DNA from: an uncultured bacterium
GTDB lineage: Bacteria; Cyanobacteriota; Vampirovibrionia; Gastranaerophilales; Gastranaerophilaceae
Direction: 5' to 3'
DNA: 64,000 bases
Assembly (NCBI GenBank): GCA_949286705.1
Contig: CASEDF010000008.1
Coordinates: 1-64,000 of the forward strand
In this document: positions 1-64,000 of the stretch, in pieces
Layout of the letters: each line of letters opens with the position of its first letter
Position numbering within the stretch: the stretch's first letter is position 1
Notes under the pieces: model-generated
The model's input: only the letters and a program-made list of their open reading frames with translations
Told to the model about the DNA's origin: nothing
Databases searched by the model: none
Translations under genes and position numbers: made by a program

Positions 1-1
1 T

Positions 2-805
2 CAGGATGACAAAAAAACTCACTTCACTCACGTTAAAAATGCAGCCTTTACACTTGCCGAAGTCCTTATAACCCTTGGCATCATCGGTATAGTGGCAGCT
101 ATGACAATACCGACGCTTGTAAGTAAGATACAGGAAGCCCATTTTCATGCCAAATGGAAGGAATGTTATGCAATATTGAATAATGCCTTTAAAATGACCG
201 TTGCGGAAAATCCGCGGATGGTGGCATCAGAATTGGATAATTATTATCCAACACGTGAATTTATAGATGCAATGTTGTCCCATCTTCAAGTAGTGGATAC
301 TTGTGCTGCATTGACAAGTTATGATGAAAATCTTTGCGATAATAGAGAAGGTCTTAAAGACAGCCAGATAAAATACAAATGGTCAGGGACTGCAAATATG
401 TATTCAAGATATAAAACATTGTCCGGCTGCAAATTAAATGCATATGATTTTAGTAGTAAAGCAGCATTATTAAAAAACGGAGCGTCAATATATTTTGGAG
501 GATTACACAGCGGCTTAACAATATTAGTGGATGTAAACAATTTCAACGGCGGTCCTAATGTATTAGGCAAAGACGTGTATGCAATAAGTTTAACTTCGAC
601 TTCATGGCAGACGTATGCTAAAATGCAATACATAGAAAGTTTATATTTCAAACCGTTTGGAGCCGAAGGTACAATAACGGAAAAAGAGGGTTATGCAGGC
701 TGTGACAAAAGTATCGGAGATAATCCGGATGTAAACGGTGTTATTAATTACATATTTGAAGCTCCCGGTGCCGGATGCAGTTACAAATATTTGAATGAAA
801 AATAA
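2..805 (+). CDS. Type IV pilin-like (pseudopilin) protein, 5' end outside window
   Basis: The reading frame is open to the left edge. It encodes a prepilin signature (AAFTLAEVLITLGIIG) at about bases 41-88, then a long hydrophobic stretch and IPTLVSKIQ, so the ATG lies upstream of the window. Proteins of this kind are cleaved by prepilin peptidase before the F, methylated and assembled into pilus-like fibres or pseudopili. The C-terminal half is an extracellular globular domain ending in APGAGCSYKYL, with several cysteines. The segment just upstream of the signature (THFTHVKNA) resembles the same place in the pilin-like gene at 5460-6281. From base 96 onward the gene is closely similar to the damaged copy at 53150-53846. 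Pilin-like is secure from the signature; the actual role (adhesion, uptake, secretion) cannot be told. Confidence 0.85.
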   Translation, partial: QDDKKTHFTHVKNAAFTLAEVLITLGIIGIVAAMTIPTLVSKIQEAHFHAKWKECYAILNNAFKMTVAENPRMVASELDNYYPTREFIDAMLSHLQVVDTCAALTSYDENLCDNREGLKDSQIKYKWSGTANMYSRYKTLSGCKLNAYDFSSKAALLKNGASIYFGGLHSGLTILVDVNNFNGGPNVLGKDVYAISLTSTSWQTYAKMQYIESLYFKPFGAEGTITEKEGYAGCDKSIGDNPDVNGVINYIFEAPGAGCSYKYLNEK

Positions 806-826
806 AACTGCCTGTCAGGCAGTTTT
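804..826. terminator. Bidirectional intrinsic terminator
   Basis: AAAACTGCC and GGCAGTTTT form a stem around a short loop, with A and T runs on the two sides. It lies between the convergent pilin-like gene and yajQ and can serve both. Confidence 0.75.
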
Positions 827-830
827 ATTT

Positions 831-1331
831 TTATCTGTAGTTAGTAAATTGCAGCGGATAATCGTATTTGTCTTCGTTTTGTCTTAGCATTTGGATTACC
901 TTTTGCAAATCGTCTTTGTCTTTGCCGGAAACTCTTACGCTGTCGCCTTGAATTGACGGCTGAACTTTCATTTTCATATCTTTAATATCAGCTGAAATCT
1001 TTTTGGCAAGCTCCGGTGTCAGACCTTTTTTGAGTTTGTAAACCTGTCTTACATTCCCGCCCAAAGCGTTTTCAACAGGCTGCGGATCCAATATTCTTAT
1101 ACTCAGATTTCTTTTTACGAGTTTTGACTGCAAAATATCATAAATATTGCGTAATTTTGTTTCATCTTTTGTTGTTATGGTTATGGATTTGTCAGCATCC
1201 AAATTTATGTCCGAATTTGAATCTTTCAGGTCAAATCTTGATGAAACTTCACGTTTTACTTGATCAACAGCGTTTACAAGCTCTTGTCTGTCAAATTCCG
1301 ATACTACATCAAAACTGCAATCTTTTGCCAT
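831..1331 (-). CDS. yajQ: YajQ family nucleotide-binding protein
   Basis: 166 residues, the usual length of the YajQ/UPF0234 family. The N-terminus (MAKDCSFDVVSEFD) and the C-terminal KDDLQKVIQMLR region are typical. The family has two ferredoxin-like domains; members in other bacteria bind cyclic di-GMP or nucleotides and influence transcription. The start is preceded by a good ribosome binding site (gggggttatt just before ATG). It stands alone, convergent with the pilin-like gene and read away from the small membrane protein behind it. Family assignment is firm; the ligand in this organism is inferred. Confidence 0.92.
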   Translation of the reverse strand: MAKDCSFDVVSEFDRQELVNAVDQVKREVSSRFDLKDSNSDINLDADKSITITTKDETKLRNIYDILQSKLVKRNLSIRILDPQPVENALGGNVRQVYKLKKGLTPELAKKISADIKDMKMKVQPSIQGDSVRVSGKDKDDLQKVIQMLRQNEDKYDYPLQFTNYR

Positions 1332-1365
1332 AATAACCCCCTTTTTTGTAAATTATAACATAAAA

Positions 1366-1390
1366 AAGGTAAGAATTGAATTCTTACCTT
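1366..1390 (-). terminator. Intrinsic terminator of the 1408-1824 gene
   Basis: AAGGTAAGAA and TTCTTACCTT form a perfect stem, followed on the minus strand by a run of Ts just downstream of the stop codon at 1408. Confidence 0.75.
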
Positions 1391-1407
1391 AAAGGGGAAT
1401 GTATATA

Positions 1408-1824
1408 TTAAGGTTTGCCTTTTTTGAATAGACTTTTTAAAGCGTCCCAGCCCTTCACCGCACAATTTTTTATTGCATTAAAGCAATTTGTGCCTGCTGC
1501 TTTAGTATTATTCCAGCCGGTTTGAATTGCAGGACCTAATTTCGGGAAGTTAATATTAGGTGCTTTGAATTTTTTGCCTAATAATAGCAGTACTGCCGTA
1601 ATTATACCGCCGATTATAGCAGTATTCCTTATGGTGTGATTTGTTTCTCTGTTCTTTTCTTCAAGTTTTTGAAATTTGTCATTATTTAAAACAGGTTTCA
1701 TCGGTGCTACCCCATAATATGGATAAGCGCCGTACATTGGCATTATCGGCATTGGACTCATCATAAAACTGCTTGGAATATCCTGATATATTACAGGTGT
1801 TGTCATCATATTTTCAAAATCCAT
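1408..1824 (-). CDS. Small membrane-anchored protein of unknown function
   Basis: 138 residues that I do not recognise. The first 45 residues are rich in Met, Pro and Tyr (PMPIMPMYGAYPYYG), then comes a charged segment (about 48-65), one clear membrane helix (about 68-83, NTAIIGGIITAVLLLLG), and a basic, Lys- and Trp-containing tail. The layout suggests a bitopic inner-membrane protein. The start has a GGAG ribosome binding site and the gene ends at its own terminator, so it is probably a single-gene transcript. No function can be proposed. Confidence 0.7.
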   Translation of the reverse strand: MDFENMMTTPVIYQDIPSSFMMSPMPIMPMYGAYPYYGVAPMKPVLNNDKFQKLEEKNRETNHTIRNTAIIGGIITAVLLLLGKKFKAPNINFPKLGPAIQTGWNNTKAAGTNCFNAIKNCAVKGWDALKSLFKKGKP

Positions 1825-1940
1825 AACCTAATTCTCCAATTACACATTACCTTATTTATATAAAGTTTTTTCGCCTTAACTAATTTACTTATTTTTATAT
1901 TTTGTAAATTTATGTAACAACAAAACATTTGTTTTTTAGT

Positions 1941-1956
1941 TATAATTAATTTTATG
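1941..1956 (+). promoter_or_regulatory. Promoter -10 box giving a probably leaderless thiE mRNA
   Basis: TATAAT at 1941-1946 is followed by only seven bases before the ATG at 1954, with no Shine-Dalgarno sequence. Transcription would start at or next to the start codon. This leaves no room for a TPP riboswitch. Confidence 0.55.
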
Positions 1957-2964
1957 AAACGTATTATTGATGCAAATTTAAACAGAGCCTGTGAGGCGTT
2001 GAGGGTTCTGGAAGAGATAGCAAGATTTTTGCTTGAAGATAAAAATATATCGGCAGATTTAAAAAACATCCGCCATACATTGAATTCACTGCAGGATGCG
2101 GATTATGCAGAATTGCTTCTGGCACGTGATACTGAGGGTGATATTGGTGTAAGTATAAAAAATCCCGATAAACGTTCGGGTATCGAAACTGTTTTTAAAG
2201 CTAATATTAAACGTTTACAGCAGGCTTTGAGAGTTCTTGCGGAATATTGCCCCGAGAATTTTGATATGCTGGAAAATTTGCGTTATAAATCATATACTCT
2301 GGAGAAAAATATGTGGGATAAATTAAAAGAAAAATATAATAAATTTATGCTCGAGGACAAAAAACTTTATCTTGTTACAAATTCCGATAAATTTGAATCC
2401 GAGGATTTGTTTTTGGATGCTGTTGCATCAGCTTTAAAAGGCGGGGTTGATATTTTGCAGCTCAGAGAAAAAAATATGCCCGCAAATAAAATTATTGAAC
2501 TCGGCAAAAAAGTCAAATTACTTTGTGCGGAATACGGTGCAACATTTATTGTGAATGACAGAGTAGATATAGCATATGTTTTGGATGCCGACGGCGTGCA
2601 TTTGGGGCAGGATGATATGGATATTGAATCCGCCAGAAAAATTCTCGGAAATAATGCAATAATCGGGATTTCAACCCATGCCCCCGAACAGGCTCAAAAA
2701 GCTGTCAATGACGGGGCAGATTACATTGGCATGGGGCCTGTGTTTACAACACCTACAAAACCCGGCAGGCAGTCTGTGGGATTAGAATATGTAAAATGGG
2801 TAAGTGAAAATATTAAAATTCCGGCTTTTGCAATAGGCGGAATTGATTTAGATAATGTTCAAGATGTAGTAAATGCAGGCGCTAAAAAGATTGCGGTTGT
2901 CAGGGCAATTATAAATTCTGATAACCCTGAAAAAGCAGCGCAGGAATTTTTGAAAGTTTTATAG
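1954..2964 (+). CDS. thiE: Thiamine phosphate synthase with N-terminal extension domain
   Basis: 336 residues. The C-terminal part (from about 130) is a complete ThiE TIM barrel: LYLVTNSD, LQLREKN, FIVNDRVDIA, GVHLGQDD, YIGMGPVFTTPTKPG and FAIGGI. It joins the thiazole and pyrimidine phosphates to make thiamine phosphate. The first ~125 residues (ANLNRACEALRVLEEIARF) form the helical extra domain seen in long cyanobacterial-type ThiE proteins, about 130 residues beyond the usual E. coli length. No other thi gene lies nearby. It is followed closely by manC and may be cotranscribed with it. Assignment is firm; the job of the N-terminal domain is not known to me. Confidence 0.93.
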   Translation: MKRIIDANLNRACEALRVLEEIARFLLEDKNISADLKNIRHTLNSLQDADYAELLLARDTEGDIGVSIKNPDKRSGIETVFKANIKRLQQALRVLAEYCPENFDMLENLRYKSYTLEKNMWDKLKEKYNKFMLEDKKLYLVTNSDKFESEDLFLDAVASALKGGVDILQLREKNMPANKIIELGKKVKLLCAEYGATFIVNDRVDIAYVLDADGVHLGQDDMDIESARKILGNNAIIGISTHAPEQAQKAVNDGADYIGMGPVFTTPTKPGRQSVGLEYVKWVSENIKIPAFAIGGIDLDNVQDVVNAGAKKIAVVRAIINSDNPEKAAQEFLKVL

Positions 2965-2989
2965 TATAATCTTTTTAAAAGGAGATGGT

Positions 2990-4357
2990 ATGTACGGAAT
3001 AATTTTAGCAGGCGGTTCAGGAAGCAGATTGTGGCCTTTATCCAGAGAGTTGTATCCAAAACAGCTTTTGAACCTTAATTCGGATAAAAGTCTTTTGCAG
3101 ACAACGTTTGAAAGGCTTAATTTGTTTTTGCCTGCTGATAAAATTTTGAGTATTACAAATACTAAACATGCGGCTAATGTTAAAATGCAGGTCGATAAAA
3201 AAAGTCTTGTATTATCAGAACCCGTTTCAAAAAATACTGCTCCCGCAATTGCGCTTTCCGTAAAATATCTTACGGAAAAAACAAATTCCGATCCGATTGT
3301 GCTTGTTATGCCGTCAGATTTGGAAATAAAAGATGTTGAAAAATTTCAAGAAGCTGTTAATAAGGCAGTAAGGCTTGCACAGGAAGATTTTATTGTAACT
3401 TTCGGCGTAAAGCCTTTATATCCGGAAACAGGTTTCGGGTATATTAAGGCTGACAGTACAGGCAGAGTCGAAAAATTTGTGGAAAAACCTTCTCAAATCA
3501 CAGCTCAAGATTATCTAAAAGACGGCAGTTATTTTTGGAACAGCGGTATTTTTATGTTTAAAGCTTCGGTTATTTTAAAGGAAATATCCGATTTCGCTCC
3601 GGAAATTGCCTCTGTTCTCGGGAAGTTTGACTTTACTGAAAATGATAATGTTCCATATACCGAATTTGAAAAAATGCCGAATATTTCAATAGATTATGCT
3701 GTTATGGAAAAATCCAAAAATATCTCTATGGTCGAGCTTGAATGTGACTGGAAAGATTTGGGTTCGTGGCAGTCTATTTATGATGTGAGTAAAAAAGATT
3801 CAAACGGAAATGTTTTTGTCGGGCATGTGCTGGATAAAGATTCAAAAGGTTCTCTTGTTTACGCATCATCAAAACTCGTTGCAACTATCGGGCTTGAAGA
3901 TACCGTAATTGTTGAAACGGAAGATGCGCTTCTTGCATGTAAAAAAGACAGAACGCAGGAAGTAAAAGAAATCTACGAAACTTTAAAACAGCAGCATGAT
4001 GATACACAAATGGTTCATAAAACAGTATACAGGCCATGGGGATTTTATACCGTTATTGCGGCGGGAAAAGGTTTTCAGACCAAAATTATCCACGTAAATC
4101 CGGGGCAGAAATTATCCGTGCAGTCGCATAATTTCAGAAGTGAACACTGGGTTGTTTTGAGCGGTACGGCAAAAGTTGTTCTGGAAAGCAGAGATTATAT
4201 TTTGTCTCCGGGACACAGTATTGATATTCCCGTTAAAGCAATTCATTCTCTGCAGAATCCTTTTAATGAAGATGTTGAGGTTATTGAAGTTCAAAAAGGC
4301 GATGTGCTCTCAGAAGACGATATTATCAGATATGAAGATATGTACGGCAGAGTGTAG
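2990..4357 (+). CDS. manC: Mannose-1-phosphate guanylyltransferase / mannose-6-phosphate isomerase
   Basis: 455 residues, the usual size of the bifunctional ManC/CpsB/AlgA family. The N-terminal nucleotidyltransferase has GGSGSRLWPLSRELYPKQ at residues 8-25 and FVEKP near 165. The C-terminal cupin (RPWGFYTVI, then SEHWVVLSGTAKV) is the type II phosphomannose isomerase domain. It makes GDP-mannose for polysaccharide synthesis. AAGGAG stands seven to eight bases before the ATG. The 3' end overlaps the convergent zincin-like gene by 32 bases, so the two transcripts would be antisense at their tails. Confidence 0.93.
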   Translation: MYGIILAGGSGSRLWPLSRELYPKQLLNLNSDKSLLQTTFERLNLFLPADKILSITNTKHAANVKMQVDKKSLVLSEPVSKNTAPAIALSVKYLTEKTNSDPIVLVMPSDLEIKDVEKFQEAVNKAVRLAQEDFIVTFGVKPLYPETGFGYIKADSTGRVEKFVEKPSQITAQDYLKDGSYFWNSGIFMFKASVILKEISDFAPEIASVLGKFDFTENDNVPYTEFEKMPNISIDYAVMEKSKNISMVELECDWKDLGSWQSIYDVSKKDSNGNVFVGHVLDKDSKGSLVYASSKLVATIGLEDTVIVETEDALLACKKDRTQEVKEIYETLKQQHDDTQMVHKTVYRPWGFYTVIAAGKGFQTKIIHVNPGQKLSVQSHNFRSEHWVVLSGTAKVVLESRDYILSPGHSIDIPVKAIHSLQNPFNEDVEVIEVQKGDVLSEDDIIRYEDMYGRV

Positions 4358-5129
4358 CCAAATCTTTGTAATAACCTTTGTCTAAAAGTTCATTGAATAT
4401 TTGGGCAGATGTCGGGGCAAGTTTTTTTGTATATTCTTTATCAAGATATAATCCTTCAACAAAACGTGCAAAAAGTTCGGTCGGTCTTGCATAATATTTT
4501 TTACTTTTGTTGATTTTGGCAGAAATCCGTGCCTGTTTTTTCTGATAAGATTTTAGTCTTATATATGCTGCAAAAGCTTTCGGCATATCGGGGAAATCAT
4601 TTTCTATTGTGTCCATTGTATAAATTCTTGAATCTTTTCTCCAGAATCCGCGGATTAATTTGATCCTGTCGTATTTTAAAAGGTATTTTGCATCGGATTT
4701 TTTAATATATTTTTCAAATTCTTTGAAGCGTTTTGACCGCATAAATTTCGGGTAATCCCTTTTGATAATATTTTCCTGCTCTTTTATTTTTTCTTTTACA
4801 AGATTTTTATGATATTCAAGTTTTCTGCATAATGAATTTTCATCGACAAAGTTGGTAACCTTTAATAATTCGGTTTTAATCAACGGATTGGATGTTTTAA
4901 AAAGAACCTCAAGACTGCCGCCTGTTTTTGGCATATCGGGTTCAATTTTTGAATGAACGTAGTGCGTAAATTCGTGTATCAGAGTCGGAACTTTTTTATA
5001 TTCGGGCAGATTTTTTGAAATATCAATACGATTTTTTAAAAAAAATCCATGGTGCCCCCGTGCTTTAGTTGTTGTGTGGACATCTATTCCAAGATTTTTT
5101 AGATATATTATCAGTTCTTTTACTTCCAT
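4326..5129 (-). CDS. Putative zinc-dependent peptidase (HExxH), unknown family
   Basis: 267 residues. TLIHEFTHYVHSK (about residues 49-61) is a zincin HExxH motif with a further His; a possible third ligand is the Glu in ARPTELFARFVEG near residue 220, which resembles the glutamate of gluzincin-like proteins. The middle is very Lys/Arg-rich and helical. There is no signal peptide, so it probably acts in the cytoplasm. There is no ribosome binding site; a TATAAT box lies six bases before the ATG. Substrate unknown. The motif is clear, but peptidase activity is inferred from it alone. Confidence 0.65.
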   Translation of the reverse strand: MEVKELIIYLKNLGIDVHTTTKARGHHGFFLKNRIDISKNLPEYKKVPTLIHEFTHYVHSKIEPDMPKTGGSLEVLFKTSNPLIKTELLKVTNFVDENSLCRKLEYHKNLVKEKIKEQENIIKRDYPKFMRSKRFKEFEKYIKKSDAKYLLKYDRIKLIRGFWRKDSRIYTMDTIENDFPDMPKAFAAYIRLKSYQKKQARISAKINKSKKYYARPTELFARFVEGLYLDKEYTKKLAPTSAQIFNELLDKGYYKDLATLCRTYLHI

Positions 5130-5141
5130 ATGATTATTATA
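5127..5141 (-). promoter_or_regulatory. -10 box six bases before ATG (leaderless start)
   Basis: On the minus strand TATAAT (5136-5141) is followed by exactly six bases and the ATG at 5129. No Shine-Dalgarno sequence is present, so the mRNA should begin at the start codon. Confidence 0.55.
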
Positions 5142-5147
5142 TAATAA

Positions 5148-5191
5148 TTGCTTAAATTAACAAAATATGTTATAGTTTAAAACAAGGAGGG
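5148..5191 (+). promoter_or_regulatory. Promoter and strong ribosome binding site of the poly-G leader
   Basis: TTGCTT (5148-5153), a 17-base spacer and TATAGT (5171-5176) form a sigma70-type promoter. AAGGAGGG (5184-5191) follows, five bases before the ATG at 5197. Such strong signals in front of a 15-residue open frame suggest the frame is meant to continue beyond the G tract. Confidence 0.6.
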
Positions 5192-5223
5192 AAACAATGA
5201 AAAATAGAAAGTTTAAGGATGTC

Positions 5224-5232
5224 GGGGGGGGG
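5224..5232. repeat. Homopolymeric tract of nine Gs
   Basis: Nine consecutive Gs exactly 27 bases after an ATG with a strong ribosome binding site. An identical tract at the same distance from its ATG occurs at 53017-53025. Such tracts are classic slipped-strand phase-variation sites. Confidence 0.85.
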
Positions 5233-5281
5233 CGACTCTCCTAAGTAGACAGGGCAATGGTTTTGACGGTATATTTTGGGG

Positions 5282-5320
5282 AAAGATACTAAGATACTAT
5301 GATACTAAGGCAGTAAGAAG
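5282..5320 (+). repeat. 39-base direct repeat, leader copy 1
   Basis: A 39-base stretch (contains KILRYYDTKAVR in the shifted frame) identical to 53075-53113. The intervening DNA between it and the G tract differs in sequence but has the same length in both loci. Confidence 0.9.
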
Positions 5321-5459
5321 TAACAGAAATGTAGGTCGGTATTACTATGCCGACAGAAAAGTTTACCGTCGGGTTAGTAAACCCGACCTACAACATGTCA
5401 TCCTGAACTGCCTGAGGCAGGACAACACTCTGAACATTGGTGGAACTTACCATGTCATC

Positions 5460-6281
5460 ATGAACTTGTTTCAGGATCTCATTAGAATAAGATCACGGAA
5501 CACCTGCCGGCTTCGCCGACGGATGCAGGCTCACGCCACTCACCTCACTCACTTTACTCACGCAAAGCGTGCTGCGTTTACTTTAGCTGAAGTTTTGATA
5601 ACTCTGGGCATAATTGGTGTTGTCGCAGCAATGACGATACCTACATTGATTAGCAGTTATAAGGAAAAACAAACTGTTGTTAAGGTACAAAAGGCATTTT
5701 CGGTTTTTAAAAATGTGTATCAATATACGTTATATGAATATGGTACTCCGGATAAGTGGAATCTTCATATAAGCGCTGAGGATACTCAAAAGTTTTTTGA
5801 TAAGCTGAAACCATATTTACGTTTAACAAAAGAATGTGGATTTAATAACCGTGAGGAGTGTGGTTATACTGATGAGTATTTTATAAATTTTGATGGTTCA
5901 AGTAGTATATCTAATATACATAATGGTTTTACAAAAGTATTTGTGCTAAGTGACGGAACATCAGTGCTATTGTATATTCATCATGCGGACGGACCCAGTG
6001 GAAATCCCGGATGTGCGGAAAATGATAATTATTTTCCGTGTGCTGAAATAGATATAAAAACAGACTCATCAAAAAAACAAATTTATGGAAAAAACGTATT
6101 TAGTTTCCGCCTGGAGCACGATAGGATTGTTCCGTATGGTTCAGGTAAATTTGGTAAAGACATGTCTAAATGTTATGGAGACGGACGATATTGTACCGCT
6201 TGGGTTATTGAAAATAAAAATATGGATTATCTTCACTGTGATGATTTGTCGTGGAATGGCAAGCACAAATGTTCTGATTAA
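5460..6281 (+). CDS. Type IV pilin-like protein, probably phase-variable
   Basis: Shown from the first in-frame ATG, but the frame is open upstream to the G tract. The prepilin signature AAFTLAEVLITLGIIGVV lies about 42-60 residues after this ATG, followed by MTIPTLISSYKEKQ and a globular C-terminal domain with paired cysteines (ECGFNNREECGY, NPGCAEND, DGRYCTAW). Cleavage before the F would discard everything upstream, so either a long leader is made or translation starts nearer the signature, for example at the ATG that begins MQAHATHLTHFTH. No convincing ribosome binding site precedes either internal ATG. The C-terminal domain differs from that of the copies at the window start and at 53 kb. 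Confidence 0.75.
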   Translation: MNLFQDLIRIRSRNTCRLRRRMQAHATHLTHFTHAKRAAFTLAEVLITLGIIGVVAAMTIPTLISSYKEKQTVVKVQKAFSVFKNVYQYTLYEYGTPDKWNLHISAEDTQKFFDKLKPYLRLTKECGFNNREECGYTDEYFINFDGSSSISNIHNGFTKVFVLSDGTSVLLYIHHADGPSGNPGCAENDNYFPCAEIDIKTDSSKKQIYGKNVFSFRLEHDRIVPYGSGKFGKDMSKCYGDGRYCTAWVIENKNMDYLHCDDLSWNGKHKCSD

Positions 6282-6646
6282 ATATACAGATCAGGCAGGC
6301 ACTAAATAGGTGGTGTGTCTGTCTGATCTCCTCACATCGACTATGAAAATGTGAGGGTGGTTAATGTTATTAAATTTTAAAATTAAATTGAGTTTTGACA
6401 GAAAAACAGCCGTCGTTAAACGGCCGAACTCATATTTGGTAAAAGGTTAGTGTGTAGGAGAAAATAAAGAAAAAGAAAATGGTTTATACTTTATGTATGC
6501 CACAACCGTTTGGATATATAACGTATATACCTTATATTTTTACAATTTTTAATGTTTTTTTAAATATAAAGATTTTTAAATCTGTAATATAAAATTGCAA
6601 TATAAACATTTTTCAAGTAAAATATTTGTTAAAGGGGATATGGAAT
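6282..6646. other. Intergenic region with a 15-pair hairpin
   Basis: No gene seen. Right after the pilin stop, 6288-6302 and 6315-6329 form a 15-base-pair stem (two G-U pairs in RNA), but no U run follows, so it is at best a weak terminator or an RNA stability element. A smaller stem (CTCACAT/ATGTGAG, 6331-6355) follows. The rest is AT-rich and must contain the lptB promoter. Confidence 0.5.
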
Positions 6647-7372
6647 ATGAAAATTGAGGCTAATAATCTTATTAAAATTTATGGTGACAGAAGTGTTGTT
6701 AATGATGTCTCTTTTGAGGTTAATAAAGGTGAAGTTGTTTGTCTTTTGGGTCCGAACGGTGCAGGTAAAACAACGACTTTTTATATGGTTGTCGGACTTA
6801 TAAAGCCTAATAGCGGAAGTATTATGCTTGATGGACAGGATATTTCAACATGGCCGATGAACATCCGTGCCAAAGCCGGTATCGGATATCTTCCGCAGGA
6901 AGCTTCAATTTTTAGGAAATTAAGCGTTGAAGATAATATTAAACTTGTTCTTCAAATGAATGAAAAACTTACTGAAGATGAGAAAAAACGCAAGCTTGAG
7001 GAACTTTTATCCGAATTCGGTATATTGAGATTGCGTTCTTATGCTGCTGTATCACTTTCCGGAGGTGAAAGAAGAAGGGTTGAAATCGCAAGAGCATTGG
7101 CTGCCAGTCCTGATTTTATGCTGTTAGATGAACCGTTTGCGGGTATTGATCCGATTGCTATCGGAGAAATTAAAGATAATATAAGAAAAATTTCAGAAGA
7201 TAAGGGACTTGGCGTTTTGATTACTGACCATAACCCGAAAGCTACATTATCTATTACTGATAGGGCATATGTAATTTTTGACGGCAAAATTAAAATTCAA
7301 GGCAGAAGCGAAGATGTTGCGGTTGACCCGGTTGCTAAGGAATTCTATTTAGGAAAGGACTTTGCCTTATAA
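6647..7372 (+). CDS. lptB: Lipopolysaccharide export ATPase
   Basis: 241 residues. All ABC ATPase motifs are present: Walker A GPNGAGKTTTFY (about 35-46), Q-loop YLPQEASIFRKLS, signature LSGGERRR, Walker B FMLLDEPFAGID and the switch His in ITDHN. The LPQE Q-loop and FAGIDP are typical of LptB, which powers transport of lipopolysaccharide from the inner to the outer membrane. ATG 6647 is chosen because AAAGGGG lies upstream; a TTG at 6626 in the same frame has no better site. The stop overlaps the next start by one base (TAATG), so it is translationally coupled to the permease. Confidence 0.93.
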   Translation: MKIEANNLIKIYGDRSVVNDVSFEVNKGEVVCLLGPNGAGKTTTFYMVVGLIKPNSGSIMLDGQDISTWPMNIRAKAGIGYLPQEASIFRKLSVEDNIKLVLQMNEKLTEDEKKRKLEELLSEFGILRLRSYAAVSLSGGERRRVEIARALAASPDFMLLDEPFAGIDPIAIGEIKDNIRKISEDKGLGVLITDHNPKATLSITDRAYVIFDGKIKIQGRSEDVAVDPVAKEFYLGKDFAL

Positions 7373-8484
7373 TGAGAATGCCGAGGATTACAATATATGA
7401 CAGATATATTTTTACTCAGGTGTTAATTGCAACATTTGTTGCTATTTTGTTGTTTACAATTGTCTGGATTGCACCGGAAATGCTCTTAAATACGATTAAG
7501 AGAACTCTTGCCGGTGAATATGGCGTGAAAACTGCAATACTTATTCTATTTTTTGAATTACCGAAAATTTTAGGTAAAGCTTTTCCTGTCGGATTGCTTT
7601 TGGGAACGCTGTTTACTTTTGACAAATTGAGCAAAGATTCGGAATTGACAATATTTCGTGCGGTCGGGTTATCTTTTTCAAGAATAATTGCGCCGGTTGT
7701 TGTTTTGAGCTTGATAGTAACATATCTTTGTTATTTTACCGGTGATAAATTGATTCCTTATGCTGCATATAAAATGGGTAAAATAAAAGGTTATGCACAA
7801 TCCACACAGTTTATTTATACTCAAAAGGATAAAAGCGGACACCCAACCGAAGCAGTTATCGTATCTAAATCAAGGATTAGAAATTTATATAATGTAATTG
7901 TGCTGGATTTTTCAAGTGAAGTTTATTCTGATGTTCATCAGTTGTCGAATATTTATTATGCTAAAACAGGTCTTATTCAAGATGATAAATGGTTGTTAAA
8001 TGATATCGTTCAATATAAAATTTCAAATGACGGTATATTTACGAATATTGGTAAATTTAAAGAAATGTCCGTTCTTGATTCTGAATCTGCTAAAAATGCG
8101 TACACTTTAATGGCTTATTCAACAAAAAAAGAACGTGAAATTAATAATACAGATCTGCATAATTATATAAAACTTTTGAAAAAAGAAGGTATGGACGAAG
8201 AATACAGGTATATGTTGAACAAATACCTGCAAAGATTTTTCCATCCTTTTGTGTGTATACTACTTGCTATAATGGGTTGTCTGTTAGGTTTTAGTAAACC
8301 AAGAGAACAGAGATTAATAGGGTTTACAATAGCAATCGGATGTATATTTGTTTATTATATTACTCTGCCGTTTTTTGATCTGTTGGCAGAAAAAGGTGTT
8401 TTGCCGCCTCTAATAACGGCAATATTCCCGCCGCTTGCTTTCACGGCAGCTATTATCGCGTTTTATAAATCAAAGGATCTCTAA
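7372..8484 (+). CDS. LptF/LptG family permease
   Basis: 370 residues. Three N-terminal membrane helices (about 18-40, 58-82 and 100-123), a beta-rich periplasmic domain (about 130-260, beta-jellyroll-like) and three C-terminal helices (about 285-305, 312-330 and 345-362) give the YjgP/YjgQ layout. With LptB it forms the transport core. Only one permease gene is present here; E. coli uses an LptF-LptG pair, so this one may act as a homodimer or have a partner elsewhere. It overlaps lptB and the following gene by one base each. Confidence 0.88.
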   Translation: MRMPRITIYDRYIFTQVLIATFVAILLFTIVWIAPEMLLNTIKRTLAGEYGVKTAILILFFELPKILGKAFPVGLLLGTLFTFDKLSKDSELTIFRAVGLSFSRIIAPVVVLSLIVTYLCYFTGDKLIPYAAYKMGKIKGYAQSTQFIYTQKDKSGHPTEAVIVSKSRIRNLYNVIVLDFSSEVYSDVHQLSNIYYAKTGLIQDDKWLLNDIVQYKISNDGIFTNIGKFKEMSVLDSESAKNAYTLMAYSTKKEREINNTDLHNYIKLLKKEGMDEEYRYMLNKYLQRFFHPFVCILLAIMGCLLGFSKPREQRLIGFTIAIGCIFVYYITLPFFDLLAEKGVLPPLITAIFPPLAFTAAIIAFYKSKDL

Positions 8485-9284
8485 TGAAAAAAATTATTGT
8501 TTTATTATTAATTTGTTTATCAATTAATTTTGCAGATGCAAAGCCTATTGAAATCTCTTATGATAATGGGATTTATCATATAGTTTTGACAGGTGAAAAA
8601 ATAAGACGCCGCGTAAAATTTGTAGCTTCAGAAAGTCTTATGTCGAACAGAGAAGCTCATATAAAAGGTAAGTCCGAGCTTACTATAAATGCCGGTTTTT
8701 TTGATCCCGAAAACGGTAAAACAATTTCTTATATCGTTACAGACAGAAATACGGCGGTAGATCCGATGTTTAACGAAAATATATATACTAATCCCGTATT
8801 GCGTAAAAATTTGGATAAACTTTTGAATCGTACCGAGTTCCGTGTTGTTGAATGTAATAATAAATATGAATATCAAATTGTAGAACATAAAAGCGGAGTG
8901 GATTTCGGCTGTAATATAATAACTTCAGCTCAAGCCGGACCTATGATTCTTCCTCAATTGCGTCTGGAAGAAGAGCTTTTTGTTATAAAAGATAAAGACG
9001 GAAATGTCGTAAGAGAATCCGCATCAGTTTTGCACAAAATGCCAAGAACAATTATCGGAATAAAAGACGGTGACGCACATATATTAATAATAACCGATAA
9101 GAATCCCATGGATATTTATGAAGTTCAAAAATTATGTAAAGAACTTGGATTTGACAGGGCAATGGCATTTGACGGCGGAAGTTCGACCTCAATGAACTAT
9201 AAAAAGGAAATTGAAGTAATATCCACGGCAGATGATAATGGCGGAAGATTACTCAAGTCTTTTATGATTATTCCCAAAAAATAA
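8484..9284 (+). CDS. Exported phosphodiester glycosidase (NAGPA/DUF2233) family protein
   Basis: 266 residues with a signal peptide (KKIIVLLLICLSINFADA). NAGFF near residue 69 and FDGGSSTSM near residue 235 are the hallmark motifs of the NAGPA family, whose members cleave phosphodiester-linked sugars. It is the third gene of the lptB operon with a one-base overlap (TAATG), which suggests a role in trimming or remodelling envelope glycopolymers in the periplasm. The family is well supported; the substrate is inferred from context only. Confidence 0.8.
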   Translation: MKKIIVLLLICLSINFADAKPIEISYDNGIYHIVLTGEKIRRRVKFVASESLMSNREAHIKGKSELTINAGFFDPENGKTISYIVTDRNTAVDPMFNENIYTNPVLRKNLDKLLNRTEFRVVECNNKYEYQIVEHKSGVDFGCNIITSAQAGPMILPQLRLEEELFVIKDKDGNVVRESASVLHKMPRTIIGIKDGDAHILIITDKNPMDIYEVQKLCKELGFDRAMAFDGGSSTSMNYKKEIEVISTADDNGGRLLKSFMIIPKK

Positions 9285-9300
9285 ATTATCTGTCGGATAT

Positions 9301-10266
9301 TCACTTAAAGTAAGTATTTTTTAATATCATAATTTTTTCAAATGACTTTTCAATATTTTCGGAGAGTTCTTTGTCATATTGAGCTTTTTGAGCAATTGTT
9401 TCAATGGCATTTATTGTATCGGGATTTGAATTTCTGTAGATAAACATATTTAAGCCCGCACGTATTCCTAATTCTATTGCTTCAACTGTACCAAATTTTG
9501 CAACGCCTTTCATAATCATGTCATCGGAGATTATGATGCCATTGAATCCGAGTTTATTTCTTAAATAGTTAATTGCATTGGGGCTTAAACTTGTCGGGAT
9601 TTCTTCCTTTTCAAAACATGTACAATGAAGATGCGCTGCCATTATCATGTCTATTTCTTTGGCGCAGGCTTTAAATGGTTTGATGTGAATTTTTTCCATT
9701 TCTTCAAGTGATAAATTTATTTCGGGCAAAGTTAGATGACTATCCGTATTGGCATCGCCGTGTCCAGGAAAATGTTTGGCACAAGGGATTATACCGTTTT
9801 TTTGAAAAGTTTTTGCGACGATTTTTTCGGCTTTTATGACATCGTCAGGGTTTGAAGAGTAGGAGCGTTCTCCTATAATCGGGTTCGCAGGGTTTGTATT
9901 AACATCAATACACGGTGCGAAATTGAGATTTATCCCGTAATCTTTTAACTCTTTTGCAATTTTTTCGGATTGTTTTTGCAGAAAATCAAAACCTTTTTGA
10001 AGCGCATATTTTGCCGACAAATATTTTTTCCCGTTATGAATATTTTCCGTTCGTTCAACCCGTCCGCCTTCCTGATCAATAGATAAAAATGGAGGAGTCA
10101 AAGCAAACGATTTACATTCTTGAATTAAATTTTTAAACTGATTTTTATTCTGGATATCTGCTGTGAAAAATATAATTCCGCCCAGATTGTTTTTGAGCGC
10201 CTCTTTATATAAACCGCCTTCGGTGCCGAGAATAAATATCTGATAAAGTTTTTTTCTTAAATCCAT
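9301..10266 (-). CDS. nagZ: Beta-N-acetylhexosaminidase (GH3)
   Basis: 321 residues. It has the GH3/NagZ motifs SIDQEGGRVER (about residues 60-70), GERSYSSNP, and the KHFPGHGDANTDSH loop that carries the catalytic His-Asp pair; IISDDMIMKG contains the nucleophile Asp. NagZ removes N-acetylglucosamine from peptidoglycan turnover products. No signal peptide, so cytoplasmic. There is no ribosome binding site; a TAAAAT box lies six bases before the ATG. It is divergent from pgeF across 56 bases. Assignment is firm. Confidence 0.92.
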   Translation of the reverse strand: MDLRKKLYQIFILGTEGGLYKEALKNNLGGIIFFTADIQNKNQFKNLIQECKSFALTPPFLSIDQEGGRVERTENIHNGKKYLSAKYALQKGFDFLQKQSEKIAKELKDYGINLNFAPCIDVNTNPANPIIGERSYSSNPDDVIKAEKIVAKTFQKNGIIPCAKHFPGHGDANTDSHLTLPEINLSLEEMEKIHIKPFKACAKEIDMIMAAHLHCTCFEKEEIPTSLSPNAINYLRNKLGFNGIIISDDMIMKGVAKFGTVEAIELGIRAGLNMFIYRNSNPDTINAIETIAQKAQYDKELSENIEKSFEKIMILKNTYFK

Positions 10267-10278
10267 ATAAATATTTTA
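10264..10278 (-). promoter_or_regulatory. -10 box six bases before nagZ ATG
   Basis: TAAAAT (10273-10278, minus strand), six bases, then ATG at 10266, without a Shine-Dalgarno sequence. Predicted leaderless. Confidence 0.5.
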
Positions 10279-10310
10279 GCATAATAAGTAATATATTTGA
10301 TGTTTTGTTG

Positions 10311-10325
10311 TATAGTATTAATATG
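10311..10325 (+). promoter_or_regulatory. -10 box six bases before pgeF ATG
   Basis: TATAGT (10311-10316), six bases, then ATG 10323. No Shine-Dalgarno sequence. This decides the start in favour of 10323 over the in-frame TTG at 10305. Confidence 0.5.
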
Positions 10326-11042
10326 TTTTATTTTGATAAAATTTCCGGCAAAAACATTTTAAAATCCGATTTAATCACGGAGATTGAAAATTTTTTTACT
10401 ACTCGTGAAACAGTAATAAAATCTTCAGAGCCGCATATGGACAATGTTGTTGCCGATAACAAAAAATTTATTTGCGATTATTTAGGTGTCGAAGAACTTA
10501 TTTCCCCCGTACAAACTCATAGTGCGAATATTCATTATACAAATATAGGTATAAGAGATTATCAGGATACGGATGCGTTAATTTTGGATAATAAAAAACA
10601 GGCGGTGTTTTTGAATTTTGCTGATTGTACACCGGTAATCTTATATGATAAAAAACTGCATACAGCTGCAATTTGTCATGCCGGCTGGCGCGGAACCGTA
10701 CAACAAATTGTTGTTAAGACAATTAGAAAAATGAATTCTAATCCTTGTGATATTCTGGCTGTTATAGGTCCGGCAATTTCTATTTGCTGTTATAATGTCG
10801 GAAAGGATGTTTTTGAACAGTTGAAAGCGACTGTTGATAATTTTGACGGACTATACAGGCAGCAAAATGAGGAAGTATTTGTAGATTTAAAAGGTATAAA
10901 TGCGCGGCAGCTTAATGAATTCGGGGTGGAAAAAATTGATATCTGTCCATATTGTACATGTTGTGATAATGATATATTTTTTTCATACAGAAAAGAAAAT
11001 GCTACAACAAACCGTCATAGTGCAGTTATAAAATTACGTTAA
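10323..11042 (+). CDS. pgeF: Polyphenol oxidase / purine nucleosidase family protein (YfiH/LACC1)
   Basis: 239 residues from the ATG at 10323. Family motifs are clear: PVQTHSANI, NFADCTPVILYD, CHAGWRGTVQQIV (metal-binding Cys-His), GPAISICCYNVG and the C-terminal NDIFFSYRKE plus TTNRHSAVI. Members act on purine nucleosides, and E. coli PgeF (YfiH) corrects wrongly amidated peptidoglycan precursors. The neighbouring nagZ makes a cell-wall link plausible, but this is inference. A long uninterrupted GC-poor stretch follows, where the island begins. Confidence 0.88.
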   Translation: MFYFDKISGKNILKSDLITEIENFFTTRETVIKSSEPHMDNVVADNKKFICDYLGVEELISPVQTHSANIHYTNIGIRDYQDTDALILDNKKQAVFLNFADCTPVILYDKKLHTAAICHAGWRGTVQQIVVKTIRKMNSNPCDILAVIGPAISICCYNVGKDVFEQLKATVDNFDGLYRQQNEEVFVDLKGINARQLNEFGVEKIDICPYCTCCDNDIFFSYRKENATTNRHSAVIKLR

Positions 11043-11128
11043 TATGAAAGAAATTATAATTTAACATACAGAATAAGATGTAATTAACTATGAGATGGAG
11101 ATTTGCCTTCGTATTTTTCATGATTATT

Positions 11129-11935
11129 TTAATTTCTAAAATATTTATTATTTGTTGGGTTGATATCGTTTAAATAACTATATGCCCAGTCTAACCATTC
11201 ATTATCACTGGCATCATTATTATTTTTTATGTAGTCTAAAAATTCTTTTACAATGCAAAGTTCTTTCCACTTTTTGCTATCTTCTAGTAATTTTCGTCTT
11301 TTATAGTTTTCATACTTTATATATTCTTGCCTTATATTTTCTTGTTCTTTAATAAAAGGGTTATAGGTTTGTATTTGACGCTGCCTACATTCTCTAATTT
11401 TATCTTGTCGTTCTTTTTCCAGACGTTCCTTTTTTAATTTATCAATTTTTTTGATTACATATAAAATCGTCTTTGAGATAGCTTGTTCTATTGTTATATC
11501 TTTTGTTTCTTTGTAGTCTCTAGACTCCCAAGAATATTTGTCATAAACAGCAATTTTTAGATATGGAGTTTCTTTTGTTGTATATTTACTCTCAACTTGT
11601 CCGTTTGCATAGATAAGAACTTTTTTAATTTTAGGGTATGGCATAGTTTCTTTAGAATAATAAAATTTGTTATCAAAAGGATTGTAAATTAAATCTGTTG
11701 CACGGTGTATATAGTTTGCTTTCGGCATGGTATTTTGAAAAGGAATATCTTTTTTTAAAACACATCTTGACGAAACATAACATTCATAATCACACCAGTT
11801 GTTTTTCTTTTTAATTTCGTCACACCTTTTTCTGCATTCATTTTCCTCCCCGCTCATAATAACGTAATACCAACCGTCACTATTTTCGGTTTTGTATAGA
11901 ATTGCGCATATTGGATATAAAAATTCATCATTCAT
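11129..11935 (-). CDS. Unknown protein, coiled-coil rich, divergent to the WYL gene
   Basis: 268 residues that I do not recognise. The N-terminal part has several cysteines (ECRKRCDEI, WCDYECYVSSRC); the C-terminal half (about 160-245) is a Lys/Arg/Glu-rich coiled coil. ATG 11935 is preceded by GAGGTG six bases away; a GTG three codons upstream overlaps that site and is less likely. It is divergent from the WYL gene, sharing a promoter region nearly identical to that between the WYL gene at 37796 and the unrelated MORN-repeat gene there. It may be an accessory or defence gene under WYL control. Confidence 0.6.
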   Translation of the reverse strand: MNDEFLYPICAILYKTENSDGWYYVIMSGEENECRKRCDEIKKKNNWCDYECYVSSRCVLKKDIPFQNTMPKANYIHRATDLIYNPFDNKFYYSKETMPYPKIKKVLIYANGQVESKYTTKETPYLKIAVYDKYSWESRDYKETKDITIEQAISKTILYVIKKIDKLKKERLEKERQDKIRECRQRQIQTYNPFIKEQENIRQEYIKYENYKRRKLLEDSKKWKELCIVKEFLDYIKNNNDASDNEWLDWAYSYLNDINPTNNKYFRN

Positions 11936-11968
11936 TTTTATCACCTCAATTATATCCTAACTTAACAT

Positions 11969-11985
11969 TGCGATAAATATGGTTA
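11969..11985. promoter_or_regulatory. WYL-locus operator candidate, site A
   Basis: TGCGATAAATATGGTTA matches three other sites in the window (18626, 37743, 39387) with consensus TGCGACAAATATGGTCA. It lies in the divergent promoter between 11935 and the WYL gene, overlapping the -35 area of the WYL gene (TTGCGA, TATAAT downstream). Confidence 0.55.
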
Positions 11986-12021
11986 TATTAGTGTATAATA
12001 AATTTAGTTTAGGAGAACGTT

Positions 12022-12984
12022 ATGTCAGATAAACCAAGATACTCAAGAATTTCAGATATTTTAGACCTTGCGATTTTTATGTCATCAAAAATTCAGGGGG
12101 TCACAATAACTGAAATAGCTGAGAGGTACAATGTTTCCCGCAGAACAGCAGAGCGTATGCGCGACAGCCTGACCTGTATTTTTCCGTTCGTTGATGAAAT
12201 TGAAACAGACGACACGCAAAAACACTGGGGATTTATAAATTATTCCATATCAAACCTGATTTCATTTACCCCGAAAGAGATTGCAAATATTGAGCAGCTT
12301 CAAAGACGCACTACAAATAAAGAGATGAAAGAAGAACTTGGAAAAACCATTGAAAAACTTAAATCCCTGAACCGAAAACACTCTCTGCCGTTAGAAAATA
12401 ACATTGAACTTTATATGCAGACAGAAGGCTATGCCGTTCGTCAGATGCCGCAGTATAAGATTAGCCTTAAAACATTAGAGGTTATTCGCGAGGCTGTTCA
12501 GCACTCAAAAATGGTTACAGGCATTTATCACGGCAAAGAACGGTTAATTGAAGCTTTAGGAATGATTTACGGAGAGAAAATCTATCTTGTTGCAAGAGAA
12601 AAAGCAAAGGGTGACGGGATTTATAATTATCTTTTGCACAAATTTGAAAATCTGAAATTAACAGAAAAAACCTTTGATAAAGGCGATTTTGACTTACAAA
12701 AGTACACAAATTTGTCGTTCGGGGTTTATCACGGAGAAATTTTGGAGGTAGAACTTTTGTTTTCGCAAGAATTGGCACCGGAGGCAAGCCAATTCAATTT
12801 TCACCCAACACAATCGGGGAAATGGAATGATGACGGAACTTATACGGTTTATTTTAAAGCAAGCGGCGGCAGGGAAATTATCTGGCATGTGTTCCGTTGG
12901 GGTGCCGGATGTAGAATTATAAAACCTGAGTCATTGCGAAAACAATATAAAAAATATTTGAAAGAAAATTTGGATAATTATTAA
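12022..12984 (+). CDS. WYL-domain transcriptional regulator, copy 1
   Basis: 320 residues. The N-terminal winged helix-turn-helix (about 12-60, EIAERYNVSRRTAERMRDSL) is followed by a central WYL-type ligand-sensing domain (about 150-225, containing LGMIYGEKIYLVAREK) and a C-terminal WCX-like part. The layout matches BrxR/CapW regulators that repress phage-defence operons. It differs from copy 2 (37796-38758) at only a few dozen residues or fewer. AGGAG lies before the ATG. Downstream, the CRISPR array starts 61 bases after its stop codon. Regulation of the CRISPR locus itself is possible but not shown. Confidence 0.85.
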   Translation: MSDKPRYSRISDILDLAIFMSSKIQGVTITEIAERYNVSRRTAERMRDSLTCIFPFVDEIETDDTQKHWGFINYSISNLISFTPKEIANIEQLQRRTTNKEMKEELGKTIEKLKSLNRKHSLPLENNIELYMQTEGYAVRQMPQYKISLKTLEVIREAVQHSKMVTGIYHGKERLIEALGMIYGEKIYLVAREKAKGDGIYNYLLHKFENLKLTEKTFDKGDFDLQKYTNLSFGVYHGEILEVELLFSQELAPEASQFNFHPTQSGKWNDDGTYTVYFKASGGREIIWHVFRWGAGCRIIKPESLRKQYKKYLKENLDNY

Positions 12985-13045
12985 AAGGTTTTTGGGGTTT
13001 GTATTTATTATAAAATAGATACGCATTTATGCGTAATTCTTCTAG

Positions 13046-13740
13046 GTTATAGTTTCCTTTCGAAAGTATTTATTGTATAATGAACGTAATGGCAATGCAT
13101 TTGCAGTGAAGTTATAGTTTCCTTTCGAAAGTATTTATTGTATAATTCATTGTTAAATCTCCTTATCTATTGAACGGTTATAGTTTCCTTTCGAAAGTAT
13201 TTATTGTATAATGAAAACCGTAAAATATATGGCTTATGCAAAGTTATAGTTTCCTTTCGAAAGTATTTATTGTATAATTTATTTATGTGTGTTATAATGA
13301 ATGTATGAGTTATAGTTTCCTTTCGAAAGTATTTATTGTATAATTAAGCCCTGCCTCATCTAACACTTTTTCGTGTTATAGTTTCCTTTCGAAAGTATTT
13401 ATTGTATAATACTTGTTGGTAAAATCATATCCAATGATGAGTTATAGTTTCCTTTCGAAAGTATTTATTGTATAATTTTGCAGGCTATGTTGTCAAAATA
13501 AGGTGTGTTATAGTTTCCTTTCGAAAGTATTTATTGTATAATAAGGTTGATAATACGGTTTTACATTTTCTAGTTATAGTTTCCTTTCGAAAGTATTTAT
13601 TGTATAATAATCAAGCCCGACAACATTCACACCGCGTGGTTATAGTTTCCTTTCGAAAGTATTTATTGTATAATTTTTAAAGTTTTTGTAAAACCATTAA
13701 CAAAGTTATAGTTTCCTTTCGAAAGTATTTATTGTATAAT
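13046..13740 (+). CRISPR. Type II-C CRISPR array, 11 repeats and 10 spacers
   Basis: Eleven identical 36-base repeats, beginning GTTATAGTTTCC and ending TATTTATTGTATAAT, start at 13046, 13111, 13177, 13243, 13309, 13375, 13441, 13507, 13573, 13639 and 13705. The ten spacers are unique; nine are 30 bases and the first is 29. The repeat is complementary to the tracrRNA anti-repeat at 18130-18164, which fixes transcription on the plus strand, toward cas2. Every repeat ends in a perfect -10 box (TATAAT), as in type II-C arrays where each crRNA has its own promoter. No spacer matches anything I can see in the window. The absence of any degenerate repeat suggests a young or active array. Confidence 0.98.
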
Positions 13741-13797
13741 ACCAAACTATAGAACCCAAGAAAGACAATGAGTTTGGTATTTTTATTATAAAAAATT

Positions 13798-14103
13798 TTA
13801 GAATAAAAGAAGTTGTTCACAGCCAATAATTTCTTCTTTTTCCGGTTTTCCGACAAGAAAAAGCATGCCTCCGTATTGTTTGTCTGTTACCTGAAGAATT
13901 CGGACGTTGCCTTCAGGCGGAATAATTTGTTTAATTCGGCGAATCTCTCTATCTACAATATCTTGTCCGCGGCATGTTCTGCAATAAACAGAAAATTGGA
14001 GCATAATAAAACCTTCATTAAGTAATTGTTTTCTGAAGCGGGTTGCTATTTTTCGCTGTTTCTTTTGAGTTACAGGAAGATCAAAGAATACAAATAATCT
14101 CAT
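13798..14103 (-). CDS. cas2: CRISPR-associated endoribonuclease-family protein Cas2
   Basis: 101 residues from MRLFVFFDLPV, the standard Cas2 N-terminus with the metal-binding Asp. With Cas1 it forms the spacer-integration complex. An ATG at 14130 in the same frame overlaps the cas1 stop (ATGA) and would add nine residues; the internal ATG fits the family better. The gene ends 58 bases from the last CRISPR repeat and converges on the array. Confidence 0.95.
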   Translation of the reverse strand: MRLFVFFDLPVTQKKQRKIATRFRKQLLNEGFIMLQFSVYCRTCRGQDIVDREIRRIKQIIPPEGNVRILQVTDKQYGGMLFLVGKPEKEEIIGCEQLLLF

Positions 14104-14126
14104 AAAAATATCGTCACCTTTTACGC

Positions 14127-15008
14127 TCATTTTGCCTCAATAAATTGTGGAAGTTCCAATATATTGCTGTCATTTTGTTCAAGACTTTTTGCAAAAGTTT
14201 GGCAGACCCTTTCGCAGGCATTTTGAACTGTAATTTGTTCACCTTTATACCGGCACTGCATGTTTAATATATTCAAAAGACAGGCTTTATCTTGTTTGGA
14301 TAATTCAGGTTCATTTAAAGTTTGCATATTTGATACAACCAAATCAACAAATGGTCTAAATGGTTCTATTAAATCTTCAATCAGATTAAAAGAGTTAAGT
14401 TCATTACAATGATGAACTCCCAGACATGGAACAAGACCGCTTGATGACACGAATTTTGCCAGTGTACCTCTGATTATTGCATACCCGTAATCCAGCGCTG
14501 CATTATGTTTTGTGTCTGCATGCCGTTTAAAATTTTCAAACAGCAGCCCCCAGTATTGTTTTGAAACGTATGCTTCTATATTGGTTGTATCACCAGATTT
14601 AACTTTTTCACAAAAATAATCTAAAATATCATTATCAAATAGTATTTTTAGGACATTAGACTGATTTTTAATTTTTTGTTTTATAATTTTTTGCCATAAT
14701 CGTTTTTTCAAAGGTTCAGACATATTTATATGATTAAAAGCAATTTTTGTATTTCTACTATGCTGGTAAAATGGTGTCAAAATCACATTTGGTTGATGTT
14801 TTTTATCACAGGAAAACAATGTGATATTATATTCACCACATGCAGACAAAAGATAGTTTGTAACTTCTATCTGCATATTTTCAAGTATTATTGTAGAAAT
14901 ATCTTCAAGCGGGATTTTTACCTCGCTATCTTGTGATGAATACATAAGTTGAAAGTTCTTCACACTAAGTTTACAAGGATTGCTAAACAAAAGAGTTTTA
15001 TATCCCAT
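14127..15008 (-). CDS. cas1: CRISPR-associated integrase Cas1 (type II)
   Basis: 293 residues, type II length. The N-terminal beta domain (MGYKTLLFSNPCKLSVKN) and the helical catalytic domain are both present. The metal ligands expected in the family are visible: Glu in NIEAYVSKQYW, His in CLGVHHCNELNSFNL, and Glu/Asp in DLIEPFRPFVD. It integrates new spacers with Cas2. It overlaps the end of cas9 by 11 bases and the upstream ATG of cas2 by four, so cas9-cas1-cas2 is one operon. There is no cas4 or csn2, which marks subtype II-C. Confidence 0.96.
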   Translation of the reverse strand: MGYKTLLFSNPCKLSVKNFQLMYSSQDSEVKIPLEDISTIILENMQIEVTNYLLSACGEYNITLFSCDKKHQPNVILTPFYQHSRNTKIAFNHINMSEPLKKRLWQKIIKQKIKNQSNVLKILFDNDILDYFCEKVKSGDTTNIEAYVSKQYWGLLFENFKRHADTKHNAALDYGYAIIRGTLAKFVSSSGLVPCLGVHHCNELNSFNLIEDLIEPFRPFVDLVVSNMQTLNEPELSKQDKACLLNILNMQCRYKGEQITVQNACERVCQTFAKSLEQNDSNILELPQFIEAK

Positions 15009-18000
15009 GTTTTACCTTTCTTTTCATTTTTATTGGTAATCGTTTTTCATGTTTTACCTCATGATAATCACCAAGTATTCCGACTTGATATTTTTTTATG
15101 TAAGCTGCCGTTTTTGTAGAAAAACGAACCCCTTTTTGAACTCTATCAGGAGCATCTAAAACAATTCTGCCGCTATCTATATCACAACCTTTATAATATC
15201 CTAAAAATTCATCTTCAGGTTTTCCTGTTGAGTTTATTGCTATCAAAGTATCCGGGAAAAGACTAAAAAGGAAAGTGTAATCTTCTGTCATTTCAATCCA
15301 ACCATTTTTTCCTTTATTTATAGCCTTATTTGGTAATTTTTTGCCGAAATCAGATACATAAATCGGTACCAAGAAAAATTCGTTTTTGCCTTTTTTATTC
15401 TTTTTGGTAAAGACATCCAATCTGGGCATTGACGCGTTTTTAGCAAAGCCTCCTCTTACCAGAATACCGGAAGTACTAGAATCTTTAATTTTTATTGATT
15501 TTATCTCATGCGGATGTTGCCCTTTTGCTATTTTTTCTTCGGATAAAGGCATGTATACCGGTTCTGCAAAAGCTTTTTTAGGATCATTATTAAATTTTTC
15601 TAATCTTTCTTTTAAAAGATTATAGATTTTATAATTTCGTTCTTTGTCAAACATTTGTTCCAATTTTTTTAGATCAATCGTTTCAATAGGTGTTTTAACC
15701 GTAGTAAAGCCTTTATCAAGATGTTTTGCGCTTCTTATTGTTGCGTCATGCAATTCTCCTTTAATGGACTTTCTAACGGCTCTTGATACAAAAACATGTT
15801 TTAATGACTGTTCAAGATCTTCCGAAAAAGTTTTCCATGGTTTTTTAAAGTGAGGTTTTCTGTCTTTTGTATAATCATAATTTTCAAGTCTGGCAGAAAC
15901 AGTAGACAAATATTGAACCATGCCTTGTGTTGAGCAAGCAAGAACCGCTGCATCAAGTGCATGATGTTTGTCACTTTCGTCTCTATTTTTGGTAAGTCCC
16001 CATTGCGTTCGTAAAAATGCCGTTAGAGCACCATTCCTTGTTTCGACTTTGAGATTATTATTAAAATCAAGATTTTCTTTTATATAATCTTTGACAAATT
16101 TAGCAATGTATCTTGTATCGTTTAAATTTCTTGATTTAAATCCTTCCTGTTCGTATTTTTTCTTAGTTAAACGATTAACTTTTGCTTGTTTCAGATGGTA
16201 AGATTTGACGCGTTGTACAAATTCATACCATTTATTTTCACCAATATATTCATACGGTATTTTATTTCCTTTTTGTCTATTCTCATCCGTCAGACAGAGT
16301 ACCTTATTATTTAAACTATCATCAAAACTCCTTGAATAAGGAATAATATGATCTATATCTACATAGTCAGATTCAATAAGTCTTTTGGGATCAATATATT
16401 TGCCTGAATAAACACAAAAACCTCCTTGTTCTTCCCAAAGACGAAATTTGAGAAGGTTGCTTTTAGGATTCTCCGGATCAAGTCCATGTTCTATGCATCT
16501 TTGTCTTGCTTTTTCCTTTTCTGCCTGGAATTCATTTTGAGCATTCTTAATCTTTCGTCTTTCAGTAACAGATTTGGATAAATCTCTGGACATTTCAATA
16601 ATTACAGCATCGAAATGACCATATTTTTTGATCAAAGAATTTACTACTTTTCTTGTTTGAGATATAGCCCTGTTTACAACAGGATTTGTTGTGAGTTCCT
16701 CTTGACTCAAAACAGGAAGTATAGACTGTCTCGCTTTTTTATTATTTTCAATTTTGTAACCGGCTTTTTCGCATGCTTCACTATATTTCATACCTTGCAT
16801 CATAAATGGAATAAGTTTTTTCATTGCTTTAATTGAAAGATGTGCAGTTTTGTTCATTGATAGCCCTTTAACGAGATTTATTATTGTATTTTCAAATCCT
16901 TTTTCGTTTAAGGCTTTTTCTATACTTTCATCACTTTTTTCACAAGTTAAAACTAAAGCAATATTATTAAAGAAATTTTCATCATTTTTTATTGCATCAA
17001 AATATGACTTTCCGAGTTCTGAATCTACTATTACTTTTTTTATGGCATGATAATTTTTAAGTTCAATTAAAGTTGTATTTTCAATATCTGTAGATTGTCC
17101 TTTTGAATTAATTTTTCCATAATTTAACGTTAAAAATTTAGTAGTATCATCCAGACACAATTCTTTTCGCAATTGTTTATATGTAACTTTAGTAAGTTTA
17201 TGAGCAAGATTTATAGCATCTTCAATTTCTTCCGCGGCAAGAAATCTTGTATCACCCAAATCGTTAATTAAGCGCAGATTGACAAGTTTATTTAAAGCAA
17301 TAAAAATTTCTGATGTATAAGAGCATTTTGGAGCTCTCATTTGCTCAGGTTCAAAAATACAAGGAGTATCTATAGGAATTGATTTTAAAGGCCTTTGGTA
17401 AAAAGCTATTTCTTTATAACCATTTTCTATTTCTTCACTTGCAATATCAGAACCTAAATCACGCTGTACTTTAAAAATAGTTTCTATTTCTTGCTTTAAC
17501 AAATCTCTTGAGATAGATTTGTTATATTTTCCTGCTTTATTTCTTTTTGTTTCACCATTAGTATATTTAAGTGCAAACATTTCGCCGACGGTTCTGTATT
17601 TCCCCTGTTCAAAATTTTCTGTTGTTTCTTTGATTGATTTTAATAAATCTCCTTCTGTTTTTACTTCTTCGGATTTTCTTATAGATTTAAATCCTCTACG
17701 TTTTGCAATGTGTATTAAAATTCTATAAAATTCAATATTGCTTAATTTTCTTTCCAGAGCTTCTTTACGTAAATTCCACACGTCTGTATTCATTTCAGGT
17801 GAATTGTAAATAGTTTCGATTTCTGATTGAGTAATAAATTTTTTTTTCAATAAAAATTTCCTAATATTATATAAGCGACTTGCACGTCTTGACAACCTGC
17901 GTCGTGAACTTCTCGCTTCTCTTCTGGGCAATGCCAATGATGACCCGTCTTTTGGATGTTCAGCCGCAGTAAAAATTCTGACACCTAAATCTATAATTTC

Positions 18001-18084
18001 TCCGGTATGCTCTTTTTCATCAAGTTCTATAATTGAGTGTCCGACTGATGCAATACCTATATCAAGACCTAATACTTTAATCAT
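14998..18084 (-). CDS. cas9: CRISPR effector nuclease Cas9 (type II-C)
   Basis: 1028 residues, in the compact II-C range. RuvC-I is at the N-terminus (VLGLDIGIASVGHS, Asp 8), followed by the Arg-rich bridge helix (RREARSSRRRLSRRASR). RuvC-II is VIIEMSRDLSKS; the HNH site is DYVDIDHIIPYSRSFDDS with NNKVL; RuvC-III is KHHALDAAVLA. All catalytic residues look intact. The start at 18084 has AAGGAG six bases upstream; a TTG seven codons earlier would overlap that site. It uses the tracrRNA encoded divergently at 18133-18216 and the array at 13046. The C-terminal domain should read the PAM, which cannot be deduced here. Confidence 0.97.
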   Translation of the reverse strand: MIKVLGLDIGIASVGHSIIELDEKEHTGEIIDLGVRIFTAAEHPKDGSSLALPRREARSSRRRLSRRASRLYNIRKFLLKKKFITQSEIETIYNSPEMNTDVWNLRKEALERKLSNIEFYRILIHIAKRRGFKSIRKSEEVKTEGDLLKSIKETTENFEQGKYRTVGEMFALKYTNGETKRNKAGKYNKSISRDLLKQEIETIFKVQRDLGSDIASEEIENGYKEIAFYQRPLKSIPIDTPCIFEPEQMRAPKCSYTSEIFIALNKLVNLRLINDLGDTRFLAAEEIEDAINLAHKLTKVTYKQLRKELCLDDTTKFLTLNYGKINSKGQSTDIENTTLIELKNYHAIKKVIVDSELGKSYFDAIKNDENFFNNIALVLTCEKSDESIEKALNEKGFENTIINLVKGLSMNKTAHLSIKAMKKLIPFMMQGMKYSEACEKAGYKIENNKKARQSILPVLSQEELTTNPVVNRAISQTRKVVNSLIKKYGHFDAVIIEMSRDLSKSVTERRKIKNAQNEFQAEKEKARQRCIEHGLDPENPKSNLLKFRLWEEQGGFCVYSGKYIDPKRLIESDYVDIDHIIPYSRSFDDSLNNKVLCLTDENRQKGNKIPYEYIGENKWYEFVQRVKSYHLKQAKVNRLTKKKYEQEGFKSRNLNDTRYIAKFVKDYIKENLDFNNNLKVETRNGALTAFLRTQWGLTKNRDESDKHHALDAAVLACSTQGMVQYLSTVSARLENYDYTKDRKPHFKKPWKTFSEDLEQSLKHVFVSRAVRKSIKGELHDATIRSAKHLDKGFTTVKTPIETIDLKKLEQMFDKERNYKIYNLLKERLEKFNNDPKKAFAEPVYMPLSEEKIAKGQHPHEIKSIKIKDSSTSGILVRGGFAKNASMPRLDVFTKKNKKGKNEFFLVPIYVSDFGKKLPNKAINKGKNGWIEMTEDYTFLFSLFPDTLIAINSTGKPEDEFLGYYKGCDIDSGRIVLDAPDRVQKGVRFSTKTAAYIKKYQVGILGDYHEVKHEKRLPIKMKRKVKHGI

Positions 18085-18098
18085 TTTATACTCCTTTA

Positions 18099-18126
18099 TT
18101 GACAAATAAATTTATTATTTTATAAT
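18099..18126 (+). promoter_or_regulatory. Consensus promoter of the tracrRNA
   Basis: TTGACA (18099-18104), a 16-base spacer, and TATAAT (18121-18126). The predicted start near 18133 lies at the beginning of the anti-repeat. Confidence 0.75.
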
Positions 18127-18132
18127 AATATC

Positions 18133-18216
18133 ATACAATAAATACTTTCGAAACGTTACTATAATAAGAAAGTTTCGTGAAGTTCTGTCCGGTAATTTAC
18201 CGGACATCTTCTTTTA
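18133..18216 (+). ncRNA. tracrRNA
   Basis: An anti-repeat complementary to the CRISPR repeat runs from 18130 to 18164: ACAATAAATACTTTCGAAA pairs perfectly with the repeat, then a four-base bulge (CGTT), then ACTATAA pairs again. This is the usual two-part crRNA:tracrRNA duplex with a bulge. A short linker or nexus follows, then a terminator hairpin with stem TGTCCGGT/ACCGGACA (18186-18206) and a U-rich tail. It is divergent from cas9. The exact 5' and 3' ends are estimates. Confidence 0.88.
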
Positions 18217-18580
18217 TATAACTTTTTATTTTAGTTAAATCAAAATCATACATACCAAAGTTTTCTGCACGGGCGCAAATTGCATTAAACCCGAATTCCA
18301 AATCGTCCATATTCCAATGAACAAAAATCGGATTGTTTAAATTTTTATAAAAATCAACAAAATCTTTAAGCAATTGTTGTTCACTTTCCATAAGTGATTT
18401 ACCCTGTACAATATAATTGTTCAGAGCAAAAGTGTGCAGTTCTTTTGTTGCATAATTAACCAATACAATAGAGCATATTGCAGGTGCATAAGCTCCTCCG
18501 TTATAAAATCCGTCGCAAAAATAATGAATTGCGTAGGTGTCTCGTTCTCTGCCTTTGATTTGTAATTTTATTTCGTCCAT
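18197..18580 (-). pseudogene. 3'-truncated copy of the 195-residue WYL-associated gene
   Basis: 127 residues. The first ~120 match the gene at 38755-39342 closely (HWNMDDLEFGFNAICARAENFGMYDFDLTKIK). After LTKIK the two diverge: here the frame runs into the tracrRNA terminator and stops after SYIKEDVR, whereas the full copy goes on for about 75 more residues. The breakpoint is at about 18228. The gene therefore lost its end when the CRISPR-Cas locus was placed between it and the WYL gene. It may still be made as a short protein, since promoter and start are intact. Confidence 0.8.
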
Positions 18581-18625
18581 AGTTTAGCCTCCTTTGTGGT
18601 TTACATAGGCATAATAAACCACGGT

Positions 18626-18642
18626 TACGACAAATATGGTCA
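18626..18642. promoter_or_regulatory. WYL-locus operator candidate, site B
   Basis: TACGACAAATATGGTCA, 46 bases upstream of the start at 18580. It overlaps the probable -35 element of that minus-strand gene. Matches sites at 11969, 37743 and 39387. Confidence 0.55.
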
Positions 18643-18647
18643 TAAAA

Positions 18648-18905
18648 TTATTTCATTCCTAAAATATCCTTTTTAATATGTCTTATATATTCCGAAGTAA
18701 ATAAATCTTTTGCTTTCAGCTGCTTTTGTTTAGTTTTAAAAATCTCGTATTGTTTACTTCTCAAAACATTTTTCAAAATATTCAAAAACAAATATATCTC
18801 TGCTTTTGAAGATGGTATATGGTTATCTATATCTTTTGAAAGTTTCTTCAGAAATTTTTTTGTAAATTCTAATAGTTCCTGATTAAAAATCTTCTGATTA
18901 TGCTT
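18648..18905 (-). pseudogene. Remnant of the HTH gene of the Mu-like element
   Basis: The minus strand is homologous to the 3' two-thirds of the gene at 39409-39819 (FNQELL to the stop), but the helix-turn-helix coding part is gone. At 18898-18905 it is joined to the tail of the next remnant through the shared short word AAGCATAA, which occurs in both parent genes in the intact locus. This is the mark of a microhomology deletion. Confidence 0.75.
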
Positions 18906-19064
18906 AATTAATCCTTGCTCAAACGCTTATTTTAAAATACTTCCAAGTAATGTCACACCATTGCTTGCGGTTTTGGGTTTGTATTTATCTTTCATTTTTT
19001 GCATAAAATCAACAATCATTTCATAAGTGATTTTAGTAATTTGAATTTCACCAAAATATGAAAT
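18898..19064 (-). pseudogene. Remnant of the integrase core-binding-domain gene
   Basis: Homologous to the C-terminal part of the protein at 39829-40338 (YFGEIQITKITYEMIVDF, then YKPKTASNGVTLLGSILK). A TAT to TAA change gives a stop after GSILK, and the last ~20 residues are lost in the deletion. The N-terminal two-thirds is missing and homology ends at about 19064, where a serine recombinase fragment begins on the other strand. Confidence 0.75.
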
Positions 19065-19065
19065 A

Positions 19066-20055
19066 AAAAATGTATTGAAGTTGAAAAAATATCTCGCTGA
19101 CAAAAAAAATTTAAGCCGAAGTGGGAAAGAATTAGCCAAAGGAAGTTTATATCACATACTTTCAAATAAAGTTTATCTTGGTAAAATTACCCATAAAAAC
19201 AAAGAATATGATGGTTTGCATGAACCGATTATTTCTGAGGAATTATTTAATAATGTACAAAATTTATTAAAAGCCAATTCCGTTCAGAGAAAACATTCAA
19301 CTAATGCTAAAAGCGGCTCGCTTCTTGTAGGATTATTGTACGATGACAAACAAAACAAGAGGTCACCTTCTTATAGCAACGGAAAAGGAAAACAATATAG
19401 ATATTATGTAAGTCAGGCAATTAAAAATCCTGCAGACCACGAAAGACGAGAAATTACAAAGATTTCAGCTGGTGAGATTGAAACTTTTGTACAGAATGAT
19501 TTTGTAAAATTATTGAAAAATACACGTAAAATGCAGGAATATCTTGAAAGTTATTCTGTCGAACAACAGAAATTAATGTTAGATTTAATGAAAAGTTACG
19601 AAGCAGATAAAATATTTTTAAGAACTGTGATTATTAGAGTTGATTTAAAAACGAATTGTATTTCAATAAGTTATAACATAGATTATATAATAAAATATTT
19701 TACGACACTGGCTTTTAATGCGGAGTTTAAGCATTCTGAACAAGATGCTCAAATAATTACAAATTGTGTAGAGGTTAGAATTTCTTTAACTCCGCAACGG
19801 CAGAATAAGATTATAATTCCTGGAAAAGCAAATTATGATATGAAATTAATTCAGGCTATAGTAAAAAGTTTTTGGTACAACAAACTTGGGGCGGAAAGAC
19901 GCTTGCCGCCAGATGCTCGCAACGGAAATAACAAACGTCTTAGAAAATTAAAATTTCTACCACCGGAAATTATAGAAAGCATAATGAATGGAACCCAAGA
20001 TCCTGAATTGACCGTTACAAAACTGATTGAGATGGCAGAAAAATGTTGTAAGTAA
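19066..20055 (+). pseudogene. Large serine recombinase, C-terminal fragment
   Basis: About 326 residues corresponding to the recombinase domain and C-terminal region of a large serine recombinase: LARSG-like linker (NLSRSGKELAKGSLYHIL), SNKVYLGKITHKNKEYDGLHEPIISEELF split over several segments, then GLLYDDKQN and a YRYYVS motif. The N-terminal resolvase domain with the catalytic serine is absent, so it cannot cut DNA. The start is within DNA homologous to another gene, so this is a chimeric remnant of an integrative element. Whether the C-terminal part is still expressed is unknown. Confidence 0.75.
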
Positions 20056-20067
20056 TGTACCTAATAT

Positions 20068-20355
20068 CTAGGGCGCTAATTGCAAAGGGGGCTTGAATGT
20101 CACACCTCCAAAAGTTCCATCTTCTTTATACCAATCATATTGCATTTGTTGCCAACTGTTAACTCCTCTACTATCAACAACAAGTTGCCAAGTTTTCCCT
20201 GTTTTAGTATCTAATAAAAAAGTTGAACTTGCTTTTAGTGTCCCATTTGGATTGACAATTACGTATCTTGCATTAGTAGGATACTGTATACTATCTGCAA
20301 AACTTCCAACTTGACATAATAGTAAACAAAATAATACAGATGCTACTTTTTTCAT
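20068..20355 (-). CDS. Small secreted protein, unknown function
   Basis: 95 residues with a clear signal peptide (MKKVASVLFCLLLCQVGSFA, cleavage probably before DS). The mature part of about 75 residues contains TFLLDTKTGKTWQL, a short beta-type motif seen in many small bacterial exported proteins, and three tryptophans. An AAGGAG ribosome binding site precedes the ATG. It converges on the serine recombinase fragment. Function not known. Confidence 0.65.
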   Translation of the reverse strand: MKKVASVLFCLLLCQVGSFADSIQYPTNARYVIVNPNGTLKASSTFLLDTKTGKTWQLVVDSRGVNSWQQMQYDWYKEDGTFGGVTFKPPLQLAP

Positions 20356-20500
20356 AGCTACTCCTTGTCTTTTATTGTGTACAAAATTTTTATATAAAGT
20401 ACTTCAGTTATAAGTATCTTGCAATATCTGTAATTTGTCAAATAATACTAAATTAAGAATACATTTTTTACTATATATAAAAAGGACTCTTTTTATTTGC

Positions 20501-20870
20501 GGAAAGAGAATTTAGGAGCAAGCGTGATGAAATTTTCTAAAAATTGTATCAAATAAATTCTCTTAAATTGGCGAAAGCCCGTTGTAATTTAACAGTTAGA
20601 ACAAGATTGAATCAACTTTGAGATCGAGATTACAGGTGTAGGAAGCTGTAAATCATAGATTTATTACTTCTAATAGCAGATTTGCTATATAGGCTAAAAT
20701 ATCCCTGTGAAGCCAGTGGAGCCGACCAAAAAGTTTGTAAAAACGGAGAGAGTAACACATTGTAGATAATATAAGAACGCAGAAAAAGTAACTCCTATTC
20801 CCTGAAAAATTAAATTGTATAAACATAAATGTAAACAATTGTGAATAAAATTCTCTAAAATCTAACAAAG
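20501..20870. other. Gene-free, possibly structured RNA region
   Basis: No credible gene lies between 20356 and 21089. Several perfect complementarities are visible: AGAGAATTTA (20505-20514) with TAAATTCTCT (20554-20563), a GGC-GAAA-GCC tetraloop hairpin at 20570-20579, and ATAGCA/TGCTAT with a four-base loop at 20673-20688. AAATTCTCT recurs near 20850 and could alternatively pair with the first arm, closing the whole region. The pattern suggests a folded RNA of about 350 bases, but I cannot match it to a family. Two further small hairpins lie at 20914-20933 and 20950-20975. Confidence 0.35.
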
Positions 20871-21057
20871 TTCTTGACTAATTTTTTTGTTTTTGAGATT
20901 ATATATTTGGTCAAAGTTTCCCGTTTTGACATGAGAGGTAAAACTCTTGAGAGTTGGTAATAACAACTCAACTGATGGGGCATCGATATATATTTGTACC
21001 TTGATAATCATATAGCAATATTTGTATAGTGCAATAGATGTTTTGTACATATGCTTA

Positions 21058-21086
21058 TTGATTATATTCAATCAGGTTATATATAA
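21058..21086 (+). promoter_or_regulatory. Retron promoter with an overlapping palindrome
   Basis: TTGATT (21058-21063), 17 bases, then ATATAA (21081-21086) predict transcription from about 21093, at the start of the retron RNA. TGATT-N6-AATCA (21059-21074) is a palindrome that covers the -35 box, a natural operator for the XRE protein encoded downstream. Confidence 0.45.
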
Positions 21087-21089
21087 ATG

Positions 21090-21223
21090 TCGTTTCTCCT
21101 ATAGCGGATAAACAAGGGGAACTTGTTTATCCGGATAATAGAGTATTTGAACAAATCAATCCTGACCAATTGTTCCTTTTTAGGTGGGGAACCAGGCAGT
21201 AGTCTGCTAGAAAGGAGAAGCGA
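21090..21223 (+). ncRNA. Retron msr-msd RNA
   Basis: The two ends are complementary over 11 pairs with one G-U: a1 TCGTTTCTCCT (21090-21100) and a2 AGGAGAAGCGA (21213-21223). Directly after a1 comes ATAGC, matching the conserved branching-guanosine context (AGC) of retrons; the G is 21104. A perfect 12-pair stem follows (21105-21116 with 21122-21133, loop GGGAA) as the msr hairpin. Further 3', CCTG/CAGG and GTTCC/GGAAC (21161-21196) can form the msd stem. A retron reverse transcriptase is encoded downstream. The exact ends and the msd length are estimates. Confidence 0.78.
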
Positions 21224-21224
21224 A

Positions 21225-21323
21225 ATGAGAAAGAAACTCAGAATCAAAAAATGGACTGGTTTGCTTTACACCATTATTAGAGCTGTAATTCTTGTTTTAG
21301 AATTATTAAAGCATTTTAAGTAA
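21225..21323 (+). CDS. 32-residue basic-hydrophobic peptide inside the retron operon
   Basis: MRKKLRIKKW followed by a hydrophobic helix (TGLLYTIIRAVILVLELL) and KHFK, then TAA. The AAAGGAG ribosome binding site (21212-21217) is seven bases before the ATG and is part of the retron a2 strand, so folding of the retron RNA should hide it. Size, charge and single hydrophobic helix resemble type I membrane toxins. Toxicity is inference. The XRE gene begins 39 bases after the stop. Confidence 0.65.
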   Translation: MRKKLRIKKWTGLLYTIIRAVILVLELLKHFK

Positions 21324-21362
21324 GGCTAGAATACTCTTTTTTATCTATAAAAGGAAATTCAA

Positions 21363-21665
21363 ATGTTAGGTGAAGCATTAAGATTAATTCGAGTTTTTCA
21401 CGATGTTAAATTAAATGAATTGGCAGAACAACTCAAAGTCTCAAAAGGATATATTTCTGAAATAGAATCACAAAAGAAAAAACCCTCTTTAGAATTAATA
21501 GAAAAATACTCAAAAAGATTTAAAATTTCAGTTTCAGCAATTATGCTATTTTCAGAGGAATTGGATAAAGACAGAAGTGATTTAAAAATTGGTATACGAA
21601 ATAAAATATTAAAATTTTTACAAATAGTTGAACATATAACAATTAACAATGATGTTGAAAAATAG
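21363..21665 (+). CDS. XRE-family helix-turn-helix protein of the retron
   Basis: 100 residues. The first ~65 form a Cro/CI-type helix-turn-helix (LNELAEQLKVSKGYISEIE, then KKKPSLELIEKYSKRF). The rest is a short helical tail. It probably represses the retron promoter or acts as antitoxin or regulator of the peptide upstream. AAAGG precedes the ATG, and the 3' end overlaps the reverse transcriptase start by 17 bases, so the two are translationally coupled. Retrons with an accompanying HTH protein are a described group; I tentatively place this one there. Confidence 0.85.
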   Translation: MLGEALRLIRVFHDVKLNELAEQLKVSKGYISEIESQKKKPSLELIEKYSKRFKISVSAIMLFSEELDKDRSDLKIGIRNKILKFLQIVEHITINNDVEK

Positions 21666-22566
21666 TTTTTTATATAAAATTGGAAATAAAACAAAATTAG
21701 CCAAATATCTTGGTATTACTCGGAAAGAGTTATTAAATTTGTGCAATGATGACTTGTATAGGGTTTATGATGAGCCGAAGCATAATGGAACCGGTACAAG
21801 AACTATTGAAGCTCCGGCAAAGCAATTAAAGTCCATTCAGAGAAAACTAAATAAAGAATTACAGAAGTTGGAAACCCCATCATATCTTTTTTCTGGTATA
21901 AAGGGAAAAAGTTTTATAGATAATGCACTTGTGCATGTGCAAAATAAATACATATTATGCGTTGATATACATAGCTTTTACCCAAGTACTAATAGCAAGA
22001 AAGTTCTGGAGTATTACAAATATTCTTTAGAAATCCCAAATGATATTGCAAAAATTTTAACAGAATTAACAACTTTTGACGGACATTTGCCAACAGGTGC
22101 TCCGACTAGTGTTATTCTTGCATATTTTGCTTATGAAAAAACTTTTGAAGATATTTATAAAAAAGCTCAAGAATTAGATATAGATATGAGTGTTTACGTT
22201 GATGATATAACATTTTCGAGCAAAAAAACTATACCGACATCATTTTATAATTTTGTTGAAAAACGTATGAAACAGCAAGGTCTTATATTGAAGAAAAAGA
22301 AAACAAAATGGTATAAACCTGATGACTTTAAAATCATTACCGGTCATGGTATATCTGCTAATAATGAAGGAAAAGTTCCAATCAAAAATATTTTAAAAAT
22401 TAAAGCAATAATGAATGGCAGAAATATTAAAGAATTACCGCACAGAGAATTAATATCATTAAAAGGTTCTTTGGTTGTTGCTCAAAGAATTGAAGCCGGA
22501 TTTTATAATACTTTATTTAAAAGAGTGTGTGTATTAATAAAAGATAAAATAGTACAAAAAGTTTAA
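21649..22566 (+). CDS. Retron reverse transcriptase
   Basis: 305 residues. All retron landmarks are visible: RTIEAPAKQLKSIQRKLN (RT domain start), the retron-specific NAxxH motif as NALVH near residue 93, VDIHSFYPS with the first catalytic Asp (about 106), LPTGAPTS, the active site YVDD (about 183-186), and ITGHGI in place of the retron VTG motif. It makes msDNA from the RNA at 21090-21223. YVDD instead of the common YADD is within known variation. The start is either of two adjacent ATGs (21649 or 21652). Confidence 0.93.
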   Translation: MMLKNSFLYKIGNKTKLAKYLGITRKELLNLCNDDLYRVYDEPKHNGTGTRTIEAPAKQLKSIQRKLNKELQKLETPSYLFSGIKGKSFIDNALVHVQNKYILCVDIHSFYPSTNSKKVLEYYKYSLEIPNDIAKILTELTTFDGHLPTGAPTSVILAYFAYEKTFEDIYKKAQELDIDMSVYVDDITFSSKKTIPTSFYNFVEKRMKQQGLILKKKKTKWYKPDDFKIITGHGISANNEGKVPIKNILKIKAIMNGRNIKELPHRELISLKGSLVVAQRIEAGFYNTLFKRVCVLIKDKIVQKV

Positions 22567-22676
22567 CATTTCCTGTGTGAATACTCCTGTGCCACAATTG
22601 AGCTGTCACAAAATTGTTACACAACAACTATTTGCATATTTTCATGGTATGATTATTCTAACAAAAGCGGGGTTGT

Positions 22677-24281
22677 ATGGCAAAGAAAACTGTTGAAAAA
22701 GGTATCAATCTGGATAATATTTTATTCAAATGTCGTGATATTCTTAGAGCAGCACGTAATTCAGGTTCATTTTTTGAAAAACGTGATATGATGCTGACTC
22801 TGGTATTTTTAAGATTTATCGGCGAAAAATATGAAGATGGTATTGAAAAGTTACGTCAGACTTTAGTACAACAAGGACTAGACCCTGATGATGAAAATAT
22901 TAGAGCTGCATTTTTTGATGATGCAACTTTTACGGACGGAACATATAATTTGCCGCCGGAAGCTCGTTGGTCTACTATTATAAATACTACCGCACCGAAA
23001 TTGAATGTAGCCCTTGATACGGCACTGCATAGTATTGCAACAAATTCTAGCCAATTAAAAGGTTGTTTTATAGAAGGTACCTTTACCACTCGCAACTTAG
23101 CTCCTAATGATATTAAAAAGCTCGTAGATGAAGTTAATAAAATCAGCCATAAAGCTTTTGGGGAAGAAAAAGACCTTATCGGTCGTGTTTATGAGTATTT
23201 TTTAAAGGAATTTGCGGTAAATGCAACAAAAGAAGAAGGCGAATTCTACACTCCACATGACGTTGTACAACTCATTGCATCAATGATAGAACCTTATGAG
23301 GGTACATTATATGACCCTGCTTGCGGTTCAGGTGGTATGTTTATCCAAAGTTCTGAACTTATAAAAGCAAGACAAGGTGATATAAACAGAATTAATATTT
23401 ACGGTCAAGAAAAAGATGCTGCAACGTACCGTTTGGCTAAAATGAACTTGGCTCTTCGCGGACTTAGTCATGATCTTGGAGAAACAAATGATTCTTCATT
23501 TACTCATGATTTGCATAAGGGATTACATTTTGACTATATTATGGCAAACCCGCCATTCAATCTTAAAGGTTGGTATGATGATAATTTAAAAAATGATCCA
23601 CGTTGGACGGATTATGGAACGCCGCCGGAGAGCAATGCTAATTATGCTTGGATTTTACATATACTTTCTCACCTAAAGCCGTCAGACGGTGTTGCAGGCT
23701 TTTTACTTGCAAACGGTGCTCTGAACGATAGCGATACTTTAGAAATCAGAAAGAAACTTATCCAAAAAGATAAAGTAGAGGCAATAGTCGTTTTTCCAAG
23801 AGAATTGTTTATCACTACAGATATTAGTGTAACTCTTTGGATATTAAACCAGAACAAAAAAGGCGGAAACTACCACGGGCGTAGTTTAAGAAACCGTGAA
23901 AATGAAATTCTTTTTATGGACTTGCGTCAATGGAGAGAAAACACAGTGAAGGGTGAAAATAAAAAGAAAATATTTTTGTCGCCCGAACAAATTGAAAAAG
24001 CTTCAAACATTTACCATACTTGGCAAGGCGAGGAAATAGACGGTAAAAACTACCAAGAGCCTGAATTATATCGCAGTGTGAGTATTGAAGAAATTGAAAC
24101 TAAAGGCTGGGCTCTTACACCTAGTAAATATATCGAATTTATTGACCACGATTTAGACATTGATTATGAAAAAGAAATGACGCGTATTCAGTCTGAAATG
24201 AAGAGTATTCTGGCTGAAGAATTGAAATCTCAAGAAATGTTGGTATCAGCTTTTGAGGGTATAGGTTATGCCATCAAATAA
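22677..24281 (+). CDS. hsdM: Type I restriction-modification methyltransferase subunit
   Basis: 534 residues. The N-terminal HsdM_N domain is followed by the N6-adenine methyltransferase core: EGEFYTPHDVV (substrate-proximal region), DPACGSGGMF (SAM-binding motif I) and the catalytic NPPF in IMANPPFNLKGWYDD. It methylates the host target sequence and is part of the M2S and R2M2S complexes. Its stop overlaps hsdS by 14 bases. The operon hsdM-hsdS-fic-hsdR runs on without gaps. Confidence 0.95.
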   Translation: MAKKTVEKGINLDNILFKCRDILRAARNSGSFFEKRDMMLTLVFLRFIGEKYEDGIEKLRQTLVQQGLDPDDENIRAAFFDDATFTDGTYNLPPEARWSTIINTTAPKLNVALDTALHSIATNSSQLKGCFIEGTFTTRNLAPNDIKKLVDEVNKISHKAFGEEKDLIGRVYEYFLKEFAVNATKEEGEFYTPHDVVQLIASMIEPYEGTLYDPACGSGGMFIQSSELIKARQGDINRINIYGQEKDAATYRLAKMNLALRGLSHDLGETNDSSFTHDLHKGLHFDYIMANPPFNLKGWYDDNLKNDPRWTDYGTPPESNANYAWILHILSHLKPSDGVAGFLLANGALNDSDTLEIRKKLIQKDKVEAIVVFPRELFITTDISVTLWILNQNKKGGNYHGRSLRNRENEILFMDLRQWRENTVKGENKKKIFLSPEQIEKASNIYHTWQGEEIDGKNYQEPELYRSVSIEEIETKGWALTPSKYIEFIDHDLDIDYEKEMTRIQSEMKSILAEELKSQEMLVSAFEGIGYAIK

Positions 24282-25419
24282 AATTAAATTAGGCACATTA
24301 ATTGAACCTGTCGAAAATCGCAACTCTAATGAACAATATAGTTTAGAGCATGTAAGAGGTATTGCAACAAGTAAAAATTTTATTGACACCAAAGCAAATA
24401 TGGATGGAGTTCCACTCACAAGTTATAAAATTGTTGAACCTGATATGTTTGCCTTTGTATCAGATACAAGCCGAAGAGGGGATAAAATTTCTCTAGCATA
24501 TAATGATTCTGAAATACCTTATTTGGTATCATCTATTTCAACAGTATTTCAAATTTCAAATAAAAATGAATTATTGTCCGACTTTTTATTTATCTATTTT
24601 AATCGTCCTGAATTTGACAGATATACTAGGTTTAACTCTTGGGGCTCTGCAAGAGAAACTTTTAGTTGGGAAGATATGTGCGATATAGATATAGAACTTC
24701 CGCCACTTCCAATTCAACAAAAATATGTTGATATTTACAAAGCAATGGTAGAAAACCAACAAACCTATGAACGCGGTTTGGAGGATTTAAAAAAATCTTT
24801 TGAAGTTCTTATTGATAAGTATAAGCATAATGCAAATAAAAAAGCAGTAGGAAATATTTTAAATGAAATAGATTGTCGTAATAATGACGATTCTATAAAA
24901 GATGTGCAAGGTATAAACATTACAAAACAGTTTATGCCATCAGTTGCAAACACTTTTGAAGTGGATTTATCAAAATATAAATTAGTAACAAATGGACAAT
25001 TTGCATTTTCAGGAATGCAAACTGGAAGAGATGAATGTATTCGCATAGCTTTATACCGAGGAGAAGAACCTATTATAATCTCTCCAGCATATACCGTTTT
25101 AGAAGTACAAGATAAAAGTGTTCTTCCAGAATATATAATGATGTGGTTTTCTCGTAAAGAAATTGATAGACTAGGTTGGTTCTATAGCGATGCAAGTATT
25201 AGAACTAACTTAGATATGGATCGTTTTTACGAAATTAAAATACCAGTTCCAGATACAAAAATCCAACAAAGTATTGTCAATATCTACAATGCATACAATA
25301 AACGTAAAGAAATTAATGAAAAATTAAAAGCACAAATCAAAGAAATTTGTCCTATTCTTATAAAAGGTTCTATTGAAGAAGCAAAAAGGGGGTGTAAAAA
25401 TGTACCAGCCGCCATTTGA
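24268..25419 (+). CDS. hsdS: Type I restriction-modification specificity subunit
   Basis: 383 residues with two target-recognition domains: the first ends in IELPPLPIQQKYVDIYKAM near residue 150-165 and a conserved helix, the second ends in IKIPVPDTKIQQSIVNIYNAY near 330-350, each followed by a coiled coil. These helices set the spacing of the two half-sites. The target sequence cannot be read from the gene. Such genes often vary by recombination, but no spare hsdS fragment or recombinase is near here. It overlaps hsdM and fic. Confidence 0.92.
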   Translation: MPSNKIKLGTLIEPVENRNSNEQYSLEHVRGIATSKNFIDTKANMDGVPLTSYKIVEPDMFAFVSDTSRRGDKISLAYNDSEIPYLVSSISTVFQISNKNELLSDFLFIYFNRPEFDRYTRFNSWGSARETFSWEDMCDIDIELPPLPIQQKYVDIYKAMVENQQTYERGLEDLKKSFEVLIDKYKHNANKKAVGNILNEIDCRNNDDSIKDVQGINITKQFMPSVANTFEVDLSKYKLVTNGQFAFSGMQTGRDECIRIALYRGEEPIIISPAYTVLEVQDKSVLPEYIMMWFSRKEIDRLGWFYSDASIRTNLDMDRFYEIKIPVPDTKIQQSIVNIYNAYNKRKEINEKLKAQIKEICPILIKGSIEEAKRGCKNVPAAI

Positions 25420-26377
25420 AATTACATCAAAAATAATCGAGCTTATCTCTAAAATCTCAGAAAAAATCGGAGAAATAAATTCACTTCAAAATAGTCCTCA
25501 TCAAATTAAATTGAGAAAAGCAAACAGAATAAAAACAATTCATTCTTCCCTTGCCATCGAAAATAACAGTTTAAGCATAGAACAAATTACAGCAATAATT
25601 GACGGAAAAAGGGTTCTGGGAAATCCGAATGAAATAAAAGAAGTAAAAAATTCAATTCAAGCATATGACTTATTGTTATCGCTTAATCCTTATAATGAAA
25701 AAGATTTATTAAAAGCACACGAACTTATGATGCAGGATTTAGTGGACAGAAACGGAAAATACAGAACCGATGGTGTTGGGATATTTGACGGAGAAAAAGT
25801 TGTCCATCTGGCACCTCCCGCAGACCGAGTGCCCGAACTTATGTTTGACTTATTTGAATGGCTTAAAACAAGTGATGTTCATCCGCTTATAAAAAGTTGT
25901 GTTTTTCATTATGAATTTGAGTTTATTCATCCGTTTCAGGACGGGAACGGCAGAATGGGACGTTTGTGGCAAACCGTAATTTTAAAAGATTGGAAAGAAG
26001 TTTTTGCCTGGCTTCCTGTTGAAACTTTGATAAAAGAAAATCAAAAGGAATATTATAATGCACTTGGTGTAAGCGATAGTGCGGCCGATAGCACTAAATT
26101 TATAGAATTTATGCTTACATTAATTTTAAATACAATAGAAGAAATCATTGTAACAGAAAATAAGGTTACTCAAAAGGTTACCCAAAAGGTTACTGTAAAT
26201 CAACAAAAAATTCTTGATGTTATAAAAAATAAACCTTTTATAACGCAGGAAGAACTTGCAAGTATTGTAGGAATCGCAAGAAAAAATATAATTTCAAATA
26301 TGAAAAAATTACAGGAAAACGGGTTAATAAAGCGTATTGGGGCAGATAAAAACGGCTACTGGCAAGTTGAGGAATGA
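25400..26377 (+). CDS. Fic family protein with C-terminal winged helix
   Basis: 325 residues. The Fic core motif HPFQDGNGRMGR is complete, so AMP (or other NMP) transfer from ATP to a protein hydroxyl is expected. An N-terminal inhibitory motif SSLAIENN (about residues 45-52) matches the autoinhibited class II pattern. The C-terminus has a winged helix (ITQEELASIVGIARKNIIS) after an odd KVTQKVTQKVT repeat. The start at 25400 follows AAAGGGGG. It overlaps hsdS by 20 bases and hsdR lies three bases beyond its stop, so it belongs to the restriction operon. Target unknown; it may be a self-contained toxin-antitoxin-like guard. Confidence 0.9.
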   Translation: MYQPPFEITSKIIELISKISEKIGEINSLQNSPHQIKLRKANRIKTIHSSLAIENNSLSIEQITAIIDGKRVLGNPNEIKEVKNSIQAYDLLLSLNPYNEKDLLKAHELMMQDLVDRNGKYRTDGVGIFDGEKVVHLAPPADRVPELMFDLFEWLKTSDVHPLIKSCVFHYEFEFIHPFQDGNGRMGRLWQTVILKDWKEVFAWLPVETLIKENQKEYYNALGVSDSAADSTKFIEFMLTLILNTIEEIIVTENKVTQKVTQKVTVNQQKILDVIKNKPFITQEELASIVGIARKNIISNMKKLQENGLIKRIGADKNGYWQVEE

Positions 26378-26379
26378 GG

Positions 26380-29300
26380 ATGGCTAAACTAAAAGAATAT
26401 AACGGTCTTTTTTGTGAATCAGAATTTGAATGTGCTTTTATTGCATATTTAAATAATGAAGGCTGGGAATATCTTTCCGGTAATAATGTTAAACGTGTAA
26501 ACAAAAGAGATGTTTTAATAGAAGATGATTTCAAAGAATTTATAGCAAGGACAAATCCTGATTTAGAAGCAGACGAAATCACACAAATATTTGATAGTGT
26601 CCGTCTTGTGGGCAGCGAAAGTGATTTTGCAACATTACATAAAGTATATATCTGGATGGTTGACGGGATTCAATTTACACCTAAAAATGGTATGACAAGA
26701 ATTATTCCATTAATTGATTTTGAAAATTCAAATAACAATACTTTTAGAGTAGTTAATCAATTAACAGTAGAATATACGGATAACGGACAAAATAAGACAC
26801 GAAGACCGGATATTATCTTGTATACAAATGGTATGCCTCTTTGTATTATAGAACTTAAAAATCCGGCAGATCCAAATGCCACCATATTTGAGGCCTGGGA
26901 ACAAATTAATATCAGATATTGGAGAGATATTCCGCATTTATTGCATTATTGTCCGTTAGCATGTATTTCTGATGGTGTAAAAACAAGACTCGGAACGGTT
27001 AGAACTCCTTATGAACATTTCTACGCTTGGCGTCGGGTAAATCATGATGACAAAATTTCTACATTGCCCTTTGCAGAAACTCAAACAATGATAAAAGGTG
27101 TATATGAGCCTAAACGTTTTCTTGAAATATTCAGAGATTATATTTATTTTCAAGACAGTATTTATGATAGGGATGAGCAAGAGATTGTATGCCGCTATCC
27201 TCAATTCTTTGCTGCCGGATTATTAAAGGAAAGTATCGTTAAATCTGTTGAGGCAGGCAGCGGCAAGGGTGGTACGTATTTTGGAGCAACAGGGTGCGGC
27301 AAAACTTATACAATGGCATTTCTGGCAAGACAACTTGCGCTAAGGTGTACAAATATTCCTCAAATCGGTTCTCCAACAATTATTTTGATTGTTGACCGTG
27401 AAGATCTTCAAAAACAAGGAGCTAAGTTGTTTACAAGAAGCAAAGAGTTTTTGAATCTTGGAGAAGTTTCCATTGTAAAAAGCAGGGAAAAATTAAGACA
27501 AGAGTTGGGAGCAAGACAAAGCGGCGGTTTTTATATTTGTACCATACAAAAATTCTGTGACAGAAAAGATGATAAAATCGGTTTGATAAACGAACGTCAG
27601 AATATCATTTGTTTTTCTGATGAAGCACACAGAACCCAAATTGAACATGCAAAAGAAATTAAGTTCAGCAAAGATACTGATGAGAATATGAAAGCTCTTA
27701 TTTCGAAACCTTATGCAAAAGTTTTAAAAGAAGCTTTTCCAAACGCAACTTTTGTCGGGTTTACAGGTACCCCTATTGCTGAAACATATCAAACATTTGG
27801 TGATGAAATAGACCGATATACTATGGATCAGGCTGTTGCTGACGGACTTACAGTTCCTATAAAATATCATCCTCGTATAGCAAAAGTTTTGCTTGATCAA
27901 TCAAAGGTTAAAGAAATTGAGGATTATTATAAAAAATGTGCGGATGATGGTGCAACCGAAGAAGATATTGCAGCAAGTAAGAGTGCTATGTCATCTATGG
28001 AAGTTATTCTGGGAGAGTCTTCTCGTTTGGAACGCCTTGCAGTTGATATTCATGACCATTATATCTCTGCGTGCAACAATGATCCTGACAGAATACAAAA
28101 AGCAATGATTGTTTGTTCTAAAAGAGAAATTGCCTATAACTTATTGCAAAAATTTAAAGAAAAATATCCTGAATGGTTTGAAGAAAAGAAAATTCCTGAC
28201 GGGGTTTCTGCAACTCAAGAAGAACTTAATGAACTAAAACCTATGCCTTGTATTGCAATGGTTGCAAGTGTAGGCAGTAATGATAAAAAGGATATGTATG
28301 ATTACCTTGGTGGAACAAGAAACGACAAACGCTCAGAAGAGTTGGATGTTTTATTTAAAAAAGAAAAATCTAATTTCAGAATTGTAATAGTTGTAGATAT
28401 GTGGATTACAGGTTTTGATGTTCCTTCACTTACATATTTGTATAATGATAAGCCGTTGAAAAAACACCTGTTAATTCAAACCATTAGCCGTGTAAACAGA
28501 AAATATCCAGACAAAGATTACGGAATGATTATAGATTATATCGGTATCCGTGATAATATGCGTGAAGCTATGAAAATATATGGCGGAGATTCTTCTGTTG
28601 CACCAAATGCCGATGATGTTGAACAGGCAACTAAGATATTTAGAGAAAACTTAGAAATATTGAAAAGTTTATTTGGGGATTATGATTTATCGCCATTTTT
28701 AAATCCGCAATGTGATCCTGCTATGAGATACAGATTACTGGCTAAAGCCGCTGAATTTGTTTTTGTTTCAACTCAAGAATTAAAAACAGAAGGTAGAAAT
28801 GGTTCTAAGAAAGTTTCATTTAAAACTTATTTCTTAAAAACTGTAAAAAGAATGAGAACAGCATTCGATGTTTGTCAGCCATCAGGAGAACTTGAAGAAG
28901 AAGAATCGGCACTTGCACAATGTTTTATGGCTATCGCGGGTTTTGTACGCAAAATGAGCGGAACAAGCGAAGTTGATACAGAAACTATGAATGTTGTAGT
29001 TTCCAAAATGGTTGAAGAAGCTCTAAAATATAATCAAGTTGAAAGTATTCTAGAATCAAGCGAGGAAGAAGATATTTTTTCTCCTGAATATTTTGAAAAA
29101 TTATCAGATGTGAAAATGCCTGCAACAAAACTTGAGCTTCTTGTAAAAATGCTTCGTAAACAAATAAAAGAATATGGAAAAGTAAATCAAGTGGCATCAA
29201 AAACTTTCCAAGAATTACTAGAAAAAACGCTTGAAGAATATAATGAACGCCGTAAACATTTAAGCGAAGAAGAAGCAGGAGAAACACAAGAAAAAGCTTC

Positions 29301-29706
29301 TGAAGATATTATTAAAACGGCAACAGAACAGGCTTTATCTATATTAAGCCAAATGAATGAAAGTAGAGAAAGCTTTAGAAAAATAGGATTAACATTTGAA
29401 GAAAAAGCATTCTATGACATTTTGATTGCATTGAGAAATGAACATAATTTCGAATATGGCACAGATAAGGAAGTAGATGGTGTAGTGATTAATGATAAAT
29501 GTAAATCATTAGCACAAAAAGTTAAAGAAATAATTGATACAAAGTCTTCTTTTGCTGATTGGCTGAATAATAGAAATGTTCGAAATCAATTAAAACTTGA
29601 TATAAAAATTTGTTTAGTAAAAAACGGATACCCGCCTCAATATAGTCCAGAAGTGTTCAATAAAGTTATGGAACAAGTTGAAAATTTTGAGGAGAACAGG
29701 GAGTGA
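26380..29706 (+). CDS. hsdR: Type I restriction endonuclease subunit
   Basis: 1108 residues. The N-terminal nuclease domain has the PD-(D/E)xK signature (RRPDIILYTNGMPLCIIELKNP split around the motif, Asp then E-x-K). The motor follows: Walker A GATGCGKTYT, DEAH box FSDEAHRTQ, motif III FVGFTGTPI and the QTISRVNR motif VI. The C-terminal helical domain contacts HsdM. It cuts unmodified DNA after translocation. ATG 26380 is chosen because GAGGA stands six bases upstream; the ATG at 26374 is too close to it. hamA begins one base after the stop. Confidence 0.94.
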   Translation: MAKLKEYNGLFCESEFECAFIAYLNNEGWEYLSGNNVKRVNKRDVLIEDDFKEFIARTNPDLEADEITQIFDSVRLVGSESDFATLHKVYIWMVDGIQFTPKNGMTRIIPLIDFENSNNNTFRVVNQLTVEYTDNGQNKTRRPDIILYTNGMPLCIIELKNPADPNATIFEAWEQINIRYWRDIPHLLHYCPLACISDGVKTRLGTVRTPYEHFYAWRRVNHDDKISTLPFAETQTMIKGVYEPKRFLEIFRDYIYFQDSIYDRDEQEIVCRYPQFFAAGLLKESIVKSVEAGSGKGGTYFGATGCGKTYTMAFLARQLALRCTNIPQIGSPTIILIVDREDLQKQGAKLFTRSKEFLNLGEVSIVKSREKLRQELGARQSGGFYICTIQKFCDRKDDKIGLINERQNIICFSDEAHRTQIEHAKEIKFSKDTDENMKALISKPYAKVLKEAFPNATFVGFTGTPIAETYQTFGDEIDRYTMDQAVADGLTVPIKYHPRIAKVLLDQSKVKEIEDYYKKCADDGATEEDIAASKSAMSSMEVILGESSRLERLAVDIHDHYISACNNDPDRIQKAMIVCSKREIAYNLLQKFKEKYPEWFEEKKIPDGVSATQEELNELKPMPCIAMVASVGSNDKKDMYDYLGGTRNDKRSEELDVLFKKEKSNFRIVIVVDMWITGFDVPSLTYLYNDKPLKKHLLIQTISRVNRKYPDKDYGMIIDYIGIRDNMREAMKIYGGDSSVAPNADDVEQATKIFRENLEILKSLFGDYDLSPFLNPQCDPAMRYRLLAKAAEFVFVSTQELKTEGRNGSKKVSFKTYFLKTVKRMRTAFDVCQPSGELEEEESALAQCFMAIAGFVRKMSGTSEVDTETMNVVVSKMVEEALKYNQVESILESSEEEDIFSPEYFEKLSDVKMPATKLELLVKMLRKQIKEYGKVNQVASKTFQELLEKTLEEYNERRKHLSEEEAGETQEKASEDIIKTATEQALSILSQMNESRESFRKIGLTFEEKAFYDILIALRNEHNFEYGTDKEVDGVVINDKCKSLAQKVKEIIDTKSSFADWLNNRNVRNQLKLDIKICLVKNGYPPQYSPEVFNKVMEQVENFEENRE

Positions 29707-29707
29707 G

Positions 29708-30634
29708 ATGAGTGAAATAATAGATGAAGAATATATAAAAAATCATTTAATAAACAATGATTCATTATTTAATTATATCTATGTAATTGAACAAAATTTT
29801 GATATTATTCCCGATGCACATAATCATTATGGTGCAAGTATTAATTATCAAGATTTAAAAGAATTAAGACAAGATTTTTTGGATGAATTATATGATTCAA
29901 TTGTAGATTGGGTGTACAATAGTGAAAAATTTAATGAATTAAAAAATATAGCCCAAAATAGAGGAAAAACTGAAGCCGCTGCAGCGGAGGAAATTTCTCG
30001 ACGAGCAAGAAGTAAATTCAGGTCAAATAGAACCTCTGATGATATTCTTATCCAAGGACAACTTGGAGAATTACTGTTATTTCATTTTATACAAAGATTA
30101 CAAAAGGCTATTCCTATATTAAGAAAGATGAAAATAACAACCTCAACGGAACATGAACGATATGGAGCAGATGCAATCCATTTTAAATTCAAGAATAATA
30201 AGCCAATAATTATTTTAGGGGAAGCAAAAACCTATACAACTAAATACAAATTTAATACAGCTTTTGAAGAATCCATAAAAAGCATTTTAAAAACTTATAA
30301 AGAACACCGGAATGAAATTAATTTATATGTACATGAAGATTTTTTAACTCCTGAAATGGATCAAATTGCTGAACAATACATAAATAATAAATTAAAAAAT
30401 GTTGAAGTTCATTTGACATGTATTGTTGTATACAATGAAACCTCTGATATTAATGGTAATAGCGAAGAAGAAATTAAGCAAAAAATTAATGATATAATTA
30501 AAAACAAGTATTCTAATTTTGACAAAAATAAAATTGATGTTGCGACCAATACTATATTAAAACGTATTACATATATTGTATTTCCTATATGGAAATTGGA
30601 TGAACTCGCAAAAACTTTTCAAAAGATGATTTAA
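29708..30634 (+). CDS. hamA: Hachiman defence protein HamA (DUF1837 nuclease)
   Basis: 308 residues. The C-terminal half carries a PD-(D/E)xK-like core as in HamA: GQLGELLLFHFIQ, ERYGADAIHFKF and ILGEAKTY provide Glu, Asp and E-x-K. In Hachiman, HamA is the effector nuclease held in check by the HamB helicase and released on phage infection. The start at 29708 is one base after the hsdR stop, and hamB follows after eight bases, so Hachiman is transcribed as the tail of the restriction operon. Confidence 0.87.
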   Translation: MSEIIDEEYIKNHLINNDSLFNYIYVIEQNFDIIPDAHNHYGASINYQDLKELRQDFLDELYDSIVDWVYNSEKFNELKNIAQNRGKTEAAAAEEISRRARSKFRSNRTSDDILIQGQLGELLLFHFIQRLQKAIPILRKMKITTSTEHERYGADAIHFKFKNNKPIIILGEAKTYTTKYKFNTAFEESIKSILKTYKEHRNEINLYVHEDFLTPEMDQIAEQYINNKLKNVEVHLTCIVVYNETSDINGNSEEEIKQKINDIIKNKYSNFDKNKIDVATNTILKRITYIVFPIWKLDELAKTFQKMI

Positions 30635-30642
30635 GGGATAAA

Positions 30643-33186
30643 ATGAAAGATTTAAGGAAAAATATTTTAGAAGAATTATTAAAACTTGATTGTCACAATG
30701 TTGCACTTAAGTTAGGTTTCATATCAGGTAATAATAAAAAAGTCAACAAAGAGCTTTTGGCTAATACTATAAGATGTTTAGATTATGAAACGACAATGCC
30801 TGAGAATCCTGATATAAACTACATAATAACAATTTTTGCTTTAATATGGGAATATATTGATCATTCTAAGTATAATTTGCAAAAAATTGCAGTTAAATTT
30901 TTATCTCGCATTGGTTATGCCACTTCTGCAATAATAACAGATGATAATTTCGATAAGAAAAATTGCAAATTTTCTTCTTTAGAAAGCCCTATAGATGAAC
31001 TTCTTACAAGTTTAAATCAAGAAAAATATTATATTTCTGTTGGCAAGAAGAAATTTATATTAACTAAATTTCAAATGGATATATGGAATAGCATGGATAA
31101 TGATAAATTAATAGGTATTTCAGCACCGACTTCTGCGGGAAAGTCTTTTGTTATTCTATTAAAACTACTAGAAAAATTAAAAAGGAATGACTTTGATATT
31201 ATATATATTGTACCTACTTTAAGTTTAGTCAATCAAGTAATAAGTGATTTTAATAAATATACTGAATTGTTAGAAATAAAGAATTGTAAAATAATCAGTA
31301 CGTACGAAGAAAATAATATTAATAAAAATAATATATTTGTATTAACCCAAGAAAAAACTATAAGTATATTTTCTGAGCAAAATAACAAATTTAATAAAAA
31401 TACAATATTAGTTATTGATGAAATTCAAAATATTGAAAGAATCAAAGAAGATAACGACGAGCGCTCAAAAGTTTTATATGATGTATTAAATGAGTTAAGA
31501 GATAAAAAAAATATGAAACAGATTATTTTATCAGGACCACGAATTAATAAAATTGATGAAGTTGCAACAGCATTATTTGGACAAAAAGCAAAAAAAATTT
31601 CTTCAAATGATAGTCCTGTATTAAATTTAACATATAGTATTTCTAAAACAAATAATAAATATCAATTAAAACAGTATTGTAGTTTAATAAAAGAACCAAT
31701 AGTTATTGATATAGTAAATGATTCATTTATTAAAGGATATGGTAAGAAATTATATGATTCTCATTTTTTAAGATATCTAAGTTCGATTCTTAATAATTTA
31801 TCTGGTAATCAAAATATAATATTTGCACCTACTACCAAAACAGCGCGGAAAATTGCATGTTTAATAAGTAAAAGAAATAAAATAAATAAATATGTAAGAG
31901 AATTAATTGCATATTATAAAGCGTCAGTAAATGAAAATTATTCTTTATGTAAAGTCCTAGAAAAAGGTGTAACTTATCATCATAGGCTTTTACCACACCA
32001 TGTTAGACGAACATTAGAAAAAGCCATGCAAGAAAATTGGATAACTGATATTATTTGTACTACAACGTTATTACAAGGAATTAATTTACCAGCACAAAAT
32101 ATTATTATAAGAAATCCAAATTTGTATATAAGACGTGAGAAAGAAAAGACTGTTGAATTAACTAATTATGAAATGGCAAATTTAAGAGGTAGAGCAGGAA
32201 GATTGCTAAAAGACTTTATTGGCAGAACTTTTGTATTAGATGAAACTTCTTTTATTGTTGTAGATGGATATGAAGAAGAAAATTTGTTCAATAATGTGAC
32301 TAAAGATTTGCCAACCGATTATGGTGAACGGTATGAAAAATATCAAGATGAAATAATAGACGTATTGTTAAATGAAGATATTGATGCCGAATTAGAAGAA
32401 AAGAAAAATGAAATACACTATAAAGATTTAAAAATATATATCCGCCAAAACATATTAAAAAATGGTGATAAAGCAAAGCAAAAAATGGAACAAGTAGGAA
32501 TATCTCTTACAAAAGAACAAATTGCTGCAATAAAACTTAAATTAGATAAATTAACGATACCAAAGGAACTTTGTTATAAAAATAGATATTGGGATCCATT
32601 TGCACTTGATTATATATATAAAAATTATACTGATCAAGTTCCGACTTTCCCATTAGAACGTGGTGCAAAAACAAAACTCAATAATATGCTTAAATTTTTA
32701 AGAGATAATACAAGAACAAAATCCATGTATAATCATTATATTCCTAAAAAATACCAAAAAGGGAAAGCTCGAAGTTTTATGTGTGGTCTCTGTTATCAAT
32801 GGGCAATTGGTACTCCTTTATCAGATATTTTAACCACAAATTTGAAAAAGGCAGAAAAACCAGAAGAAACAATAGAGGAAATTATAGACATCCTACAAAC
32901 TTCTGCATCATATAATATTCCATTATTATTAAAACCTATTTTTGATATAAAAAATCCTGATAGTACATTTTTAACAAGTATGCAATCTGGAGCTTATAAC
33001 GATATTTCTAAAAAATTAATCGAGCTAGGTGTTCCTAGAGAATGTGCATTATTTTTAAATACTTCTATATTTAAAAATGAAAAATTTTCTGAAGATACTA
33101 TTGAAGAAAACATTAGAACAATTCTAAAAGATAATTATCAAGCATTACCATATTGGATTCAAATACAACTTCAATTTTTGATTTAA
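30643..33186 (+). CDS. hamB: Hachiman defence helicase HamB
   Basis: 847 residues. A superfamily 2 helicase: Walker A SAPTSAGKS (about residue 160), YIVPTLSLVNQV (motif Ia), Walker B VIDEIQNIE (about 262), LSGPRINK (motif III), TTTLLQGINLPAQNIII (motif V) and LRGRAGR (motif VI). Motif V/VI style matches the Ski2-like HamB family. The C-terminal ~250 residues are helical. It senses infection-associated DNA and releases HamA. It has a much lower GC content than hsdR by eye (many AT-only codons), as does hamA, suggesting a separate origin from the hsd genes. Confidence 0.88.
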   Translation: MKDLRKNILEELLKLDCHNVALKLGFISGNNKKVNKELLANTIRCLDYETTMPENPDINYIITIFALIWEYIDHSKYNLQKIAVKFLSRIGYATSAIITDDNFDKKNCKFSSLESPIDELLTSLNQEKYYISVGKKKFILTKFQMDIWNSMDNDKLIGISAPTSAGKSFVILLKLLEKLKRNDFDIIYIVPTLSLVNQVISDFNKYTELLEIKNCKIISTYEENNINKNNIFVLTQEKTISIFSEQNNKFNKNTILVIDEIQNIERIKEDNDERSKVLYDVLNELRDKKNMKQIILSGPRINKIDEVATALFGQKAKKISSNDSPVLNLTYSISKTNNKYQLKQYCSLIKEPIVIDIVNDSFIKGYGKKLYDSHFLRYLSSILNNLSGNQNIIFAPTTKTARKIACLISKRNKINKYVRELIAYYKASVNENYSLCKVLEKGVTYHHRLLPHHVRRTLEKAMQENWITDIICTTTLLQGINLPAQNIIIRNPNLYIRREKEKTVELTNYEMANLRGRAGRLLKDFIGRTFVLDETSFIVVDGYEEENLFNNVTKDLPTDYGERYEKYQDEIIDVLLNEDIDAELEEKKNEIHYKDLKIYIRQNILKNGDKAKQKMEQVGISLTKEQIAAIKLKLDKLTIPKELCYKNRYWDPFALDYIYKNYTDQVPTFPLERGAKTKLNNMLKFLRDNTRTKSMYNHYIPKKYQKGKARSFMCGLCYQWAIGTPLSDILTTNLKKAEKPEETIEEIIDILQTSASYNIPLLLKPIFDIKNPDSTFLTSMQSGAYNDISKKLIELGVPRECALFLNTSIFKNEKFSEDTIEENIRTILKDNYQALPYWIQIQLQFLI

Positions 33187-33331
33187 CTTGCTTTAATAAA
33201 ACACCTAAAAAAGAAGCTCGTATATGAGAAAAGCCAGATTAAATACTACGTCAAAAGATTTTAAGCAATTAATCCTATAGCTAGAAAATATTAAAGCATA
33301 GCGAATGTGATTTATTATATAAAATTCATTG

Positions 33332-33346
33332 TATACTTGTAATATG
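33332..33346 (+). promoter_or_regulatory. -10 box six bases before ATG
   Basis: TATACT (33332-33337), six bases, then ATG 33344, without a Shine-Dalgarno sequence. Predicted leaderless start. Confidence 0.5.
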
Positions 33347-34135
33347 AATAAAACAGAAATGAAAGAACAAGAAGAACTAGAACAGCTCAAAAAATTTATC
33401 GTAACTAAAATAGGAGAAAAATGGTTTAAAGAGCTGGGGATTATTGATTATCAAAAATCCGAATCACCTGATTTCATTATGAAAACAAAAGATAATGAAA
33501 TAATAGCCTTGGAAATAACAAAATTTATAGCAGAAAACAAAAATCTCAAATTTTCACAGGCATTAACTACTGTCGGTAATAAAATTTGTCGAGAAGCAGA
33601 AAAGGAATATAATCTTCGTATAAATATACTTATTGACAAATATGATAAAAGAAAGTTTAGTATTCATTGGAAAGATCACTTGGATTTGGCTTGCGATCCC
33701 GGATTTTCAAATGTTCCAAATACAAAACTTTTTAAACAAAAACTACAAGATATTCTAAAAAATAATATGGAAAAATTAAAAAAGGGCTTGCTTGTTCAAG
33801 AATGGATTCAAGTCAAAAATGATTATTTTCAAATATCAATGGATCCCATAGTATGTCCATGGACAGGGAAATATGATTGTCATGTTAATAATTCTGGAAT
33901 GATTTCGATTAACCCGATAAATGAACTACAAAATTGTATTGATAAAAAGAATAATAAAATTAAAGCTTATAATAAAAAATGCTCAAAATGCTATTTATTG
34001 ATAAACGTTCCCGATTCGTATAATGCAAATTATTGTTCTTTTGATAATGAATTAATTAAATACAGGTTTAATTCAGAATTTGAGAAAATATTTTTATATT
34101 GTGCTGCTTCTAATGCATCATACGTTCTTAAATAA
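33344..34135 (+). CDS. Possible PD-(D/E)xK-type nuclease, unknown family
   Basis: 263 residues. Near residues 41-58 the segment SPDFIMKTKDNEIIALEIT has the shape of a PD-(D/E)xK core (PD, a beta hairpin, then E-x-T/K), usual for restriction-like nucleases, but a Thr stands where Lys is common. Cysteines in the C-terminal part (KKCSKCYLL) could bind a metal. There is no ribosome binding site, only a -10 box at leaderless distance. It stands just after Hachiman in the same orientation with its own promoter, so an added defence gene is plausible. The function is a guess from one motif. Confidence 0.5.
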   Translation: MNKTEMKEQEELEQLKKFIVTKIGEKWFKELGIIDYQKSESPDFIMKTKDNEIIALEITKFIAENKNLKFSQALTTVGNKICREAEKEYNLRINILIDKYDKRKFSIHWKDHLDLACDPGFSNVPNTKLFKQKLQDILKNNMEKLKKGLLVQEWIQVKNDYFQISMDPIVCPWTGKYDCHVNNSGMISINPINELQNCIDKKNNKIKAYNKKCSKCYLLINVPDSYNANYCSFDNELIKYRFNSEFEKIFLYCAASNASYVLK

Positions 34136-34146
34136 TATAAGAACCC

Positions 34147-34509
34147 ATATCTGCGATAGCAGGGAGAATTTAAGCACAGCGATCGCAATACAGGAAAGAG
34201 ATCCGCAGATGATAAATCAAACTGCTTTCTTTTGTTTCCTGCATCTGCCAGAGACAAGTCCACTTAAGCTCACGTCTGAAACGGTTCATGGTGATTTAGC
34301 CATGCACATCATGCTGAATTGCCTGTTAATTAAGTACTATATAAACCGGTTGAGGAACAGACGCCACCCTGCTCTTGAGGGATACATAATGCATTGCCCA
34401 CCGCCCGTCTGGCATCTACGGGCTACAACAACCGGCTTGCCTGATTATGAGGGCTCCATCACCCCTCTGTCGCCAGTTGGCTTGGTAGGGAGATTACCGT
34501 ATCAGATAT
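34147..34509. mobile_element. GC-richer insertion-like block, no recognised gene
   Basis: About 360 bases with visibly higher GC than everything around it, bounded by ATATCTG (34147-34153) and its inverted copy CAGATAT (34503-34509). Internally ATCTGCG and CGCAGAT (34149-34155 and about 34203-34209) can pair across a GCGATCGC palindrome. Open frames across it have no recognisable protein. It could be a MITE, a structured RNA or a fragment of foreign DNA inserted between 34135 and the RlaP-like gene. Mobile origin is inferred from composition and end repeats only. Confidence 0.4.
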
Positions 34510-34527
34510 TAATATATTATCAAAGTA

Positions 34528-35343
34528 CTATGTCAAATATGGATGTATGATTTGCTTTCGTAAAAAGTTATTAAAAACTTCTACATCTGGCTTTCTTGAG
34601 TTGAAATTACTGTATTCATTTTGCAGCTCAACGTTAAAAAACTCATCAAATTCAGGTATTCGCAAAATTACATCACGTTCTAACCCCTGTGATTTTATTT
34701 CTATTACTTCTTGAATTCTTTTATAAACTTCTACCGGAACAATATTTTCAAGTTCCTTTACTGTCTGTCTTAAATCAAGAGGTGGAATTCTATCAAACTC
34801 ATATACATACTTTGCATTCAAAAGTCCACGCATAGAATAAAGATATTTTTTATATGTTATTGCCTTAGCCTGTTGAATAAATTCCCGATAGTTGTTTCTG
34901 AATAAAGAGAAGTAATGTTTAAATAATCTTTCCTGATTAAAGTTATTTCTCATATACTCTCGAAGCGGCAAGTTGTTATTACCATAATAAACTATCGGAG
35001 AACAAAGCCATTCAATAGTTGTCGGATTTGAGGTTAATAATAGTTTCAAATATTTAAATATATCAAATCCACTAATATCAATTAAAGAACCTTGAACATT
35101 ACAAGGCTGCAAATCTTTATCGTAAGCAGCAGTTATAACATCTTTTTCCTGACTTAGTGAAATATAATTTTTTACCGAACGATAAAATACAAAACGGACA
35201 TCATAATCACTGTCTTTGCTTGCCATACACCAGGAACGGCTTCCGTTTTCAATTGCAAAGATAATTTTTATATCTTTGTCTTTTTCTATTTGTTGTAATA
35301 AATTTTGTATTTTATCAATATACAATTGTGTCAATCTCGTCAT
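34528..35343 (-). CDS. RlaP-like nucleotidyltransferase (DNA polymerase beta superfamily)
   Basis: 271 residues. FAIENGSRSWCMASKDSDYDVRFVF (in segments, about residues 24-48) is the nucleotidyltransferase G-S motif and the D-x-D metal pair (DSDYDVRF). This GSRxWG/C...SDYDVR pattern marks the family linked to RNA repair pathways. The start at 35343 has AAGGAG seven to eight bases upstream. It is last in a minus-strand operon with an unknown gene and a MORN-repeat gene. Function in RNA repair or as an antiviral nucleotidyltransferase is unproven. Confidence 0.75.
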   Translation of the reverse strand: MTRLTQLYIDKIQNLLQQIEKDKDIKIIFAIENGSRSWCMASKDSDYDVRFVFYRSVKNYISLSQEKDVITAAYDKDLQPCNVQGSLIDISGFDIFKYLKLLLTSNPTTIEWLCSPIVYYGNNNLPLREYMRNNFNQERLFKHYFSLFRNNYREFIQQAKAITYKKYLYSMRGLLNAKYVYEFDRIPPLDLRQTVKELENIVPVEVYKRIQEVIEIKSQGLERDVILRIPEFDEFFNVELQNEYSNFNSRKPDVEVFNNFLRKQIIHPYLT

Positions 35344-35353
35344 AACCAACTCC

Positions 35354-36238
35354 TTAGTTAAAAAATCCACTCAACCAAACAATGGCATTTATCCCATCTC
35401 CTACTTGAGGTTTGTATTTGCCTAGAACATGTTTTGATGCATATATATAGCAATATAAAGATTTTTCATTATCAGAATGTTCAAGATTTACTTTTAATTG
35501 GGCAATTTCTTCACCAAGTATTTTAAAATATTTTATATTTTCAATTTGAGTTGCTATTTCATATTCACAGGCATATTGTTTAGGTATAAGCATCCTGAAA
35601 TGATCTGCCTCGAGTTTTACAACCGGCGGTTCAAAATCTTGCTCAGTTTTATCCGGATTCTCTTTTAAGAACTCATCTCTGGAAACATTATAGAACTCGC
35701 CTTTATCAATAACAAATTCTTGCTCTTTCAGTTTATCTAAACTATATGCAAGTCCGGCAAGTGATATTGTTTGGGTCTTATCTGTTTTAAAATTGGCTTT
35801 ATCGATCGCATAAAACGGATCAAAGAAATTTATAACTCTATCATCTCCTGCTTCGACTGCGAATTCACCTTCTCCTCCATTTTGCCAGCAATAGTCTTCC
35901 TTAAGTTTTATCTCGTTATTAATTCCTATTAATAAAGGATATGCGGAAGTATATTCATTGCAAGTTTCTTTTAATTCTATCAAACTTAACACAGATAATA
36001 ATTCATTTTTTGGATAGACTATTCCTGCAAATTTTTTATTTAATATTTTTTCTTGTTTAAAAATAATATCGCCGGAGGTAACGCATTTCTTCATGTTTTT
36101 TACTGCAAATTTTTCGGTATTGCCAAAAAGTGCCACCCATTTATCACCGTGTCCTTCAAAGTGTTCTCCGTCAAAATAGCTTTCTCCACGGGAAATTTTT
36201 CTTATATTAATTGCGTTTATTGGCATATCTTTATCCAT
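35354..36238 (-). CDS. Unknown protein of the RlaP-MORN operon
   Basis: 294 residues that I do not recognise. It has no signal peptide or membrane segment, and contains SYFDGEHFEGHGDKW near the start and KYKPQVGDGINAIVWL at the end. AAAGGA precedes the ATG at 36238; an upstream in-frame TTG overlaps the end of the MORN gene. The next gene starts 11 bases after its stop, so it is cotranscribed with the RlaP-like gene. Co-location in a defence island is the only hint to its role. Confidence 0.6.
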   Translation of the reverse strand: MDKDMPINAINIRKISRGESYFDGEHFEGHGDKWVALFGNTEKFAVKNMKKCVTSGDIIFKQEKILNKKFAGIVYPKNELLSVLSLIELKETCNEYTSAYPLLIGINNEIKLKEDYCWQNGGEGEFAVEAGDDRVINFFDPFYAIDKANFKTDKTQTISLAGLAYSLDKLKEQEFVIDKGEFYNVSRDEFLKENPDKTEQDFEPPVVKLEADHFRMLIPKQYACEYEIATQIENIKYFKILGEEIAQLKVNLEHSDNEKSLYCYIYASKHVLGKYKPQVGDGINAIVWLSGFFN

Positions 36239-36254
36239 AATTTTTATCCTTTCT

Positions 36255-37709
36255 TTACTCAATTTTCAGACCTTTTACTCCGGTAATACCATCAATACCA
36301 TAAAAATCTACAACTTTTCCTTTACGGAAAAATATTTTATATTGTATTTCACCATTTTTTTCTTCATAACTTATAGACCAGCTGTCGCGCAAACCGTTTT
36401 TGTAATGTCGTTCATAACTTAATTGACCGTTATTATAATATCGTTTTTCTATTCCATGTTTTTTCCCATTTTTATATTCACATTCAGAACGAATTTTTCC
36501 ATTATAGTGATATTCTTTACATATTCCATGTCTCTTGTCATTTTTATAATTGTAATCCGCTTCTATTTTCCCATTATCGTAGTAATATTTGCCATTGCCA
36601 CATTTTTTACCTTTATTGTATTTTCTTTCACTTTTTAGTTTTCCGTTTGGATAATACACTAATTCAATGCCGGTATCTCTTGCAGGAATTATGGCTTCTA
36701 ATGTACCATCTTCATAATATTGGTATTCATCAGATATGCATGAACCATTTTTATATGTAGAAATGGCTTTAATTTGTCCGTTTTTATGATAAGTAATTCT
36801 TTCTCCATCACACTTATCATTTTTCCAATATGCAACAAGTTTTAATTCTCCGGTATCATAATACCATTTGGTTTCTCCATCTTGTTTCCCGTTTTTAAAA
36901 TATGCTTCCTTTTCAATTTGTCCATTAGGGTAAAATTTAATGGATTTCCCGTTTTTTGCATTATTTTTAAACATCTCGGAATATTCTAAAAACCCTTCTT
37001 GATTATATGTTTCTTCTATGCCTTCTTTTACGCCATTAACAAATGTTTCTGTTACTCTTAAGTTTCCATTTTTGAAATAACTTCTAGAAATTCCGTTTAG
37101 TTTATTTTTTGTATAATTTTGTTTCCAATCAACTATTTTAGTATTTTCAAAGTAACATTTTGTCATACCATCCTTTAAACCATTCTTGTAAGATATTTCT
37201 AAATACAAATAGCCTTCGGGTGTATAAATTTTTGTGACACCGTTTCTTGGCGGTATGTACAAATTTGGAATAAATAAGTTATCTTTACTATAATAAAGTT
37301 TATTATCGGGTAAAAAAATGTCATCTAATTCCAAAAAGGATGAATATATATTGTCAGAGAGGTCATCAAATTTATATTTTATGTTGTGAATATCAGCAAA
37401 GTGTATTAAATCACTACAAGCACTCGCTGTATTGAATTTGGCTTTAAGTTCATATAAAAAATCTGATTTATTTTCGGCAAAAAATTTTACTAATTTATTA
37501 CTTTCTTTTTTTGAAAAGATATAAAGGTAATCTAATCTGTCGTAAGAATCAATATTGTTATAGTGAACCAGCTTAATTAACAGCTCATTTTTCTCACAAA
37601 ATTCCGCAGTAATATAGCGAGTTTCCATTTTGTTATCAACACAATATAATAAAATTCTATCAATTTTTTCACGTTTTTGATATTTTTTCATATCTATAAT
37701 TTTTGTCAT
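36255..37709 (-). CDS. MORN/YwqK-like repeat protein
   Basis: 484 residues. From about residue 165 to 460 there are a dozen or so repeats of about 22 residues of the form G-x-x-K-x-Y-(Y/F)-x-N-G-x-(I/L), for example KFYPNGQIEKEAYFKNGKQDGE and WYYDTGELKLVAYWKNDK in part. These MORN-variant beta-hairpin repeats occur in YwqK-type antitoxins and in polymorphic toxin immunity proteins. The first ~150 residues are unrelated and unknown. ATG 37709 is preceded by GAGGTG. It is divergent from WYL copy 2 and shares its promoter region. Confidence 0.8.
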   Translation of the reverse strand: MTKIIDMKKYQKREKIDRILLYCVDNKMETRYITAEFCEKNELLIKLVHYNNIDSYDRLDYLYIFSKKESNKLVKFFAENKSDFLYELKAKFNTASACSDLIHFADIHNIKYKFDDLSDNIYSSFLELDDIFLPDNKLYYSKDNLFIPNLYIPPRNGVTKIYTPEGYLYLEISYKNGLKDGMTKCYFENTKIVDWKQNYTKNKLNGISRSYFKNGNLRVTETFVNGVKEGIEETYNQEGFLEYSEMFKNNAKNGKSIKFYPNGQIEKEAYFKNGKQDGETKWYYDTGELKLVAYWKNDKCDGERITYHKNGQIKAISTYKNGSCISDEYQYYEDGTLEAIIPARDTGIELVYYPNGKLKSERKYNKGKKCGNGKYYYDNGKIEADYNYKNDKRHGICKEYHYNGKIRSECEYKNGKKHGIEKRYYNNGQLSYERHYKNGLRDSWSISYEEKNGEIQYKIFFRKGKVVDFYGIDGITGVKGLKIE

Positions 37710-37742
37710 ATTTTTCACCTCAATTATATTTTAATTTTATAT

Positions 37743-37759
37743 TGCGACAAAAATGGTCA
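37743..37759. promoter_or_regulatory. WYL-locus operator candidate, site C
   Basis: TGCGACAAAAATGGTCA between the divergent MORN gene and WYL copy 2. Same position relative to the WYL start as site A in locus 1. Confidence 0.55.
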
Positions 37760-37795
37760 TATTGGTATATAATAAATTTAAATCAGGAGAAAATT

Positions 37796-38758
37796 ATGTC
37801 AGACAAACCAAGATACTCAAGAATATCAGATATTTTAGACCTTGCAATTTTTATGTCATCAAAAATTCAAGGAGTTACAATTTCGGAAATTGCTGAAAGG
37901 TATAATGTTTCACGCAGGACGGCTGAACGTATGCGAGATAGTCTGACTTGTATTTTCCCCTCAGTCGACGAAATTGAAACAGACGATACACAAAAGCACT
38001 GGGGGTTTATAAACTATTCCATTTCAAACCTGATTTCATTTACACCAAAAGAAATTGCAAATATTGAGCAGCTTCAAAGGCGTACCACAAATAAAGAAAT
38101 GAAAGAGGAGCTTGGTAAAACCATCGAAAAACTAAAATCCCTGAACAAAAAACATTCTCTGCCATTAGAAAACAATATTGAACTTTATATGCAGACAGAG
38201 GGTTATGCCGTTCGTCAGATGCCTCAGTACAAAATTAGTCTTGAATCATTAGAGGTTATTCGAGAAGCTGTTCAGCACTCAAAAATGGTTACAGGAATTT
38301 ACCACAATAAAGAGAGGTTGATTGAGCCTTTAGGAATGATTTACGGTGAGAAAATTTATCTTGTTGCAAGAGAAAAAGCAAAAGGTGACGAGATATACAA
38401 CTATCTATTGCATAAGTTTGAGAATTTGAAACTTACGGACAAAACCTTTGATAAGGGTAATTTTGACTTGCAAGAATATACAAACTTATCATTTGGAGTT
38501 TACCACGGTGAAATTTTAGAAGTAGAACTTTTGTTTTCGCAAGAATTAGCACAAGAGGCAAGTCAATTCAATTTTCACCCCACACAATCCGGTAAATGGA
38601 ATGCAGATGGAACATATACAGTGAACTTTAAAGCAAGCGGAAGTAAAGAAATTATCTGGCATGTATTCAAGTGGGGAGGCGGATGTAAAATAATTGCACC
38701 AAAATCATTGCAAGATGAATATCGAAAATATTTGAAAGAAAATTTGGATAATTACTAA
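37796..38758 (+). CDS. WYL-domain transcriptional regulator, copy 2
   Basis: 320 residues, nearly identical to the protein at 12022-12984, including helix-turn-helix EIAERYNVSRRTAERMRDSL and GMIYGEKIYLVAREKAKG. AGGAG lies upstream of the ATG. Its last bases overlap the convergent 195-residue gene by four bases, whereas in locus 1 the CRISPR-Cas9 locus separates the two. DNA identity between the copies is high but with many silent differences, so the duplication is not recent or the two arrived separately. Likely a repressor acting on the four conserved sites. Confidence 0.87.
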   Translation: MSDKPRYSRISDILDLAIFMSSKIQGVTISEIAERYNVSRRTAERMRDSLTCIFPSVDEIETDDTQKHWGFINYSISNLISFTPKEIANIEQLQRRTTNKEMKEELGKTIEKLKSLNKKHSLPLENNIELYMQTEGYAVRQMPQYKISLESLEVIREAVQHSKMVTGIYHNKERLIEPLGMIYGEKIYLVAREKAKGDEIYNYLLHKFENLKLTDKTFDKGNFDLQEYTNLSFGVYHGEILEVELLFSQELAQEASQFNFHPTQSGKWNADGTYTVNFKASGSKEIIWHVFKWGGGCKIIAPKSLQDEYRKYLKENLDNY

Positions 38759-39342
38759 TATATATAGTCTTCATCATCGTCTGCTAAATCATTTGAAAGA
38801 TATTTTTCAAATAAGTCAGATAATCCAATAGCTTTACCATCTGTAGACATTTTGACAATTTCAAATGCTCGCTTGTTAAAACAAATTGCTTCATCTTTAC
38901 CGTTTAGGACAGTAATACGTTTGCAATTATTTTGTTCCAGACTGGTCATAAGATTTGTGTGAAAAACAGTGCTTAAATTGTAATCTTTTATTTTAGTTAG
39001 ATCAAAATCATACATGCCAAAGTTTTCTGCACGGGCACGGATTGCATTAAATCCATATTCAAGTCCGTCCATATTCCAGTGAATAAAAATCGGATTATTT
39101 AAATTTTGATAAAAATCCACAAAATCTTTAAGCATTAGCTGTTCACTTTCTATCAGAGATTTACCTTGTACAAGGTAATTATTCAGAGCAAAAGAGTGCA
39201 ATTCTTTTCTGGCATAATTAACCAACGTGATAGTACATATTGCTGCTGCATAAGCTCCGCCGTTATAAAATCCATCGCAAGAATAATGAATTGTGTACGT
39301 ATCGTGTTCTTTACCTTTGATTTGTAATTTTATTGCGTCCAT
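38755..39342 (-). CDS. WYL-associated protein of 195 residues, unknown function
   Basis: Complete version of the truncated gene at 18197-18580. Contains CDGFYNGGAYAAAICTI, a strand-rich N-terminal half, and FIHWNMDGLEYGFNAIRAR near residues 100-118, which recalls the HNxxFD-type exonuclease motif II of the RNase H fold; this is only a resemblance. The acidic end is DDDEDYIY. AAGGAG precedes the ATG. Convergent with WYL copy 2 and with an operator-like site upstream, so probably under WYL control. Confidence 0.7.
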   Translation of the reverse strand: MDAIKLQIKGKEHDTYTIHYSCDGFYNGGAYAAAICTITLVNYARKELHSFALNNYLVQGKSLIESEQLMLKDFVDFYQNLNNPIFIHWNMDGLEYGFNAIRARAENFGMYDFDLTKIKDYNLSTVFHTNLMTSLEQNNCKRITVLNGKDEAICFNKRAFEIVKMSTDGKAIGLSDLFEKYLSNDLADDDEDYIY

Positions 39343-39386
39343 ATTTTGGTCTCCTTTGCGTTTGCATAGATATAATAAATTACGAC

Positions 39387-39403
39387 TGCGACAAATATGG
39401 ACG
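39387..39403. promoter_or_regulatory. WYL-locus operator candidate, site D
   Basis: TGCGACAAATATGGACG, 45 bases upstream of the gene start at 39342, in the same position as site B in locus 1. Confidence 0.5.
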
Positions 39404-39408
39404 CAAGA

Positions 39409-39819
39409 CTATTGAATTCCTAAAATGTATTTTTCAATATATTTTATATATTCCGGAGTAAATAAATCTTTTACTTTCTGTTGCTTTTGTTTAGTTTTCG
39501 AAATTTTAAATTGTTTACTTATAGGAGTATTTTTTAAAATATTCAAAAAGGAATAAACCTCTGCTTGTGAAAACGGTATATGATTATCTATATCTTTTGA
39601 AAGTTTTTTTATGAATTTTTTAGTAAAATCTAATAGTTCCTGATTAAAAATTTCTTTATTATGCTTTTTCTCAAAGTATGTTTTATCCCATTCGTACTTC
39701 TTTTTCCAGTAAAACAAAGTTCTTCTGGAAATATTAAGACTTTGAGAAATAATATCAATTGGTATATTTTCCTCAATATACATAGTTCTCGCTTGTTTAT
39801 AAAATTTCATTTTTGTCAT
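39409..39819 (-). CDS. Helix-turn-helix protein of the Mu-like element
   Basis: 136 residues. The N-terminal helix-turn-helix (IPIDIISQSLNISRRTLFYW, residues 19-38) followed by KKKYEWD resembles phage terminase-small-subunit-like or transposon HTH proteins that use a trailing Trp-Lys-rich helix. The C-terminal half is helical and Lys-rich. Last gene of the transposition operon, nine bases after the core-binding gene. AGGA precedes the ATG. A deleted remnant is at 18648-18905. Confidence 0.7.
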   Translation of the reverse strand: MTKMKFYKQARTMYIEENIPIDIISQSLNISRRTLFYWKKKYEWDKTYFEKKHNKEIFNQELLDFTKKFIKKLSKDIDNHIPFSQAEVYSFLNILKNTPISKQFKISKTKQKQQKVKDLFTPEYIKYIEKYILGIQ

Positions 39820-39828
39820 ATTAATTTC

Positions 39829-40338
39829 CTATCTGCACATAGAATTTTTTACACCATAGTAAGGGTTATGCTTAATTAAGCCTAGCTCAAACGCATATTT
39901 TAAAATACTTCCAAGCAAAGTAACACCATTGCTCGCTGTTTTGGGTTTATATCTTTTTTTCATTTTCTGCATAAAATCAACAATCATTTCATACGTGATT
40001 TTATTAATTTGAACCTCACCAAAATATGGCAAAATATTGTATTTTAACTGTGATTTGTAACCCTTAAGAGTATCTTTTGTTAACTTTTTATTTGTAATGT
40101 AGCTCAATGCAATATCTTGAAATAAGACCTTTTTGTTTATTTTTAATTCTGGTTTTGGGTACAATTCAAAAGTTTTCTCTTTAAAAACTTCTACATATTT
40201 ATATAAACCTTGTTCAAAAGCTATTTTACCCCCGTTCAAAAGCTGTTCAAGCTCTGTTTTGCAATCACGTTCTGCAATCATTTCGATTTCATCAAGGGTA
40301 AATTCTTTTAATCTTTTTGCTAATTTTTCAATATTCAT
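39829..40338 (-). CDS. Stand-alone integrase core-binding (SAM-like) domain protein
   Basis: 169 residues. Residues ~70-165 look like the core-binding domain of tyrosine recombinases (LFQDIALSYITNKKLTKDTL, ILPYFGEVQINKITYEM, KTASNGVTLLGSILKYAFEL, LIKHNPYYGVK), but the protein stops where the catalytic domain with the tyrosine would begin. The ATG overlaps the MuB stop (ATGA). Because a remnant of the same short gene also exists in locus 1 and the operon is tightly packed, it appears to be a real stand-alone protein, not a broken integrase. It might bind element ends or help target choice. Confidence 0.7.
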   Translation of the reverse strand: MNIEKLAKRLKEFTLDEIEMIAERDCKTELEQLLNGGKIAFEQGLYKYVEVFKEKTFELYPKPELKINKKVLFQDIALSYITNKKLTKDTLKGYKSQLKYNILPYFGEVQINKITYEMIVDFMQKMKKRYKPKTASNGVTLLGSILKYAFELGLIKHNPYYGVKNSMCR

Positions 40339-41015
40339 AGTACCTGCTCCGCTATTTTTTTCGTAATCTCGGTTAAATCATTATCTTTGGCAAATATTTC
40401 CATTTGATTTATAAGCTGGACGATTTGTCTGAATCTGTTGTATTTTTTGTGAATATATTCTATCAAATCAGGGGTAAATGGGATTTCTGACAATTGGCTA
40501 AAAATTTGGCTTAAATCTTCTACTCCAAAAGTTTCAAATTTTACAATCTCGCTAAATCTGTCATACAAATGTTTATAGCGTTCAAGTTTTCTGTGAGCCA
40601 AGCCCATCCCGACAAAGACTATCGGGCAATCTGTTTTGTCGTGGATATCTCTCAGGGTTTCGATGCTTTTGTAATTGTTCATCAGGTAGTCAATTTCATC
40701 TACAAAAATAATTTTTGGATTTTGGCTCAGTTTGCTAATTACGACATTGAAGTTGTCCGATGTCAGATATCGAGGAAGTTCGTCCATTTCCCTAACGATT
40801 TCTTCAATAAGCCATCTGCTTGTCATAAGGTTTGAGGCTCGAATGTAAATCCCGTCATACTTGCAAGCAAGCCACAAAGCCGTTTGTGATTTTCCAAGCC
40901 CCGGTTCGCCATACACAAGTCCCATTTTAGCAATGTTTTTTGGTTTGTTTTGCAAATTTTCTACAAGTCCGATAAAGTTTCTGACGTTATTTGTTTTCAC
41001 AAAGATTTTACGCAT
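40335..41015 (-). CDS. MuB/TniB-like AAA ATPase, target selector
   Basis: 226 residues. Walker A GEPGLGKSQ (about 35-43), Walker B IIFVDEIDYL, then FVGMGLAHRKLERY and the arginine region DRFSEIVKFE, as in MuB and TniB ATPases. These bind target DNA and activate the DDE transposase, and give target immunity. The start at 41015 overlaps the transposase stop by eight bases, which supports coupling. About 85 residues shorter than Mu MuB; there is no N-terminal HTH. Confidence 0.87.
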   Translation of the reverse strand: MRKIFVKTNNVRNFIGLVENLQNKPKNIAKMGLVYGEPGLGKSQTALWLACKYDGIYIRASNLMTSRWLIEEIVREMDELPRYLTSDNFNVVISKLSQNPKIIFVDEIDYLMNNYKSIETLRDIHDKTDCPIVFVGMGLAHRKLERYKHLYDRFSEIVKFETFGVEDLSQIFSQLSEIPFTPDLIEYIHKKYNRFRQIVQLINQMEIFAKDNDLTEITKKIAEQVL

Positions 41016-42765
41016 AAAGCAATTCATACTCCTTTGTCTTTTTAAATTCACTTATCCAAGGATTATTCGGGTCATTTTTTATCAAATATTCATATTTTTC
41101 TGAATTGTTTTTAAAGATAGGGAGTGATTTTTCTCCGTTGTTTATTTTTTGAACGCCATTTGAACGAGGTTTGAACTCCTTTTGAAAATCGCTAGGATTT
41201 TCAGGGTCTCCTTGGTTCGAGCTTGCTTCAATCAGTTTTATTTCATCATTGGTCAATAATTTTTTAACAGAATTTATAGTTTTTCGTCTTAGCTTTTGCT
41301 GCTTTTGGATTTTCTGTTTGTAATCCTCTAAATCTTCAACTGTTCCTAAAATCTTCGCCATTGGGTGGGTTTCTGTTACTCGCTCGGCGGTGCATAAGTA
41401 TTCACCATTCGGGGTAAAAACTTTCACATTAGTCAGGTCAAACAGGTTGTATTTTACCAGAACTTTTCCTTTCAGCCCGTATAGTCTTTCATCAAAATAG
41501 TTGCAGTTTAAGAACCTTATGCCGTTTCGCTGAATTGTTTTCACCTCAGTCGCCAGCATCAAATCGTCAAGCGTGTTTATATCAATATTCTGTTTCTTGC
41601 GACTTTCCAAAACCTCTGCGATAGTCATATTAGGTGCATTTGTGCAGGGTTGGGAGTTTTTGAACTTAAGCCACATATCAATCATTTTGATTGTTTCTTC
41701 TATTGTGGGAATGTAATCATTATGCAGATTGGAGTGGAATTTTTCGTTTCGTTTCAAGTACGCAGGTTTGTTGTTAATTGATGAGCCGACGTAGCTTGGC
41801 ATTAGCTTTTCAAAGCCTTCCTGAAATTCTTTGAAGAACCGTTCAATTACTTTAGCCCTTGCGTTATATGGTTTTGCAAATACCGTTTCAATCCCGAGTT
41901 TTGCATAAAGTCCGTAGAAACCTAATTCGCCAAAACCTTTATCATCTGTGAAGTATTTTGCTCTGAAAGCTCTGCCGTTATCTTGATAGACAATTTTAGG
42001 TATCATATCAAGATTAATGATGGCATTGCGTAATGCCGAAGCTATACACTGGATATTTTCTTCAAGCATAATCTCATAACCTACTAAAACTGTTGATTTC
42101 CAGTCCAAAAATCCGACCAAAGTTGCTCTACAAGGCTTGCCTGTAAACGGATTAATCACTTGAAACGCAAGTTTATGACCGTCTGCAACTAAAATATCTC
42201 CGACATCAAGCAAGCTTGCATCTCTTTTAATGTACGGTTCGACTTTGTCAGAAAGAGCCTTTTCACCGTCTCGAGCAAGCACCCATTTGTCGTAATTGTT
42301 GTCCTTAAACCATTTTGCATAACGCCTAAATGTAATATCTGCAGGGATAAAACTTTGACCTTGTTCTTTGAGCTTGTATTTTGTAAGTGCGATTGCTTTG
42401 CCGATACAAATTCTATTCGGGTGCAGAAGTAAGCCCATAAAGATTTTGATTTCTTCATCAGTCAGGCAGGTTCTGTATTCGTTCACAGAAACGTATTTGT
42501 AATTAGGGATTAACCTTGTATAATCCTCTGTGCCATCGAGCATGGTTTTCCAGCGATGTAGGCTTCCTCGTGAGATTTTGCCTAAAATAGTGAAAAGGTA
42601 GGAATTTGAACAGTTATGCAGTTTGACAAAATTATAGTCAGCCTGAAGTTTGTTTACTGCTTTGCGGCGAAACTCTTGCCATTTGCGGATTAAATCCAAT
42701 CTTGCGAGTGCTATTTGTTTACATTTCTCGGGTGTAAATTGAATTTGATTAGACAGGGAATTCAT
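41008..42765 (-). CDS. Mu-like DDE transposase
   Basis: 585 residues. The RNase H-like catalytic core is visible with all three acidic residues: ILVADGHK (Asp ~195), VYQDNGRAF (Asp ~262) and KVIERFFKEF (Glu ~308). The N-terminal part has helical DNA-binding segments (GSLHRWKTML), and the C-terminal part a Mu-type beta barrel (KGKVLVKYNLFDLTNVKVF) and a basic tail that should contact MuB. Start 42765 follows AAGGAG at seven bases. Together with the ATPase it should carry out replicative or cut-and-paste transposition. No frameshift seen, so it may be active. Confidence 0.9.
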   Translation of the reverse strand: MNSLSNQIQFTPEKCKQIALARLDLIRKWQEFRRKAVNKLQADYNFVKLHNCSNSYLFTILGKISRGSLHRWKTMLDGTEDYTRLIPNYKYVSVNEYRTCLTDEEIKIFMGLLLHPNRICIGKAIALTKYKLKEQGQSFIPADITFRRYAKWFKDNNYDKWVLARDGEKALSDKVEPYIKRDASLLDVGDILVADGHKLAFQVINPFTGKPCRATLVGFLDWKSTVLVGYEIMLEENIQCIASALRNAIINLDMIPKIVYQDNGRAFRAKYFTDDKGFGELGFYGLYAKLGIETVFAKPYNARAKVIERFFKEFQEGFEKLMPSYVGSSINNKPAYLKRNEKFHSNLHNDYIPTIEETIKMIDMWLKFKNSQPCTNAPNMTIAEVLESRKKQNIDINTLDDLMLATEVKTIQRNGIRFLNCNYFDERLYGLKGKVLVKYNLFDLTNVKVFTPNGEYLCTAERVTETHPMAKILGTVEDLEDYKQKIQKQQKLRRKTINSVKKLLTNDEIKLIEASSNQGDPENPSDFQKEFKPRSNGVQKINNGEKSLPIFKNNSEKYEYLIKNDPNNPWISEFKKTKEYELLYA

Positions 42766-42949
42766 CTTCAATCTCCTTAATATAATCCAAGGCTATATCA
42801 TATCTTTTGCCTTGTTTATCCACGCAGGTTGCAAAATCTACATCACCATCGGCAAACTTATTTTTCCAAATACAAATTAATAGACCAATTTCTTGTGTCT
42901 TCAAATTAAAAATTCTTGTTCCATATAATTGATAGTCTTTCTCTGTCAA
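42749..42949 (-). CDS. Small first gene of the transposition operon
   Basis: 66 residues with no recognised domain. TTG start at 42949 with AAGGAG seven bases upstream; the 3' end overlaps the transposase start by 17 bases. The position at the head of the operon suggests an accessory or regulatory protein. Confidence 0.6.
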   Translation of the reverse strand: MTEKDYQLYGTRIFNLKTQEIGLLICIWKNKFADGDVDFATCVDKQGKRYDIALDYIKEIEDEFPV

Positions 42950-43323
42950 TGTATGCTCCTTTTGTTTGCATTGACATTAATCGCTCGTTTTTAGAGAAAC
43001 ATCAAGTCCTAAATCTCAATTTCAGAGACATTTCGACACATATCAAATTGAAAGATAATTTAAAACGGACAATTCTTGCACTAAAAGTATCATGGCTAAA
43101 ACTCAAATGCCATGCAAGATAGATGCCAAACTAAATTTAAGATAACAGAATATCAGTGAAATTTGGTGCAAAAATTGAGACAAAAGTGCAAGAAAAGACC
43201 CCCAAATCTCAATACTATAAATTAGCCTCAAACTCCCAACAACTTTGCTCTTTTGGCTACAAATACCTATCCCAAATGTCCTGATAAACTATACCCGTAC
43301 TGTGCGGAGAATTTGACATTAAA
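42950..43323. other. Gene-free probable right end of the Mu-like element
   Basis: No gene. Repeated short words occur: AAATCTCAAT at 43012 and 43205 area, TTCTTGCACT near 43072 with its inverted copy AGTGCAAGAA near 43187, and CATTTCGACA / TTGAGACAAAA variants. Clustered, spaced repeats at one side of a transposase operon are what Mu-like transposase binding sites look like. The exact terminal bases and any target duplication cannot be fixed without an empty site. Confidence 0.45.
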
Positions 43324-43326
43324 AAA

Positions 43327-43345
43327 GAGGCTATCATAAGCCTCT
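43327..43345 (-). terminator. tmRNA terminator
   Basis: GAGGCT and AGCCTC stem, followed on the minus strand by six Ts, ten bases past the tmRNA 3' end. Confidence 0.75.
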
Positions 43346-43354
43346 GAATTTTAA

Positions 43355-43750
43355 TGGTGGAGACGGTGGGACTCGAACCCACGTCCAAAATGGACCAACA
43401 TAAACCTCTACGTGCGTAGATACTCATTTTCTCGACTGATTCAGGAAAGTATCACTACCCTTAAATCAGCCAAAGTATTTTTTCCGGAAATACTTAACCT
43501 TTTATGGTTATCTTGATACGTCTACCATCATCAACGTACTGCGTCTTGCATATGTGGACCCCAACAGCCGGCAAGCTGGGCTATTGAAGTGGCTGACTGC
43601 GTCTTACGCAGCAAGAGCGTATGCTCTTGAAAAATCAGCTTTAATTACGTTGTCTTTAGCATTTAATTTGCTATGCTCGTTGATAACCGAGAACAGCGCT
43701 CGGACACGCAGCTTATATTAATCATCATCCTGTCAAATCCGGACGTCCCC
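43355..43750 (-). ncRNA. ssrA: tmRNA
   Basis: The 3' end (minus strand) is a tRNA-like arm with GTGGGTTCGAGTCCCAC and ends in CCA; the 5' end begins GGGGACGTCCGGATTTGACAGG split over the usual acceptor pairing. The resume frame (43660 down to 43604) encodes the tag AKDNVIKADFSRAYALAA then TAA; the ALAA end is the normal degradation signal. tmRNA rescues stalled ribosomes with SmpB. About 396 bases, one-piece form. The defence island abuts its 3' end, a common integration target for mobile elements. Confidence 0.96.
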
Positions 43751-43774
43751 ATATTTTCAATGTTCTGTATATAC

Positions 43775-43802
43775 ATTATAACTGCAAGTCTTTAAATTTC
43801 AA
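43775..43802 (-). promoter_or_regulatory. ssrA promoter
   Basis: On the minus strand TTGAAA (43797-43802), 16 bases, TATAAT (43775-43780), about 25 bases before the mature 5' end. Confidence 0.7.
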
Positions 43803-43985
43803 GAGTTTTTTATTTTGTTACGTAATGTAAATTAATATTTATATTGTCCTAAAATTCGCTTATATTGCTCATTTTAGGTAATTATTAATGATTATTTTTA
43901 AAATTTTTGATTAAAGAAAAGAATAAATTATTCCGTAATAAGGGAATATAGAAGGTTATAAGTGTACCGCGAAAGGAGAAACTGA

Positions 43986-45737
43986 ATGGGCGGATTTGAT
44001 TTTGACAAGCAGTATATTAAAGATGGACATGTGTATTCGCGTAAGCCTGAGGATATGTCTGTAGAGCAGAATGCAAAGGCTGCGGATGCCGCAAAAGCTG
44101 CTGATGCTGCAAGAACAGCGGAAAATCTTCAAAGTGGTTTGAGTAATATACAACCTGATTTAATGAAAGGTGTTTCTGTCCAAAATAATGAGCCTGTTAG
44201 AGTAGATATTGGCAATGGTATTACCAGAATTACTAATCCTGATGGGTCTGTTGAATTTGAAATGGATTATGCGAAAGGTTATAACGGTGAACCTCAGATG
44301 TTTTCTGAAGGAACTAAAGTTACCTATTTGAATGTACCTGATAAGAAATCTTTTTGGGCAAAAATAGGCGATGTAATTGACAGGGTTAATGAATGGGGTA
44401 GCAGGGTAACCGGCGGACAAATTCGTAAACTCGGACAAGGTATTGTTACAATTGGTGGTTCAGCAGTTGCGGCAACAGGTATTTCTGCTATTGGTCCTGC
44501 AGCCCTCGCTGCCGGTGCTGTTAAAGGCGGAGGGGCGCTTATAGGCGCTGCAGCGCTTGCAAGTTGTACAAAAGATGAGTGGCTTTCGGATAGTTCGAAT
44601 GCTGATGCAAATGTTTCAATCTGTAACAAAGATACGGCAGATTACGTCGTTAATTATCTGAACAATCCGGATAACGAACAAGGATTTGGTCTTACAACAG
44701 GTGATGGCATTAACTTTAAATATGGTTATGACTATGATTCTGTTAATGATATTGCGTCACCTTTTATTACACTGGGCGAAGGTGAAAATAGCATAAAACT
44801 TCCTGTAAATATTCAGCAGTTACAAGATTTAACGGCTGAGAATGTAGTTGATTACATTAATATCATAGGTGATGAATTGCAGACAACCGAAGAAAATATC
44901 GGTTATGAATTCCAACTTAATGGGATAAATGCTGAAGTCAAATTTGATAATGGCTTAATTCATACAGTTGGTGAGAATGTTAAGTTGAATCCGGACGGTA
45001 CAATGTCAAAATTGTCTTCAATGCTTTCAAGTGTTGGTCTTGCGGATCCTGCAGAATTAAATGAAAACGGAACTTCCGCTAAAATAGCTTTGAAGCTTGC
45101 TGCAGGTAAAAGTGACTATAGTCTTGAGGATGATTCGGGATTCTTTAAAATGAATATTGTTACTCCTGCAAATCTTAAGGATATAACATCCGGTAATCCG
45201 AAAATTAATCTTACGGTTGGTGATTATAATGCAGTCGGAACTGCAGAAATTGCAGGTGCCGGAGCGTATACGTTAGTAGTTGACGGTAAAAATGTAGCCA
45301 ATAAAGAAGGCGGTATAGTAATCAATAATGATGATGGTTCCGCAATTTATATACAGCCGGAAAAGGATTTTATGCTACAGCAATTCGGAGTTGACGATGA
45401 CTTTAATATGATTGAAATAGAACCAAGTAATGAAACCGGTGTGGTTGTATATGTTAAAGAAAAAGATTCAGATGTCTTCACTGAAAAATATTTTATGAGA
45501 TCATATTCTGATGATGCTGTCGATATAGGTCGTATTGATAGAGAAAGCGGTACCACTTTTACGAATTATTCAAGTCAAAAAGAAACTTTTGATACCAAGG
45601 GTGCGTTAGAAGCGGATACTTACTTCAATCAGAAAAAAGATAATTTGAATGCTGCATATACAGATGCTAATAACAACTATATATATATGAATAAATGGTA
45701 CGCAGAAGCAAATGCAGAAGCAAACGTCAACCAATAA
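43986..45737 (+). CDS. Large unknown protein with internal hydrophobic segment
   Basis: 583 residues that I do not recognise. The N-terminal ~115 residues are hydrophilic and contain an Ala-rich helix (AKAADAAKAADAARTAEN). Residues ~148-198 are Gly/Ala-rich and hydrophobic, ending in the lipobox-like LASC followed by TKDEW. The C-terminal ~380 residues are acidic and beta-rich (DNGLIHTVGENV, NNDDGSAIYIQPE), like an extracellular domain. An unusual design: a lipobox far from the N-terminus. AAAGGAG precedes the ATG. The protein at 46211-47086 has a comparable layout (hydrophobic stretch, Cys-Asp-Lys, beta domain). Confidence 0.65.
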   Translation: MGGFDFDKQYIKDGHVYSRKPEDMSVEQNAKAADAAKAADAARTAENLQSGLSNIQPDLMKGVSVQNNEPVRVDIGNGITRITNPDGSVEFEMDYAKGYNGEPQMFSEGTKVTYLNVPDKKSFWAKIGDVIDRVNEWGSRVTGGQIRKLGQGIVTIGGSAVAATGISAIGPAALAAGAVKGGGALIGAAALASCTKDEWLSDSSNADANVSICNKDTADYVVNYLNNPDNEQGFGLTTGDGINFKYGYDYDSVNDIASPFITLGEGENSIKLPVNIQQLQDLTAENVVDYINIIGDELQTTEENIGYEFQLNGINAEVKFDNGLIHTVGENVKLNPDGTMSKLSSMLSSVGLADPAELNENGTSAKIALKLAAGKSDYSLEDDSGFFKMNIVTPANLKDITSGNPKINLTVGDYNAVGTAEIAGAGAYTLVVDGKNVANKEGGIVINNDDGSAIYIQPEKDFMLQQFGVDDDFNMIEIEPSNETGVVVYVKEKDSDVFTEKYFMRSYSDDAVDIGRIDRESGTTFTNYSSQKETFDTKGALEADTYFNQKKDNLNAAYTDANNNYIYMNKWYAEANAEANVNQ

Positions 45738-45764
45738 AAAAGAGCCTCATAGAGGCTCTTTTTT
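45736..45764 (+). terminator. Intrinsic terminator
   Basis: AGAGCCTC/GAGGCTCT stem with A and T runs, directly after the stop at 45737. Confidence 0.8.
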
Positions 45765-45768
45765 ATGA

Positions 45769-45783
45769 TATAATTTTGTTATG
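45769..45783 (+). promoter_or_regulatory. -10 box six bases before ATG
   Basis: TATAAT (45769-45774), six bases, then ATG 45781; the preceding terminator leaves no room for another promoter arrangement. Leaderless start predicted. Confidence 0.6.
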
Positions 45784-46185
45784 AAAAAAACTTTAGCACA
45801 ATTTGTTCAGGAAAAAAGAGATAATTTAGGACTTTCGCCAAAGGGTCTGGCAGTACGCTCAAATTTAGATATTGAAGTGATTGAAGATATTGAAGCCGGA
45901 AAAGAATTGTTTTTGTCGGTTACTGTAAGACAAAATCTTGCAAAGGGGCTTAAATGCCATCCGGAAGAAATCAGACGGCTGGAAAAAGATTTCAGAAATG
46001 ATTTTGTGTCGCTGCAGATTATCGAAAGCCTGAAGGATTTGATTTTAAATGGCGCAGGCGGGCTTAAATGCCCTAAATGCGGCGCTCCTCTTGTGACAAA
46101 AATTGAACGGATGTATGATTTGGAAGATAATCTTGTTTTACATCCTAAAGCTCACTGTACAAAATGTGTCTTTCAAATCCATTAA
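45781..46185 (+). CDS. Helix-turn-helix protein with zinc ribbon
   Basis: 134 residues. The N-terminal half is an XRE-like helix-turn-helix (LAQFVQEKRDNLGLSPKGLA, then NLDIEVIEDIEAGKELFLS). The C-terminal half has two Cys pairs, CPKCGAPL and CTKC, forming a zinc ribbon. Probably a transcription factor; targets unknown. It is its own transcription unit between two terminators and has no ribosome binding site. Confidence 0.75.
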   Translation: MKKTLAQFVQEKRDNLGLSPKGLAVRSNLDIEVIEDIEAGKELFLSVTVRQNLAKGLKCHPEEIRRLEKDFRNDFVSLQIIESLKDLILNGAGGLKCPKCGAPLVTKIERMYDLEDNLVLHPKAHCTKCVFQIH

Positions 46186-46186
46186 T

Positions 46187-46212
46187 AAAAAGCACCCGAT
46201 AGGGTGCTTTTT
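46187..46212. terminator. Bidirectional intrinsic terminator
   Basis: AAAAAGCACCC and GGGTGCTTTTT around a short loop, between the convergent genes ending at 46185 and 46211. Confidence 0.8.
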
Positions 46213-47086
46213 ATTCTTTTTCAGATTTTGTGTCATCTTCCAGTATGCCAGCGATTTCATCTTTAGTAATTGCTTCCCCTGCGACTTCAATATAGTGATC
46301 TTCAGTCGGCGGATATTCGGGAGTTCCAGGGGATAAGAAGCCTACTAACAATACGTTTTCGCCATATTTGTCATTGCTCAAGTATCCTCTGCCGATAATT
46401 CCGTCTTGAACGTATTTACCTTCATATTTGCCTGAGGTTGCTTTAGGATATACATAAATTGAATCTTTGCCGTTTGAATGAGCGAATGTTTTAAAACCAT
46501 CTTCATTAAACATTAAACCGCCGATATCGTTAACTTCAGTTCCGTCGAGTTTTACAATTGTAACTTCTCCGGGGTTAACTTTTGTAATCCTTATATCATT
46601 TTTTATATCATCGCCAATAGCATGGTCATAACGGGTTTCGTATTTATTTGATAATGGAAGGTTTAATTCTATATATTCAGGACGATTGAAATCCCATTGT
46701 CTTTTACCTTCAGCATATCTTAAAGCTTTATCTGTTTTGTCGCCGTCAATGCCTTCAATAGGAATGGCAAGGTAATCATTTCCCCATGTAAGTAATGAAT
46801 CTTGGATAGACCAATCAATAGCAGGTTCATCATCATGCTGTGGCGGGCATGGCGGATATGGTAATTCAATGCCTGCACTTGCACTTACTTCAATTTTATC
46901 GCATGAGGTCGGCATTGTTACTACAGGAACCATAAAGAGTGCTGCTGCAACAGGTCCTGATAATTTGCTCATAAAACGATTTGAGGGTTGTACCTGTTGG
47001 ATTTCAGAATTTTTCTTTTCGGCTTTCTTTTCTTTTCTGCCTTCAAAATTTACATTGCTGAAAGAATTTATAGCGTTAACTTGCAT
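46211..47086 (-). CDS. Unknown probable surface protein
   Basis: 291 residues that I do not recognise. Begins MQVNAINSFSNVNFEG, then a Lys/Glu-rich segment, a hydrophobic helix (about 42-61, GPVAAALFMVPVVTMP), then SCDKIE, a Pro-rich spacer and a beta-rich domain (DSIYVYPKATSGKYEGKY in part). The Cys after the helix suggests lipid attachment, but the position -3 Pro does not fit a classical lipobox. AGGAGG precedes the ATG. May be related in design to 43986-45737. Confidence 0.65.
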   Translation of the reverse strand: MQVNAINSFSNVNFEGRKEKKAEKKNSEIQQVQPSNRFMSKLSGPVAAALFMVPVVTMPTSCDKIEVSASAGIELPYPPCPPQHDDEPAIDWSIQDSLLTWGNDYLAIPIEGIDGDKTDKALRYAEGKRQWDFNRPEYIELNLPLSNKYETRYDHAIGDDIKNDIRITKVNPGEVTIVKLDGTEVNDIGGLMFNEDGFKTFAHSNGKDSIYVYPKATSGKYEGKYVQDGIIGRGYLSNDKYGENVLLVGFLSPGTPEYPPTEDHYIEVAGEAITKDEIAGILEDDTKSEKE

Positions 47087-47181
47087 GTCAGATGCCTCCT
47101 ATAATTATGATTATACTAAAAACAAACACAAAAATACTTGCTAATTCGATTGATCTGGCTTTACATTTGTTTACAAATATT

Positions 47182-48198
47182 TTATTGTTGTGCTAGTTTT
47201 TCTCTGACAAGTTTTTCGATTTCCGCGAGGATATCAGGATTTGCCGCAAGATATTCTTTTGCTTTATCTCTGCCCTGTCCTAATTTCTCATCATTATAGC
47301 TGAACCATGCGCCTGCTTTTTTAACAATATCAAGGTTAACCGCAACATCAAGAATATTGCCGATTTTGCAAATACCTTTGCCGAAAATAATATCAAATTC
47401 GGCAGATCTGAAAGGAGGTGCAACCTTATTTTTTACAACTCTTACTCTGACGTGGTTTCCGACATCGCCGTCTTCACCTTTCAAACCTTCAACGCGTTTA
47501 ATTTCCATACGAACGCTTGCGTAATATTTCAAAGCGTTGCCGCCGGTTGTTGTTTCCGGATTTCCGTACATAACCCCGATTTTCATACGCAGCTGGTTAA
47601 TGAAAATAACGGTTGTATTTGTTTTTCCGATAATACCGGTGAGTTTTCTCAAAGCTTTTGACATCAAACGAGCCTGCAAGCCCATTTGTTGATCTTCCAT
47701 AGAGCCTTCAATTTCGGCTTTAGGCACAAGTGCTGCTACGGAATCCACAACCACAACGTCAACAGCACCTGATCTTACGAGTTCTTCCGTAATGTCAAGA
47801 GCCTGTTCACCTGTGTCAGGCTGTGAAATTAACAAATCATCAATTTGCACACCGAGATTTTTAGCATATTCAGGATCAAGAGCGTGTTCTGCGTCAACAA
47901 ATGCCGCAATGCCGCCGCGTTTTTGGCATTCGGCAACTATATGCTGCGCAAGTGTTGTTTTACCTGAGCTTTCAGGTCCATATATTTCTATAATACGTCC
48001 GCGTGGAATTCCGCCGATACCGAGTGCAATATCAAGTGCCAAAGCCCCTGTCGGAATTGCGTCAACATTTACTGTTGCTTTATCTCCGAGCTTCATTATT
48101 GAGCCTTTACCAAAATCTTTTTCAATTTTTTCTATGGCTAGTTTAAGTGCTTTGTTTCTTTCTTCTGTATTCGTTGTGAGTTCTTCTTTTACGGCCAT
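47182..48198 (-). CDS. recA: Recombinase RecA
   Basis: 338 residues. P-loop GPESSGKTT, Walker [11 protein letters not shown], the L2 loop region [20 protein letters not shown] (in segments) and GKGICKIGN are all present. Catalyses strand exchange and triggers LexA self-cleavage. GAGG lies before the ATG. It follows the MerR-like gene by 11 bases, and the two are probably cotranscribed. No LexA box was recognised upstream, but I did not know this lineage's consensus. Confidence 0.97.
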
Positions 48199-48209
48199 TT
48201 TCTATTCCT

Positions 48210-48686
48210 CTATTCCCATACGTGGCGTTCTTTTTTCTTATATAAACCCAAACCGACGTGTTTGTAACTGTTCAGGTCATTTTTTAACTGATAAACTTCT
48301 TTATTCAAATCAATAATTTTTTGTTTCAAAGTTTCGTTATCGGTTTTGCAGCGGATAAGTTCAACCACAACCTCATCCATTCCTTCAAGTTTTTCGTCAA
48401 TAACTTGTGCAATTTTGTCGCTGAGGGTAGTTTCCATATTTCGTATTGATGTTAAAATGTTAGCTACTGCAGATGTGTTTCTTTCAACGGGGTAGGACAT
48501 TGTTTTTTGAGCCTGAATTTCTCTTAAATGTTTTACTTCATCATAAGAAAAATAGGTTTGACCTTTAGCATTTTTTTTAGGCAAAATAGATGCCCGTTTG
48601 CAAAGGTCTACAATTTCTTTGTTATCAGCATTAAGAATGTTTCTCACTTGCTGCGGTGATAAAGTTTTAGCTCCTGTGTCTTCCAT
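48210..48686 (-). CDS. MerR-like DNA-binding protein with coiled coil, upstream of recA
   Basis: 158 residues. Residues ~8-62 look like a MerR-type winged helix (LSPQQVRNILNADNKEIVDL, then FSYDEVKHLREIQAQK). Residues ~85-145 are a heptad-rich coiled coil, so it likely dimerises. GAGGG precedes the ATG. Role unknown; the recA linkage may hint at DNA repair or chromosome organisation. Confidence 0.7.
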   Translation of the reverse strand: MEDTGAKTLSPQQVRNILNADNKEIVDLCKRASILPKKNAKGQTYFSYDEVKHLREIQAQKTMSYPVERNTSAVANILTSIRNMETTLSDKIAQVIDEKLEGMDEVVVELIRCKTDNETLKQKIIDLNKEVYQLKNDLNSYKHVGLGLYKKKERHVWE

Positions 48687-48811
48687 TTTTTTTAATATCC
48701 CTCAAATTTTCCCCACTTATATTTTATTAAATTTATTTTAAAAAGACAAATAATTTAAGTATATTCTTGTTACATCGCTTAATATAATATTAAGTATTAA
48801 AAATTTATTTT

Positions 48812-48839
48812 AAAAAAGCCCCGATTCAGGGGCTTTTTT
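48812..48839 (-). terminator. rpmB terminator
   Basis: AAGCCCC/GGGGCTT stem with A and T runs; downstream of rpmB on the minus strand. Confidence 0.8.
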
Positions 48840-48863
48840 AATTGTTTTTCATGTACTCAAGAA

Positions 48864-49055
48864 TTATATTGCTTTTTGTACTTTTCCTGCTCTTAAGCAA
48901 GACGTGCAAACTTTGATTCTTTTAGTTTGACCGTTAACAACGGCTTTTACTGATTGCAGGTTAGGTTCTTGAGTGTGTACGATTTGTTTATGCGAAAAGG
49001 TTAATTTCGCTGCTTTAATCGGTTTTTTACCGCAAATTTCACATTGTTTTGACAT
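48864..49055 (-). CDS. rpmB: 50S ribosomal protein L28
   Basis: 63 residues. Zinc-binding form: CEICGKKP near the N-terminus and CTSCLRAGKV near the C-terminus supply four cysteines. AAAGGA precedes the ATG. Single-gene unit with its own terminator. Assignment is firm. Confidence 0.95.
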   Translation of the reverse strand: MSKQCEICGKKPIKAAKLTFSHKQIVHTQEPNLQSVKAVVNGQTKRIKVCTSCLRAGKVQKAI

Positions 49056-49136
49056 AATTTTATTCCTTTTCTAGCTAGTTGTGTAATTTAATAATATATT
49101 AAAAATCAAAATAATCAAGAGTCATGTTAAATTCGC

Positions 49137-49706
49137 TTAACGTATTTTTCTGCCGAGGGATAAACCTGCCGGAAGATTAAGGACAACATTTTCGTAATCT
49201 GGGTGATTATTTATTCCGTCAATAAAGCTTTGGGTTTTTTCTTTATGCGAAAGTACATTGTCGCAGCATATAAATCCTCCCGGTGCCAGATGCGGGTGGA
49301 TTAGATTAAAATATTCTATATACTCTTTTTTATTTGCATCAATAAATGCAAAATCTATTTTAAAATTCTCCGGCAAATCCTTTAAAACATCACAGGCTGA
49401 GCCTTGTACAATTGTGATTACGTCATCAATTCCGCAGCTTTTAAAATTTTCTCTTGCAATGGAAAATCTTTTTTCCCAGAATTCAATTGTTGTCAAATGT
49501 CCGCCGGTTTCTTTGAGCGCTTTGCCCAGCCAGATTCCGGAATACCCGTTTGAAGTGCCGATTTCCAGGGCATTTTTACAATTTGCTGTTTTTATCAGCG
49601 TATAAATAAATTCTCCCGTAATCCTTGAAATATTCCAAAAATTTTTCTGTGTTTTTTCAAGTCCTTTTAAAATTGTTTCTGTTGTTTTATCAAAATATTC
49701 TGTCAT
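49137..49706 (-). CDS. SAM-dependent O-methyltransferase
   Basis: 189 residues. Class I Rossmann fold with ALEIGTSNGYSGIWLG (SAM motif I), FAFIDANKKEY and GGFICCDNVL, as in the caffeoyl-CoA/catechol O-methyltransferase family (metal-dependent; the Asp in FIDANK and DNV would hold the metal). Substrate unknown. It overlaps the end of the beta-propeller gene upstream by four bases, in an operon with dnaJ and grpE. Confidence 0.85.
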   Translation of the reverse strand: MTEYFDKTTETILKGLEKTQKNFWNISRITGEFIYTLIKTANCKNALEIGTSNGYSGIWLGKALKETGGHLTTIEFWEKRFSIARENFKSCGIDDVITIVQGSACDVLKDLPENFKIDFAFIDANKKEYIEYFNLIHPHLAPGGFICCDNVLSHKEKTQSFIDGINNHPDYENVVLNLPAGLSLGRKIR

Positions 49707-51133
49707 TTGTTAATTTTTGTTACTTTATCTGTTACAACGATTGCTCTTATCGGAACTTCTATAGGGCTTATTTTAATTATTTCTTTTTTGGTCATATCCA
49801 AAACACAATAAATTGATGCTCTTGTATCTGAAATTATTGCAAGATTGGTTCCTTCAACTTGATTCAGATTGGTTGAGAAACCGTTTGTATTTAAGTATAT
49901 GGAATCTGTTATTTCGTCTGTTTTTGTGTCAACCACCTGAACAACATTGCCTTCAGCACCCAGAATAAAGAGATTATTTTCATAAGAAAGCATATCAATA
50001 GGTTTTGCTGTTATTTCAACTTCAGCAATAAGACCGTTTGTGTCATAATCTATTATTGCAAGGTGATTTTTAGTGCGGCTTGTTATGTATAATTTATTAT
50101 TGTTAAATGCAATTTTAGACACATTCGGAAATTTTCCGATATCTTTTAAGAGATAATTATTTTCAAGTTCAATTGCCCAGATTTCATTTGTTTTTTTGTC
50201 AACGTAGAAAATTTTTGTGCCGTCATCGCTGAGCGTCAATCTTTCACACATTCCGTTTATTTTTATCTGTTTTGAAAGTGTCATTGTTTCAAGATTTACA
50301 ATATAAATACTTGAATCTTCCGGGCTTGATACATAAGCGATTTTTTTATCATTGTCTATCAAAATTTCGTCAGGTTTTGTCGTAAAAAGGATTTCTTTAA
50401 TTACATCTTCATCCGCAAGAGATATAACATTAAGTGCTGTGCTGCCATATTCGGTTACAAGCAGAAATTGATTTTTGTAACCCTTCATGCAATTTGGAAC
50501 ATGGTTTTGCGAAAGAGCATAAGAAGGTGTTTTGCTGTCGGAGTTTATTACTTGAATATTTTTTGAGTAGCCGGTTGCTATGTAAAAAGTTTTATTTTTA
50601 AGCTGGGGCAGCGGAGTTACGCTTGTTTGAACTGTTGTATTTTTTATTTGCGGAACCGGAATTTTTAAGCCTGATGTTTGAGCAACAGATATATCCAGAT
50701 TTCCGATAATACCTTTTAAATTTTCAGGAATAATTAAACCTCTGGGAACAAGCATATCTTGCGGCAGTAAGCCGTTTTGTATCTCTTCGGGCACATCAGC
50801 CGGTGATATTATAGTTTTTTTGTTGTCTTTTTCATTAATTACTTTTAATAATACATAATTATTATTGAAAATTACGGCATCAGGTTTTTGCGCAAGAGTT
50901 TTATTTGCCGGAATTGTTGATTTAATTTCAATTTTTTCCGTATTCAGAGGTTTTGCCGGAAATAATGGCAGATAAAGTGTTGAATCGGGAAGAATTATTA
51001 CCCCGTCAAATCTGAATTCGGTTTTAGGAAAGGAAGTATTAATATAATCTTGCAGTTCAGCCGGAATTTTTGCCGCAAATGTTATATTAGCGGACATAAA
51101 TATTAACAAGAGAAATAATATAAATTTACGCAT
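49703..51133 (-). CDS. Exported beta-propeller (YVTN-type repeat) protein
   Basis: 476 residues with a signal peptide (FILFLLLIFMSANITFAA). From about residue 175 there are about six to seven repeats of the YVTN type (VISLADEDVIKEILFTTKPD, IYIVNLETMTLSKQIKING, LAIIDYDTNGLIAEVEIT), which build a beta-propeller in the periplasm or on the surface. The N-terminal 150 residues are a separate unknown domain. Overlaps dnaJ by eight bases and the methyltransferase by four. Ligand unknown. Confidence 0.8.
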   Translation of the reverse strand: MRKFILFLLLIFMSANITFAAKIPAELQDYINTSFPKTEFRFDGVIILPDSTLYLPLFPAKPLNTEKIEIKSTIPANKTLAQKPDAVIFNNNYVLLKVINEKDNKKTIISPADVPEEIQNGLLPQDMLVPRGLIIPENLKGIIGNLDISVAQTSGLKIPVPQIKNTTVQTSVTPLPQLKNKTFYIATGYSKNIQVINSDSKTPSYALSQNHVPNCMKGYKNQFLLVTEYGSTALNVISLADEDVIKEILFTTKPDEILIDNDKKIAYVSSPEDSSIYIVNLETMTLSKQIKINGMCERLTLSDDGTKIFYVDKKTNEIWAIELENNYLLKDIGKFPNVSKIAFNNNKLYITSRTKNHLAIIDYDTNGLIAEVEITAKPIDMLSYENNLFILGAEGNVVQVVDTKTDEITDSIYLNTNGFSTNLNQVEGTNLAIISDTRASIYCVLDMTKKEIIKISPIEVPIRAIVVTDKVTKINK

Positions 51134-52256
51134 TGTTAAAAACTCCTTTCACCTTAGACATCAAAGATTCCTGGGGCTTTTTATTGGTATTTAATTCAAA
51201 CAATCTGCGGTAAAGGTTTTTTTCTTCATCGGATAACTGTGTAGGAGTTTTAACCGTTACAACAACAATGTGGTCGCCTCTTTGAGATGGTCTTGAAATA
51301 ACCGGAACGCCTGCTCCTTTAATTTTTATTGTGTTACCGCTTTGAATTCCTGCCTGAATTTGGATTTTTTGTTCTCCGTCAAGTGTTTTAATTATAATTT
51401 CATCACCCAAAACCGCTTGGGCAGGTGAGATTTCAAGCATAGTATAAACATTCAGTCCGTCGCGCTGGAAGTAGTCGGAAGGTTTTACATGCAAAACAAC
51501 AAACAAATCTCCTGCCGGACCGCCGTTTATACCGGAGTCACCTTCTCTTGAAACACGTATTTTTGACATGTTATCTACACCTGCAGGGATTTTGATTTCA
51601 ATTTTCTTTTCTTTTTCAATTCTGCCATGACCTTTACATGCAGGGCAAGGGCTTTCAATTTTTTGACCGGAACCGTGGCAATCCGGGCATGTACTGATTT
51701 GAGTAAAGGCACCTAAAGGTGTTCTTGCAACTGTCTGCACCTGCCCAGAGCCGCCGCATGTTCTGCAGGTTACGGGTTTTGAACCTTTTGCTGCACCTGT
51801 TCCCCCGCATTCCGTGCAAGTTTCCAGATGGTCAAATTTAATTTCTTTATTTGTTCCGAAAATTGCCTGTTCAAATTCAACTTCTATATCAAGTCTTAAG
51901 TCATCTCCGCGCTGGGGTGCATTCGGATCAGGTCTGCCTGTGCCAAAGCCGAAACCCATTCCGCCGAAAAATGAGTTAAAAATATCATTCAAATCGCCAA
52001 AACCGCCGGCAAACGGACCGCCTGTGTCAAATCCTGCATTTTTCAAGCCGTCTTCGCCAAAACGGTCATAGGTGGCGCGTTTATTGTCATCCATTAATGT
52101 TTCGTATGCCTTACCCAGTTCTTTGAATTTTTCTTCTGCATCGGGGGCTTTGTTAACATCAGGGTGATATTTTCGAGCCATTTTTCTGAAAGCTGATTTT
52201 ATTTCATCTTTTGTTGCGTCTTTTGATACTCCGAGTATTTCGTAATAATCTGCCAT
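51126..52256 (-). CDS. dnaJ: Chaperone DnaJ
   Basis: 376 residues. J domain with HPD (KYHPDVN), Gly/Phe-rich linker, four zinc motifs (CTECGGTG, CRTCGGSG, CPDCHGSG, CPACKGHG) and C-terminal peptide-binding domains. Stimulates DnaK. Follows grpE by 17 bases; dnaK is not in the window. Confidence 0.97.
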   Translation of the reverse strand: MADYYEILGVSKDATKDEIKSAFRKMARKYHPDVNKAPDAEEKFKELGKAYETLMDDNKRATYDRFGEDGLKNAGFDTGGPFAGGFGDLNDIFNSFFGGMGFGFGTGRPDPNAPQRGDDLRLDIEVEFEQAIFGTNKEIKFDHLETCTECGGTGAAKGSKPVTCRTCGGSGQVQTVARTPLGAFTQISTCPDCHGSGQKIESPCPACKGHGRIEKEKKIEIKIPAGVDNMSKIRVSREGDSGINGGPAGDLFVVLHVKPSDYFQRDGLNVYTMLEISPAQAVLGDEIIIKTLDGEQKIQIQAGIQSGNTIKIKGAGVPVISRPSQRGDHIVVVTVKTPTQLSDEEKNLYRRLFELNTNKKPQESLMSKVKGVFNNA

Positions 52257-52273
52257 TCTTCCTCAAAACCATT

Positions 52274-52843
52274 CTAACTTTCGGCTGTTGCTACATTTAC
52301 TAGTGACGGACGGAGAACCTTGTCACCCATTTTATAACCTTTTTGCAGAACATTTATAATTGTGTGTTCAGGGTGTTCACTTGTAGGTGTCTGCATTACC
52401 GCATCATGAAAATTCGGATCAAATTGTTTGCCTTCGGCTTCAATTTCTTCCAGTCCTAATTTTTGTAAGGTTTCCAGAACCTGTTTATGAACAAGATTAA
52501 AGCTGTCTTTAACTTGTTGGCAGTCCTGCACGTTTTCTAAAGCTTTTTCCCCGCGTTCAAAATTATCAAGAATTTCCGTCATTTTTTTAAGAGCATTTTC
52601 TGCCCCGTATTTTAAAAGGCTTTCGCGTTCTTGTTCCTGTCTTTTGCGGTAATTGTCAAAATCCGCTGCGAGTCTTATATATTGCTGGTTTAGTTTATCG
52701 TATTCTTCTTGAAGTTTATTATCTTCCGCATCAGGAGTTTTTTCTTCTTGTATATCTTGTTCTTCAGAATTTTTAAGTTGTTCATCCGGTTTAATTTCCG
52801 GTTCCGCGTCTTTTTTAAACGGATTGTTATTTTTATGACTCAT
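52274..52843 (-). CDS. grpE: Nucleotide exchange factor GrpE
   Basis: 189 residues from the ATG at 52843 (GAGGGG upstream). A long acidic N-terminal coiled coil and the GrpE beta domain (GLEEIEAEGKQFDPNFHDAV, in part; GDKVLRPSLVNVA). Releases ADP from DnaK. First gene of grpE-dnaJ; no CIRCE operator recognised upstream. Confidence 0.95.
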   Translation of the reverse strand: MSHKNNNPFKKDAEPEIKPDEQLKNSEEQDIQEEKTPDAEDNKLQEEYDKLNQQYIRLAADFDNYRKRQEQERESLLKYGAENALKKMTEILDNFERGEKALENVQDCQQVKDSFNLVHKQVLETLQKLGLEEIEAEGKQFDPNFHDAVMQTPTSEHPEHTIINVLQKGYKMGDKVLRPSLVNVATAES

Positions 52844-52934
52844 AATTTTTCCCCTCATTTAACTATATTATAAGTTATCAAAAGTAATAAACAAGTTAAA
52901 TTTATTATTTTTTAATATTTCGTGTATAAGTCGG

Positions 52935-52963
52935 TTGACCTGATTAGTAAAAATTGTTATAAT
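52935..52963 (+). promoter_or_regulatory. Strong promoter of the second poly-G locus
   Basis: TTGACC (52935-52940), 17 bases, TATAAT (52958-52963). AAGGAG follows at 52977-52982, eight bases before the ATG at 52990. Confidence 0.7.
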
Positions 52964-53016
52964 TACTTTATAAAATAAGGAGAGTGAAAATGGAAGATAT
53001 GACTAATTTGAATCAC

Positions 53017-53025
53017 GGGGGGGGG
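53017..53025. repeat. Homopolymeric tract of nine Gs, second locus
   Basis: Identical in length and placement (27 bases after the ATG) to 5224-5232, followed by the same CGACTCT(T/C)CTAAGTA. Confidence 0.85.
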
Positions 53026-53074
53026 CGACTCTTCTAAGTAATCAGGACAAGGGTTCCGGCAATATTGGTTGTGT

Positions 53075-53113
53075 AAAGATACTAAGATACTATGATACTA
53101 AGGCAGTAAGAAG
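53075..53113 (+). repeat. 39-base direct repeat, leader copy 2
   Basis: Identical to 5282-5320. Confidence 0.9.
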
Positions 53114-53867
53114 AAACATTCGTAATAGTAATGTAGCCCAACATAGTTATGTTCAGGATGAGACAATACCGACACTTGTAAGCAAGATACAGGAAGCCCA
53201 TTTTCATGCAAAATGGAAGGAATGTTATGCAATATTGAATAACGCCCTTAAAATGACGGCAGCGGGAAATTCAAGAATGGTGGTATCGGAGTTAAATAAT
53301 TATTATCCGACACGCGAATTTATAGATGCAATGTTGTCCCATCTTCAAGTAGTGGATACTTGTGCTGCATTGACAAGTTATGATAAAAATCTTTGTGATA
53401 ATTATTCGCATTATAAAGACAGTCAGATAAAATATAAATGGTCAGGGACTGCAAATGCGTATTCAAGATATAAAACATTGTCCGGCGGCGAATTAAATGC
53501 ATATGATTTTAGTAATAAAGCAGCATTATTAAAAAACGGAGCGTCAATATATTTTGGCGGTTTGTGGAGCGGAATAACAATATTAGTAGATGTAAATAAT
53601 TTCAATGGCGGACCGAATATCATTGGAAAAGACGTTTATGCAATAGGTTTAACTCCAAGAGGTAATTATTACAATATTCAATATATAGAAGATTTACAAT
53701 TTTTACCTTACGGTGCTGAAAACACCGCAACTGTATACTACGGCTTTGCCGGATGCGGCGAGAATATAGGCGGCAGCGGTTCTGTTAATGCTTTGTATGC
53801 AGCGCCGGGTGCGGGATGTAGTTATAAATATTTGTATGAAAAGTAATTTTTATGATTTTTGAGTTTT

Positions 53868-53909
53868 AAAAATAACGGTTTGGATATTTTGGGCAAACCG
53901 TTATTTTTG
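53868..53909 (+). terminator. Intrinsic terminator
   Basis: AAAATAACGGTTTG and CAAACCGTTATTTT form a 14-pair stem followed by Ts, after the pilin-like copy. Confidence 0.85.
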
Positions 53910-53994
53910 TTTACATATTTTAAAATATTTACACCATAATGTTGTCGTTGTATTATTATTTTAGTAGACAATTACAGACTTCGAGGGAAAAAAA

Positions 53995-55317
53995 TTGGTT
54001 GAAAAATTTTATATAAAAGGCGGAACTCCGCTCAGAGGTGAGGTTTTGATAGGAGGCGCAAAAAATTCAGTCCTGAAATTAATGGCTGCGGCGCTTCTGG
54101 CAAAAGGTGAATCAAAAATTTATAATGTGCCTGAATTGACTGATGTTGAAATTATGCTTCAAGTTATCAACAGTTTAGGAGTTAAAACTTCTTATGATAA
54201 AGAAGAAAAATCTTTAACAATTGATGCGACAGAGATTACGAATATTACCGCGAAATATGAACTGGTAAGTAAAATGAGGGCATCATTCAACGTTTTAGGC
54301 GCTCTTGTTTCCCGCTGCAGAGAAGCTATTGTTGCACTTCCCGGGGGATGTGCAATAGGTGAACGCAGGGTTGATTTTCACATAAAAGGGCTTGAGGCGC
54401 TCGGTGCAAAATTAAAAATAGAAAACGGTTATGTTCATGCAAAAGCAAGCAAACTTATCGGAGCTGAAATTTGTCTGGACTTGCCGTCAGTCGGTGCGAC
54501 GGAAAACTTGATGCTGGCGGGTGTTTTTGCTGAAGGTTCAACACGAATTCAAAACGCCGCTCAGGAGCCGGAAATCGTTGATCTGGCAAATTTTTTGAAT
54601 GCTATGGGTGCGGATATTATAGGTGCCGGCACATCAGAAATTGTTATTAACGGCGTAAAACCTGAGGATATGCACCCGATAGAATATACAACAATCCCTG
54701 ACAGAATTGAGGCAGGAACTTATATGGCGGCTATTGTTGGCACTAAAGGCAAGGCCGTCATAAGAAATATTTATCCTGCGCATTTGTCTTTTTTTACGGA
54801 TAAATTATTGAAAATGGGCGCAAATATTAAGCTTGTTGACCCGACATCAATTGAAGTTTCAAATAAAAACAGATTAAATTCAATAAATTTCGTAACCCAG
54901 CCTTATCCGGGTTTTCCGACTGATTTGCAGTCAATGGCAATGACGCTTTTGACAACTGCAAACGGTGTGGGAATTATTACGGAAAGTTTGTATGAAAACA
55001 GATTTATGCAGGTGCCTGAATTAAGACGTATGGGAGCTGATATTCATCAGGACAGAAACCATGCCATTATAAAAGGCGTAAAAAAACTTACAGGGGCAAC
55101 TCTTACGGCAAGTGACCTGAGAGCCGGTGCTGCACTTGTTGTTGCGGCATTAATGGCTGAGGGCAATTCCGTTATTGAAAAATTACATCATATAGATAGA
55201 GGATACGAAAATTTTGAAAATAAGATAAGATTGTTAGGAGGCAAAATAGAGAGAAAAGATGAGGTAATATCTCCTGTTGAGCTTACGGAGGAAATACGAA
55301 ATGAGTCCTACATATAA
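53995..55317 (+). CDS. murA: UDP-N-acetylglucosamine 1-carboxyvinyltransferase
   Basis: 440 residues. First committed step of peptidoglycan synthesis. GGAKNSVLKL near the start, the PEP-binding cysteine in LPGGCAIGERRVD, and RAGAALVVAALMAEG at the C-terminus are present; having Cys and not Asp at that position predicts fosfomycin sensitivity. The start is TTG at 53995 with GAGGG upstream; there is no ATG that would keep the family N-terminus. Overlaps the next gene by 17 bases. Confidence 0.95.
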   Translation: MVEKFYIKGGTPLRGEVLIGGAKNSVLKLMAAALLAKGESKIYNVPELTDVEIMLQVINSLGVKTSYDKEEKSLTIDATEITNITAKYELVSKMRASFNVLGALVSRCREAIVALPGGCAIGERRVDFHIKGLEALGAKLKIENGYVHAKASKLIGAEICLDLPSVGATENLMLAGVFAEGSTRIQNAAQEPEIVDLANFLNAMGADIIGAGTSEIVINGVKPEDMHPIEYTTIPDRIEAGTYMAAIVGTKGKAVIRNIYPAHLSFFTDKLLKMGANIKLVDPTSIEVSNKNRLNSINFVTQPYPGFPTDLQSMAMTLLTTANGVGIITESLYENRFMQVPELRRMGADIHQDRNHAIIKGVKKLTGATLTASDLRAGAALVVAALMAEGNSVIEKLHHIDRGYENFENKIRLLGGKIERKDEVISPVELTEEIRNESYI

Positions 55318-55639
55318 ACGCTGGTATGATCATGACCCGTTACTTTTGGAAGTAATTGAGCTTTTGCGTAATTATCAGAATGAATTGCATGCTCAGGCTG
55401 AAATTTTTCTGCAAAAAATTGAAGAAAAAGTTTCTAAAGAAACGGTTGACAAATTTTATGCCATGGTCAAACCCGTTAATGCCAATAACCGCTGGTATGA
55501 TAAGGATCCTGTAATTTCCAAAACAGTCGAGATTTTGAGAATTGTTCCGCCGGAAGCTCAAAAGATTTGCGCTCAGAATTTTATCAAAACACTTAAAGAA
55601 ATGGGTATTGATTATAAAAGCCCCAATGCTCAGCAATAA
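55301..55639 (+). CDS. Small protein with duplicated RWYDxDP motif
   Basis: 112 residues. Two related halves begin KRWYDHDPLLLEVIELLRNY and NRWYDKDPVISKTVEILRIV (each ~50 residues), an internal duplication of a helical unit. ATG 55301 has GGAGG upstream and overlaps the end of murA. mfd starts two bases after its stop. Unknown function; probably translated with murA and mfd. Confidence 0.75.
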   Translation: MSPTYKRWYDHDPLLLEVIELLRNYQNELHAQAEIFLQKIEEKVSKETVDKFYAMVKPVNANNRWYDKDPVISKTVEILRIVPPEAQKICAQNFIKTLKEMGIDYKSPNAQQ

Positions 55640-55641
55640 TA

Positions 55642-58600
55642 ATGTTAAATATTGATTGTTTATCCGGTGAAAAATTTTTAGAATACAGAGATTATGTTAA
55701 AAAATCATGGTCTTTTGCGGTTACGGGATTAACTTCGCTTTTAAGGCTTTTGTTAGTCAAAAATGCCCGTGACTATTCTAAAAAGAAGATTTTACTTGTT
55801 ACATCAACCGAGCAGAATGCATTAAAGTTTCAAAACGATTTTAAAAGAGGTTTTGATATCGATGCCGTGTTAATTCCGTTTCAAAATATTTCAATGTATG
55901 AGGGAGTTTCGCCGAATTTGTATGAATATTTTGAGCAGATAAAAATTTTGCGGCAAAAACCTGATTTAGTTATTTGTCCCGTTAAAACCTTGCTTGAAAA
56001 GTTCCCGGATGAAGAATTTTTTGAGAAAAATTCTTTAAAAATAAAAGTAGGCGATGAGGTTAATTTAAAAGAATTAAGTCAAAAGCTTGTTAATCTTGGA
56101 TACAAACGCGCCACTATGGTCAGTGATATAGCTGAATTCAGCATAAGGGGCGATATTGCGGATATTTTTTCACTGGACGATAACCCTGTAAGGATTGAAT
56201 TATGGGGAGATGAAGTTGTAGACATCAGGTATTTTAACAATGAAACTCAAAAATCAGTCGAAAAGGCAAAAGAGATTGAGATTTTACCCGTATATAAATT
56301 TGTGCTTGATGAAAACAGCCCGAAACTCAACGAAGAAGACGAAGGGTATTTTGAAGGGATTGAAGTTTATCAGAATTATTTTAATGACAACCTTGTCGGG
56401 GTTTTGGATTATTTAAAAGATTATATAATTGTTTTTGACGAAACGTCCGAAATTTACTCAAAGTATGAATTTGTTGCGCAGAATTTGGAAAAACAGCTTG
56501 AAGAAAATTTGAAACTTGAGCTTTTAAAACCGTTAAAGGGCAAAAATCATTTTACTTTTGAAGAATTTTTGAGAAAAACGTCTTATTTTGTAAAAATCGG
56601 TCTTAATAATTTTATAGACGGCGAAATGGATGATATTATTGAATTTAACGCCATGCCGCTTCAAAATTTTGAGGCGAATTTAGATGCAATAGCCGATTTT
56701 ATAAAAGAACATAACCCTCTGGCAGAGGGAAGAATTTCAACGCAAGGAACGAGCGTTAGAAATTCGGGTGAGGGTGGATACAAAATAATTGTTGCAACGG
56801 ATTACCCTGAGCGTGTCAAACAAATTTTGAGTGAGCGGGAAATATTTGACGTTGAATATACTGAAAGCCTTGCAAGCGCAGGATGTATTCTTGAGGATTG
56901 CAAAACAATTGTAATGACCGATAGAGAGCTGTTTAATAAACGTTCAAAAGAAATCACCGCGGCAAAACGTTCATATTATAAAGAGAAACCGGAATTTATC
57001 GAAAATATAAATGATATTCAAGAAGGAGAATACGTTGTTCATACAATTCACGGGGTCGGGATTTACAGAGGGCTTACCCAGCAGGAGATCGACGGGCAGC
57101 TGAAAGATTACCTGACAATCGAATATGCTGCAAAAGACAGGCTGCACATCCCTGCAGAACAAATTAACATGCTTGTCAGATACCGCGGCTCCGGAAATAT
57201 CAAGCCGAAACTTTCCAGAATGGGCGGTAAAGATTGGGAAAACACTAAAGCAAGGGTTAAAAAAGAAGTTGAAGCTGTTGCGTATGACCTTTTGAGGCTT
57301 TATGCAAGACGAAAAATGCAAAAAGGATTTCAGTTTTTGCCTGATACCACATGGCAGGTGGAAATGGAAGAAGCCTTTGAATTTGTTGAAACTCCCGATC
57401 AAATGCGTGCAATAAACGAAGTCAAGGCTGATATGGAAAGTGATGAGCCTATGGACAGACTAATTTGCGGGGATGTGGGTTTTGGTAAAACTGAAGTTGC
57501 AATGAGGGCAATTTTTAAAGCCGTAACTTCCGGCAAGCAGGTGGCGGTTGTTGTTCCTACGACTATTCTTGCGCTTCAGCATTTTCAAACAATGTCTGAA
57601 AGGTTTAAGCCTTTTGGAGTCCATGTTGAATTGCTTTCAAGATTCAGGAGTAAAAAAGAGCAGAAAGACACCGTAAAAAATCTTGCAACCGGCGCTTGTG
57701 ACGTGGTAATCGGAACCCACAGGCTTTTGCAGGACGGAATTGTATTCAAAGATTTGGGGCTTCTGGTAATTGATGAAGAACACAGATTTGGCGTTCGGCA
57801 TAAAGAAAAACTTAAACAACTGCGTGAAAATATTGATATTATAACGATGTCGGCAACGCCTATTCCCAGAACCCTTTATATGTCGTTATCTGGAATTAAA
57901 GATATGTCGGTTATTAATACTCCTCCAAAAAACAGGCTTCCTATAAAAACCTATGTCGGCGAGTGGAATGAAAATATGGTTAAAAATGCCATTATCCATG
58001 AGCTTGACCGCGAAGGACAGGTTTTTTATCTTTATAATCGTGTTGAAACTATTGAAGAATTCAAATTCCATCTGCAAAAACTTGTCCCCAATGCCCGAAT
58101 TGCCGTAGGACACGGACAGATGGACGAAAAACAGCTTGAAGAAGTGATAGTCGATTTTGCAAACCATGAATATGATATTCTTCTTGCAACAACGATTATT
58201 GAAAACGGAATTGATATTCCTAATGCAAATACAATGATTATCCATGATGCCGACAGATTCGGACTTGCGCAGTTGTATCAATTAAGAGGCCGTGTCGGTC
58301 GTTCCCAAAGACAGGCTTATTGCTATTGTTTTTACAGAAAAAGTAAAGAGATTACAAAAGACGCAGTACACAGATTAAAAGCCATAAAAGAGTTTACAAC
58401 ACTCGGAAGCGGTTATCAAATCGCATTAAGGGATGTCGAGATAAGAGGGGTCGGGAATATTCTCGGCACCAAGCAGCACGGCCATATGATAAATGTCGGT
58501 TTTGATACCTATTGCCAGCTTCTTGAAGAAACTGTTCAGGAGCTGCAAGGTCATTATGTGGAAAAATCCGAACCCACTATTGTTGATATAAATGTCACAG

Positions 58601-59046
58601 CATTTATTCCGGATGAATGGGTTGGGTCTGCCGATCAAAAAATGATAGAATACAAACGTCTGGCGGATGTAAAATCTCAGCTTGAATTGGATTATATAAC
58701 CGAGGAGTGGAAAGACAGATTTGCAAAACCTCCCGAAAGCGTTGAAAATTTAATAAAGTTAATCAAAATCAGGCTTGCCGCAACCGATGTGAAGATTTCG
58801 CTTATACGTGAGACTCCTGAAAATATAAGGATTTATACACCATTCACCCAGCCCGAGTGGAATATAATTCAAAAAGCGCTTCCCGGAAATATATTAAAAC
58901 GTATTAAGTTCACGCTTGCGCCGAAATCTTGTGAGGAAGGCAATTCAATTGTTTTGTTAAACAATTCATATATGAATTTTGATGAAGTATTTAACATTTT
59001 AACGGATTTGTTTTATTATATTTATAAAGTCAGTCATGAATATTAA
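55642..59046 (+). CDS. mfd: Transcription-repair coupling factor Mfd
   Basis: 1134 residues. UvrB-like N-terminal region, the RNA polymerase-interacting CarD-like domain (GEYVVHTIHGVGIYRG near residue 455), translocase motifs GDVGFGKTEVA (Walker A), DEEHRFG (DEEH box), TATPIPRTLYMSL and LRGRVGRS, and the C-terminal TRCF domain. It removes stalled RNA polymerase and recruits UvrA. Complete. Confidence 0.96.
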   Translation: MLNIDCLSGEKFLEYRDYVKKSWSFAVTGLTSLLRLLLVKNARDYSKKKILLVTSTEQNALKFQNDFKRGFDIDAVLIPFQNISMYEGVSPNLYEYFEQIKILRQKPDLVICPVKTLLEKFPDEEFFEKNSLKIKVGDEVNLKELSQKLVNLGYKRATMVSDIAEFSIRGDIADIFSLDDNPVRIELWGDEVVDIRYFNNETQKSVEKAKEIEILPVYKFVLDENSPKLNEEDEGYFEGIEVYQNYFNDNLVGVLDYLKDYIIVFDETSEIYSKYEFVAQNLEKQLEENLKLELLKPLKGKNHFTFEEFLRKTSYFVKIGLNNFIDGEMDDIIEFNAMPLQNFEANLDAIADFIKEHNPLAEGRISTQGTSVRNSGEGGYKIIVATDYPERVKQILSEREIFDVEYTESLASAGCILEDCKTIVMTDRELFNKRSKEITAAKRSYYKEKPEFIENINDIQEGEYVVHTIHGVGIYRGLTQQEIDGQLKDYLTIEYAAKDRLHIPAEQINMLVRYRGSGNIKPKLSRMGGKDWENTKARVKKEVEAVAYDLLRLYARRKMQKGFQFLPDTTWQVEMEEAFEFVETPDQMRAINEVKADMESDEPMDRLICGDVGFGKTEVAMRAIFKAVTSGKQVAVVVPTTILALQHFQTMSERFKPFGVHVELLSRFRSKKEQKDTVKNLATGACDVVIGTHRLLQDGIVFKDLGLLVIDEEHRFGVRHKEKLKQLRENIDIITMSATPIPRTLYMSLSGIKDMSVINTPPKNRLPIKTYVGEWNENMVKNAIIHELDREGQVFYLYNRVETIEEFKFHLQKLVPNARIAVGHGQMDEKQLEEVIVDFANHEYDILLATTIIENGIDIPNANTMIIHDADRFGLAQLYQLRGRVGRSQRQAYCYCFYRKSKEITKDAVHRLKAIKEFTTLGSGYQIALRDVEIRGVGNILGTKQHGHMINVGFDTYCQLLEETVQELQGHYVEKSEPTIVDINVTAFIPDEWVGSADQKMIEYKRLADVKSQLELDYITEEWKDRFAKPPESVENLIKLIKIRLAATDVKISLIRETPENIRIYTPFTQPEWNIIQKALPGNILKRIKFTLAPKSCEEGNSIVLLNNSYMNFDEVFNILTDLFYYIYKVSHEY

Positions 59047-59062
59047 ATAAGGAGACATTTAT

Positions 59063-60184
59063 ATGAAGGGAAAAAAATTACTTGCAACACTTGCGGTATC
59101 AGCAGTATTGTTTGCAGGCTGCGGTCTTAAATCTCACGAAGCCGTTATTAAGGTAAATGATAAAGTCATTACTCAGGCACAATTTGACAAAGCTTTTGAC
59201 AAACAGGCAGATAATTCCGTATTCGCAAGAATGGGTATAAAAATTAAAGAAAATCCCAACGGATTTATGTATTTGATGATTAAAGAAAGAGTTACTAATG
59301 AATTAATCATTAAGGCTTTATTGGATGAAGAACTGGCCAAACGTGATATTAAAGTTACGGGAGAAGATGTTGATCAGGCTGTAAAAGAAATTATTGATAA
59401 AGTAGGTTCAAAAGAACAGCTTAATCTTGTACTTAAACAAAACGGGATTTCATCTTCTCAGTTCAAGAATGATTTAAAAGAAGAAGTTAAAATGAAAAAA
59501 CTTGCATTACAACTTGGTGATAGCAGTGTTTCTGATGCGGAAGCCAAAAAGTTTTATGATGAGAATGTTGCTAAATTCAAATTCCCTGAAAAAGTAAGAG
59601 CTTCACATATTTTGATTTCCGCAAATCCTGTTGAAATTGAAGAAATTATAACTTCTGATCCGAAAAATAAAGATTTGAAACCCGAAGAAATTAAGGCAAA
59701 AGTTAATGAAGAATTAAATGCAAGAAAAGCTAAAGCTGATAAATTGTACAATGAAGCAAAAGTTAATGTTGATAATTTTGCAAAACTTGCAAAAGATAAT
59801 TCTGATGATACAACGTCAGCAGCCAAAGGCGGAGATTTAGGTTTCTTCGCAAAAGAAGAAATGGTTCCGGAATTTTCAAAAGCTGCATTTGCTCAGCGTC
59901 CGAATACTGTTTCTCCGGTAGTGAAATCACAGTACGGTTACCATATTATTCTTGTGACAGACAGAATGGAAGCAGGTCAGGAACCTTTTGAAAAAGCAAA
60001 AGTTGAGATTAAAAATTACCTGACTAACCAAAAACAGCTTAAACTTCTTGACGATTTGACTGAATCTTTGAAGAAAAATGCAAAAATCGAGTTTGTAAAT
60101 CCGGAATATGATCCGAAAAATATTCAGGATAAGCTTCAAAAAGAGGTTAAGCAGCAGGTTGAAAATGCAAAGCCGAAAGAATAA
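59063..60184 (+). CDS. Peptidyl-prolyl isomerase lipoprotein (SurA/PrsA type)
   Basis: 373 residues. Lipoprotein signal LLATLAVSAVLFAGC. Residues ~25-160 form a SurA-type chaperone domain, and ~190-310 a parvulin domain (RASHILISA, then GGDLGFFAKEEMVPEFSKAA and YGYHIILVTD, in segments). A Lys-rich insertion (about 205-240) breaks the parvulin strand order and may be a lineage trait. Folds exported proteins. AAGGAG upstream; terminator downstream. Confidence 0.9.
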   Translation: MKGKKLLATLAVSAVLFAGCGLKSHEAVIKVNDKVITQAQFDKAFDKQADNSVFARMGIKIKENPNGFMYLMIKERVTNELIIKALLDEELAKRDIKVTGEDVDQAVKEIIDKVGSKEQLNLVLKQNGISSSQFKNDLKEEVKMKKLALQLGDSSVSDAEAKKFYDENVAKFKFPEKVRASHILISANPVEIEEIITSDPKNKDLKPEEIKAKVNEELNARKAKADKLYNEAKVNVDNFAKLAKDNSDDTTSAAKGGDLGFFAKEEMVPEFSKAAFAQRPNTVSPVVKSQYGYHIILVTDRMEAGQEPFEKAKVEIKNYLTNQKQLKLLDDLTESLKKNAKIEFVNPEYDPKNIQDKLQKEVKQQVENAKPKE

Positions 60185-60204
60185 ATAATAAGTTATAAAA
60201 ATAT

Positions 60205-60234
60205 AAAAAGCACCTCTTATTGAGGTGCTTTTTA
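60205..60234 (+). terminator. Intrinsic terminator
   Basis: AAAAAGCACCTC/GAGGTGCTTTTT stem with T run after the PPIase gene. Confidence 0.85.
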
Positions 60235-60313
60235 TTTAAATTTTATTAAGTAATCTTAATTTATTTTTCACCGGATTTCTATATGATATAATTGACGTAA
60301 AAGGGGGAGAGTA

Positions 60314-61552
60314 ATGAATTTGGAACATATAAAAAAGGTGGATCCGGTTATTGCGGAACAGATTGAATTGGAGCTAAAACGTCAGCAGGAAACGATAGAA
60401 CTTATTGCGAGTGAAAATATAACATCACTTGCCGTAATGGAGGCTGCAGGGAGCGTTTTGACGAATAAATATGCGGAAGGCAAGCCGCACAAAAGGTTTT
60501 ATAACGGCTGTGAGCATGTTGATGTGATTGAAGAAATTGCACAAAAAAGAGCTTGTGAACTTTTTAAAATGGATCATGCAAACGTTCAGCCTCATAGCGG
60601 TGCGCAGGCTAATATGGCAGTATTTATGTATTGTTTAAAACCCGGTGACAAGGTATTGGGTATGGATTTGTCAAACGGCGGGCATCTTTCTCACGGTTCT
60701 CCGGTTAACTTTTCAGGCTTATATTTTGACGTAGCAAGTTACGGTGTGGATGAAGACGGTAATATTGATTACGATGATGTTCTTAGAAAGGCAAAAGAAC
60801 ATAAACCGAAACTTATTATTTGCGGTGCAAGCAACTACTCAAAAATAATTGATTTTAAAAAGTTTAGAGAAATTGCCGATGAAGTTGGCGCATACTTGTT
60901 AGCGGATATTGCTCATATTGCAGGGCTTGTTGTGACAGGTTTGCACCCGTCACCGGCGCCTTATGCGGATTTTGTGACGACAACTACGCATAAATCTTTG
61001 AGAGGGCCGAGAGGCGGGATTACAATGTGTCGTGAAGAGCATGCTGCAGGGATTGATAAAGCAATATTCCCCGGAATGCAGGGCGGACCTTTGGAGCATA
61101 TTATTGCGGCAAAAGCCGTTGCTTTACACGAAGCTATGCAGCCGGAATTTAAAACTTATGCGGCACAGATTATTAAAAACGCCAAAGCACTTGCTCAAGG
61201 TCTTATGGATGAAGGTATGGATATTGTGGGCGGCATGACGGAGAACCATCTCATGACGCTTGATTTAAGAAGAACAGGCAAAACAGGAAAAGATATGGCA
61301 AATGTGCTTGAACGTGTCGGAATTACGGCTAATAAAAATACCGTTCCGAATGATCCGCAGAGTCCGTTTGTAACGTCTGGTATAAGACTCGGTACGCCTG
61401 CTGTTACAACCAGAGGTTTTAAAGAAGACGATATGACAGAAGTTGCAAAAATTATTGCATCTGCAATTTTTGCATCTGATAATGAACAGGGTTTGAAAAA
61501 TTTGCGTGAACGCTCTTTGAAACTTTGTAAAAAGTATCCGTTATATCAATAG
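60314..61552 (+). CDS. glyA: Serine hydroxymethyltransferase
   Basis: 412 residues. [10 protein letters not shown] near the N-terminus, the pyridoxal-phosphate lysine in [14 protein letters not shown] (about residue 226) and the C-terminal [12 protein letters not shown] are all present. Interconverts serine and glycine and supplies methylene-tetrahydrofolate. AAGGGGGAG upstream of the ATG; single-gene unit. Confidence 0.97.
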
Positions 61553-61555
61553 ATT

Positions 61556-62065
61556 TACATAATATATTTTATAAGTATATGCGAAATAAGAAACAGACAA
61601 GTCGCGCCGTGATTATGGCGCGAGCGAGTAAGAAGGTGCGGAAAAGATTGCAGGATTTTAGCCCCTCTCCAGTCCTTCGGACACCCTCTCCCCAAAGGGG
61701 CGAGGGATAAAATACTGCAACGGCACGTATGTGCGCCCGTCAGGGCTTGAGCAATCCAAAGGATTGCAAAGCAAATAAATAGCGTGTTTTTCTTTTTGCC
61801 TTCTTTTCTTGGCGAAGTATGAGCCATAGAAAATGGCCTCACGTTTAGTGAGCTGGTTCACTTTTTCTTCCCTTGGTTGCTCGCATTAAACGGCGTTACG
61901 CACCGCGCCTACGCGCGCTGCTCCAGCCTCTGCTCGCAATCCGCTTTGCATCGCAACAAAAAGAAAAAGTGAACAAAAGATTCAATAATAGTCTTTATGT
62001 AAAGACAATATGGTGAACTGCCTCAGGCAGATAAAATATATTATGTACATTTTCGTTTTATTTGC
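61556..62065. other. Repeat-rich intergenic region, GC-rich patches
   Basis: No credible gene in about 500 bases. Contains CGCGCC/GGCGCG hairpin near 61603-61622, a CCCTCTCC..AAAGGGGCGAGGG inverted-repeat patch (61664-61708) of a kind often scattered in genomes, and a stretch of short GC-rich words (GCGCCTACGCGCG, 61905-61917). The word ACTGCCTCAGGCAG (62015-62028) also occurs in variant form at 5406-5421. Looks like an accumulation of dispersed repeats. Confidence 0.55.
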
Positions 62066-62087
62066 TATAATAAAAACGAAAAGGGAG
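62066..62087 (+). promoter_or_regulatory. -10 box and ribosome binding site deciding an ATT start
   Basis: TATAAT (62066-62071) and AAAAGGGAG (62079-62087) point to a start near 62095. No ATG, GTG or TTG is in frame there; ATT at 62095 or 62098 is. Confidence 0.5.
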
Positions 62088-62094
62088 AATAGTT

Positions 62095-63132
62095 ATTATT
62101 ATCAGGTTAACACATGCTCATATAATCGGTACGGTAATCGCCTATATTCTGGGTGTTTTTCTTGTGCCTCTGGTAATTAGTTTTTCCAAAAAAGAAGGAC
62201 TCGTTGATGTCCCGAATGAACGAAAAATTCATACCAAACCTATTTCCCGTATCGGCGGCGTGGCTATCTGGACAAGTACCATGCTGACTTTTTTATGTCT
62301 GGTTTTTTTGAGCTATTATCCTTACGGCAGCCTGCTTTCAGGGATTTTACTCGGCAGCTCTTTGATGTTTTTGTTGGGACTTGTCGATGATGTATACGGG
62401 TTGGGCGCTAAATTTAAACTCTTTATTCAGGTTGCAATTGCAACTTTAGTTTATTTATTAGGTGTTCAGATTAACGAAATTCCGTTATTCGGCGGAATTG
62501 ATTTGGGGATTTTGTCTTACCCTATTACTTTGTTATGGATTGTAGGTATAAGTAATGCCGTGAATTTTATTGACGGCGTAGACGGGCTTGCGGGTTCCGT
62601 TGTGACGGTAAATGCGATTACGCTTGCCATAATCGCTGTTGCCATGACGCCTTCCAGTCCAATAAGCGCATTGATAGGTTTTATCCTTGCAGGTTCCATG
62701 CTTGCATTTTTGACTTATAACTTTAATCCGGCAAGAATTTTTATGGGTGACAGCGGTGCGCTGTTTTCAGGCTTTTTGCTTGCAACAATTTCAATTACCG
62801 GTGTTATGAAAGCCGCAACTCTCGCAATTATTCTGCCGTTTGTTGTTTTGGCCGTTCCTATTATGGATATAACTTATTCTTCTTTGAGAAGAATTTTTAA
62901 AGGTCAGTCGCCTTTTGTGGCTGATGCCGAACATATTCACCATAAACTTCTCCACGCAGGTTTTTCTCAGAAAAAAACTGTTTTGATTTTGACATCCGTT
63001 GCGATTATAGCGGGCGCTTTGGCATCATTGTTTATGGGAACTAACACAATTAAACATTATTTTATATATATCCTTGCAATCGTGTTAATAATGTTTGCTT
63101 TGAATTTGATGAAACTATTGACAAAAAAATAA
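62095..63132 (+). CDS. WecA/MraY-family glycosyl-1-phosphate transferase
   Basis: 345 residues if started at ATT 62095. Multi-pass membrane enzyme of the PNPT family: VPNERKIHTKPISRIGGVA at the first cytoplasmic loop, GLVDDVYG (Asp pair), NAVNFIDGVDGLAG, FMGDSGALF and the HIHH motif (AEHIHHKLL). This pattern is WecA/TagO type, transferring a GlcNAc-phosphate-like sugar to undecaprenyl phosphate. A start at GTG 62164 would cut off the first membrane helix (HIIGTVIAYILGVFLVPLV), so the upstream non-standard start is preferred. Substrate sugar is inferred. Confidence 0.85.
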   Translation: MIIRLTHAHIIGTVIAYILGVFLVPLVISFSKKEGLVDVPNERKIHTKPISRIGGVAIWTSTMLTFLCLVFLSYYPYGSLLSGILLGSSLMFLLGLVDDVYGLGAKFKLFIQVAIATLVYLLGVQINEIPLFGGIDLGILSYPITLLWIVGISNAVNFIDGVDGLAGSVVTVNAITLAIIAVAMTPSSPISALIGFILAGSMLAFLTYNFNPARIFMGDSGALFSGFLLATISITGVMKAATLAIILPFVVLAVPIMDITYSSLRRIFKGQSPFVADAEHIHHKLLHAGFSQKKTVLILTSVAIIAGALASLFMGTNTIKHYFIYILAIVLIMFALNLMKLLTKK

Positions 63133-63289
63133 TTTTCGTTTATAATGCACAACAAATAAAAGATTTTATAACTCAGTTTTAAATAGTGTTTATTTAAAAT
63201 ATTTAAGTGTAAATCTTTGCCATATTGTGAGAGTACTGAAACTTAATAGTTTAAAAGTTTCAAAAAACACACGTATAAGGATTTATATT

Positions 63290-63682
63290 ATGAAAACACA
63301 TGAAGTACAACAAAACAGTTCAAGTTTAGGGCATGGTTTGACATCAGCAGTTATTGGCGGAGCTGTCGGCTATGCCGCAAAATATGCATTGCCTTTAACC
63401 AGTCAGGAAATGGATTCAGATTATAAGCATGTTGTGAATTTGATTAAGAGAAATGCAGTCAAAGCAAAACAGGAATTTTTTAATGAGATAAAAAATTCGC
63501 CAACAAGATCATTAGCTCATGATACGTATATTAATTCCGCAAAGAAATTTGCCAAACATAATATTTGTGCATATGATACAGCTTTGAAAAAAATCAGACC
63601 TACAGCACCGTTTGTTATTGCAGGTGCCGTATCCGGTTTGATAGCTTCATTTGTTCATAACGTTTTCAAAACTGATGTTTAA
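63290..63682 (+). CDS. Small unknown protein with two hydrophobic segments
   Basis: 130 residues that I do not recognise. Gly-rich hydrophobic segments at ~17-35 (TSAVIGGAVGYAAKYAL) and ~108-126 (PFVIAGAVSGLIASFVHNVF) flank a basic helical middle. AAGGA precedes the ATG at 63290. Its 3' end overlaps the convergent tyrA by four bases. Confidence 0.65.
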   Translation: MKTHEVQQNSSSLGHGLTSAVIGGAVGYAAKYALPLTSQEMDSDYKHVVNLIKRNAVKAKQEFFNEIKNSPTRSLAHDTYINSAKKFAKHNICAYDTALKKIRPTAPFVIAGAVSGLIASFVHNVFKTDV

Positions 63683-63999
63683 ATAAACATTTTTTCGCGC
63701 TGAGATTTAATCTTTTGGATAATCTCGGCGTAATTTTTGCCGGTTAATTCCCCCAGAGATTTATACAGCTTTAAAATAGCATTTTGAATATTTTCGGCAT
63801 TCATATTAACCATATCGCACGCCATTTCCTCATTAGACATTGCAAGCCGTGTCATGTCGCGGAAACCGCTGGACGCAATATCAAGAGCAAGTTCATTATC
63901 ACTTGCGGTCAAAAACAGGGCTTGTGCAACAACCATCGGCATGTGAGAAATTAATGCAACCGCTTCGTCATGCTCTTTTGGGGTTGTAATAACCGGTTC
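63679..63999 (-). CDS. tyrA: Prephenate/arogenate dehydrogenase, C-terminal part (5' end outside window)
   Basis: The frame is open to the right edge. EHDEAVALISHMPMVVAQAL and IASSGFRDMTRLAMSNEEM are conserved in the helical dimerisation domain of TyrA, which makes the tyrosine precursor. The NAD-binding half lies beyond the window. Convergent with 63290-63682. Confidence 0.88.
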   Translation of the reverse strand, partial: EPVITTPKEHDEAVALISHMPMVVAQALFLTASDNELALDIASSGFRDMTRLAMSNEEMACDMVNMNAENIQNAILKLYKSLGELTGKNYAEIIQKIKSQREKMFI

Positions 64000-64000
64000 T

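Follow-up and report, generated by a model that had tools for sequence, protein, structure and literature searches.

A defective pilin copy and a putatively phase-variable, poly-G-associated family of prepilin-like genes in an uncultured cyanobacterial gut lineage

At 53 kb of the window (the whole stretch of DNA analysed, 64,000 nucleotides, G000:C8:1-64000), a short open frame with a run of nine Gs precedes a pilin-like frame that is out of register and lacks the hydrophobic signal. This raises the question of whether such tracts switch pilin genes in this organism, and of what the 53-kb copy itself is. We addressed both in the genome of the window (G000, Candidatus Gastranaerophilales; 1.85 Mb, 41 contigs) and in its relatives.

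Anatomy and origin of the 53-kb locus

As assembled, with G9, translation from 52990 gives MEDMTNLNHGGGRLF and then meets the OFF stop TAA at 53035-53037 (48-base frame). With G8 the reading is ...GGGDSSK followed by a stop, and with G10 it continues as ...GGGATLLSNQDKG... in a 285-codon frame to 53846; the post-tract motif therefore ends both non-ON registers early, after 15 or 16 codons. Start codon, tract, motif and short frame were all found where a sequence-only reading had placed them, and the identical geometry that it had described for this and another site, locus 1 here, was recovered (Table 1). G or C runs of at least 7 occur only twice in the 64-kb window, both times as G9 and at these two loci; CGACTCTTCTAAGTA has only 2 exact matches in the window, and 3 at up to 2 mismatches, a number reached by 0 of 100 shuffles. 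The near-consensus promoter held in part: the 11/12 match upstream of the locus is present, but the promoter scan as a whole was at chance level (7 found vs 6.3 expected).

Table 1. Features of the 53-kb locus and of the other pilin loci in the window
Feature	Position	Strand	Basis
Sigma-70-like promoter, TTGACC-17-TATAAT, TG before -10 (extended -10)	52935..52963	+	11/12 consensus
Ribosome-binding site AAGGAG	52977..52982	+	sequence
OFF-state stub frame, ATG 52990, 15 codons + TAA (MEDMTNLNHGGGRLF, stop)	52990..53037	+	sequence
Poly-G switch tract, G9 = OFF; ON with G10 or G7	53017..53025	+	sequence
Post-tract motif CGACTCTTCTAAGTA, ATLLS in ON frame	53026..53040	+	sequence
Repetitive leader, open in G10 frame; 39-base repeat at ~53076-53114	53041..53162	+	sequence
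Junction, ~93 nt in-frame deletion of prepilin cleavage and hydrophobic signal	53160..53163	+	alignment
Mature pilin remnant (TIPTLVSKIQEAHFHAKW...), subfamily of window:47-802	53163..53846	+	homologue comparison
Locus 1: ATG 5197, G9 5224-5232, motif 5233-5247, prepilin signal intact at 5577; OFF, one G short; 361 aa if ON	5197..6281	+	
Intact prepilin, same subfamily as 53-kb locus; leader runs off contig start	47..802	+	

The absence of the hydrophobic signal was confirmed by comparison with homologues 76-78% identical, which carry FTLAEVLITLGIIGIVAAM at a position where the locus has an in-frame gap of ~93 nt. The mature part of the protein is 76-78% identical to the prepilins window:47-802 and L096, and no Pfam or NCBIfam match was obtained for the protein (the PF07963/TIGR02532 motif is absent, the signal being deleted). 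As far as sequence comparison goes, it is related to type IV prepilin-like proteins by its mature part only. The 53-kb locus is thus a defective, degenerate member of a large dispersed pilin gene family and is probably non-functional as a pilin: without a signal sequence it is not expected to yield assembled pilin in the ON state either, while it could still act as a sequence donor.

In G009, G010, G011 and G012, murA is preceded by an intact prepilin gene that belongs to another subfamily and carries a poly-G tract of its own; at the murA locus of G011 the tract is G8AG, which corresponds to the ON register, and the prepilin is intact. It is therefore probable that the murA-site pilin of G000 was replaced by a copy of another subfamily, the signal being lost then or in the process. 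We see an even chance that the 53-kb locus, taken alone, is nothing more than a pseudogene, or a chimaera that the assembly made from two pilin copies, and has no bearing on switching. The doubt arises from the loss of the signal and from repeats that confuse the assembly nearby: the leader hardly differs from that of the copy ending contig C1 (L003), and contig C8 starts inside a sister copy. Because of the C1-end leader, a chimaera cannot be excluded. Against this, the gap is in frame, the remainder of the 285-codon frame is open, and G010 shares both flanks, on the grpE side and on the murA side, again with a poly-G prepilin between them. This doubt is confined to the one copy and is no rival to the family-wide explanation given below.

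The start of contig C8 (window:1-50) and the end of C1 (L003) both lie inside near-identical pilin leaders and may join; the assembly is seemingly broken by pilin repeats at these points. A comparison of G011:C7:38271-45508 with the window at 4.3-6.3 kb and 52-54 kb showed that in G011 the upstream flank of locus 1 precedes the murA-adjacent pilin, and the grpE-side flank precedes a pilin 5.5 kb away from it. This arrangement is a rearrangement or a misassembly with its ends at pilin genes.

A dispersed family of tract-bearing prepilin genes

Genome-wide, CGACTCTYCTAAGTA occurs in 9 copies in G000, in addition to many diverged copies, and belongs, as one variant, to a larger class. The exact copies are directly preceded by G9 in 7 cases, by G10A in 1 and by a degenerate G6AGG in 1. 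Occurrence of the motif before unrelated or no coding frames would have spoken against the initial interpretation; tabulation of tract length and downstream gene revealed no such case, with 8 of the 9 copies preceding a prepilin or pilin remnant (4 of these 8 with a broken leader) and the ninth cut by a contig end.

Eight-base runs of G (GGGGGGGG) gave 151 matches in G000, compared with ~3 expected poly-G runs of at least 8 per strand, and prepilin-type N-termini of the form FTLAEVLITLGIIGIVAAMTIP numbered 81. A locus table was built from the stretches around tracts and prepilin N-termini among the matches listed, and among these, 56 tracts of G or C lie just behind a start codon and ahead of a prepilin. 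Leaders are broken at 7 of the 56 loci; at the other 49, the path from start to signal is open at exactly one tract length (mod 3), the other two lengths ending within 42 codons. As assembled, 10 of the 49 are ON and 39 OFF, of which 37 need +1 base and 2 need -1. That both loci of the window are OFF was therefore borne out as the rule across the genome and is not a two-locus coincidence. The frame offset is common to 41 of 48 poly-G loci (p ~1.3e-13), despite a tract-to-signal distance of 29 to 533 nt among intact loci. From start to tract the distance is typically 27 nt, with 37 nt in a second poly-G class and 37-40 nt in a poly-C class, and every copy comes with a ribosome-binding site, start and tract of its own.

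The poly-C class comprises 7 prepilin genes (L054, L059, L071, L081, L083, L103 and L105; tract 37-40 nt after the start, M..KKV..KAVQIVAPP...), with C9 OFF at six loci and C7 ON at one. In the second poly-G leader class (L047, L052, L056, L098, L104 and L121; tract 37-38 nt after the start), AGCTTAACCTCC follows the tract in most members and 3 of 6 are in an open ON register. Leaders of up to ~180 codons (for example L002, L079 and window:5233-5576) are in-frame mosaics of repeated elements (HVILNLFQDL, VPYCLSNLVSSKKAA and partial FTLAE copies) and remain open although dN/dS shows them to be nearly neutral. At L089 and L091, G10 followed by TACCATACTTTAAGCATTAAGAGGC lies ~263 nt before prepilins with a short leader of their own. 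G9 and G10 runs also occur in other long frames, of 725 aa (L117 at 1224) and 349 aa (L120), which are possibly other phase-variable genes.

Regarding the products, the L001 protein matches the prepilin motif (PF07963, 30 bits with a cut-off of 21.2; TIGR02532, 25.1 with a cut-off of 16.3). PDB pilins were matched by sequence over the N-terminal 22-78 residues only. For the mature domain, the predicted fold was weak (mean pLDDT 65), with a long N-terminal helix followed by strands, and a Foldseek search against PDB gave only chance hits. G000 also encodes four PF00437 (PilB/PilT/GspE-type) secretion/pilus ATPases and one PF01478 prepilin peptidase.

Tract variation, selection and the mode of switching

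We compared syntenic switch loci, paired by reciprocal best matches of their upstream flanks (up to 860 nt), among G000 and two sister genomes; these represent sister species, and the comparison is thus not one within a species. The tract differs at 17 of 51 syntenic pairs (9/21, 4/19 and 4/11). In the cleanest case, the L001 locus, the flank is 99% and the mature pilin 100% identical, yet the tract is G10A in one genome and G9 in another, and G10 in the third. Behind the 51 switch pairs, the pilin is the same in 16 (at least 60% identity), different in 28, some of which are diverged alleles near 50%, and undetermined in 7. Rearrangement is an alternative to cassette exchange as an account of these differences. 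Within a single genome tract length ranges from 7 to 11 (G000) or from 9 to 12 (G111).

In six pairs of OFF/OFF orthologues with an amino-acid identity of at least 80%, dN/dS in the mature pilin was 0.13-0.33. Judged by these ratios, the OFF genes are under purifying selection and are not pseudogenes. Their leaders gave 0.6-0.85 where measurable and are often of unequal length with the frame kept open. Such a pattern is expected if the frame is used often enough for selection to act on it and the leader is discarded on cleavage, which is itself inferred. In seven genomes together, a single class is open at 165 loci, of which 28 are ON, 118 need +1 and 19 need -1. The ON share lies below one third (p ~2e-6), which requires the assumption of selection or of a length optimum at G9.

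Based on these findings, we consider it likely, with good confidence, that a large and mostly OFF prepilin-like family undergoes slipped-strand phase variation, with frequent exchange of the downstream pilin. The initial view of the tracts as switches of phase-variable pilins gains support here, in that nearly every such tract precedes a prepilin in a fixed register and lengths vary between loci and orthologues. According to this model, type IV prepilin-like genes (~60 in G000, nearly all with a run of ~9 identical bases near the start) would be switched at a poly-G or, in one class, poly-C tract that lies a few codons into the frame; the start codon is seen to be joined to the prepilin frame at a single tract length (mod 3), the other two stop soon after, and the usual length is observed to be OFF, mostly one base short. 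Replication slippage is inferred to add or remove a base in a minority of cells, although switching within a population has not been demonstrated, so that each cell would display a small random subset of pilins, an inference made without evidence of expression or of assembly into pili. The pilin differences behind syntenic switches are observed; recombination between the repeated leaders is their inferred cause. The slippage model rests on anatomy, register, length variation, range and the selection seen on OFF genes, with no read-level, RNA or protein data. Speaking against it are the tract lengths of this genus, which are more uniform than free drift would leave them, the low share of ON loci and the broken leaders at 7 of the 56 loci in G000. 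An intergenic or promoter element was rejected as the nature of the tract, which lies inside a frame and in one fixed register. Internal re-initiation is not general: in the shortest leaders, L082 and L042, the stretch from tract to signal offers no ATG, GTG or TTG in frame.

Programmed frameshifting or transcriptional slippage on a fixed G9 would produce every pilin at a low constant level with the DNA unchanged. Such a process would fit the near-invariance of G9 in G009 and its dominance in G000 and G011, the fact that OFF is mostly the same step away (+1 needed in 118 of 137 OFF loci) and the persistence of purifying selection on OFF genes. We nevertheless regard it as unlikely in view of the lengths of 9-12 in one genome, offsets of both signs (G111, +1 at 10 and -1 at 6; G173, 5 and 6), tract lengths that differ between orthologues, and loci directly in the ON register, one via the interrupted tract G8AG. 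The uniform G9 in this genus, where all 24 intact loci of G009 are G9 and 23 of them OFF, leaves room for frameshifting on a fixed tract, while length variation with offsets of both signs within G111, G173 and G018 argues against it as a general rule. Highly improbable in our judgement is homopolymer under-calling, by which the true tracts would be one base longer and the genes simply ON. A bias of one fixed sign does not explain the G10-G12 tracts reported elsewhere in the same assemblies, the mode of G10 with ON at G11 in G037, the several G018 and G111 loci that are one G too long, or the poly-C class (C9 OFF, C7 ON), which behaves alike, even though the named genomes are metagenome assemblies and the commonest state is one base short.

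Slipped-strand switching could further be one layer of a two-layer antigenic variation in this non-photosynthetic cyanobacterial gut lineage, in which dozens of fixed switch sites, each with its own start and a tract one base short of ON, are combined with pilin cassettes swapped by recombination via repeated, nearly neutral leaders. We regard the case for and against this extended model as balanced.

Distribution, implications and comparison with known systems

The layout was searched as a ribosome-binding site, a start, 15-40 nt and then at least 8 G in 286 genomes of the order, and was matched in 105, of which 103 are among the 264 genomes of the same family, with up to 84 copies per genome. 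Two isolated matches among the 22 genomes of other families in the order equal the yield of the reversed control, and beyond the order the class sample contained no more than four, each of them single. Occurrence within the family is patchy, with 20 of 41 genera represented, some of them by single matches alone, and genera other than that of G000 differ in tract context and in usual length (G037, mostly G10; G018, G9-G12; G111, G9-G12, mostly G10). Among relatives, the named ones that carry the motif are Candidatus Gastranaerophilales MAGs. A scan of viral contigs for G7 plus the motif gave no match and thus no sign of phage carriage.

If the model is true, a stochastically expressed pilin repertoire takes up dozens of genes (up to ~80) in the ~2-Mb genome of an uncultured gut lineage and would be among the largest single-family homopolymer phasomes known to us. 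The model would also offer a testable account of surface variation, with immune evasion, phage evasion or changed adhesion as possible purposes. Gene callers will split or miss such genes because most are assembled OFF and begin as far as ~190 codons ahead of the signal. In the open literature, we found no relevant paper on Gastranaerophilales or Melainabacteria and phase variation, and only general type IV pilus genes for these groups and pilin. On this provisional basis, pilin switch families across one bacterial family seem not to have been described before.

The poly-G contingency genes of Neisseria and Campylobacter resemble the present loci in their intragenic homopolymer of ~8-12 bases, frame-dependent ON/OFF states and surface-related products. 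The maxima for the Neisseria phasome are 54 and 47 loci per genome, with 36-82 in N. lactamica (PMC5953494). Gene functions are mixed in those organisms, whereas here almost one gene family is concerned and a conserved stop-bearing cassette follows the tract. Mycoplasma gallisepticum vlhA likewise comprises many surface-protein paralogues with one repeat length ON and most copies OFF, GAA12 alone being considered active (PMC6258824). In vlhA, however, a trinucleotide repeat in the promoter switches transcription of lipoproteins, whereas the tract described here is a mononucleotide run that affects the translation frame of prepilins. The opa genes carry a pentamer repeat in the signal-peptide region and encode outer-membrane barrels, unlike the prepilins here. 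They are similar to the present family as dispersed paralogues with stochastic phase variation, ~11 in Neisseria gonorrhoeae (PMC3745409). In Neisseria pilE/pilS, type IV pilin diversity also involves recombination of pilin sequences, and the pilin exchange observed here resembles that system. It consists of an expression locus and silent promoterless cassettes. The family described here does not fit the criterion of silent cassettes without a start, since every copy brings a start and a tract switch of its own.
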